In this document: positions 1-36,052 of the stretch, in pieces
Layout of the letters: each line of letters opens with the position of its first letter
How positions within the stretch are numbered: the first letter of the stretch is position 1
Source of the DNA: Candidatus Latescibacterota bacterium
GTDB taxonomy: Bacteria > Latescibacterota > UBA2968 > UBA8231
Reading direction: 5' to 3'
NCBI GenBank assembly: GCA_022827165.1
Contig: JAJDTN010000366.1
Location: forward strand, 1-36,052
DNA length: 36,052 nt
Position numbers and translations under genes: made by a program
Notes under the pieces: model-generated
The model's input: the letters and a program-made list of their open reading frames with translations, nothing else
Told to the model about the DNA's origin: nothing
The model's database searches: none

Positions 1-1
1 C

Positions 2-1687
2 TTCGGCCAGGGCTTCATCTCCGAGGCCCGCTACCTGTCGCCGATCTACGACCTCGGCTCCGTGGCGACCTGGGGCAACATCAGCTGGGTCGAACGGTTC
101 ATCGACCGTCGCCAGGAGACCGGTGCCCGCGACGAGACGAGCGACAACTGCCAGGTCTTCGAGAAGGAGTTCGCCACCGCCGAGGAAGTGCCGGAGACCT
201 GGGGTGACTGCGAGACCGCCGGCGAGAACCGGCCCGGAACCGGATACATCACGGTGTGGAACTGCGTGCAGTCGGTCTGCCGCGACGAGTTCGGCGGCCA
301 GACCGTGATTCCCGGCCGGGCCAAGAGGTTGGCCGCTCCCGCGGCTCGGCCGGCCCAGTTCGACCCGGGCGAGGACGTCTCCCAGATCCTGGTGCGCACG
401 CGCACGGGGAGCGATTCCACGCCCCTGACGTACTGGCGGCGCAACGTGGAGCGCACCAGTGATCCCGAGCGCTCCGAGTCGCTCGCCGATCCCTCGCAGC
501 TACTGGACCGTGAGGAGTACCTCGATCTGAGCCCGAACCTCGAGGCCACCCCGCCAGTCGTCTGGGACAAGGGCGAGATCACCGACGACCTGGGTCAGTG
601 GAGTCCCTGGTCGGCTCCTTACCGCAGCGGACACCTGCCCGCCGGAGAGCCCATCCTGTCGCCGGGTCCGCGGCGGTACATCCAGTTTTCCGTGGAGTTC
701 AGGAACCAGGCCATCGACGCCACGAAGGTGATCGAGCAGCTGTCGATCGAGTACCTGTCCCCGCCGATCGCGGATGACCTGATCGCCGAGATCTTTCCCC
801 GTGAGGTGGAGGCCTTCGAGGCCGTGCCCTTCACCTACGCCGTGCGCGCCCTGATGGACATCCCGGGGGTCAAGGGCTTCGACCGCCTCGAGATCTCCAC
901 GCCGACTCGGGTCCTGGGGATCGACCGCATCCAGATCCTCGACGGCACACCGGAGGAGAACGTCCTCCTGGAGGCCGAGATCAACGCCGACATCACTCCC
1001 GGCGACAGCCCGCAAGTGGTGCTCGGTGACGGCACCCGGCACCCGGTCCCCTACACGGCGGTCTCGGCGGCGGGAGACAGCTTCGGCGTCGAATCGGTGA
1101 GCGACCAGGGCTTCGCGGTCCGCTTTCCCGCCGTTGAGCGGCCCTCCACCGGCGGCCAGCGCCTCGTCAAGATCGACTTCCGCAGCCGTGTCCTGCTCTA
1201 CAGCACCGTCTTCCGCGGGGCGGCGGGGTTCGCCGCCGAGGAGGGGACGGTGCAGCGCATCACCCCGGGCAACGCCTCGTATCTCGGCGAAGGCGACCTG
1301 CCCACGGCCTCGGGGATCACGGTCTTGAGCCCTTCCATCACCCGAAGCAGCCTGGTCGGGGCGATCAGCCTGGAGCCAAACCCCTTCACGCCCAACGGCG
1401 ACGGCATCAACGACGCACTCGAGGTCGCCTACGACATCACCGCCATCACCCAGGCGGCCGAGGTGTCGATCATCCTCTTCGACCTCTCCGGCCGGCGGGT
1501 GCGTCAACTCTACCAGAGTTCCGACCTGAGCGGACACTACGACCCGGGATCTCAGCCCCTGCTCAGCTGGGACGGCCGCGACGACCACGGCAGCCCGGTG
1601 CCCCCGGGGATCTACATTCTGCGCGCCTCCGTCGAGGGAGACGCCCGCACCAGCGAGCAGGTGCGGACGGTCACTGTGGCCTACTGA
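2..1687 (+). CDS. Secreted FlgD-Ig/CHU_C-type surface protein, 5' truncated
   Basis: The reading frame is already open at base 2 and ends at TGA 1685-1687, so the N-terminus lies outside the window; the GTG at 62 is internal. The last ~95 residues form a FlgD/CHU_C-like Ig domain: NPFTPNGDGIND, then LFDLSGRRVR, then a SWDGRD..G..VPPGIY block. In the FCB group such domains end secreted or surface-anchored proteins. The middle part is beta-rich, with a GxWSPWS segment followed by SPGPRRYIQF, and it is collinear with the C-terminal half of the protein at 11321-14710, so the two are paralogues. Both end in (T/A)VAY. Four Cys residues in the first ~100 residues could form disulfides. It converges with the next gene; the stop codons interlock with a 7 bp overlap. 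The exact ligand or role is unknown. Confidence 0.85.
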   Translation, partial: FGQGFISEARYLSPIYDLGSVATWGNISWVERFIDRRQETGARDETSDNCQVFEKEFATAEEVPETWGDCETAGENRPGTGYITVWNCVQSVCRDEFGGQTVIPGRAKRLAAPAARPAQFDPGEDVSQILVRTRTGSDSTPLTYWRRNVERTSDPERSESLADPSQLLDREEYLDLSPNLEATPPVVWDKGEITDDLGQWSPWSAPYRSGHLPAGEPILSPGPRRYIQFSVEFRNQAIDATKVIEQLSIEYLSPPIADDLIAEIFPREVEAFEAVPFTYAVRALMDIPGVKGFDRLEISTPTRVLGIDRIQILDGTPEENVLLEAEINADITPGDSPQVVLGDGTRHPVPYTAVSAAGDSFGVESVSDQGFAVRFPAVERPSTGGQRLVKIDFRSRVLLYSTVFRGAAGFAAEEGTVQRITPGNASYLGEGDLPTASGITVLSPSITRSSLVGAISLEPNPFTPNGDGINDALEVAYDITAITQAAEVSIILFDLSGRRVRQLYQSSDLSGHYDPGSQPLLSWDGRDDHGSPVPPGIYILRASVEGDARTSEQVRTVTVAY

Positions 1688-4005
1688 CCGGCTGCCGGCG
1701 CCGGCAACCCCTCCATCATCTCACGCAATCCCTGCTTGAGGCTCTCGGCAAAGCCCTGGTGACGCCGGTCCACGTGGAGCCGCTTCAGGCGCTCGATGTG
1801 GTCCTCCCCAACGAGTCGGTCTCCGACGACCTGGTGCAGATGGCCGGCGACCCAGGTCGCGCCCAGGTGATCCGGGTCGATGGCCAGGATCGCCTCGGCC
1901 TGCTCCAGGGCCTGCTGGCCTCGGTGCTCGACGATCAGCTGGGCCGCCAGCATCCAGCGCGCCTCGATCGATCCCGGACGCAGCTCGATGGCCCGCCTCA
2001 GATGGGACTTGGCCTCCTGCGGGCGATCCTCGCCGAAGAGCAGGTGGGCCAGTCGGATGCGGGCGTCCAGGTGCCCCGGGTCCCGCTGCAGGATCCGGCC
2101 GTACTCCCTCTCTGACTCGGCGAGTCTCCCCCCCTGCTCCAGCACCATCCCCAGCTGGAGACGGGCGTCGAGTGAATCCGGCGCCAGCGCGAGCACGGAC
2201 CGGTAGGCGGCCTCGGACTCCTCCAGCTGGCCGAGCTGCGCCCGGGTCGCCGCCAGGCGGCCATGGATCCCGGCAGGTCCGGCGGCCACGGCGCCTCGGG
2301 CCTGCGCCTCGGCCAGGCCGGGATGTCTCAGCAGGTCCTCCCAGGCCTCCAGGGCGGCGGTCGGACGACCCGCCTGCAGGAGGGCGTCCCCCAGGGCCAG
2401 CAGGCCCTGGGGATCGTCAGGGAAGCGCTCCACGAAGGTCTCGAACTCCCCGGCGGCGCGGTCGAACCGCCCTTGCCGGGCGTACAGCGCCCCGAGATTG
2501 TAGCGGGCCTCGCGGATCGACGGGTCGAGCTGCAGGGCCCGCCGGTAGTGGCGCAGGGCGTTGGCCTCCATCCCCTTCTGCTGGTAGACGAAGCCCAGCC
2601 GGTGCTGCGTCCCGGCGCCTCCCTCCGGATCCATGGCCGGGGCGCCGACGTTGCACAGGACGCCGAGGGCGAGCAGGACGCCCGCGGGAATCGCGGCCTG
2701 GCGCCAGCCGAGGCGTATCCGCGCCGCCAGCTGCCAGGCGCCGAGGGCCGCCAGCAGGAGCAGCACCGGCACCACCGGGAGCCGGTAGCGGGAGGCGGGG
2801 AAGAAGGCGATCACCGTGCCGCCGTAGACCGCCAGGAACCAGAGCAGAAGGCGCGCCTCGGGCCGCCTGAACCAACCCGCCCGCCAACCCAGGAGAACGC
2901 CCAGCAGGGCCAGGGGCATGGCCAGCCCCATGGGGAAGGCCAGCCAGTGGCTCCAGAGCAGGACCGACAACAGTCCGGACCAGACCCGCGCCTGGTACAG
3001 GTCCAGATTGCGGCCGGCCTCGGCGCCGTGGAGGAGGCCGTGGGCCTTCCGGACGGTGAGCCTCATCCAGTCCCCGGGTTCGGTGACGGCGAACTCCACG
3101 GCGCGGCCGAGGAACCACCGCGACTGGTCCGACGCGGTCACCGCCCCGGCTTCCCGCCGGGGACGGGATACCAGCTCCAACCATTCGGGCCCGGGCTGGA
3201 TCTCCAGGGTGCGCTCGAAGTCGGGGTTGTTGCCTATGAAGGCGTTGACCCCGGCGTTGGAGGAGATCAGCACGAGGTCGTGGCCGACCAGGAGGTTGCG
3301 CGCCGTCACCGGGGCCACGGCCAGGGCCGCTCCGAGGACCACCATCCCAGCCGCCAGCCACCCCCGTGATGCCGCGGCGGATGCCCGGCGCCCAAGCCAG
3401 GCTGCGGCCACCGGCACGAAGGCCAGGACGTTGGCCACGCACAGGGCGGCTACCCCCATGGCCGCCCCCGACAGCAGGGCTCGGCGGGCCCGGACGGCCG
3501 GAGAAGAGGCCTCCGAGGCGCGCAGCAGCAACAGCAGCGCCGCCAGGTCCAGCGGCACGGCGAGGACGGCCGGGAGCAACTCGCCGCCGAAGAGCACGAG
3601 GGGGCCCCAGAGGGCGGCCGCCAGGGCCGCCGCGAGTCCGAGAGCCGGCGACAGGGTGCGGCACCCCAGCCGCCAGAGGAGGACGCAGGTCAGGGCCCCG
3701 AGGAGGGCCTGCAGCACCCGGGGAGCGACCCATCCGACGCCGAGGAGAGACCACACCGCCCCGAGGAAGTAGGGGTAGAGCGGAGGCTGCCAGAAGGGGG
3801 CATCCGGTCCGAGCCAGGCGCCGGCGGCCAACTCTCGAGCGGCGTCGGCGTAGGTTCGGGCGTCGACGACGGGAGCGTCGAAGAAGGGACTGTCCTCGAT
3901 CTCGCCCAGGTAGACGAGGCGGAGAACCAGGGCGAGGGCGAAGACCGCCGCCGCTCCATGGCCGCCGCTACAGCGGAACCGGGGACGGATCAGGGCCGAA
4001 AGCAC
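1681..4005 (-). CDS. PMT/ArnT-like membrane glycosyltransferase with C-terminal TPRs
   Basis: This 774-residue protein has about 450 residues of multiple hydrophobic segments, then TPR repeats to the end. The first loop carries the acidic cluster SPFFDAPVVDARTYADAA, then QPPLYPYF, which matches the GT-C fold of dolichyl-phosphate-mannose mannosyltransferase and ArnT relatives (PMT_2). These use a lipid-phosphate sugar donor and act on the outer face of the inner membrane. The C-terminal ~310 residues hold several TPRs (for example LGALYARQGRFDRAAGEFE), which may bind the acceptor or a partner. The GTG start follows a GGAGG only one base away, so the start is not well fixed. It lies 28 bp behind the outer-membrane-type gene and is probably co-transcribed. 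The acceptor, protein or glycan, is not shown. Confidence 0.8.
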   Translation of the reverse strand: MLSALIRPRFRCSGGHGAAAVFALALVLRLVYLGEIEDSPFFDAPVVDARTYADAARELAAGAWLGPDAPFWQPPLYPYFLGAVWSLLGVGWVAPRVLQALLGALTCVLLWRLGCRTLSPALGLAAALAAALWGPLVLFGGELLPAVLAVPLDLAALLLLLRASEASSPAVRARRALLSGAAMGVAALCVANVLAFVPVAAAWLGRRASAAASRGWLAAGMVVLGAALAVAPVTARNLLVGHDLVLISSNAGVNAFIGNNPDFERTLEIQPGPEWLELVSRPRREAGAVTASDQSRWFLGRAVEFAVTEPGDWMRLTVRKAHGLLHGAEAGRNLDLYQARVWSGLLSVLLWSHWLAFPMGLAMPLALLGVLLGWRAGWFRRPEARLLLWFLAVYGGTVIAFFPASRYRLPVVPVLLLLAALGAWQLAARIRLGWRQAAIPAGVLLALGVLCNVGAPAMDPEGGAGTQHRLGFVYQQKGMEANALRHYRRALQLDPSIREARYNLGALYARQGRFDRAAGEFETFVERFPDDPQGLLALGDALLQAGRPTAALEAWEDLLRHPGLAEAQARGAVAAGPAGIHGRLAATRAQLGQLEESEAAYRSVLALAPDSLDARLQLGMVLEQGGRLAESEREYGRILQRDPGHLDARIRLAHLLFGEDRPQEAKSHLRRAIELRPGSIEARWMLAAQLIVEHRGQQALEQAEAILAIDPDHLGATWVAGHLHQVVGDRLVGEDHIERLKRLHVDRRHQGFAESLKQGLREMMEGLPAPAAGQ

Positions 4006-4033
4006 GCCTCCGGACCGGGCCGTCGCCAGCGCC

Positions 4034-6748
4034 TCAGGGGGTGCCCAGCCCCGCGTAGACGGTGATGAAGCCCTCGGTCACGGACCGAGTCCTTATCGAC
4101 GGATCCTCGAAGTCCCGCAGGTCGTGCTTGAGCCCTACCTGCGTGGTCAGTTGGTACCCCTGGTACTCGGAGACGTTGGTCAGCTGCCCCGCCGCGATGA
4201 AGGACTGGAAGTCGTTCACGTCGCTGTCCAAGTCGCTGAAGCGTACGTACTCGATCCCGGCGGAAATCACCGAATGGAGGAGCATGGGGAACTCGAAGAT
4301 GGTACCCACGATCTGGGTCAGCTCCCGCCGCTCGCGATTGCTGAACAGGTCATAGGTCTGGTTCCGGAACTCGCTCTTCCACCGGGGCTCGATCTGTACT
4401 CGCCCAAGCTCGAAGCGGTACTCCGCCTTGTTGATGAGGCCGACGAAGAACTCCCTCGCCCCCAGGGCCAGGGGGCCGCGCTCCTCGGCACTCAACCGCT
4501 GGTGCCACAGGTCCCACTTGAAGCTGTTCTTCACCCGCAGGCCGCCCAGGGGCGAGATGGTGTGATCCAGGGCAACCGTGTTGAAGAAGGTGTCGCGGCC
4601 AAGGAGGGGATCGAGGACCTCGACGTTGCGATCGTTGCGCAGGGTGTTGCGATTGTCCCACTGGAGGATGTTGTCCGGCAGGTCGTCCCGCATGCTCTTG
4701 ACCATCTCGAACACGCGGAGCCGCCCCCATCGGGGATGGTCGGCGTCGACACTCAGCAAGGCGTACGAAGTCTCGTTCGCGCGGTCGGAGGTGATCTCCT
4801 CCTCCTCGAGACGGCCGGCGGCGACACGCATCTGGGGGGTTAGGTACAGGCCGGCATAGGCGTTCCAGCCCCTCCGGTTCCTCTTGTAGGGCAGGTCGGG
4901 CTCGTTGTCGTTCTCGAAGCGGTCGATCCAGGTGTTGTTGTTGGCGTCGATCCCGTAGAGGAACTCCGGCCGGTCCACGTTCTGCCGCAGGAAGGGCTCC
5001 TCGTAGTCGGGGATCAGGTTGATGATGCGGCCGTTGTCGTTCTGGTTGAAGTCCGGGATGAAGTCATTATTCTCGTCCCATCCGGGGAAGACGGCGTAGT
5101 CCGTTCCCAAGGCGTCGTTCCGGCCCCAGTCGGGGGTCCGGTCCTGGTCGTCGTTGTCCTCGATGAACTCGTACATGAAACGCTCGATGCGGCCGGGCTC
5201 GCCCCGCTGGTAGTAACCCGAGGTGTAGTCGATGGTGCCGTCCTGCTGGCTGACCCAGATGCTCGTGGCGTACTCGGGTTCGATCTCGAAGGCCTCGCCG
5301 TAGGCGAAGAACGGATACTCGTGCTTGTCGGCGTGGACCATCCAGGCGCTGGCCGAAGGCCGCTGGTCGGTCCCGGAGGACGAGGAGTGGTCGGTATTGC
5401 CCTGGTCGTTGCTCGGGTAGGGATACCTCCGGTAGACGCGGCTGTTGTCCCACTCGCCGTAGACGTTCACGCCCTTGACGTCGGTGATCTCCACGGTGAA
5501 CCCGAAGATGCTCGTCGCCGTGGGGAGGCCGTACTCGAAGGTGATGATGGACAGGTTGGTGTTGTCCTTGACGTTTCCGGGGGCCTGAGTCACCAGCAGG
5601 AAGATGGGGTCGCCGGCGCTGCCCTCCTGGCGGTTGGAAGTGTACTGCACCTTGTAGTCGTTGCCGAGGACGACCTCGAACTCGACCTTGCGGATCTGCG
5701 TCTTGTCCTGGGAGGCGGTGAGCAGGAAGTCGGGGCTCTCGAAGTCGTAGCGCAGGGTGATCTGTTCCTCGCCGTCGGCCGATACGAAGCCCTCCTGGGG
5801 AAAGCCGCCCTCCACGGTCGGAGCGAAGCCGATCTCCTTGCCCCGGTCGACGGTCCCGTCGAGGTAGGTGATGATGATGTCGGAACCGGCCGGGAAGAAA
5901 GCGGCGCCGCCCTCGCCATCCCCGGGCGAGTCGTCGGTCAGGAGGATCTCGATCCAGCTTATGGGCTCGGCCTTCTGATCGACGGTCAACTCCCCGGCCA
6001 GCGGGTTGCCCTGGAAGCCGTCGATGAGGGTGTTGGACTGGTGGGCGTTGACGAAGTTGACGCCCAGGGTGGTGAAATCCCCCACCTGAACCGCGCCGCG
6101 GCCCCCCATCAGGGTCGTGTTGTTGGTGCGGTTGATGCCCTCGGCAAAGGTCGAGCTGCCGCCCGACTCGCTCACCCTGGAGTAGAGGGCGGTGGCCATG
6201 TACTTGTCGGTGGCCACGTCGAACTGGACGCCGTCGAAGTCGGGCTTGGAGAAAGTCAGGGGCGTGAGGGTAGTGCGCAGGCCGTTGGCGATGGTTATCG
6301 CGTAGTGGTGTTCGCCTTTGCTGTCGGAGGAGACGACCACATCCGAAAACCAGTTGCCGAAATTCGCGTCCTTGAACAGCTGGCTGCCCCGCTGCTCCGG
6401 CTGGCGCTGGACGTTGTTGTAGATCAGCCAGCCGCGGGTGACGTAGTTGCCGAAGAAGTCATAGAAGTAGTCCCCCTCGCGGGTGGTGCTCACGTACCGC
6501 TGGTAGGCCCGGCGGGCGTAGTTGGAGTACTCCCACTGCCGCCAGCGGTAGTCGTTGTAGAGTTCCTGGGGGACGTACCACTTGCGGAGGGCGGGATCCA
6601 GGGCGTCGAAGAGCACCCCGGGGCCGCGAGGCGAGAAGTCGACCTCGCCTCCGCGTTGGACGCCGAGCCGCGAGCCGTAGTCCTGTCCTTCGGATACGCC
6701 CGCGAGCCCGACGAAGGCGAGCAATCCCACTCCGAGTGACCTCTTCAT
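4034..6748 (-). CDS. Outer-membrane-type protein with Asp/Asn-rich repeats, unknown family
   Basis: The 904-residue product starts MKRSLGVGLLAFVGLAGVSEG, a clear signal peptide with probable cleavage before QDY. The rest is rich in aromatic and alternating polar/hydrophobic residues, especially the last 250 (FKWDLWHQRL, AEYRFELGRVQIEP), consistent with an outer-membrane beta-barrel or a large beta-sandwich. I do not recognise the family. Around residues 550-620 lie Asp/Asn-rich stretches (DENNDFIPDFNQNDNG and DANNNTWIDRFENDNEPD) resembling calcium-binding thrombospondin type 3 repeats. The ATG has GGAGG 10 nt upstream. The gene sits just behind a strong terminator and ahead of the PMT-like glycosyltransferase, so its transcription may depend on read-through from the CBM9-like gene. 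It is about three times the length of a simple porin. Confidence 0.75.
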   Translation of the reverse strand: MKRSLGVGLLAFVGLAGVSEGQDYGSRLGVQRGGEVDFSPRGPGVLFDALDPALRKWYVPQELYNDYRWRQWEYSNYARRAYQRYVSTTREGDYFYDFFGNYVTRGWLIYNNVQRQPEQRGSQLFKDANFGNWFSDVVVSSDSKGEHHYAITIANGLRTTLTPLTFSKPDFDGVQFDVATDKYMATALYSRVSESGGSSTFAEGINRTNNTTLMGGRGAVQVGDFTTLGVNFVNAHQSNTLIDGFQGNPLAGELTVDQKAEPISWIEILLTDDSPGDGEGGAAFFPAGSDIIITYLDGTVDRGKEIGFAPTVEGGFPQEGFVSADGEEQITLRYDFESPDFLLTASQDKTQIRKVEFEVVLGNDYKVQYTSNRQEGSAGDPIFLLVTQAPGNVKDNTNLSIITFEYGLPTATSIFGFTVEITDVKGVNVYGEWDNSRVYRRYPYPSNDQGNTDHSSSSGTDQRPSASAWMVHADKHEYPFFAYGEAFEIEPEYATSIWVSQQDGTIDYTSGYYQRGEPGRIERFMYEFIEDNDDQDRTPDWGRNDALGTDYAVFPGWDENNDFIPDFNQNDNGRIINLIPDYEEPFLRQNVDRPEFLYGIDANNNTWIDRFENDNEPDLPYKRNRRGWNAYAGLYLTPQMRVAAGRLEEEEITSDRANETSYALLSVDADHPRWGRLRVFEMVKSMRDDLPDNILQWDNRNTLRNDRNVEVLDPLLGRDTFFNTVALDHTISPLGGLRVKNSFKWDLWHQRLSAEERGPLALGAREFFVGLINKAEYRFELGRVQIEPRWKSEFRNQTYDLFSNRERRELTQIVGTIFEFPMLLHSVISAGIEYVRFSDLDSDVNDFQSFIAAGQLTNVSEYQGYQLTTQVGLKHDLRDFEDPSIRTRSVTEGFITVYAGLGTP

Positions 6749-6771
6749 GTCTTGCGCCTCCCCGAGAGCTT

Positions 6772-6811
6772 AAAAAAAGGGGGGCGATGGGTCGTGCTCC
6801 CATCGCCCCCC
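6772..6811 (-). terminator. Intrinsic terminator between CBM9-like and outer-membrane genes
   Basis: Bases 6779-6791 and 6799-6811 form a perfect 13 bp stem (GGGGGGCGATGGG and its complement) around a 7-base loop. Read on the minus strand, the stem is followed at once by seven Ts (6778-6772). This is a textbook Rho-independent terminator for transcripts leaving the CBM9-like gene. It ends only 23 bases before the ATG of the outer-membrane-type gene, so it could also work as an expression step-down inside an operon. Confidence 0.9.
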
Positions 6812-6893
6812 ATCCAGCCGGGTCGATCGGTGGGATCCCGGTCGCGCACCGACCTTCGCCGGACGGCGAACAGGGATCTCCCCCGATTGCTTG

Positions 6894-7769
6894 CTACCTG
6901 TCGATGAACTGCGACTTGATGCGGCCCCAGGCATCCGCCGAGACGGCCGACGCTGCCTGCTGCCCCCAGTCGATGTCCTCCATCTCGCTCATGACCATGT
7001 CGTTGGTCGCCTGGCAGCACGACTCGGGAGAAACCGACCAGAAGCCCTGGTACTGCGTTCCGGGCTCGTCGAAGTCGCCGAAGGTCCAGCTGATGGCGAT
7101 GACCTGGCCTTCCTCGAGATCGGTCTCCTCCGCCGCCGACCGGTCGCCGTCCTCGGGGATGAAGTCGAGAGGCTGGATCCACAACTCGTAGTAATAGGTG
7201 CTCTCGCCGAACTCCTCACCCGTGAAGGTGTACTCCAGCTTCCAGGTGTCGTCGTTGAAGGGATCGACGCGCCACTCGAAGGCGGGCAGGTTCTGGCCCC
7301 AGTTGCCGCCCACCGGGGGCATGGCGAAGTTGAAGGACTGCTTGACCGTCAGCTCCCCGCCCCCGACGTGGTCGAAGTGGGTCGGGGTGAGGTAGATCTC
7401 CCAGGCGTCGTCGGTCCAGAACTGGGCCGGATCCTCGCGGTCCGAATTGTGGACGTTGTCGAAGACTTCGGCCATCAGGTAGAGGCGGTTGTTGTTGTCG
7501 TTCCAGCCGACGATCTGGCGGACGCTGAGGTCGGAGACATCGATCTCGCCGCGAGTCCCGCTGCCGAAGGCGGAATCGCTGTACCATTCGTTGCCGTACT
7601 CGTAGGGCACCTTGGGCACCACTTCCCATTCGGCCAGGTCGCCGTCGACGGTCGGGATGTTGGCGTCGGGGAACTGCACGGCAAAGAGGAACTCACCCGG
7701 GGGTGAGTGCGCCCAAGCCCCTGTCGTGGCCAGGGCTGCAACGGTGAGAAGGGTGAACACTCTACGCAT
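6894..7769 (-). CDS. Secreted CBM9-like (carbohydrate-binding family 9 fold) protein
   Basis: The start is ATG 7769, because MRRVFTLLTVAALATTGAWA is a clear signal peptide and GGAGAG lies 5 nt upstream; the frame stays open to 7880 but that stretch holds the promoter. The mature ~270 residues match the CBM9-like domain found in xylanases and many FCB proteins: VDGDLAEWE near the N-terminus, then LSVRQIVGWNDNNNRLYL and WTDDAWEIYLTP. CBM9 folds bind sugar reducing ends or serve as beta-sandwich modules. No catalytic domain is attached. It follows the TMTC-like gene by 107 bp but has its own promoter and terminator. In several FCB proteins a CBM9 module is joined to an outer-membrane barrel, so partnership with the following gene is plausible but inferred. 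Confidence 0.8.
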   Translation of the reverse strand: MRRVFTLLTVAALATTGAWAHSPPGEFLFAVQFPDANIPTVDGDLAEWEVVPKVPYEYGNEWYSDSAFGSGTRGEIDVSDLSVRQIVGWNDNNNRLYLMAEVFDNVHNSDREDPAQFWTDDAWEIYLTPTHFDHVGGGELTVKQSFNFAMPPVGGNWGQNLPAFEWRVDPFNDDTWKLEYTFTGEEFGESTYYYELWIQPLDFIPEDGDRSAAEETDLEEGQVIAISWTFGDFDEPGTQYQGFWSVSPESCCQATNDMVMSEMEDIDWGQQAASAVSADAWGRIKSQFIDR

Positions 7770-7824
7770 GAGGTCTCTCCAGGCTGAGTGTGTGGGATTC
7801 GGAGGTTCGGGGCGTCCGGCCGAG

Positions 7825-7838
7825 CGGGTCCGGACCCG
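7825..7838. repeat. 14 bp perfect palindrome in the leader of the CBM9-like gene
   Basis: CGGGTCCGGACCCG is a gapless perfect palindrome. It lies within the presumed 5' untranslated region, about 25 bp from the centre of the inverted repeat over the promoter. Without a loop it is more likely a protein-binding site than an RNA hairpin. Function is not known. Confidence 0.35.
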
Positions 7839-7845
7839 TTCTGAG

Positions 7846-7868
7846 CGCCAATTTATAGAGAATTGGCG
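7846..7868. promoter_or_regulatory. Inverted repeat overlapping the promoter, operator candidate
   Basis: CGCCAATT (7846-7853) and AATTGGCG (7861-7868) are perfect 8 bp arms separated by 7 bases. The repeat covers the -10 hexamer and part of the spacer of the promoter at 7852-7880, the usual position for a repressor operator. No regulator gene lies next to it. Confidence 0.5.
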
Positions 7869-7880
7869 GGGACCGGTCAA
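7852..7880 (-). promoter_or_regulatory. Sigma70-type promoter for the CBM9-like gene
   Basis: On the minus strand TTGACC (7880-7875) and TATAAA (7857-7852) are separated by exactly 17 bp, each matching 5 of 6 consensus bases. The predicted start near 7845 gives a leader of about 75 nt before ATG 7769. The -35 box contains the TGA stop of the upstream TMTC-like gene. Confidence 0.65.
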
Positions 7881-9502
7881 GGGAAAAGTGGCCGCCTCCC
7901 CCGTGCCTGCACCCGGGCGAGCCCGGCCTCCGCTTCGGCGTGATCCGGCGCCAGGGAGAGGAGCCGGCGGTAGTCCCTGGCCGCCTCCCGCGGCCGGCCC
8001 AACCCCTCCAGGGCGCGGGCCCGTCCCAGGAGGGCGCCGCGGTGGCCGCGATTCAGGCTCAGAGCCCCGCTGAAGGCGAGGGCCGCCTTCCTCATCTCTC
8101 CCCTGCGCGCCTCGAGGAGGCCGAGGTTGACCAGGGCCCGCAGGTTCTCGGGCCGCACCACCAGGGCCTCCCGGTAGAGGGCGACGGCGCCCCTCAGGTC
8201 TCCCTGGCGGGCATGCCAGGCGCCCAGATTCTCCAGGGCCCGGGCGTTCCGTGGAAAACGGCTTGTCACGGCGGTGAACAGGGCGCCGTCATCCCGCCAG
8301 TCGCTCGCCCTGGCCTCGACGCGCAGGATCCACAGGCCGGCCACCAGGCAGAGCGCGGCAGCGGCCCCCCGGCGCCGCGCCGCCGGGCCCTGGAGCAGAC
8401 GCTCGGCGGCGAGACCGGCGGCCAGGGCGACGGGGTAGAACCCGGCGTACACGTATCGCTCTGCCATGGCGCTCGGGGCCAGCACCAGGAGGTTGGAAAC
8501 CGGCAGCCAGGCCAGCAGGAAGGCACCGGCTGCAAAGGCGGCCATGCCCTCCTGGCGGCGGACGGCCACCGCCAGGCCGATCAGGACCGCCAGGCCGGCG
8601 TAGAGCCAGGGGTCGCGGAGCCCGCTCAGGGGGATGGAGTCGAAGGAGTAATCCGCCGACAGGTGGAGGGGGAAGACGACGAGCGAGGCGTAGCGCCCCA
8701 GGACCGCCACCGCCGTGGCCCAGCGATCCACCGGCCCGGCGGAGGCCAGGAAGTTGGCGCTCTCGGGGGGCCCCGCTCCCCCGGCGATCACGACCGTCCG
8801 CAGGACGAGGGCCGCGGCCAGGGCGGCCAGGTAACCGGGATGCCGCCGCAGCCAGTCGAGGCCGTTCCGCGCCAGCGGAGTCCGAGCCCCGGACGCGGGC
8901 CGGCAGCGGTCCAGCCACCAGGCGGCGACAGGCAGCAGGGCGCCGGTCTCCTTGGCCAGCGGCGCCAGGGCGCAGCAGCCGATGGCCAGCCACCGCCAGC
9001 CGCGGGCCGAGCCCGCCCCGGGCCGGGCCCGCAGGTGGGCGCCCAGCCCGAGGAGCACCAGCCCGGCCGCGAGCAGGTCGGCGCGCGCCGAGATCCAGTA
9101 GACGACCCCCGACTGCAGGGGGTGCAGCCCGAAGACCAGGGCCGCGATCCAGGCGGCGCGCCCCCCGGCGAGGGGCCGGGCCAGCCACCAGACCAGCCAC
9201 GTCACCGCGCCGTGGAGGAGGACGTTGGTGAGGTGGAAACCGGCGGCACGATCGCCCCAGAGGGCGTGGTCGGCGGCGATGGAAATCAGCGCCAGGGGCC
9301 GGTAGAGGTCGAGCCCGGCCCAGTTGCCCAGCACCAGGGCGCGCAGGTCGAAGCCGCGGATCTCGGTGCTGCCCAGGTACGCGGAGTCGTCGAAGACGAA
9401 CCCGTTCGCCAGGCTGCCGGCGTAGACGAGACAGGTCAGGGCGGCGGCGGCCCCCGGCGCGAGCGCGGTTGAGAGCCCTCGGAGTCCCCGTATATTCGTC
9501 AT
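7877..9502 (-). CDS. TMTC-like membrane glycosyltransferase with C-terminal TPRs
   Basis: This 541-residue protein has around ten hydrophobic segments over the first ~400 residues, then three or four TPRs (ALENLGAWHARQGDLRGAVA; ALVNLGLLEARRGEMRKAAL). The first periplasmic loop carries NGFVFDDSAYL, the double-Asp motif of TMTC-type GT-C enzymes; in eukaryotes these transfer mannose to protein Ser/Thr, and bacteria have many uncharacterised homologues with the same membrane-plus-TPR layout. Further conserved-looking blocks are YRPLALIS and GVVYWISARADLL. Start ATG 9502 has only a weak purine-rich upstream run (AAAGGGG). It diverges from the parvulin operon with 35 bp between the start codons. 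A protein glycosylation role fits the neighbouring secreted proteins but is inferred. Confidence 0.8.
   Translation of the reverse strand: MTNIRGLRGLSTALAPGAAAALTCLVYAGSLANGFVFDDSAYLGSTEIRGFDLRALVLGNWAGLDLYRPLALISIAADHALWGDRAAGFHLTNVLLHGAVTWLVWWLARPLAGGRAAWIAALVFGLHPLQSGVVYWISARADLLAAGLVLLGLGAHLRARPGAGSARGWRWLAIGCCALAPLAKETGALLPVAAWWLDRCRPASGARTPLARNGLDWLRRHPGYLAALAAALVLRTVVIAGGAGPPESANFLASAGPVDRWATAVAVLGRYASLVVFPLHLSADYSFDSIPLSGLRDPWLYAGLAVLIGLAVAVRRQEGMAAFAAGAFLLAWLPVSNLLVLAPSAMAERYVYAGFYPVALAAGLAAERLLQGPAARRRGAAAALCLVAGLWILRVEARASDWRDDGALFTAVTSRFPRNARALENLGAWHARQGDLRGAVALYREALVVRPENLRALVNLGLLEARRGEMRKAALAFSGALSLNRGHRGALLGRARALEGLGRPREAARDYRRLLSLAPDHAEAEAGLARVQARGRRPLFP
9469..9496 (+). promoter_or_regulatory. 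Sigma70-type promoter for the parvulin/surface-protein operon
   Basis: TTGAGA (9469-9474) and TATATT (9491-9496) are 16 bp apart, each matching 5 of 6 consensus bases. Transcription would start near 9503, giving a leader of about 35 nt. The element lies inside the first codons of the divergent TMTC-like gene, so the two transcripts would overlap by little or nothing. Confidence 0.5.
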
Positions 9503-9525
9503 CCCCTTTCCCAGAATAGAGTTGT

Positions 9526-9529
9526 GGAG
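9526..9529 (+). promoter_or_regulatory. Shine-Dalgarno site that selects the third start of the parvulin gene
   Basis: GGAG at 9526-9529 is 8 nt before ATG 9538. It overlaps the GTG at 9529 and is too close to the ATG at 9532, so of three clustered in-frame starts only 9538 is well placed. Confidence 0.5.
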
Positions 9530-9537
9530 TGATGATC

Positions 9538-11232
9538 ATGCAAAGAGCCGGCAGAGCCGGTGCGGGGCTGCTGACCCTCCTTTTCGGGCTGACGGGCAGC
9601 GGCTGCGGCGAGAGCGGTCCGGCCGTCGTCGCCCGGGTGGCGGAGCGGCCCATCGACGAAGAAGCCCTGCGGCGGTTCGTCATGACCCTGCCTCCGGGGC
9701 TTCGGACCTCGAAGCAGGGACAGGAGGCCCGCCGGGACTACCTGCAGACGCTGATCGACCGCGAGCTCATGCTGCTCGAGGCGGAGGCGCGAAGGCTGGA
9801 CGAGGATCCGCAGCTGCAGCGCCGATTGCGGCGCAAGGTGGAGGACCGGATCCTCGCCCTCTACCGCCGGCGCGAGTTCCCGCCTGCGGAGGTGACCTCC
9901 GACGAGGTCGAGGCCCGCATGCGTGAGATGGGGCTGGACCGGGAGCGCCTGGCGGAGGCGATCCTCGTCCCCTCGGAGGAGGAAGCGCTGCGCATCCGCG
10001 CCGCCCTCTCCGGCGGGCAGCGGTTCGAGGACCTGGGCGCCCCTGGCTCCGGCTCGCAGGGAGACGTTGTGGGCTACCTCAACCGCCTCACGGCGCCGCG
10101 GGCGGGCATCCCGGCGGCGGTCTTCGACACGCTGGCCACCGGGGAGGTCTCCCGGCCCCTGCCGCTGGAGGGCCGCTGGCGCCTGGTCCGCTTCGTCGAC
10201 GACCGCACCTCCACCGAGCCCTCCCTGCGGGACCGCGTGCGGCAGCGGCTTATGCGGGAGGCCCGCCAGGAGATGGAGGACCAGAAGGTCGAGGTGCTGG
10301 CCCGCGAGTTGAACTGGGCCCCGGATGCCGGCGGTATGGCGTTGCTGGCGGGGCTCGACACCGGCAACCGCCGGATCCCGGAGCTGACCCACTCCGAGGC
10401 CCGGGCGCCGCTGTTCACCTTCGAGGGCGGGGTCCGTACGGTGGAGGACTACCTCGATGCGATTCGCGAGCACAAGGTGCGCACCCCCCGGGCCCTGACG
10501 GACAGCGGCTTTGCCGCGGCCCTCGGGCAGCGCCTCCTCCAGGGCCGCGCCCTGTTGCTCATCGACGCCGAACGCCTTGATCTCGGCGAGGAGCCGGAGA
10601 TCGTCCAGTGGCGGGACCAGGTGCAGCGCGAACAGCTGCTGCAGGCCCTGCGCTCGCAGATTGTCGACGGCGCCGACTCCATGGCCACCGGTGAGCGGGT
10701 GCGGACCTACTACGACGAGCACCGGGAGAGCTTCCGCCTGCCCGAGGAGGTCTGTTTCGACGAGATCCTGTTCCCGAGCCGCGAGGAGGCCGAGGAGGTT
10801 CTCGGCCAGATCGACGACGACGTCCAACTGCTCGATCTCTCCCGACTCAGGGGCAACAAGATCCGGAAGCGCCGGGCCGACGGCCTGCTCTGCGCCAACA
10901 GCATGTCCCGGCAGGTGCTTCCCGGGCTCTGGTCCGCCCTGGAGGATGCGCCTGTCGGCGTGGTGACGGGACCGGTATCGCTGCTGCAGGGCAGGGCCTG
11001 GGTGTTGATCAAGGTCGTCCGCAGGGAGCCGGAGAGGTTCCAGAGCTTCGACGAGGCCCGGCCGCGGGCCCGGGCCTCGCTTCTGGCCGGCCTCCAGCGG
11101 CAGCTTTTCGAGGACTGGCTGGCGACCGAGAGAGGGCGCCGGCAGGGGGAGATCGAGGTCTTCGATGACCGTCTCGGGGCCGCCCTCCCGGAGGCCCTGC
11201 TGGCGAACCTCGTCCCTGAGGACGAAGCGTGA
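9538..11232 (+). CDS. Parvulin-type peptidyl-prolyl isomerase, two domains, probable lipoprotein
   Basis: The 564-residue product begins with a short basic region, a hydrophobic stretch and SGSGC-like GSGCGES, suggesting a lipoprotein, though the lipobox is imperfect (Gly at -3). A SurA/PrsA-like N-terminal chaperone region follows (VARVAERPIDEEALRRFV; DYLQTLIDRELMLLEAEARR). A parvulin domain lies at about residues 125-220 (AILVPSEEEALRIRAALSGG, then GDVVGYL and VFDTLATGEVSRPL), and a second, more diverged copy at about 390-520 (CFDEILFPSREEAEEVLG; VVTGPVSLLQGRAWVLIKV). Parvulins assist folding of exported proteins at prolyl bonds. It is first in an operon whose next product is a large secreted protein, its likely client. 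Compared with SurA the second domain lacks clear active-site conservation, so chaperoning may dominate. Confidence 0.85.
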   Translation: MQRAGRAGAGLLTLLFGLTGSGCGESGPAVVARVAERPIDEEALRRFVMTLPPGLRTSKQGQEARRDYLQTLIDRELMLLEAEARRLDEDPQLQRRLRRKVEDRILALYRRREFPPAEVTSDEVEARMREMGLDRERLAEAILVPSEEEALRIRAALSGGQRFEDLGAPGSGSQGDVVGYLNRLTAPRAGIPAAVFDTLATGEVSRPLPLEGRWRLVRFVDDRTSTEPSLRDRVRQRLMREARQEMEDQKVEVLARELNWAPDAGGMALLAGLDTGNRRIPELTHSEARAPLFTFEGGVRTVEDYLDAIREHKVRTPRALTDSGFAAALGQRLLQGRALLLIDAERLDLGEEPEIVQWRDQVQREQLLQALRSQIVDGADSMATGERVRTYYDEHRESFRLPEEVCFDEILFPSREEAEEVLGQIDDDVQLLDLSRLRGNKIRKRRADGLLCANSMSRQVLPGLWSALEDAPVGVVTGPVSLLQGRAWVLIKVVRREPERFQSFDEARPRARASLLAGLQRQLFEDWLATERGRRQGEIEVFDDRLGAALPEALLANLVPEDEA

Positions 11233-11306
11233 CCGGGGGGACTCCATGTGTTACATTCCCGGCGCCTTCAGCCACCGCCGCGCCGGGTTGCCGAGGCGCG
11301 GCCTGC

Positions 11307-11310
11307 GAGG
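11307..11310 (+). promoter_or_regulatory. Shine-Dalgarno site deciding the start of the large surface protein
   Basis: GAGG at 11307-11310 lies 10 nt before ATG 11321, which begins a compact signal peptide. The earlier in-frame ATG at 11246 would add an Arg-rich 25-residue extension, and the one at 11165 lies inside the previous gene. Confidence 0.4.
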
Positions 11311-11320
11311 ATGCTTGCCG

Positions 11321-14300
11321 ATGAGACGTCGAGCCTTTGGATGGGGGGGCTGGTGGGGGGTCATCGCCATGGGAGCCGGCCTCGGGTCTGCCACCGGGGC
11401 GGGAGCCGCCGACGGGTTCCGGATCAGCGGGGACCGCATCATCATCGACCGGTCCGAGGACTGGGGCGCCTGGCGCCGGCCGAGCCACGCGACCGAGATC
11501 GACCCGGAGGGCGGATTCGTTCGCCCCTTGCTGGTTCGCAAGCGGATCGACGCCATCCCCGGCATGGACCAGTTCACGAGCCTCATCGGCGACCAGAGGG
11601 CCCTCGACAAGCTGGCCAAGGACGTCAACCGGGAGGGAGGGGCCATGCCTCTGAACATCCGCTCCCAGGCGGCCTCGGTGGCCGGCGTCCCCATCGTGCA
11701 CCTCAAGGACAACGAGAAGAAGGGCATCAAGGCCGGAGACCCGATCGAGTGGTTCTATTACTACGGCGGCATCCGCTACACGCCGCGCAATGCCGAGTCG
11801 GCCACCAACATCCTCGACGGCGATCCCTCCACCTACTGGGAGCCGACGACCCTGATCTCCGAAGGGGAGTGGCTGGACCTGCCCCAGTCCAAGCGCGGCC
11901 CCAAGATCTTCCTCGCTCCGGATGAGGGAGGGGAGCTGACGCGGGTCGACTCGCTGGCCTGGGCCGCGGCGTCCGCCGGACGTCGGCAGGTGGAGTTTCA
12001 CAGCCACGACCTGGACGAGTGGTACGTCGACATCGAGCTCGGCAGGGTCCTGCCGGTGCGGTTCATCGTGCTGCGCTTCGCCGACCCCGAGGTGGGCGAG
12101 CCCTTCCGCCAGTTCCGCATCCTCGGCACGCCCTCGCACCGGCGCGACGCCTCCCTTGGGCTGATCGCCCGCACCAACACCCCGAACGAGGACCACCAGG
12201 TCGTCACCTTCGAGGTCGGCTCGGGTCCGGCGATCCCGGAGGTGGGCTCCGACGCCGTGGTCGATTTCGATTCCCCGGGCGGCTACCTGCAGCTCTCCCG
12301 CCTGCGCATCGCCGTCACCGACAGCCGCTTCGACCGCTTCCGCCGGCTGGCCTCGGAGGAGGAGTACCTGTCCCTGCCCCTGGAGGACCGCGGCAGCATC
12401 GAGTACCACATCCTGAACACCGCCGGGACCGAGACCCGGGTGGCCAGGGAGGTCTACGACAAGGTCGACGACGAACGCAAGGGCTCTCTCTTCTACTACC
12501 AGCGCGAACGCCCGCGGCTGGCCGATATCGAGGTCTGGACGCAGGGGGACAACATCTCCCTCGGCGTGATCGACGGCGGCGGCAGCGTCGCCCTGACGGG
12601 GAGCCGCGTCGCCGCCCCGGGTTTCGACGGTCTCCACGAGACCCAATACCTGCAGCTCGTGTGGTCCTCGGATCCCCGCTACCACGACCGGGGCATCCTG
12701 AACCTCGACCTGGGGGCCCGCTTCTGGCTCGACTTCTTCCGCATGGTTGGCTGGTTCAACGGCGTCGACGAGGTCGTCACCTGGATCTCCGACGGCAGCC
12801 GCGACCCGAACGGCAACCTGCGCTTCACCGAGATCGACCGCGATCCGAGCGGGCAGGGGCGCAACGACCTCCAGATCTCCCTGTCGGAGCCGGCGCCGGT
12901 GCGCTACATACGCACCCAGATCTTCTCCGACGCACCGGGCCGGGCAGGCGGATACAACACCGGCGACCGCATCCGGGAGTTCCAGATCTACGGCGAGGGC
13001 TATCCCTCCCAGGTAACCCTAACCTCTCCGATCATCGAGCTGCCGAGCGCGACCTTTCTCGGCGCCATCTCCTGGGAGGCGGAGGTGCCGGACCCGGAAT
13101 TGGTCGACGCGGAGATCCGCACCCGCACCGGCGACCGCCTGGTGGACGTGACCGAGTACTACGGCAGCGGCGGCGAGCCCAAGACCGAGGACGAGTACAA
13201 CAAGCTTCCCACCAGCTTCAAGGGTCCCATCGTGCCCCGGCGGGTCCCCGGGGGCGGCTGGAGCTCCTGGAGCCAGCGCTACCTGACCCCCGGCCAGCGC
13301 GTGACCTCGCCGAGCCCGAGAAGGTACCTGCAGATCCAGGCGCGGCTGCTGTCGCAGACGCCGGATCTCGCCGCCACCCTGCGCTCCATCGAGGTGGAGC
13401 TGCTGCCGCCGGCGGCCGCCAGCTCCCTGGCCGAGGTGTGGCCCTCGGAGGCGACGCCGGGCCACATGGAGGTCTTCGAACTCTTCGTGCGGCCCACCTT
13501 CATCGAGGAGGATCCGGACGGCGAGCCGAGCAGCCGTTTCGACGAGGTCCTGGTCGACGCCGACCCGATCCAGGAGTTCGAACTGCTCCACATCACCATC
13601 GGCGCCGACGGAGACATGGAGGACGGCGGCACGGCCCAGCAGTTCTCGGAGCCGGCGTCGCGGACCGATCCGGACACCGGGGCTCCGACGAACTGGTTCG
13701 AGGGCGACGCCGGCCCCTTCCTGGCCCTCCTCGACCCCTCCTCGGGCGACACCCTCAAGGTGCTGCAGGGAGGCCTGCCGGGGATCCCCGCGCCGGATCC
13801 GGAGGAGGCTTCCCGGGTGCTGCTGAGACTGCCGCGGAGGGTGGCCTCCCTGCCCGTGGGCGACGGCGATCGGCTCTTCTACCGGAAGATCCTCGAGGTC
13901 GACGAAGAGGTGCCGGTGGACGAGGACGGCCGCATCCTGAAGGAGCTGACCTACCTGGGCCTGCCCATCGAGCAGCGGGGGAAGATCCTGTACTTCCAGA
14001 TCACCGGGCACACCGACGAGGGCGACCCCCTCCAGGAAGCAGTGGAAGAGTTCGACTACCGGGCCCTGCCGGACTCCACCAAGGGAGAGGTACGCTACTT
14101 CCGCAAGCTCGTCGGCTCCGGGGGGGAGTTCCCCTACGACCGCGAGGGGGTGCGCCTCACCGAAGCCGCGTACAACCAGTTGCCGCAGGCCGAGCGAGGG
14201 CGCGTGCAGGCCGCTGGCGAGCTGGTCCGCATCGCTTTCCGCGCCAAGGTGCTGCTCAACGGAACAACCCTCGACGTGGCCATCCGCGACTCCGATGGGG

Positions 14301-14710
14301 GCAGCGGCTGGCAGAGGGTCGACCCGGGGAACGCAACCCTCCTGCAGCCGGGAGACGGCCTCAGCATCGCCGTTCCCATCAGCCCGCAGGTGGTGCGCGG
14401 CATCGAGGTCGAGCCGAGGACGTTCACCCCCAACGGCGACGGCATCAACGACCTCACCGAGGTCCGGTTCTCGGTGGGCAACGTCAACGTGGCGCGCCCC
14501 GTGGAGGTGCGGATCCACGACCTCAGCGGGCGCCTGGTGTGGCGGGAGAAGCGCCTCACCTTCGGCGACCAGCGCTTCCAGTGGGACGGCTCCGACGGCT
14601 CCGGCAACCGCGTCGCTCCGGGCCTGTACCTGTGCCGCGTGGTGGTCGACGTCGACGCCGCCGGCGCCTCGAGAAAGGCTGACCAACGGCTCATCGCCGT
14701 CGCCTACTGA
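11321..14710 (+). CDS. Large secreted discoidin-like/FlgD-Ig surface protein with YxxLPxxx(K/R)G insertions
   Basis: From ATG 11321 the product is 1129 residues. MRRRAFGWGGWWGVIAMGAG through AGAA is a signal peptide. Near residue 165 the segment NILDGDPSTYWEP is typical of discoidin/F5-F8-type-C-like domains, and LADIEVWTQGDN and IREFQIYGEGY resemble strand ends of such domains. A GGWSSWSQRYLTPGQ block is shared with the paralogue at the window start. The C-terminus is a FlgD/CHU_C Ig domain (RTFTPNGDGIND, HDLSGRLVW, WDGSDGSGNRVAPGLY). Seven copies of a motif of form (E/D)xYxxLPxxx(K/R)Gx(I/V) occur near residues 183, 348, 377, 625, 875, 910 and 948. It follows the parvulin gene by 88 bp. It probably acts on the cell surface in adhesion or structure; no catalytic motif was seen. 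Confidence 0.85.
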   Translation: MRRRAFGWGGWWGVIAMGAGLGSATGAGAADGFRISGDRIIIDRSEDWGAWRRPSHATEIDPEGGFVRPLLVRKRIDAIPGMDQFTSLIGDQRALDKLAKDVNREGGAMPLNIRSQAASVAGVPIVHLKDNEKKGIKAGDPIEWFYYYGGIRYTPRNAESATNILDGDPSTYWEPTTLISEGEWLDLPQSKRGPKIFLAPDEGGELTRVDSLAWAAASAGRRQVEFHSHDLDEWYVDIELGRVLPVRFIVLRFADPEVGEPFRQFRILGTPSHRRDASLGLIARTNTPNEDHQVVTFEVGSGPAIPEVGSDAVVDFDSPGGYLQLSRLRIAVTDSRFDRFRRLASEEEYLSLPLEDRGSIEYHILNTAGTETRVAREVYDKVDDERKGSLFYYQRERPRLADIEVWTQGDNISLGVIDGGGSVALTGSRVAAPGFDGLHETQYLQLVWSSDPRYHDRGILNLDLGARFWLDFFRMVGWFNGVDEVVTWISDGSRDPNGNLRFTEIDRDPSGQGRNDLQISLSEPAPVRYIRTQIFSDAPGRAGGYNTGDRIREFQIYGEGYPSQVTLTSPIIELPSATFLGAISWEAEVPDPELVDAEIRTRTGDRLVDVTEYYGSGGEPKTEDEYNKLPTSFKGPIVPRRVPGGGWSSWSQRYLTPGQRVTSPSPRRYLQIQARLLSQTPDLAATLRSIEVELLPPAAASSLAEVWPSEATPGHMEVFELFVRPTFIEEDPDGEPSSRFDEVLVDADPIQEFELLHITIGADGDMEDGGTAQQFSEPASRTDPDTGAPTNWFEGDAGPFLALLDPSSGDTLKVLQGGLPGIPAPDPEEASRVLLRLPRRVASLPVGDGDRLFYRKILEVDEEVPVDEDGRILKELTYLGLPIEQRGKILYFQITGHTDEGDPLQEAVEEFDYRALPDSTKGEVRYFRKLVGSGGEFPYDREGVRLTEAAYNQLPQAERGRVQAAGELVRIAFRAKVLLNGTTLDVAIRDSDGGSGWQRVDPGNATLLQPGDGLSIAVPISPQVVRGIEVEPRTFTPNGDGINDLTEVRFSVGNVNVARPVEVRIHDLSGRLVWREKRLTFGDQRFQWDGSDGSGNRVAPGLYLCRVVVDVDAAGASRKADQRLIAVAY
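13877..14221 (+). repeat. 115-residue tandem insertion of three ~35-residue modules
   Basis: Three consecutive units are encoded here, each a short Tyr/Phe-rich strand (LFYRK, ILYFQ, VRYFR), a Gly/acidic turn, then a helix-like (E/T)xxxYxxLPxxx(K/R)G segment at 13943-13981, 14048-14086 and 14162-14200. Flanking residues DRL and LVRIAFRAKVLL align with QRLVKIDFRSRVLL of the paralogue at 2-1687, which has no insertion at this point. Single or paired copies recur at 11867-11899, 12362-12394, 12449-12484 and 13193-13225. The repeat is visible at protein level, not as near-identical DNA. Confidence 0.7.
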
Positions 14711-16281
14711 TACCCCGGCTCTCCCGGGCCAACCTGCTGGCCCTGCTGGGGGGCTTCGGCGTCATCGGGCTGGCGGAACTCGGCCTCCGGGCGGTCGGTT
14801 ACGGCCCGCCGAACCGCCTCTTCCTGCTCGACGAGACCACGGGATCCTACAAGGCCAACCCCGAGGTCACGCACCGCTTCTTCCCGCCCCATCTGCGCCG
14901 CCGGCCGGTGGCCCTCGACTTCTTCGCCGGCAAGCCGCCGGACACGGTGCGCATCTTCGCCCTCGGCGGCTCAACCCTCGTGGGGTTCCCCAACGCCCCC
15001 GGCCTCGACTTCCCGCGCTTCCTGCAACTCATGCTCGGCGATGCCTTTCCGGACCGGGGGTTCGAGGTCGTCAACTGCGGGATCACCGCGGTCAACAGCC
15101 ACTGCGTCCTCGACTTCGCGCGCGAGGTCCTCGACTACGATCCCGACCTGCTCGTCGTCTACATGGGCCACAACGAGTTCGTCGGACCCTACGGCCCGAC
15201 GACGCCCTTCGTCCGTCTGGGCCAGGAGCGATCGCTGATCCGGGCACACATGCGACTGCAGGGGTTCAGGCTCCTCCACGGCGCCAAGGAGGTGTTCTTC
15301 AGTCTGTCCTCGCTGGCCGGTAGGGAGCCGCCCCGCTTCGGCCTCCACTTGGTGACCGACCAGATCGACTGGACCGACGACAGCTACGGGAGCACCGTGG
15401 ACAACTACCGCGCCAACCTCGACGACCTGGCGGAGGCAGCCGCCGACAGGGGCGTCCCGGTCCTGCTGGGGACCCTGGCGTCCAACCTCGCCGGAATCTA
15501 TCCCCTGCGGTCGGACTGCGGCGGCGAGCTCGGCGGCCCGGAGCTGGCGGCCGAGGCGGACGACCTCCTCCGTCAGGGCCGGCCGGAGCGGGTGCGGACC
15601 CTGGCCAGGGAAGCGCTGAGGAGGTCTCCCTACTGCGCCGCCGCCCACTTCGAGCTGGCCCGGCTGCTGAGGATGGAGGGGAGAGACCGCGAGGCCCTGG
15701 CCTCCTACGCACTCGCCCGCGACCAGGACCGGGTGCCCTTCCGCGCGCCGTCGGTCTTCAACGAGGTCGTGCGCGAGACCGGCCGCCGCCACGCCAACGT
15801 GATCGTCGCCGACGTGGAGGCCGCCTTCGCCGCCGCCTCTCCAGGCCGCATCGTCGGGGACGAGCTGATGACCGACTACCTGCACCCCACCGCCTACGGC
15901 CACTACCTGCTGGCCCGGACCCTGGTCGAGCAGATGGCCGCCCGCGGTCCGGCTTCCGCCTGGGGGCCGCCGCGGCCGGCGGCCGGGTTCGAGTCCTGCC
16001 GGGACCGCCTCGGGTACACCCGGCTCGCCGACGCCCTCGCCCGCAACGACCTGATCTACTTCCTGCGCAACATGCCCTACCTCTCGCCGCCGCCGCTGCT
16101 GCGCGAACGCGTGGCCGGACTGATCCAGGAGCAGCTGGCCCTGTTCACGCGCCTGACCCCCGCCGACCGGGAGCGCTTCCGCCGCGCCGGGGGGCTCGCC
16201 TTCCTGCGCAAGGCCGTCTCCTACGTCCCGCCGCGGCGCCTCCCCGGGCTCGACGCCGCCCTGCGGCGCCTGGGTGCCTGA
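14707..16281 (+). CDS. SGNH/GDSL-type hydrolase with central TPR-like region, non-canonical start
   Basis: SGNH blocks are clear: GGSTLVGFP (Ser89), a Gly in VVNCGITAVNS, GHNE (Asn156) and DYLH (Asp390, His393), the catalytic set of GDSL esterases/acetylhydrolases. A TPR-like helical segment (LLRQGRPERVRTLAREALRR and following) is inserted before the last block. The N-terminus has a membrane anchor (LLALLGGFGVIGLAELGLRA) and a typical TNP/FFPP-like stretch (YKANPEVTHRFFPP) needed for the family. The first ordinary start, GTG 14908, would remove these 67 residues, and the frame upstream is open back to 14683 with no ATG, GTG or TTG. I therefore place the start at CTG 14707, overlapping the previous stop; ATA 14710 is also possible. 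Numbering assumes CTG. It probably edits acyl groups on an envelope substrate. Confidence 0.8.
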   Translation: MIPRLSRANLLALLGGFGVIGLAELGLRAVGYGPPNRLFLLDETTGSYKANPEVTHRFFPPHLRRRPVALDFFAGKPPDTVRIFALGGSTLVGFPNAPGLDFPRFLQLMLGDAFPDRGFEVVNCGITAVNSHCVLDFAREVLDYDPDLLVVYMGHNEFVGPYGPTTPFVRLGQERSLIRAHMRLQGFRLLHGAKEVFFSLSSLAGREPPRFGLHLVTDQIDWTDDSYGSTVDNYRANLDDLAEAAADRGVPVLLGTLASNLAGIYPLRSDCGGELGGPELAAEADDLLRQGRPERVRTLAREALRRSPYCAAAHFELARLLRMEGRDREALASYALARDQDRVPFRAPSVFNEVVRETGRRHANVIVADVEAAFAAASPGRIVGDELMTDYLHPTAYGHYLLARTLVEQMAARGPASAWGPPRPAAGFESCRDRLGYTRLADALARNDLIYFLRNMPYLSPPPLLRERVAGLIQEQLALFTRLTPADRERFRRAGGLAFLRKAVSYVPPRRLPGLDAALRRLGA

Positions 16282-19200
16282 GGTGGCGCTCTACGTCCTC
16301 TTCCTGCTGTCCGGCGTGACCGGGCTGATCCACGAGGTCGCCTGGACGCGGGCCTTCGCCTTCATCTTCGGCAACACGACCTACGCGGTCAGCGCCGTCC
16401 TCGCCGCGTTCATGGCCGGGTTGGCTCTGGGCAGCTGGTTCTTCGGCCGCCGGGTCGACCGGCGGCCCGGAGACGAGCTCGGGCTCTACGCCGTCCTGGA
16501 GCTGGGAATCGCCCTCTCGGCGGTGGCCGTCATCCCGGTCCTGGACCGGCTGGACGAGGTGTACGGCGTCCTCTTCCGGGCCGCCCCGCACAGCCTCTGG
16601 CTGCTGACGGTCTGCCGCGGCCTGCTGGCCTTCCTCCTGCTGCTGGTTCCCAGCTTCCTCATGGGCGGCACGCTGCCGGTGCTCAGCCGCCACGTGATCC
16701 GGGAGACTCGCGACCTGGCAGGCGGCGTGGGGGCGCTCTACGGACTGAACACGGCGGGCGCGGCGGCCGGCTGTCTGATCACCGGGTTCTTCCTGGTGGA
16801 GCATCTCGGCGTGCGCGGCAGCATCGCCGCGGGGGCCGCCCTCAACCTGCTGCTGGCGGCCGCCTTCCTGGCCCTGCGCGCGGCCCACCGGAGGCACGGT
16901 ACCAGGGCGCCGGGGCCAGGGGCGGCTTCCCCGGCGGAATCGCCGCCCGCCGGACTCCTGCTCCTCGGGATCGCGGCGGCCTCCGGGTTCGCCGCCCTCG
17001 GCTACGAGGTCCTGTGGACGCGGCTGCTGGTCTTCAAGCTCAAGACCACGACCTACGCCTTCTCCGTGATGCTGACCACCTTCCTCAGCGGCCTCGGATT
17101 CGGAGGGCTGCTGCTGGGCGCCTGGGAGCGGCGCGCCCGCGAGCGAGGGCCCGCCTCCGCCTGGCGCCGGCTGAGCGGACTGCAGGCCGGGATCGGCCTC
17201 TCGGCCCTGCTGTCGATCTTCGTCATCGGCGGTCTCGAGGGGGTCTCCGTGGCCCAGGACGGTTCATGGGGAGCCCGCACCCTTCGCCAGCTCGGGCTGT
17301 CGGCGGCCGTCATGCTGCCGCCGACGCTGATGATGGGCATGTCCCTGCCCCTGGTGGCGCGCCTGGCGGGCGCCGGGCGAGGTGTGGGCGAGGCCGTGGG
17401 GCGCGCCTATGCCGCCAACACGGCGGGGGCCGTCCTCGGCTCGCTGGTCGCCGGCTTCTGCCTGGCGCCCCTGCTCGGGACCCAGCACAGCCTGATCCTG
17501 CTCGCCCTGGTCAATCTGGCGCTGGCGGCGGCCGTCCTCGGGGCGGCGCCTGCCGGTGTCCGGAGCGGCGCCAAAGGCTGGCCCCGGACCCTCGCCGGCG
17601 CCTGGGCCGCCGCGGGTCTGGGCCTGCTGGCGCTGCCGTCGGACCTGCTCTTCGGACTCTACAACGCGGGCGAGCGAGAGGTGGACAGCCGCACGCGCAT
17701 CCTGCACGCCCGGGAGGGCGCCGGGGGGATCACCACGGTGCACGAGCTGCCCAGCGGCGACCGCGTGATCTCCACCGGCTCGATCAACGTGGCGGGCACG
17801 ACCCTGACCCTGCGTACCACGCAGATGCTGCAGGCCCACATCCCGGCGCTGCTGCACCCCGGGCCCCGGCAGGTGCTGCAGATCGGCTTCGGGTCGGGCG
17901 AGACGGCCCACATCCTCACCGGCTACCCGGGCTGCTCCCTCGACGTGGCCGAGATCAGCCGGTCGGTGCTCGACGAGGCCGACGCCTTCTTCGGCGACAT
18001 CAACCACGGCGTCCTGCACCGTCCTTCGGTGACCCCCTTCGTCACCGACGGCGCCGGCTTCCTGCGCCTCACCCGCCGGAGCTATGACCTCATCCTGAAC
18101 GACTCGATCTGGCCGTACTACGCCGGCAACTCCGGCCTCTACACGCGGGAGCACTTCGCCGCCGGACGGGACCGCCTGCGGCCCGGCGGCCTGATGACGA
18201 GCTGGCTGCCGCTTGACATGCGGCTGGAGAGCTTCCTCACCATCCTGCGCACCTTCCACTCCGTCTTCCCCCACTTCACGATCTGGGCAGCAAACACCCA
18301 CTACACCAAGCACGCCCTTCTCGTCGGCTCGACCGAACCGCTGCGCATCGACGCGGCGGACTTCCTGGACCGCTTCGCCGATCGGGCCGCCGCCGGACTC
18401 GCCCCGGTGCACCTCGGCGACCCCGTGCTCCTGCTCGACTGCTTCCTCACCGACGAGACCGCCCTGGCCGGCGAGCTGGCCGGGGTGCCACTGCACACCG
18501 TGGACAGGCCGGTGCTCGAGTTCGCCCCGTCCAAGCCGAGCCTGCACGGCCAGCTGGCGGTCTACGAGCTGCTGGCGCGTCATCGCCGGCCGGTGACGGG
18601 CCATCTGGCGGGGGTCGACCCGGTGCGGGACCGAGGGTTCCTCGAAGCGCTCGAGCGCACGCGCGCGGCGAGCGCCCTGGTGATGGAGGCGACCCTGCGG
18701 CGGGAGCGGCGGCAACCGGGATGGCAGGCCCACCTCGAGAGCGCCCGGGACCTGCGGCCGGACCACCCCGGGCTCCGGATCCTTCTGGAGCGCACCGGCC
18801 GCCTGGCCCAGGTCGAGGAGACGGCCCTGGAAGGGCGCACCTACCGCGAGCTGGTGGGGCTCGCGGACCGCCAGGCCAAGGCCGGCCTCCACGCCAGGGC
18901 CGCCCGGGTGCTCCGCCGCGCCATCCTGCAGCAGCCCGACCGACCGAGGGCCCACCAGGATCTGGGCTTGGTACTGGCCGCCGCGGGTGATCTGGCCGGA
19001 GCCGCCGCGGCCCTTGAGCGCGCCCTCGAGCTGGCTCCCGGCTCGGCCGGAGCCCACCTGGGCCTGGGCAACATCCGGCGCCGGCAGGGGGACCCGGTGG
19101 CCGCCGACGCCCAGTATCGGCGGGCCCTCGACGCCGATCCCGGCCTGGCGGAGGCGCACTACAGCCTGGGCACCCTGCTTGCCGGGCAGGACCGGAGGTC

Positions 19201-19522
19201 CGAGGCCCTGGCGGCGCTGCAGGAGGCCCTCAGGCTGAGACCCGACTACGTCCGGGCCCACATCGCCGCCGGCGTGCTCCTCGACGCCGAGGGCCGACTG
19301 GAGGACGCCGTCCACCACTTTCTCGAGGCGGTCCGTCTGGCTCCGCGGAACCGGGCGGCCTGCAACAACCTGGTCGTGGCCCTGGCCGCGGGGGAGCGCC
19401 GGGCGGAAGCGGCGGAGCACCTGGCGGCGGCCCGGGCGCGGGGGGTTGACATGAGTCTGGCGGCGCAGGTGCTCGGCGCCCTGCAGAGTCCGGCGCCGGA
19501 TTCCCAGCCCGACCAGCCCTGA
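16274..19522 (+). CDS. Membrane protein fused to spermidine-synthase-like and TPR domains
   Basis: The 1082-residue product has three parts. Residues 1-~470 hold around twelve to fourteen hydrophobic helices in two similar halves: LSGVTGLIHEVAWTRAF and, near 240, a repeat with GFAALGYEVLWTRLL; each half has MGG/MGM-type SFLMGGTLPVLSR and LMMGMSLPLVAR. This is the fused MFS-like/spermidine-synthase architecture. Residues ~480-760 form a Rossmann methyltransferase-type domain with VLQIGFGSGETAHIL and AEISRSVLDEA; the aminopropyltransferase D-S-x-D-P signature is replaced by NDSIWPYYAGNSGLY, so polyamine synthesis is unlikely. About 200 C-terminal residues are TPRs. GTG 16274 overlaps the SGNH stop by 8 bp (GTG 16283 is an alternative). 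The substrate is unknown; translational coupling ties it to the surface-protein operon. Confidence 0.8.
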   Translation: MPEVALYVLFLLSGVTGLIHEVAWTRAFAFIFGNTTYAVSAVLAAFMAGLALGSWFFGRRVDRRPGDELGLYAVLELGIALSAVAVIPVLDRLDEVYGVLFRAAPHSLWLLTVCRGLLAFLLLLVPSFLMGGTLPVLSRHVIRETRDLAGGVGALYGLNTAGAAAGCLITGFFLVEHLGVRGSIAAGAALNLLLAAAFLALRAAHRRHGTRAPGPGAASPAESPPAGLLLLGIAAASGFAALGYEVLWTRLLVFKLKTTTYAFSVMLTTFLSGLGFGGLLLGAWERRARERGPASAWRRLSGLQAGIGLSALLSIFVIGGLEGVSVAQDGSWGARTLRQLGLSAAVMLPPTLMMGMSLPLVARLAGAGRGVGEAVGRAYAANTAGAVLGSLVAGFCLAPLLGTQHSLILLALVNLALAAAVLGAAPAGVRSGAKGWPRTLAGAWAAAGLGLLALPSDLLFGLYNAGEREVDSRTRILHAREGAGGITTVHELPSGDRVISTGSINVAGTTLTLRTTQMLQAHIPALLHPGPRQVLQIGFGSGETAHILTGYPGCSLDVAEISRSVLDEADAFFGDINHGVLHRPSVTPFVTDGAGFLRLTRRSYDLILNDSIWPYYAGNSGLYTREHFAAGRDRLRPGGLMTSWLPLDMRLESFLTILRTFHSVFPHFTIWAANTHYTKHALLVGSTEPLRIDAADFLDRFADRAAAGLAPVHLGDPVLLLDCFLTDETALAGELAGVPLHTVDRPVLEFAPSKPSLHGQLAVYELLARHRRPVTGHLAGVDPVRDRGFLEALERTRAASALVMEATLRRERRQPGWQAHLESARDLRPDHPGLRILLERTGRLAQVEETALEGRTYRELVGLADRQAKAGLHARAARVLRRAILQQPDRPRAHQDLGLVLAAAGDLAGAAAALERALELAPGSAGAHLGLGNIRRRQGDPVAADAQYRRALDADPGLAEAHYSLGTLLAGQDRRSEALAALQEALRLRPDYVRAHIAAGVLLDAEGRLEDAVHHFLEAVRLAPRNRAACNNLVVALAAGERRAEAAEHLAAARARGVDMSLAAQVLGALQSPAPDSQPDQP

Positions 19523-19539
19523 GGGCGGGACGACCGCCC
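19523..19539. terminator. Weak hairpin after the surface-protein operon
   Basis: GGGCGG and CCGCCC pair around the loop GACGA directly behind the stop codon at 19522. There is no T-run, so it is at best a weak or Rho-assisted terminator. The remainder of the convergent gap to 19658 shows nothing recognisable. Confidence 0.2.
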
Positions 19540-19658
19540 CGGGCTGCCGGCGGACGGCAGGCCCTGGCGGCGCGGCTCCCGGGGACCCCGCAGGTCCGGG
19601 CGCTCGATCCCCGCCTGGAGGCGGCCGGCCTCGCGTCCCCTGCCGATGAGCCGGTGCA

Positions 19659-22580
19659 TCACCCCCCGGCCATCCGCTGTCTCAACTCCCGTAGCCGCGG
19701 TCCAGCCGCCGGATGGGCCGGATCGAGGCGCAGCACCGCCTCCCACTGTTGCGCCGCCTCCGGCAGGAGCCCCGCCATCGTGCAGACCTCGGCCAGAGCC
19801 ACGCGGTTTTCCACCCGTCCGGGGTCCGCCCGGAGCACCGACCGCAGATCGCGCAGGCCCTCGTCGATGCGGCCGGCCAGGGCCGCCGCCAGGCCGCGCC
19901 GGGTGCGCAGCTCGAGCCGCCCCGCATCGAGCCGAAGGGCCGCGTCGAGAGCCGAGACGGCCTCTTCGAAACGGCGCGCCTCCATGCATGCCTGGGCCAG
20001 GTCGGCGTGGCCGGAGAGCCGCGCCGGATCGAGCCGCGTGGACCGGCGGTAGGCCTCGATCGCCGCGGCCAGATCGCCGCGCAGGTGATGAGCCGCGCCC
20101 AGGCCGTGGTGGGCGGCGGCCAGGGTCGAATCGAGGTCGAGGGCGGCGCGGAAGGATCCCGCCGCGGCCCGGTTGCGCGCCTGGGCCAGGTAGGCCAGGC
20201 CGAGACGGTAGTGGAGCCGGGCGTCGGCGGGGAACTCGCGCACCTGCCGCCGGGCGCGCCGCACCGCCTCCTCGGCCGGCCGCAGGCGGTCGAAGATCCG
20301 GCGGTGCTCCGCCGCCTCCCGGGAGCGCCCCTGCCCCTCGAGAAGATCGGCCAGATGCAGGTGAGGCTGGGGCTTCCACGGGGCCAGCCGGGCGGCCTGC
20401 CGGAAGGCCGCCGCCGCGGGCCCCGCATCGCCGAGCCGCACGAGGGCCAGCCCGAGCCGGGTACGGCTGTCCCAGTCCGCCGAGTCGAGCCCCACCGCCC
20501 GGCGCAGGGCCGCGACCGCCTCCCGCGGCCGGTCCTGGCTCAGGTGGACGACGCCGAGCAGGCGGAAGGCCTCGGCCCGGGTCGAGTCCAGGGCCACGAT
20601 CTCCTCGAGAATCCCGCGCGCCTCGTCGATGCGGCCCATGGCCGAGTAGAGGCCCACGGCCAGCGAGTAGCGCGCCGGCAGGAAGTCGGGATGCCCCTCC
20701 GCGAGCCACCGGAAGGCGGCGACGGCCTCCTCGTAGCGGCCCTGGTCGTACAGCTCCCGCCCCCGGCGGTAGTGCTCCTCCACGGTCCCGCCGGCCCCGG
20801 GATCGTACGCGTCGGGGGCCGCGGGCACCGCCGCGGCGACGGCCCCCGCCCTCCCCGGGAAGGACAGGGTGTCGGCCCCGGCGTAGGAGGCCACCGGCTC
20901 GGAGACGCCCTCCTCCACCACGTGGTAGCGCCCCGGGGCCAGGCCGCGCAGCACCTGCCGCCGGCCGCCGGGCCAACGCACCACGACACTGTCCACCTCG
21001 GGCTCCTCTCCCAGTCCGAAGAGCAGCCGGGGGTCGCTCTGCGACAGGTAGCCCACGGCCCGCTGAACCTCCCGCGTCTGCACCAGGGCACCGCCGTGGA
21101 GGCGCACCCTCGCCCCCAGGGCGTCGCGGTTGCCCTCCCGGCCCCGCAGGCGCAGCCCCAGCCAGTGCCGCGGCCGGCCGGTGTTGTGCAGCAGGTCCGG
21201 CGGCCCGTTCAGGTTGACCACCAGCAGGTCGGTGTCGCCGTCGTTGTCGTAGTCGGCCAGGGCCGCCCCCCGGCTGACCCGGACCAGCGCCATTCCGGGA
21301 CCGCCGTCGATCGGCTCGAAGCGGCCGCCCCGGTTCCGGTAGAGCAGGTTCCGCTGGGCGTAACGGGTGCCGGAGGGGAGCATGTCGACCTGGGGGTAGA
21401 TGTGCCCGTTGGCCACGAACAGGTCGAGCCAGCCGTCGGCGTCGGCGTCGAAGAACGCCGTGGACCAGCCGAGGAAGGGACGGGCGCCGGCGGCCAGACC
21501 GACGCCCCCCGTGTGGTCCCGGAAGCGGCCTCCTCCCTGGTTCTGATAGAGGGTGTTGACGTCGTCCGAGAAGTTGGTGACGAACAGGTCCAGGTCGCCG
21601 TCGCCGTCGTAGTCGCCCGAGGCCGCACCCATGCCCGCCTGGAGGCGTCCGTCCTCGCTGTAGGCGGTGCCCGCCCAGGCGGCGACCTCGGTCAGGCGCC
21701 AGCGGCCGTCGTTGCGGTAGTGGACGTTGGGGTAGCCGTCGTTGGCCACGTAGAGGTCCTGGTCGCCGTCGCCGTCGTAGTCGCCGAGAACCACCCCCAG
21801 GCTCGGCTGGCGGTGGCCCGAGACGCCGGTCTCGCGGCTGCGGTCCGAGAACCGCCCGGATCCCTCGTTGCGGTAGACGACGTTGGCCTGCGGCTCCAGC
21901 CCTTGGGGGCCGCAGTAGACGTCCAGCCCCCGCCAGCCGCTGCAGGGCAGGCCCCCTCCCGGGGGGTCCTCCAGGTCGAAGACGAGGTAGTTGGCCACGA
22001 ACAGATCGAGGAGGCCGTCGTCGTCGAGGTCGCCGAAGGCGGCGCTGGTTCCCCAGCCCGGGTCCCCGACGCCGGCGGCGGCGGTGACGTCGGTAAAGCG
22101 GCCGTCGCCGGCGTTCTCGAAGAGGACGTTCCCGCCCCAGTAGGTCACGTAGAGGTCGACATCGCCATCGTTGTCGGTATCGCCGGCGGCGGCGCCCATG
22201 CCCCAGCCGCCCCGGCCCAGGCCCGAACCCGGGGTCGCGTCCTCGAAGGCGCGGCCTCCCTTTGGGCCGGGGACGTTGCGGTAGAGGCGGTTGCCGACGC
22301 CGGCCGGATGCGAGGAGATGCGGGAGCTGTTGACCAGGAAGAGATCCTGGTCGTCGTCGCCGTCGGCGTCGAAGAACACGGCGCCGGACGACATCGACTC
22401 GAGGATGTAGCGCTGCTCGGGACCGCCGGAGACGTGCTCGAAGTCGAGACCGGCCTCGGCCGACCGCTCCACGAAGCGGAAGGCGGCGTCCTCCACCGCC
22501 GGCTCCCTGCCCGCGCCGGAGAGGCAGCCGAGGGCCGGCAGCCAGATCACCGCGCTCAGCAGGACCGTGCGGATCGACAC
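19659..22580 (-). CDS. CRTAC1-like FG-GAP/ASPIC-UnbV protein with C-terminal TPRs
   Basis: From GTG 22580 the product is 973 residues. The frame is open further upstream, but that stretch reads antisense to the known fold of the FGE-like gene. The N-terminus is a lipoprotein-type signal (WLPALGC). Seven calcium-binding FG-GAP/VCBS repeats follow at about residues 70-450, with cores such as DADGDDDQD, DTDNDGDVD, DYDGDGDQD and DYDNDGDTD, each followed by (D)LFVxN. An ASPIC/UnbV domain spans about 470-560 (AVGYLSQSDPRLLFGLG; VVVRWPGG). The rest is TPRs. CRTAC1-like proteins are extracellular propellers of unclear function. The start is 13 nt past the FGE-like stop without a Shine-Dalgarno site, so translation is probably coupled. 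Confidence 0.85.
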   Translation of the reverse strand: MSIRTVLLSAVIWLPALGCLSGAGREPAVEDAAFRFVERSAEAGLDFEHVSGGPEQRYILESMSSGAVFFDADGDDDQDLFLVNSSRISSHPAGVGNRLYRNVPGPKGGRAFEDATPGSGLGRGGWGMGAAAGDTDNDGDVDLYVTYWGGNVLFENAGDGRFTDVTAAAGVGDPGWGTSAAFGDLDDDGLLDLFVANYLVFDLEDPPGGGLPCSGWRGLDVYCGPQGLEPQANVVYRNEGSGRFSDRSRETGVSGHRQPSLGVVLGDYDGDGDQDLYVANDGYPNVHYRNDGRWRLTEVAAWAGTAYSEDGRLQAGMGAASGDYDGDGDLDLFVTNFSDDVNTLYQNQGGGRFRDHTGGVGLAAGARPFLGWSTAFFDADADGWLDLFVANGHIYPQVDMLPSGTRYAQRNLLYRNRGGRFEPIDGGPGMALVRVSRGAALADYDNDGDTDLLVVNLNGPPDLLHNTGRPRHWLGLRLRGREGNRDALGARVRLHGGALVQTREVQRAVGYLSQSDPRLLFGLGEEPEVDSVVVRWPGGRRQVLRGLAPGRYHVVEEGVSEPVASYAGADTLSFPGRAGAVAAAVPAAPDAYDPGAGGTVEEHYRRGRELYDQGRYEEAVAAFRWLAEGHPDFLPARYSLAVGLYSAMGRIDEARGILEEIVALDSTRAEAFRLLGVVHLSQDRPREAVAALRRAVGLDSADWDSRTRLGLALVRLGDAGPAAAAFRQAARLAPWKPQPHLHLADLLEGQGRSREAAEHRRIFDRLRPAEEAVRRARRQVREFPADARLHYRLGLAYLAQARNRAAAGSFRAALDLDSTLAAAHHGLGAAHHLRGDLAAAIEAYRRSTRLDPARLSGHADLAQACMEARRFEEAVSALDAALRLDAGRLELRTRRGLAAALAGRIDEGLRDLRSVLRADPGRVENRVALAEVCTMAGLLPEAAQQWEAVLRLDPAHPAAGPRLRELRQRMAGG

Positions 22581-22593
22581 CGGCGGCGGCCGC

Positions 22594-23415
22594 TCAGGGC
22601 TCGACGAGGACGCGGGCGCCGATGTTGACGTACCGGCCCGGTTCGGAGTAGCCGTCGCGGGCGCCGCAGTGGACGGACTCGGCGAAGTCGTAGAAGCTGC
22701 CCCCCCGTTTGACGCGATGTCGCCCGCGCTCCGGGCCCCGCGGATCGACGACGACGCCCTGCCGGCCGCGCAGGCCGTACCCGGGGGAGTACCAGTCCGC
22801 CACCCACTCCCAGACATTGCCGCGCATGTCATGGAGCCCCAGGGAGTCGGGGGGCTTCAGCGCCACCGCCCGGGCGGCGGCGGGGGGATCGGCGAAGGCG
22901 TTGTCGTGGTACCAGGCCGTCCCGCTCGCCGCCGGTTCACCGCCGGAGCGGCAGGCGTACTCCCACTCCGCCTCGGTGGGCAGGCGCACCCGCTCGCCGC
23001 TGCGGGCGGTCAGGCGCCCGGTGAACAGCTGCAGATCCGTCCAGGACAGGAACACGGCCGGGCGGGCGGGATCCTCCACCACGTGGGGCCGTCCCGCCCA
23101 CGGCCGCGAGCCCATCACCGCGGTCCACTGTTCCTGGGTGATCTCGGTGGCGCCGAGGTAGAATCCGCGGGTGAGACGTACCCGCACCTGCCGGCCCCCC
23201 GGCTGGTGCGGAAGCGGACGGGCGCCGCCCATGACGAACTCGCCGGGGGGAATCCACACCAGCCGCATCCCGACGCCGCCGCCGAGGTCCAGGGCGCGCT
23301 CGCCGGCCTGGACCCCCTCCTGGCAGAGCAACCCGAACAGCCAGCACAGGCCGAGGGCGGGAATCGCCAGAGGCTTGCCTTTCGGGGAGGGACGGCGTAA
23401 ACTGCCGCAGATCAT
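22594..23415 (-). CDS. FGE/SUMF1-fold secreted protein, probably not a true formylglycine-generating enzyme
   Basis: From ATG 23415 the protein is 273 residues with a signal peptide (KPLAIPALGLCWLFGLL, cleavage near VQA-GE). The SUMF1 fold is shown by WIPPGEFVMGG, EITQEQWTAVMG, VFLSWTDLQLFTGRL, VRLPTEAEWEYACR, LGLHDMRGNVWEWVADWY and KRGGSFYDFAES. True FGEs carry two nearby active-site Cys between GGS and the final GxR; here only one Cys (SVHCGARD) lies in that stretch. It is therefore likelier to be a non-enzymatic or differently acting family member, as is common near ASPIC/UnbV proteins. No Shine-Dalgarno site is apparent. It is coupled to the CRTAC1-like gene and diverges from the lipoprotein gene with a 36 bp gap. 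Confidence 0.8.
   Translation of the reverse strand: MICGSLRRPSPKGKPLAIPALGLCWLFGLLCQEGVQAGERALDLGGGVGMRLVWIPPGEFVMGGARPLPHQPGGRQVRVRLTRGFYLGATEITQEQWTAVMGSRPWAGRPHVVEDPARPAVFLSWTDLQLFTGRLTARSGERVRLPTEAEWEYACRSGGEPAASGTAWYHDNAFADPPAAARAVALKPPDSLGLHDMRGNVWEWVADWYSPGYGLRGRQGVVVDPRGPERGRHRVKRGGSFYDFAESVHCGARDGYSEPGRYVNIGARVLVEP
23375..23403 (+). promoter_or_regulatory. Candidate promoter for the small lipoprotein gene
   Basis: TTGCCT (23375-23380) and TAAACT (23398-23403) are 17 bp apart, each matching 4 of 6 consensus bases, giving a start near 23410 and a ~42 nt leader. The element overlaps the beginning of the divergent FGE-like gene. Confidence 0.35.
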
Positions 23416-23451
23416 CTGACCAAGGTACTCGCCCTCGCCGGAGCACGGAAG

Positions 23452-24183
23452 ATGAGACGCCTCGGAGCCGCCCTGCCCCTCATTCTGCTCACCCTCGGTT
23501 GCGGCTACTCCTACTACGCCGAACCCCTTCAGCCCCTCGGGTCGCAGGCACCCCACCTGGAGGTCCAGGACGACGGGGGCGTCCACTTCACCCAGGGCCG
23601 GTTGGAGGTCCGGGTGCGGCCCATGACCGAGGACGAGCTCAACCGGCGCTTCCAGTCGGCCTCCGTCCACGGCGTCCACTCGACGAACCCCTACACCTTC
23701 GGAAACGCCGAGCGGCCGGAGCAGGAGTCGGAAGACCGCTTCACCGTCTTCCTGCTGAGCGTGAAGAACTACGAGTATCCCAAGGTCCTCGTCGATCCGA
23801 TGAAGATCGCCCTCTACGCCGACAACGGACGCGAGTACTGGTCCCTCGACATCCTGCAGCTGACCAACTACTACCGCGCCTACGCCCAGGGCTACCGGGG
23901 CAACGAGTACGGCCGCTTCCGCGAGCGCCAGGACCTGCTCAACCGCACCATGTTCCCCAAGGAGATGATCTTCAGCGGCCAGGAGCTGGAGGGGTTCCTC
24001 GTCTTCCGCAGCCTGCACTCGGACGTGTCCGACCTGACCCTGACCATCCACGGCGCCGTGACCCGCTTCGACTACCGCGACGAGCCCGTGGAGAAGGTCG
24101 ACATCTCCTACCGGTTCGGCCGCGAGGTGGGGCGGCTCTACCCCGGAGGCCGCCGCCAGCCGAGCACCGCCTCGGCCTCCTGA
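23452..24183 (+). CDS. Hypothetical lipoprotein
   Basis: The 243-residue product begins MRRLGAALPLILLTLGCGYS, a probable type II signal with Cys17; the -3 residue is Thr, so the lipobox is imperfect. ATG 23452 has GGAG about 8 nt upstream. The mature part is soluble and beta-rich, with a middle segment about responses of structure such as FTVFLLSVKNYEYPKVLVD and ALYADNGREYWSLDILQ, the alternation expected of an Ig-like or DUF4352-type sandwich. I do not recognise the family. It stands alone on the + strand between two minus-strand genes, with its own candidate promoter and a possible terminator hairpin after it. Confidence 0.7.
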   Translation: MRRLGAALPLILLTLGCGYSYYAEPLQPLGSQAPHLEVQDDGGVHFTQGRLEVRVRPMTEDELNRRFQSASVHGVHSTNPYTFGNAERPEQESEDRFTVFLLSVKNYEYPKVLVDPMKIALYADNGREYWSLDILQLTNYYRAYAQGYRGNEYGRFRERQDLLNRTMFPKEMIFSGQELEGFLVFRSLHSDVSDLTLTIHGAVTRFDYRDEPVEKVDISYRFGREVGRLYPGGRRQPSTASAS

Positions 24184-24190
24184 AGCCCCG

Positions 24191-24209
24191 ATCCGGCCCC
24201 CCGCCGGAT
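24191..24209. terminator. Hairpin between convergent lipoprotein and SulP genes
   Basis: ATCCGGC (24191-24197) and GCCGGAT (24203-24209) form a perfect 7 bp stem with a five-base loop, 7 bp past the lipoprotein stop. The following bases (TCCGTCTCTCC) are pyrimidine-rich but not a true T-run. It could serve as a weak terminator for either convergent gene. Confidence 0.3.
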
Positions 24210-24296
24210 TCCGTCTCTCCCGAGTCAACCCTGCGGGCCGGCGTCCCGTTTCCCGCCGCCCCCGCCTGAGCCCCCGGACGAACCTCGCCGATCGCC

Positions 24297-26015
24297 TTAC
24301 CGGTCGGCGGCGTCCTCCGGGGTCGGCACGTTGAGGGGGCAGCGGTCCCGGTACGAGGGCTCCATCTGGTCCCACAGCTCTTCGAGGGCATGCTGGTTCC
24401 AGTCGTGGAAACGGGATTCGCCGATCTCGTCGGCCAGGCCGGTGCTCTCGAGGACCTGGTAGACCCCGTGCTTGACACGGGTCACGTGGACCTCCACCCC
24501 GACGCCCCGCAACTCCTCGACGGCGCGGCGCAGGGCCTCCACTCCGGTGACATCGATGTCGTTGATGCCCCCCGCGTCGAAGACGAGATAACGCAGTTGC
24601 GGCAGCCGCGACAGCGCCTCGAGCACCTTGTCCTCGAACCAGCCGGCGTCCCCGAAGTAGAGACCGCCGTCGAAACGCAGGATGGCGATGCGCTGACCGA
24701 GGGCCAGGCCGTGGGCGTCGGCGTCGACGAGATGGCCCTCCGGGTGGCGGGCGAGGTAGGCCACGTGGGGACGCATGGTGCGGCGCAGGTACTGCAGCAG
24801 GGAGAGGGCGACGCCGATGAGGATGCCCCAGTGAAGGGCGGGGGCCAGGGCGAGGGTGGCGGCGAAGGTGACGGCGGCGATGAGGGCGTCGGTGCGCGAC
24901 ACCCTCCAGGCGAGGCGGATCGGCTGGATGCGCACGAGGCCGAGGACGGCGGCGACGATGATGACCGCCAGCGTCGCCCGGGGCAGATGGTGGAAGAGTG
25001 GGGTGAGGACCAGGAGGGTGAGGAGGACGGCGGCGGAGGTCACGGCGGAGGCGAAGCCCGTCACCGCGCCGTTGGTGAAGTTGACCATCGACCGCGAGAA
25101 CGAGCCGGAGACGGCGTACGATCCGAAGAGGCTGCCCGCGACATTGGCCAGGCCCTGCCCGACGAGCTCCTGGTCGACGTCGATGTGGTGCTTGCTGCGC
25201 GCCGCGATCGTCTTGGCGATCGACATCGCTTCCATGAGGCCGATGAGGGTCAGCACCGCGGCGCCGGGCAGCAGTTGCAGGACCAGGCCGAGGTCGATCA
25301 CCGGCAGCTCGAAGGCGGGCAGCCCCCCCGGGACGTGGCCCACCACCTCGCCGTCGAAGCCCGCCGCCCAGGAAAGGGCGGTGGTGACGGCCACCGCGGC
25401 GAGGACCCTCTCGAAGCGGTGCCGGAGCAGGATGAGAATGGCGGCGGCCAGGACCGCCATGGCCGCCGTCGTCCAGCGGAGATCCCCCGCGGCCGCTGCC
25501 AGCACCCGCCCCACCGTCTGCAGATGGAAGGCCCCCGCCTCGGCATCGACACCGAGAAGGTGGTGCAGCTGCGAGCTGGCGATGATCAGGGCGGCGGCGT
25601 TGGTGAAGCCGGCGATGACCGGCACGGAGAGCAGGCTGACCAGCATCCCCAGGCGCAGCAGTCCGAGGGCCAGCCGCAGGACCCCGACCATCAGGGCCAG
25701 CAGGATCGAGCAGGAGACGAAGGCCTCGGTCCCGGCTGCGGCCACCGACCCCACGGTGGCGGCGCTGATCAGGGAGGCCATGGCCACGGGTCCGGTGGCC
25801 AGGTGACGGGAGGACCCCCAGAAGGCGGCGATCACCGGCGGCAGGAAGGCGGCGTAGAGACCGTAAACGGAAGGCAGTCCCGCCAGCTCGGCATAGGCCA
25901 TGGCCTGGGGCACGAGCACGGCGGCCACGGTGACGCCGGCGACCAGATCGCGCCGCAGGACGCCGGGGCGGCGCAGCTCCGGGAGCCAGCGGAGGAAGGG
26001 AAGGAGTCGGTCCAT
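24297..26015 (-). CDS. SulP-family anion transporter with STAS domain
   Basis: From ATG 26015 the protein is 572 residues. Hydrophobic helices span about 20-410 and include the SulP signature region RDLVAGVTVAAVLVPQAMAY with AGLPSVYGLYAAF, plus NVAGSLFGSYAVSGSFSRSM. A STAS domain covers about 430-550 (RIAILRFDGGLYFGDAGWF; LVFDAGGINDIDVTGVEALR). SulP proteins move sulfate, bicarbonate or other anions across the inner membrane, and STAS domains regulate them. A TTG at 26078 would add 21 residues outside the usual family start (LPFLRWLPELRR), so I prefer 26015, although its Shine-Dalgarno site is weak. It is divergent from the Gfo/Idh/MocA operon across 162 bp. The substrate cannot be assigned from the sequence. 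Confidence 0.9.
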   Translation of the reverse strand: MDRLLPFLRWLPELRRPGVLRRDLVAGVTVAAVLVPQAMAYAELAGLPSVYGLYAAFLPPVIAAFWGSSRHLATGPVAMASLISAATVGSVAAAGTEAFVSCSILLALMVGVLRLALGLLRLGMLVSLLSVPVIAGFTNAAALIIASSQLHHLLGVDAEAGAFHLQTVGRVLAAAAGDLRWTTAAMAVLAAAILILLRHRFERVLAAVAVTTALSWAAGFDGEVVGHVPGGLPAFELPVIDLGLVLQLLPGAAVLTLIGLMEAMSIAKTIAARSKHHIDVDQELVGQGLANVAGSLFGSYAVSGSFSRSMVNFTNGAVTGFASAVTSAAVLLTLLVLTPLFHHLPRATLAVIIVAAVLGLVRIQPIRLAWRVSRTDALIAAVTFAATLALAPALHWGILIGVALSLLQYLRRTMRPHVAYLARHPEGHLVDADAHGLALGQRIAILRFDGGLYFGDAGWFEDKVLEALSRLPQLRYLVFDAGGINDIDVTGVEALRRAVEELRGVGVEVHVTRVKHGVYQVLESTGLADEIGESRFHDWNQHALEELWDQMEPSYRDRCPLNVPTPEDAADR

Positions 26016-26130
26016 GAACAGCCCGTCCCGAAAGTAAGCGCGTGCGCCGAGGTCGAGGGAGGCCGTGCGGCGAGGCAAGACCGTTCGTCATGGGGCCACG
26101 GCAAGCCTGCCGTCCCGCCTGGCCGAGGTC

Positions 26131-26136
26131 TATACT
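26131..26136 (+). promoter_or_regulatory. -10-like TATACT upstream of the Gfo/beta-helix/PD40 operon
   Basis: TATACT matches 5 of 6 bases of the -10 consensus, 42 bp before the start codon of the first operon gene. No good -35 hexamer lies 16-18 bp upstream, so it may need an activator. Confidence 0.3.
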
Positions 26137-26177
26137 AACCGCCATCGGGTTTTCGATACCAAGCCCCGGAGAGAGCA

Positions 26178-27170
26178 ATGGCCAAGACCTCGGCGATCGT
26201 CGTGGGCACTGGCGGCATGGCCCGCCACCACATGAGCGTCATGCTCGACATGTCCAACACCCGCATCTGCGGCCTCGTCGAGGTCGCCGATGACCAACGG
26301 CAGCTGACCCGCGACCTCTTCGAGAGCCGGGGCAGGAGGTGCCCGCCCTTCTACGACACGATCAAGGCACTCATCGCGGCCCAGGGCGCGCCCGACACGG
26401 CTTTCATCAACACGCCGCACAAGTTTCACCTGGAGAACGCCCGGGACTGCCTGCGGACCGGCGTCGACGTCCTGCTCGAGAAGCCGATGGTGATCAACAC
26501 CTCCGAGGCGAGGCGCCTGATCAGGATCCGTGACGAAGTCCGGAAGCTGCTCGTCGTCGCCTTCCCGGGCAGCCTGTCGCCGGCGGTCAAGAAGGCCAGG
26601 CAGATGATCGCCGGTGGAAGACTCGGCCGCGTAACGTCCGTCTCCGCCTACGTGCACCAGAACTGGAAGGCAATGACCGTCGGCCAGTGGCGGCAGGACC
26701 CGGAGATCTCCGGAGGGGGATTCCTCTTCGACACGGGATCGCACATGGTCAACACGGTCGTCGATCTCATCGACCAGGACGTGGTCGAGGTCTGCGCCCT
26801 CATGGATGACTGCGGCACTCCCGTCGACATCAACTCGACCGTGAGCGGCCGCTTCCGCGACGGCACCCTGCTCTCGCTGGCAGCGGCCGGCGACTCCATC
26901 CACTGCACCTCCGAAGTCACCGTCATCGGCGACCGGGGGATCCTGCGGACCGGAATCTGGGGGGAGCGGCTGCTCTTCAAGCCGGTGAAGGAAGGTGCCT
27001 TCGCCGAGGTCCGCTGCCCCCGCTCCCGGGGCGTGTGGGAGCAGTTCCTCAAGGTCCGGGCCGGCAGACAGGCCAATCCCTGTCCGCCCGAGGTCGGCCT
27101 GCGCTTCGCAAGACTGATGGACATGATCCGCAAGAGCGACCGCACCAGGGCCACGGTCAAGGCGCGCTAG
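26178..27170 (+). CDS. Gfo/Idh/MocA-family NAD(P)-dependent oxidoreductase
   Basis: The 330-residue protein starts with the Rossmann fingerprint VVGTGGMARHH, has the family EKPM motif (Lys102) and GGGFLFDTGSHMVN, which places Asp and His of the usual GGxxxDxGxH active-site signature. These enzymes oxidise or reduce sugars, sugar nucleotides or inositols with a bound nicotinamide cofactor. ATG 26178 has GGAGAGAG two bases upstream-adjacent (26168-26175), a strong ribosome site. Length is normal for the family. It heads an operon with a beta-helix protein 41 bp downstream and a PD40 propeller, suggesting intracellular processing of a carbohydrate. Substrate is not determinable. Confidence 0.9.
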   Translation: MAKTSAIVVGTGGMARHHMSVMLDMSNTRICGLVEVADDQRQLTRDLFESRGRRCPPFYDTIKALIAAQGAPDTAFINTPHKFHLENARDCLRTGVDVLLEKPMVINTSEARRLIRIRDEVRKLLVVAFPGSLSPAVKKARQMIAGGRLGRVTSVSAYVHQNWKAMTVGQWRQDPEISGGGFLFDTGSHMVNTVVDLIDQDVVEVCALMDDCGTPVDINSTVSGRFRDGTLLSLAAAGDSIHCTSEVTVIGDRGILRTGIWGERLLFKPVKEGAFAEVRCPRSRGVWEQFLKVRAGRQANPCPPEVGLRFARLMDMIRKSDRTRATVKAR

Positions 27171-27211
27171 CGGCGCCGCCCGACCTGCGTACCCTCATAT
27201 GGAGACCCGCC

Positions 27212-29290
27212 GTGAGCATTGAGATCCACGTCGCCGTCGATGGCAATGACACACACTCCGGTACCCAAGAGCGGCCCTTCGCCACTCTGGCCCGCGCCCG
27301 CGACGCCCTGCGAGCCCTGCCGGTGGAAGAGCGCGCCGGCAGCACCGTCTGGATAGGCGGCGGCGACTACCCGCTCACCGAGAGCCTGCGCCTGGGCCGC
27401 CGCGACGGCGGCCGTCCCGAGGCTCCGGTGACCTGGCGGGCCCTGCCGGATCAACGGGTGCGCCTCCTCGGCGGCATCACCCTCTCCGGCTTCACCCCGG
27501 TGCGCGATCCCGCCGTCCGGGCGCGGCTGGATCCCGCCGCGCGCCGCCACGTACGCCAGGTGGACCTCGACGCCCTCGGCCTCGGGCGCCTGTCGCCGAT
27601 GCGGTCTCGCGGTTTCGGCCGCAAAATGGCGGCGGCCCACGTGGAGCTCTTCGTCGACGGCGAGCCGCAGACGGTGGCCCGCTGGCCGAACGCCGATGCC
27701 GACGAGCCCTTCGCCCGCATGGCCGGCTATCCCGAGGGCAAGAGCCGCGACGACGGCCACGGCATGCAACTGGGGCTTTTGGAAGAAGGCTTCTTCTACG
27801 AAGGGGACCGCCCGCGCCGGTGGGCGACCGTGGACGACGCCTGGGTGCACGGCTACTGGGCCTACGACTGGGCCAACAGCTACGAGCGCATCGCCTCCAT
27901 CGACACCGAGGCGCGCCTCGTCAAAACCCGCCCGCCTCACGGCCATCACGGGTTCAAGCCCGGAAACAGGATCTACTTCCTCAACATCCTCGAGGAGCTC
28001 GACTCGCCGGGCGAGTACTTCGTCGACCGCGCCGCCGGCATCCTCTACTTGTGGCCGCCCAAACCCCTGGGGAGCGCCGAGGTCATGATGTCTCTTCTCG
28101 AGAGTCCCCTCGTCGCTCTCGGGGGGGCCCGCCACGTCGTCCTGCGCGACCTCGAGCTCACCGCCACCCGGGGCCACGCCGTCGCCGTCAAGGGCGGCAC
28201 CGGCTGCCTGGTCGCCGGCTGCCGCATCTCGAACACCGGCAACTACGGCGTCTGGATCGACGGCGGCACCGACCACGGGGTGCAGAGCTGCGATATCTGG
28301 AACAACGGCGACGGCGGTGTCAGCCTCCGCGGGGGCGACCGCAAGAGCATCACCCCCTGCCGGCACTTCGTCCACAACTGCCACTTCCATCACCAGGCCC
28401 GCTGGTCGCGCTGCTACTACCCGGCGGTGAACCTGGAGGGCGTCGGCACGCGCGTCTCCAACAACGAGATCCACGACCACCCGCACTGCGCCATCCTGTT
28501 CTGGGGCAACAACCACCTGATCGAGTACAACCACATCCACCACGTCTGTCACGAGACCGGCGACGTGGGCGCCATCTACACGGGCCGCGACTGGACCTAC
28601 CGCGACAACATCATTCGCTACAACCACATGCACGACATTCGCGGTCCCGGCAACGGAGAGGCCCTCGTCGTCTATCTCGACGACTGCGTCAGTGGCATCA
28701 CCGTGTACGGCAACCTCATCGTGAACACGCAGTGTGCCGTCGGCATCGGGGGCGGGCGCGACTGCGTCGTGGAGAACAACGTCTTCGTCGACAACCACCC
28801 GGCCATCGGCATCGACGCCCGCGGCCTCGACAAGAGCCCGGTCTGGGCGAACGGGGTGAAGGGGCTGGCGGAGAGCCTGCGAGAGATGGATCACCACAAC
28901 CCGCCCTACTCCGAGCGCTATCCCGAGCTGATGGAGATCGACCGCTGGGTCGCCGCCGGCACGGGCGTGCCGCCCGAGGGCAACCGCTTCCTGCGCAATC
29001 TCTTCGTCGACGGCTGGTGGCTGCGGATCTTCTGGCTGGCCGAAGAGAAGCTCATCGACATCCGCGACAACTGGCTCGTCCCCGAAGCCGGCGATCCGGG
29101 CTGGGTCGACCCGGAGGATCCGGGCCGCGCCGGCTGGGCCCTGCGCGACGACGCCCGGATCCTGCGCGTCACCGGCTTCCAGCCGCTGCCGCTGGAACGC
29201 ATGGGCCTGCGCCGCGATGAGTACCGCCCCCGCCTCCCCGTCCCGCCGGAAGCGGCGCCGCCGCTGAACGGCCCTGGCCAACAGCCGTGA
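27212..29290 (+). CDS. Right-handed parallel beta-helix protein, likely carbohydrate-active
   Basis: GTG 27212 has GGAG 7 nt upstream; the frame is open earlier but inside the previous gene. The 692-residue product starts IEIHVAVDGNDTHSGTQERP then FATLARARDALR, the typical opening of pectate-lyase-fold proteins including GH141-like enzymes. From about 300 to 560 come the helix rungs, rich in Asn/His/Gly turns: HVVLRDLELTATRGHAVAVK, NTGNYGVWIDGG, SNNEIHDHPHCAILFWGNNH, YNHIHHVCHETGDVGAIYTG and NVFVDNHPAIGI. Such folds cleave or epimerise acidic polysaccharides, but I cannot name the catalytic residues. No signal peptide is present, unusual for this fold, so it would act on imported oligosaccharides. 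Its stop overlaps the start of the PD40 gene. Confidence 0.85.
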   Translation: MSIEIHVAVDGNDTHSGTQERPFATLARARDALRALPVEERAGSTVWIGGGDYPLTESLRLGRRDGGRPEAPVTWRALPDQRVRLLGGITLSGFTPVRDPAVRARLDPAARRHVRQVDLDALGLGRLSPMRSRGFGRKMAAAHVELFVDGEPQTVARWPNADADEPFARMAGYPEGKSRDDGHGMQLGLLEEGFFYEGDRPRRWATVDDAWVHGYWAYDWANSYERIASIDTEARLVKTRPPHGHHGFKPGNRIYFLNILEELDSPGEYFVDRAAGILYLWPPKPLGSAEVMMSLLESPLVALGGARHVVLRDLELTATRGHAVAVKGGTGCLVAGCRISNTGNYGVWIDGGTDHGVQSCDIWNNGDGGVSLRGGDRKSITPCRHFVHNCHFHHQARWSRCYYPAVNLEGVGTRVSNNEIHDHPHCAILFWGNNHLIEYNHIHHVCHETGDVGAIYTGRDWTYRDNIIRYNHMHDIRGPGNGEALVVYLDDCVSGITVYGNLIVNTQCAVGIGGGRDCVVENNVFVDNHPAIGIDARGLDKSPVWANGVKGLAESLREMDHHNPPYSERYPELMEIDRWVAAGTGVPPEGNRFLRNLFVDGWWLRIFWLAEEKLIDIRDNWLVPEAGDPGWVDPEDPGRAGWALRDDARILRVTGFQPLPLERMGLRRDEYRPRLPVPPEAAPPLNGPGQQP

Positions 29291-30450
29291 TGGCAAACCG
29301 CATCGTCTTCGTGTCCCGGGGCCGGACGGCGATCATGAACGCCGACGGCAGCGGTCTGCGTTACTTCGAGTTCGACGTGCCCCTTCAGGAGACCTGGCAC
29401 CCCGGCGAGTTCTTCGCCGACGGCAGGATGCTGCTCACCAGCATGGAGGCGCGCCGCGACGGGCCGGGCAAGTCCTTCGACGAGTACTACCACCTGACGC
29501 CCACCCACACCTGGATCTACGATCCCGAGCGGGACGCGCTCGAGGAGATCCTCACGCGCGAGCGCCTGGCCGTCTCCCAGCAGCCGTACCTCCTGCTGAG
29601 GGACGGGCGCGTGCTCGTGCAGGTCGTCTTTGAGGACAGGACGGCCCAGGCCTACAGCATGAACCTGGACGGCACGGATGCGCGCGAGGTGACGCAGGCG
29701 GGCGAGGGCCTGGCGTACGGGCTCAGTCTCAGCCCGGACGGCAGCCGGATCGCTTTCCACCTCGTCAGTCCATCGGGGTACCAGATCTTGACCAGCGACG
29801 TGGACGGGGGGAACCGCGTCCTGGTGGCGGCTCACGAGGAGTACCTGTTCTTCGGTCCGAACTGGTCCCCGGACGGCGAGTGGCTGGTGTACCAGGGATG
29901 CCTCTACCGGCACGACTCCGGCCACGACTGGTCCGATCTGTTCATCAACCGCCCGGACGGTTCCGAGCAGCGGCAGCTGACGGACGGGCAGGCCCTTTGG
30001 TTCGGGGCGTCCTACGGCTCTCCCGAGACCAAGGGGGGCGGTTCCAACATGCCGGTCTGGTCACGGGACGGGTCGATCCTGGTGTCGCGCCGCCTGGCCG
30101 GTTCCAAGGTGGCCTGGGAGCACCAGCCGCAGCGTCCGGACATGGACCACTTCAACCGCGATTTCAAGCCGGAGCTGGCCCGCGGCGGCACCGAGATCCA
30201 CCGGATCGATCCGGGCGACGGGGCGCTTGTGCAGCTCACCCGCTCGGATCCGCCGGTCTGGGACTTCCGGCAGAGCGAGTCACCCGACGGCAGGCAGATC
30301 GTCTTCTGCCGGGCGAAGACGGGTGAACCGCCGGCCCTCTGGGTGGCGGATGCGGATGGGCGGAATCAGCGGCTCCTCACCCGGGGGGCAGATGGGCGGG
30401 GTGCGGATCACCCGAGGTGGGTGCCGCGGGAGGATCGGGGGTCAGCCTGA
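29290..30450 (+). CDS. PD40/TolB-like beta-propeller protein
   Basis: ATG 29290 overlaps the previous TGA (TGATG), so translation is coupled; GTG 29287 is a less likely start. The 386-residue product has PD40 repeats with blade cores SPDGSRIAFH, SPDGEWLVYQ, SRDGSILVSRR and SPDGRQIVFCR, plus MNADGSGLRYF, MNLDGTDAREVT and DADGRNQRLLT turns, consistent with a six- or seven-bladed propeller. There is no signal peptide. Relatives include TolB and the oligogalacturonate lyases, which are cytoplasmic propellers, but the metal-binding His set of the lyases is not evident. Position after the beta-helix gene suggests a role in the same sugar pathway, as enzyme or binding protein. Confidence 0.8.
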   Translation: MANRIVFVSRGRTAIMNADGSGLRYFEFDVPLQETWHPGEFFADGRMLLTSMEARRDGPGKSFDEYYHLTPTHTWIYDPERDALEEILTRERLAVSQQPYLLLRDGRVLVQVVFEDRTAQAYSMNLDGTDAREVTQAGEGLAYGLSLSPDGSRIAFHLVSPSGYQILTSDVDGGNRVLVAAHEEYLFFGPNWSPDGEWLVYQGCLYRHDSGHDWSDLFINRPDGSEQRQLTDGQALWFGASYGSPETKGGGSNMPVWSRDGSILVSRRLAGSKVAWEHQPQRPDMDHFNRDFKPELARGGTEIHRIDPGDGALVQLTRSDPPVWDFRQSESPDGRQIVFCRAKTGEPPALWVADADGRNQRLLTRGADGRGADHPRWVPREDRGSA

Positions 30451-30525
30451 GTTGCGCCAGTCGGGCGTGCGCTGCGGTTACGTGGGACGGCGCTCGGCCG
30501 GGGCGTCACCACACTGGCCTGGAGG

Positions 30526-31752
30526 CTAGTCCCGGTACGGGTCGTGGGTCTCGGGACCGGCCATGGCCACCCCCAGGGGCTTGAGGGTGTGCAGCACCCG
30601 GATCGAGCCGGCGTGGTGCTCCAGCACCTCCGGCAGCCGCTTGTAGCAGTGGGGCGACTCGTCGGTGCCGGCGCCGCGCAGCTCCACCCCCCAGTCGCGG
30701 ACCCAGTCCTCCATCATGCGGCGGCTGATCCGGCCCTCCTTGACGACCACGGGCCTCTTGCGGCCGCCCTTCCCCTTCTTCCAGCGCACGCGTCCGGCGG
30801 CGGCGGTACGCGACATGACGCGGCCGGCGCCGTGCACGGTGGAGCGGTAGCCCATGGCCGCCTCCTCGGAGTCGACCCCCTCGACGATGACGGAGACGTC
30901 GCCCATGGAGCCGCCGATGAAGCCCCGCTGCCCGGGGAAGGCGGGTGTCGCCCCTTTGCGCACGACCCAGACCTTGCGGCCTTCGTGCTCCTCGAGCCAG
31001 GCGAAGTTGTGGTGGTTGTGGACCTCCTCCAGGGCCGGCGATCCGAGGATCTCGCAGACGCGCTCGCAGACCCAGTCGCGGCCGGCGTAAGCGTAGCGGC
31101 CGGCGAGCTCCATGCAGGCGCGGTACTCCTCTCCCGCCCGGGAGTCCACGGCGAAGAGCACGGGAGGGGCGTGGAAGTCGTCGGACCCGCCCCCGAGGCG
31201 CATGAAGTGCGTGGCCAGCCGGTGGCCGAGGCCGCGGGAGCCGAAGTGGACGCCGATCCAGATGCGGTCCTCTTCGTCGGCGAAGACGTCGACGTAGTGG
31301 TTGCCGGCGCCCACGGTGCCGAGCTGTCCCCGGGCCAAGCTGCGGAGCCCCGCCGCCACGTCGATGCTCCAGGCGGGATCGTCGTCGAAGAGGGGATGCT
31401 CCACCGGCTCCTTGTTCCTGCGGCCGATGCCGAAGGAGATGGTCTCCCAGATCTCGTCCATCAGCTCCGCGATCCGCGGCCGCACCTCGGCGGCGGTGAG
31501 GCCGACGCGCACCGCCTTGTTTCCGCAGGCGATGTCGTAGCCCACGCCCGAGGGCGAGATGCGGTCCTCGTAGGCGACGACTCCGCCCACCGGCATGGAG
31601 TACCCGAGGTGATGGTCCGCCATCAGGACGCCGCCCACGGCGCCCGTGCCCTCGGCCATGCAGGCGTGGATCTGGCGCACGGCGCCTTCGTCGACGGGAT
31701 CGCCCCAGGCGGCGCGCAGCCGGCCGCTGTCGGCCCTGGCCTTGGAGCTCAT
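30526..31752 (-). CDS. rtcB: RtcB-family RNA-splicing ligase
   Basis: From ATG 31752, chosen for GGAGAG 4 nt upstream, the protein is 408 residues, the normal RtcB size. Family blocks are present in order: DHHLGYSMPVGGV, GVGYDIACGNKAV (metal ligands Asp73 and Cys76), LGTVGAGNHYVDV, GVHFGSRGLGH, HNHHNFAW, KGATPAFPGQRGFIGGSMGD, HGAGRVMSRTAA (guanylated His307) and CYKRLPEVLEHH near the end. RtcB joins 2',3'-cyclic phosphate or 3'-phosphate RNA ends to 5'-OH ends using GTP and Mn. An ATG at 31836 that overlaps the upstream stop (ATGA) would add an Arg-rich 28-residue tail and is less likely. It lies behind a small XRE regulator; no archease or RtcA gene is in the window. Confidence 0.92.
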   Translation of the reverse strand: MSSKARADSGRLRAAWGDPVDEGAVRQIHACMAEGTGAVGGVLMADHHLGYSMPVGGVVAYEDRISPSGVGYDIACGNKAVRVGLTAAEVRPRIAELMDEIWETISFGIGRRNKEPVEHPLFDDDPAWSIDVAAGLRSLARGQLGTVGAGNHYVDVFADEEDRIWIGVHFGSRGLGHRLATHFMRLGGGSDDFHAPPVLFAVDSRAGEEYRACMELAGRYAYAGRDWVCERVCEILGSPALEEVHNHHNFAWLEEHEGRKVWVVRKGATPAFPGQRGFIGGSMGDVSVIVEGVDSEEAAMGYRSTVHGAGRVMSRTAAAGRVRWKKGKGGRKRPVVVKEGRISRRMMEDWVRDWGVELRGAGTDESPHCYKRLPEVLEHHAGSIRVLHTLKPLGVAMAGPETHDPYRD

Positions 31753-31756
31753 CCGG

Positions 31757-31762
31757 CTCTCC
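31757..31762 (-). promoter_or_regulatory. Shine-Dalgarno site selecting the rtcB start
   Basis: GGAGAG on the minus strand ends 4 nt before ATG 31752. The competing ATG 31836 has a GGAG only 11 nt away. Confidence 0.5.
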
Positions 31763-31832
31763 GGCGACGCGCTTCGCCGCCGGCCGGTCCTGGCCGGGCC
31801 CCCTCGAGAGATGCCCTTCGTCGAGCGTCTCC

Positions 31833-32039
31833 TCATTTCACCAGGATCTCCGAAGCCTCGCAGTCCAGTCCGGCGCACAGACGGGCGACGATCTCCTCCT
31901 CCACCTCGGTCTCGCCGCCGACGAGGATCGCCGTCAGACGGTCGTAGCTGATGCCGACCTGGTTGGCCAGCTGGTGCTTGAAGAGGAAGTTCCTGCGCAG
32001 CATCACCCTCTGCAGGGCCGCGGCGTCGAGGCGCGGCAT
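31833..32039 (-). CDS. Small XRE/Cro-CI-like helix-turn-helix protein
   Basis: The 68-residue product fits a single HTH domain: NFLFKHQLANQVGISYDRLT contains the turn (LANQVGIS) followed by a recognition-helix-like YDRLTAILVGG and then a typical alpha-helical tail ending in LDCEASEILV. Such small XRE proteins are DNA-binding repressors or antitoxin-like regulators. It is directly upstream of rtcB, 80 bp from the preferred rtcB start, and divergent from a Gfo/Idh/MocA gene, with AGCT(C/T)GAG direct repeats between them that may be its operators. The Shine-Dalgarno site is weak. No toxin partner is seen, so the regulator reading is preferred. Confidence 0.75.
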   Translation of the reverse strand: MPRLDAAALQRVMLRRNFLFKHQLANQVGISYDRLTAILVGGETEVEEEIVARLCAGLDCEASEILVK

Positions 32040-32042
32040 GTC

Positions 32043-32075
32043 AGCTCGAGCCGGCCGCCGCGTGGCGAGCTTGAG
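32043..32075. promoter_or_regulatory. AGCT(C/T)GAG direct repeats, operator candidate
   Basis: AGCTCGAG (32043-32050, inside the palindrome GCTCGAGC) and AGCTTGAG (32068-32075) are 25 bp apart in the 68 bp divergent gap between the XRE gene and the Gfo/Idh/MocA gene. The second copy overlaps a -35-like box. Two short copies only, so this is tentative. Confidence 0.25.
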
Positions 32076-32100
32076 GCACGGGGGAGGGCGTCGTTAGCAT
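32071..32100 (+). promoter_or_regulatory. Candidate promoter for the Gfo/amidase pair
   Basis: TTGAGG (32071-32076) and TAGCAT (32095-32100) are 18 bp apart, each with 4 of 6 consensus matches. Transcription would begin only a few bases before the Shine-Dalgarno site, leaving a very short leader. Confidence 0.3.
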
Positions 32101-32102
32101 TC

Positions 32103-32106
32103 GAGG
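32103..32106 (+). promoter_or_regulatory. Shine-Dalgarno site selecting ATG 32114
   Basis: GAGG ends 7 nt before ATG 32114 but only 1 nt before the in-frame ATG at 32108, so the second ATG is better placed. Confidence 0.45.
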
Positions 32107-32113
32107 CATGCGC

Positions 32114-33100
32114 ATGCACGGCATCGGGATCATCGGAGCGGGCAGCGTCGCCGGGGCGCACCTGCGGGCGGCGGAGGCCCTTGAATCTACGCAGGTGCGG
32201 GCCGTGGCCGACACCCGCGCGGAGGCCCGGGACCGCGTCTCCGCGGAACACGGCTGCCGCGGCTATTCCACGTACCAGGAGCTGCTCGCCGACGACCGGG
32301 TCGACGTGGCCATCGTCTGCCTGCCCCACGGCCTGCACTGCGAGGCCGCCGTGGCCGCCCTGGAGGCGGGCAAGCACGTGCTCGTGGAGAAACCGATGGC
32401 CGTCGACGTCGAGCAGTGCGACACCATGATCGACGCCGCCCGCCGCTCGGGCCGGCAGCTCACGGTGGGCCACATGCACCACTTCTCGCCCCAGAACCGG
32501 GCCGTGAAGAAGCTCCTGGTCGAAGGCAGCCTGGGCGATCTGGTCTGCCTCTGCGACGAGGCCTACCGGCCCTTCAAGCCCGAGAGGCGGGCCTGGTATC
32601 TCGACAAGGCCACCTACGGCGGACTGTGGTACCAGAACGGCATCCACCTCATCGACCGCTCCTGCTGGTGGACGGGCAGCCGCGTCGCCGCCGTCAAGGC
32701 CCTGGTGGACAGCCGCTTCTTCGAGTTCTCCGCCGACGACGTGGCCATGGCCCTGCTGCAGTTCGAGAACGGGGTCCACGCCACCCTCATCCACGTGTGG
32801 TGGAGGACGGGCGGCACCCGCTTCAGCACCGAGTTCGTATGCACGGACGGGATGATCCAGTTGCGCAGGGGCATCCAGTCCGGACGGGAGGACGTCTTCG
32901 TGGGAAGAGAGGGCAACTGGGAGCAGGTGACGGTCAGCGAGGACCACGACACCACGGCGCGTCAGCTGCAGGCCTTCGTGGAGGCCATCGACGCGGGGAC
33001 GGAGCCACCGGTGACCGCCGAGTACTCCCGCCACCTGGTGGAGGTCATGACGGCTTGCCTGGAGTCGTCCCGCACCGGTCGGGAGGTAGTGCTGACATGA
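32114..33100 (+). CDS. Gfo/Idh/MocA-family oxidoreductase with altered active-site signature
   Basis: The 328-residue protein has the Rossmann fingerprint IIGAGSVAGAHL, the EKPMA motif (Lys93) and YGGLWYQNGIHLID, which matches the family GGxxxDxGxH signature except that Asp is replaced by Asn. The C-terminal beta-sheet domain is complete and length is normal. It is a paralogue of the gene at 26178 but only distantly similar. Its stop overlaps the amidase start in an ATGA, so the two are translated together. The pair lies divergent from the XRE-rtcB pair. The Asp-to-Asn change may alter the catalytic acid/base or proton relay. Substrate is unknown; an amidated sugar or sugar acid would fit the amidase neighbour. 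Confidence 0.88.
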   Translation: MHGIGIIGAGSVAGAHLRAAEALESTQVRAVADTRAEARDRVSAEHGCRGYSTYQELLADDRVDVAIVCLPHGLHCEAAVAALEAGKHVLVEKPMAVDVEQCDTMIDAARRSGRQLTVGHMHHFSPQNRAVKKLLVEGSLGDLVCLCDEAYRPFKPERRAWYLDKATYGGLWYQNGIHLIDRSCWWTGSRVAAVKALVDSRFFEFSADDVAMALLQFENGVHATLIHVWWRTGGTRFSTEFVCTDGMIQLRRGIQSGREDVFVGREGNWEQVTVSEDHDTTARQLQAFVEAIDAGTEPPVTAEYSRHLVEVMTACLESSRTGREVVLT

Positions 33101-34512
33101 ACGACACGGATCTCTGCTATCACTCCGCCCTCGATCTGCGGCGGCTCTACCGGCGCCGGGAGCTGTCCCCGGTGGAGGTCACCGAGGCGGTCCTGCGCCG
33201 GATCGAGCACGTCGACGCCGGGCTCAACGCCTTCGTCACGGTCACGCCCGAGCGCGCCATGGCCGAAGCGAGAGCCGCCGAGGCCGCGTACGCCGGTGGC
33301 GGCGATCAGATACCGCCGCTTGCAGGCATTCCAGGATCCCTGAAGGACCTGACGGCGACGCGCGGGATCCGCACCACCCGGGGCTCGCTGCTGACCGCCG
33401 ACTGGGTCCCCGACTTCGACGCGCCCCTCACCGAGCGCCTGCGCGACGCCGGCATGGTCCTCCTCGGCAAGACCAACACCCCGGAGCTGGGGTGGAAGGG
33501 GGACTCCGGCAACCGTGTCTGCGGACCGACCCACAACCCCTGGCGCCACGGGCGCACCCCCGGCGGCTCCAGCGGCGGCGCCGCGGCGGCGGTGGCGGCC
33601 GGCCTCGGGCCCCTCGCCCAGGGCACCGACGGCGCCGGCTCGATCCGCATCCCCGCCGCCTTCTGCGGCGCCTTCGGCTTCAAGCCCTCCTGGGGGAGGG
33701 TGCCCCAGCACCCGGCCAGCGTCGTCGAGACCCTCTCCCACGCCGGGCCGATCACGCGCACCGTGGGCGACGCCGTGCTCATGCTGCGGACCATGGCGGG
33801 CCCCGACGCGAGGGACCGCACCTCCATGCCGGCCGAGCCGGTGGCCCTGGACCAGATCGAAGGCGGGGTGGAGGGGCTGCGCGCCGCCTGGTCCCCCGAC
33901 CTCGGGTACGCCGCCGTCGACCCCCGGGTCGTCGAGACCGCCCGGACCGCAGCTCTCCGCTTCCCGGATCTCGGGTGCACCCTCGAGGAGGCCCACCCGG
34001 AGACCGACGACCCCTGGCGGCTCCTCCACACCCTGTGGTCTACCGCCTTCGCCGCCACCTTCCGCGACGACTTCGACAACATCGCCGACCGCCTCGACCC
34101 CGGCCTGCGGGCCGTCATCGAGGAGGGCTTCCGCTTCCGCGGCACGGACGTGGCCGCCGCCTACCTGGAGCGCAACCCCTACTACCACCTCTGGCGGGAG
34201 TTCTTCGAGAGCCGCGACCTGCTGCTGACACCGACCCTGCCGGTGACCGCCTTCGCCGCCGGCGGCGACCACCCGGGCTCGATCGCCGGCCGCGAGACCA
34301 CCTACCTGAGCTGGACGGCCTTCACCTACCCGGTGAACCTCACCGGCCTGCCAGCCGCCACCGTGCCCTGCGGCTTCGTCGACGGCCTGCCCGTGGGCCT
34401 GCAGATCATCGGCGGCTGGCGCCAGGACCTCACCGTCCTGCGCGCCGCCCGGGCCTTCGAGCAGCTCGCCCCCTGGAGCGGCGAGCGGCCTTCCCTGAAC
34501 CCGGGGCTGTAA
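33097..34512 (+). CDS. Amidase-signature family hydrolase
   Basis: ATG 33097 overlaps the preceding TGA and has GGAGG 10 nt upstream. The 471-residue protein carries the Ser-cisSer-Lys triad of the amidase-signature family with textbook spacing: Lys83 in GSLKDL, Ser158 in TPGGSSGGAAAA and Ser182 in GTDGAGSIRIPA. Spacing of 75 and 24 residues equals that in fatty-acid amide hydrolase. These enzymes cleave carboxamides to acid plus ammonia or amine; GatA is a relative, but no gatB or gatC is nearby, so a catabolic amidase is likelier. The extra C-terminal region has the typical PVNLTGLPAATVPCGFVDGL strand. Codon use is strongly G/C-ending, unlike the next gene. Confidence 0.92.
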   Translation: MNDTDLCYHSALDLRRLYRRRELSPVEVTEAVLRRIEHVDAGLNAFVTVTPERAMAEARAAEAAYAGGGDQIPPLAGIPGSLKDLTATRGIRTTRGSLLTADWVPDFDAPLTERLRDAGMVLLGKTNTPELGWKGDSGNRVCGPTHNPWRHGRTPGGSSGGAAAAVAAGLGPLAQGTDGAGSIRIPAAFCGAFGFKPSWGRVPQHPASVVETLSHAGPITRTVGDAVLMLRTMAGPDARDRTSMPAEPVALDQIEGGVEGLRAAWSPDLGYAAVDPRVVETARTAALRFPDLGCTLEEAHPETDDPWRLLHTLWSTAFAATFRDDFDNIADRLDPGLRAVIEEGFRFRGTDVAAAYLERNPYYHLWREFFESRDLLLTPTLPVTAFAAGGDHPGSIAGRETTYLSWTAFTYPVNLTGLPAATVPCGFVDGLPVGLQIIGGWRQDLTVLRAARAFEQLAPWSGERPSLNPGL

Positions 34513-34671
34513 CCAGCAAAGCCTCGAACCGTCCTGCAATAGCGGGAATGGTCCAAGCCATCCGCTTCTCGCTGACGGCCATACCGGCGCTACTTGGGAA
34601 TGTGCCTCCGCCCCATGAACCGCAGTAGTACCTCCATTCGTCCTCGTCCAAACGACCAACAGGGGGAAACC
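34513..34671. other. Intergenic stretch before the glycosyltransferase gene
   Basis: This 159 bp gap shows no recognisable terminator, promoter or RNA. One short plus-strand frame (ending PPPHEPQ) looks like it might be a coding remnant, but I cannot identify it. GC-biased composition relaxes from about here. Confidence 0.4.
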
Positions 34672-36052
34672 ATGAGGATTCTGAAGGTCATTCACGGCTA
34701 CCCAAGGCGTTACAACGCCGGGTCGGAAGTCTACAGCCAGACGCTGTGCCAAGGACTCGCTGAGCGCCACGAGGTACATGTCTTCACCCGCGAGGAAGAC
34801 CCCTTTGCGCCCGACTTCCGCCTTCGGATGGAACAGGATGCCGATGATCCCCGGGTTACTCTGCACGTCATCAATAATCCCCGTTTCAAAGATCGTTACC
34901 AGGCCGCCGGGGTAGACCGCGGCTTTGTTGAAGTCCTGGAGCAGTTGCAGCCGCATATAGTCCATATCGGCCACCTGAATCATCTCTCAACCTCGCTGAC
35001 CCGCGAAGCAGCACGGCGGGAAGTGCCGATCATCTACACCCTACACGACTACTGGCTTATGTGCCCTCGGGGTCAGTTCATGCAGCTCCTTCCCGAGGAT
35101 CCCAACAACCTTTGGGCCCCTTGCGAGGGACAGCAAGATCGCAAGTGCGCTGAGCGTTGCTACGCCCGCTACTTCAGTGGCGCGCCCGATGAGTACGAAG
35201 CGGATGTCGCCTATTGGACCAACTGGGTCGGCCGCCGCATGAAGCATGTACGCGAGATCGCCGAGATGGTCGATCTATTCATCGCTCCGGCCCGCTACCT
35301 CCACGACCGCTTTCGAGATGACTTCGGCTTGCCCGAAGGAAAACTTGCTTACCTGGATTACGGCTTTGACCTCAAGCGAATGACGGGTCGCGACCGAATC
35401 CCCGGCGAACCGTTCACCTTCGGCTACATCGGAACCCACATTCCCGCCAAAGGGGTCCACGATCTGATTCGCGCCTTCGGCACCCTTCGCGGAGACGCAC
35501 GCTTGCGCATCTGGGGACGCCCCAGTGGACAGGAAACTGCAGCACTCAAGCAGATGACAAGCACTCTGCCGGAGCAAACGGCTGCCCGCATCGAGTGGAT
35601 GCCCGAATACAGGAATCAGGACATCGTACACGAGGTCTTTGATCGCTGCGACGCAATCGTCGTCCCCTCGATTTGGGTAGAGAATTCGCCGCTGGTCATT
35701 CACGAGGCCCAACAAGCCCGGGTGCCCGTCATAACCGCTGACGCCGGCGGCATGGGAGAGTATGTCCATCACGAGGTGAACGGCCTCTTGTTTGAACATC
35801 GGTCTCCCGCCTCGCTCGCAAGCCAGATGCAGCGATTCGTCAATGCGCCCGAACTCGCCGCCGAACTCGGGACAAGGGGCTATCTGTACAGCGAGGCGGG
35901 AGATGTGCCGGACATCGAAAGCCACGTTCGCCAGGTCGAGGCGCTCTACACCAGTGTATTGAAACGGCGGGACACCGCACATCTCCCTCCGCGAAAGGGG
36001 CCGTGGCGGATCACGTTCGACACCAACCCGGACACCTGTAATCTCCGTTGCA
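34672..36052 (+). CDS. GT4-family glycosyltransferase fused to a radical SAM domain, 3' truncated
   Basis: ATG 34672 has AGGGGG 5-6 nt upstream. The 460 visible codons begin MRILKVIHGYPRRYNAGSEVY (first 20 given in part), a GT-B N-terminal fold, followed by a Cys-bearing segment (HDYWLMCPRGQF, then C.. KCAERCYARYF) seen in some GT4 enzymes. The C-terminal half has FGYIGTHIPAKGVHDLIRAF and the GT4 EX7E motif in SIWVENSPLVIHEAQ. After the normal GT4 end (near KRRDTAH) the frame continues into GPWRITFDTNPDTCNLRC, where Cys456 and Cys460 give the CX3C start of a radical-SAM CX3CX2C cluster site. The window ends there. GT4 enzymes transfer sugars to lipid or polysaccharide acceptors; the radical SAM reaction is unknown. 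Third-position GC is lower than in upstream genes. Confidence 0.85.
   Translation, partial: MRILKVIHGYPRRYNAGSEVYSQTLCQGLAERHEVHVFTREEDPFAPDFRLRMEQDADDPRVTLHVINNPRFKDRYQAAGVDRGFVEVLEQLQPHIVHIGHLNHLSTSLTREAARREVPIIYTLHDYWLMCPRGQFMQLLPEDPNNLWAPCEGQQDRKCAERCYARYFSGAPDEYEADVAYWTNWVGRRMKHVREIAEMVDLFIAPARYLHDRFRDDFGLPEGKLAYLDYGFDLKRMTGRDRIPGEPFTFGYIGTHIPAKGVHDLIRAFGTLRGDARLRIWGRPSGQETAALKQMTSTLPEQTAARIEWMPEYRNQDIVHEVFDRCDAIVVPSIWVENSPLVIHEAQQARVPVITADAGGMGEYVHHEVNGLLFEHRSPASLASQMQRFVNAPELAAELGTRGYLYSEAGDVPDIESHVRQVEALYTSVLKRRDTAHLPPRKGPWRITFDTNPDTCNLRC

What the first reader, a model, noticed from the sequence alone, without database searches (positions are those of the whole stretch)
11321..14710. 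Recurring ~35-residue YxxLPxxx(K/R)G module inserted in a surface protein
Seen: seven copies of (E/D)xYxxLPxxx(K/R)Gx(I/V), three of them in tandem at 13877-14221. At that point the paralogue (2-1687) reads straight through from QRL to VKIDFRSRVLL with no insertion of the 115 residues. Each unit is an aromatic strand, a Gly/acidic turn and an acidic helix-like LPxxxRG segment. Inferred: an insertable, possibly mobile or expanding, surface module that may bind a ligand or act as a spacer. I know of no named domain with this signature.
Basis: partly seen in the sequence, partly recalled or inferred. Interest (0 to 1): 0.75.

Follow-up and report, generated by a model that had tools for sequence, protein, structure and literature searches.

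The report
Insert module in bacterial surface proteins
A small, old protein building block, for which no known relative was found, sits in four loops of a family of probably secreted proteins with a sugar-binding-type fold in little-known bacteria; it may be a docking arm that helps these proteins assemble on the cell surface.

The parts
11321..14710 (+). P0001: 1129-aa protein with the module arrays (LONG type)
   Evidence: 246 homologues at E<=1e-3, 120 listed
11543..12547 (+). CBM32 / F5-8C discoidin-fold domain (residues 75-409), host of slots A and B
11852..11932 (+). slot A, copy U1 (WLDLPQSKRG)
   Evidence: 9.1 bits with an HMM built without U1 copies; helix and strand in the model
11933..12004 (+). 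slot A, cryptic copy U1b
   Evidence: same predicted elements; relatives
12347..12436 (+). slot B, copy U2 (YLSLPLEDRG)
   Evidence: 21.3 bits, (in the training set)
12437..12505 (+). slot B, copy U3 (YDKVDDERKG, decayed motif)
   Evidence: 15.0 bits, (in the training set)
13166..13258 (+). slot C, copy U4 (YNKLPTSFKG), in a beta-rich RTRTG...WSxWS domain
   Evidence: 29.6 bits, (in the training set); empty forms of the slot
13868..13987 (+). slot D, copy U5 (long form, YLGLPIEQRG)
13988..14089 (+). slot D, copy U6 (YRALPDSTKG)
14090..14209 (+). slot D, copy U7 (long form, YNQLPQAERG)
14417..14641 (+). CHU_C / FlgD_ig C-terminal domain (type IX secretion signal type)
   Evidence: PF13585 31.3 bits, cut-off 27
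2..1687 (+). P0002: paralogue (SHORT type), N-terminus cut by the window; no slot-D array; weak slot-C match near 497-541
4034..6748 (-). B904: uncharacterised ~900-aa protein, recurrent neighbour of LONG
   Evidence: 0 Pfam families for this protein; 5 families in one member each of 21 relatives, E>=0.038; neighbourhoods; multicopy
6894..7880 (-). CBM9-like protein, recurrent member of the clusters
   Evidence: PF06452 25 bits, cut-off 23.4
9529..11232 (+). PPIC-type peptidyl-prolyl isomerase next to LONG
   Evidence: PF13145 66.6 bits, cut-off 27

Best explanation
The motif marks a ~25-38-residue beta-beta-alpha module (strand, turn, short strand, YxxLP helix, xxx[KR]G turn, next strand). 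One to three copies in series fill loop slots of beta-rich domains in a paralogous protein family. Shown by sequence and model: the module, its slots, its age and its gene neighbourhood. Inferred: the proteins are exported by the type IX system through their CHU_C tails and held at the outer membrane with the co-encoded B904 protein; the arrays are semi-rigid arms that extend the host sheets and dock LONG, SHORT and B904 proteins into one surface assembly that presents the CBM32-fold (and CBM9-like) domains.
For: Module. Same module in slot C of SHORT proteins: an HMM from slot-D copies only scores 10 bits or more in 7 of 44 SHORT ORFs (best 35.8), in 0 of 880 shuffles and 0 of 871 other ORFs. 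Slots A and B fall within a CBM32 fold. Type IX: CHU_C over cut-off in both window paralogues; SprA_N over cut-off in 6 of 6 related genomes (5 with the unit; none of 14 control genomes rang). Partnership: all 29 genomes with the unit are among the 39 of 64 with B904; in two genomes whose hits all lie on one contig, 20 of 28 and 15 of 20 unit-bearing ORF clusters lie within 10 kb of a B904 match, against 3.06 and 2.05 for circular shifts. Constraint: slots B, C and D are about as conserved as their hosts (within the 49 slot-A-bearing rows: B 0.58 against 0.62, C 0.62 against 0.67, D 0.59 against 0.51). Parallel in print: type B CTD proteins bind PorP-like barrels (PMC9143113; passages seen).
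Against: No contact between module and partner was tested. B904 has no fold model here and no known-family match; that it is a membrane protein is a guess. B904 occurs without a unit hit in 10 of 64 genomes, so B904 does not need the unit. In G051 8 of 28 and in G052 5 of 20 unit ORF clusters lie over 10 kb from B904. 37 of 44 SHORT ORFs score under 10 bits with the slot-D HMM, and the 27-column HMM reaches 10 bits in only 2 of 44. Slot A is clearly less conserved than its host (0.45 against 0.62). In the window LONG is 4.4 kb from B904 and on the other strand. NCBIfam's type B sorting model stays under its cut-off in both window paralogues.
Confidence: 0.38

Rival explanations
1. The arrays widen the carbohydrate-binding face of the CBM32 and neighbouring domains: they are ligand-specificity loops rather than protein-protein docking arms.
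For: Slots A and B fall within a CBM32-fold domain; CBM9-like proteins recur in the clusters; slot A varies more than its host, as specificity loops may; some clusters lie beside MR_MLE enolase-family, GFO_IDH_MocA and xylose-isomerase-like genes (10 hand-picked neighbours from 4 loci, 3 without any family).
Against: Slots C and D sit in domains that match no Pfam family or PDB sequence beyond chance; the module's conserved positions are mainly core-like Tyr, Leu and Gly. The slots were not located on the domain surface, so this rival is barely tested.
Confidence: 0.27
2. The arrays are structural only: stiffening or spacing inserts.
For: The array finds no globular counterpart in PDB; its length is nearly constant in slot D (108-124 residues) and slot A (48-49), as for a ruler; slot A is less conserved than its host.
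Against: Slots B, C and D are about as conserved as their hosts; slots A and B lie within a domain rather than between domains; slots A and D are empty in relatives with intact frames.
Confidence: 0.22
3. A mobile or still-expanding repeat element.
For: The same module occurs in four slots and in two paralogue types; slot C ranges from 8 to 103 residues.
Against: 0 tandem repeats by TRF; units of P0001 share 7-41% of residues in register; slot A needs 1 and slot D 2 changes on the tree; a search with the trio alone found 17 proteins of 480 candidates, all in the family.
Confidence: 0.04
4. The motif is a piece of a phage-tail-type domain (PF24243) acquired from phages.
For: PF24243 hits 1 of 44 units (E 0.0012); of 9 proteins scanned P0040 reaches 24.1 bits against cut-off 23.7 and P0039 23.2; one of three sub-cut-off genome hits (G045:C355) coincides with a unit copy.
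Against: The match in P0039 and P0040 covers only 10 of 26 model positions; 0 of 4 genomes over cut-off; no viral fold match at E<=0.001 for the array.
Confidence: 0.04

Closest known systems
CBM32 / F5-8 type C (discoidin) domain, PF00754 and PF22633
   Different: Its span holds the module arrays of slots A and B; P0001 itself scores below the PF00754 cut-off (14.1 against 28.2).
Type IX-secreted type B CTD (CHU_C) proteins with cognate PorP/SprF-like partners
   Same: CHU_C tail, SprA_N in related genomes, recurrent neighbour gene coding a conserved protein.
   Different: B904 is ~900 aa, matches no Pfam family beyond chance and is not shown to be a barrel; PF11751 rang in 0 of 6 genomes but also in no control genome.
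SusC/SusD systems of Bacteroidota
   Same: Works-like idea only: dozens of paralogous clusters per genome, some beside catabolic genes.
   Different: SusD-like_3 in 0 of 6 genomes while the Bacteroides control rang; no Plug match in 21 B904 proteins.
Phage_tail_C, PF24243
   Same: Ten-residue stretch around the Tyr helix of the last slot-D copy.
   Different: The rest of the module does not match; no genome hit over cut-off.

Membership tests
CBM32 / F5-8C discoidin fold | Jelly-roll fold over the domain | tested here: met
CBM32 / F5-8C discoidin fold | Pfam PF00754 score over cut-off in P0001 | tested here: not met
   14.1 bits against 28.2; met in P0060, P0098 and P0111 of 9 relatives scanned
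CBM32 / F5-8C discoidin fold | Carbohydrate binding | not testable with these tools
   needs a binding assay
Type IX secretion cargo (type B-like CTD) | CHU_C C-terminal domain | tested here: met
   PF13585 31.3 and 29.1 bits, cut-off 27
Type IX secretion cargo (type B-like CTD) | NCBIfam type B sorting model TIGR04131 over cut-off | tested here: not met
   18.7 and 20.7 bits, cut-off 35
Type IX secretion cargo (type B-like CTD) | Translocon SprA in the genome | tested here: met
   PF14349 over cut-off in 6 of 6 related genomes; the window's own genome is not held
Type IX secretion cargo (type B-like CTD) | Cognate PorP/SprF-like partner | tested here: inconclusive
   PF11751 in 0 of 6 genomes, no control rang
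Phage_tail_C PF24243 | Match over the whole 26-position model, over cut-off | tested here: not met
   10 positions only; one of 9 proteins just over cut-off; 0 of 4 genomes
SusC/SusD-like uptake | SusD-like protein | tested here: not met
   PF14322 in 0 of 6 genomes, control rang
Any solved fold for the module array | Structural match of the array alone in PDB | tested here: inconclusive

The most novel reading that the evidence does not exclude
The module is a new protein fold unit that builds a phylum-specific surface machine: LONG, SHORT and B904 proteins, with about 39-47 B904 copies in each of two genomes, form an outer-membrane capture or uptake system that stands in for SusCD in Ca. Latescibacterota, with the module arrays as its assembly code.
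Probability: 0.22. Interest if true: 0.82.

Novelty: new variant of a known kind. Interest (0 to 1): 0.55.

Why it matters
It gives an uncharacterised, heavily duplicated gene family of a little-cultured phylum a testable architecture: a CBM32-fold protein with insert arms, a recurrent partner of unknown fold, and a likely secretion route. If the arms are docking elements, the pattern of slots should predict which paralogues pair.

Tried and rejected
Mobile element: no DNA tandem repeats (the direct repeats are short two- or three-copy matches), one or two changes of state on the tree. Phage origin: a ten-residue Pfam match; PHROGs hit single units at E>=0.17 only; no viral fold match at E<=0.001 for the array. 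The full-length Foldseek searches gave matches of low TM-score that say little about the module; one weak PDB hit for the array (sensor histidine kinase 4onx, E 0.02), not pursued. I suspected a cohesin-like host for slot D and an Fn3-like host for slot C; sequence searches supported neither, so I call both unassigned beta-rich hosts. Likeness of the unit to a phage-tail repeat of the kind LTxxxYxxL...TLYxI is recalled and was tested only through PF24243. Antisense ORF 13022-14686 scores 9.8 bits with the unit HMM: taken as chance. Papers: passages of PMC4454575 and one reference-list passage of PMC7081726 seen, nothing on this family there. Paper searches listed only 20, 10 and 10 papers of 398,178, 75 and 3,466; two found none; by titles and abstract starts none was on this family (open-licence PMC only).

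Rows dropped and limits: A1 used 101 of the 121 proteins in hand (P0001, P0003-P0122). The tree started from 194 sequences, 137 after a redundancy filter, 136 without truncated P0053. My length rule labels P0104 and P0112 SHORT although they group with LONG. The tree is the quick method, warns of meeting long branches, and the branch that makes slot D two changes instead of one has support 56. Unit searches scored at most 131 or 150 first-look candidates per genome and B904 about 14, so those counts are lower bounds. Shift maxima reach the observed values because shifts near zero were allowed. A recheck showed that slot A is less conserved than its host; I lowered docking from 0.40 to 0.38 and raised spacer from 0.20 to 0.22 for that.

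Full report
What is there. The ORF 11321-14710 encodes a 1129-aa protein with a CHU_C/FlgD_ig tail over the Pfam cut-off and a weak, sub-cut-off F5/8C match. Six strict copies of [YFW]xxLPxxx[KR]G are present, against 0.008 per shuffle. A decayed seventh copy scores 15.0 bits with a 27-column unit HMM built from copies 2-7 of the family; copy 1, left out of the training set, scores 9.1 bits. The predicted structure adds an eighth copy after copy 1.

Four slots. Across 137 sequences, slot A holds 48-49 residues in 30 LONG rows of one clade and 0-9 in the other LONG rows (0-28 in SHORT rows, where the alignment is loose). Slot B holds 48-65 residues in LONG rows. Slot C holds 39-51 residues in LONG rows (one 103) and 8-10, 39-67 or 80-100 in SHORT rows. 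Slot D holds 108-124 residues in 81 LONG rows and 2-12 in the other rows. Slot C has clean empty forms such as RTRSGTSPDPGDTLAWSGWS. The hosts of slots C and D match no Pfam family and no PDB sequence beyond chance. An HMM trained only on slot-D copies finds the long form of the module in slot C of 7 of 44 SHORT ORFs at 10 bits or more (best 35.8), in 0 of 880 shuffles and 0 of 871 other ORFs; the 27-column HMM reaches 10 bits in 2 of 44. This is the best evidence for one module in several hosts.

Age. On a 136-row tree of host columns the slot-A array needs one change (SH-aLRT 99) and the slot-D array two. Rooted between SHORT and LONG (support 99; the root is my choice), the first LONG branches lack slot D, so the paralogue most likely never had the trio; the deep branches have support 46-80. 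No tandem repeat is left in the DNA, and copies within P0001 share 7-41% of residues in register. Within the 49 rows that have slot A, mean pairwise identity is 0.58 in slot B, 0.62 in C and 0.59 in D against 0.62, 0.67 and 0.51 in their hosts, but only 0.45 in slot A against 0.62 in its host. So slots B, C and D are under constraint like their hosts, slot A less so.

Distribution. There are 246 homologues at E<=1e-3 (7995 candidates scored, 120 listed); the four listed rows with an organism name are Candidatus Latescibacteria or Latescibacterota. A search with the trio alone found 17 proteins of 480 candidates, all in the family. In the phylum of G001 (the genome of an 88%-identical relative whose record is titled Gemmatimonadaceae) 29 of 64 genomes carry the unit at E<=0.001, with up to 66 hits each, a lower bound. 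I inspected 38 unit-bearing ORF entries (L047 repeats part of L028): 36 score 126 bits or more with a LONG host HMM, and the other two, L061 and L062, score 210 and 222 bits with the SHORT profile. Unit hits outside the fetched loci were not inspected.

Neighbourhood. In 33 stretches (window included) the recurring set is PPIase, LONG, B904, a TPR protein, SHORT proteins and a CBM9 protein, not all in every stretch. B904 lies in the same stretch for 27 of 29 LONG ORFs (the stretches were chosen for LONG or its relatives). Without such choice, in G051 and G052, whose hits all lie on one contig, 20 of 28 and 15 of 20 unit ORF clusters lie within 10 kb of B904 against 3.06 and 2.05 by shifts. B904 has 51 and 41 match rows there, about 47 and 39 ORFs after merging rows of one frame. 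It occurs in 39 of 64 genomes, among them all 29 with the unit. It matches no Pfam family beyond chance and no PDB sequence. SprA_N is in 6 of 6 genomes tested, SusD-like_3 in 0 of 6 with a ringing control, Plug in 6 of 6.

Reading. CHU_C tails and SprA make type IX export likely. In Bacteroidota, type B CTD proteins appear to be held by cognate PorP-like barrels (PMC9143113, passages). B904 may play that part here; this is analogy. The arrays extend host loops, are mostly conserved, and occur, as far as inspected, in proteins encoded near B904 and SHORT genes. I therefore favour docking arms (0.38) over ligand loops (0.27) and spacers (0.22), without a direct test of any of them.

Noticed in passing
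window 4034-6748 (-): B904, a ~900-aa family without Pfam match, in about 39-47 copies in each of two ~6-Mb genomes; a conserved Asp/Asn-rich stretch (VDDNDDQDR..DENNDF..DMNNN) looks calcium-binding-like.
   Followed up: partly
G002, G007-G014, G016: Ten genomes carry B904 relatives but no unit hit at E<=0.001; in G007-G010 the B904 matches are much weaker.
   Followed up: no
L081, L083, L069, L065: Clusters lie beside MR_MLE enolase-family, GFO_IDH_MocA, Ldh_2, PhyH and xylose-isomerase-like genes, hinting at a link with small-molecule or sugar-acid use.
   Followed up: partly
L001: Record titled Gemmatimonadaceae (JAPOZM010000007.1), while the named homologues are Latescibacteria; the label may be out of date.
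   Followed up: no
window 16274-19522 (+): 1082-aa protein with spermine-synthase and TPR matches next to a GDSL-TPR protein; both are also beside LONG in G001.
   Followed up: no
L031:8804-12046, L026:1319-4126, L031:6169-8766: Slot C of some paralogues holds 92-103 residues without a clear unit score; a different or decayed insert may use the same slot.
   Followed up: no
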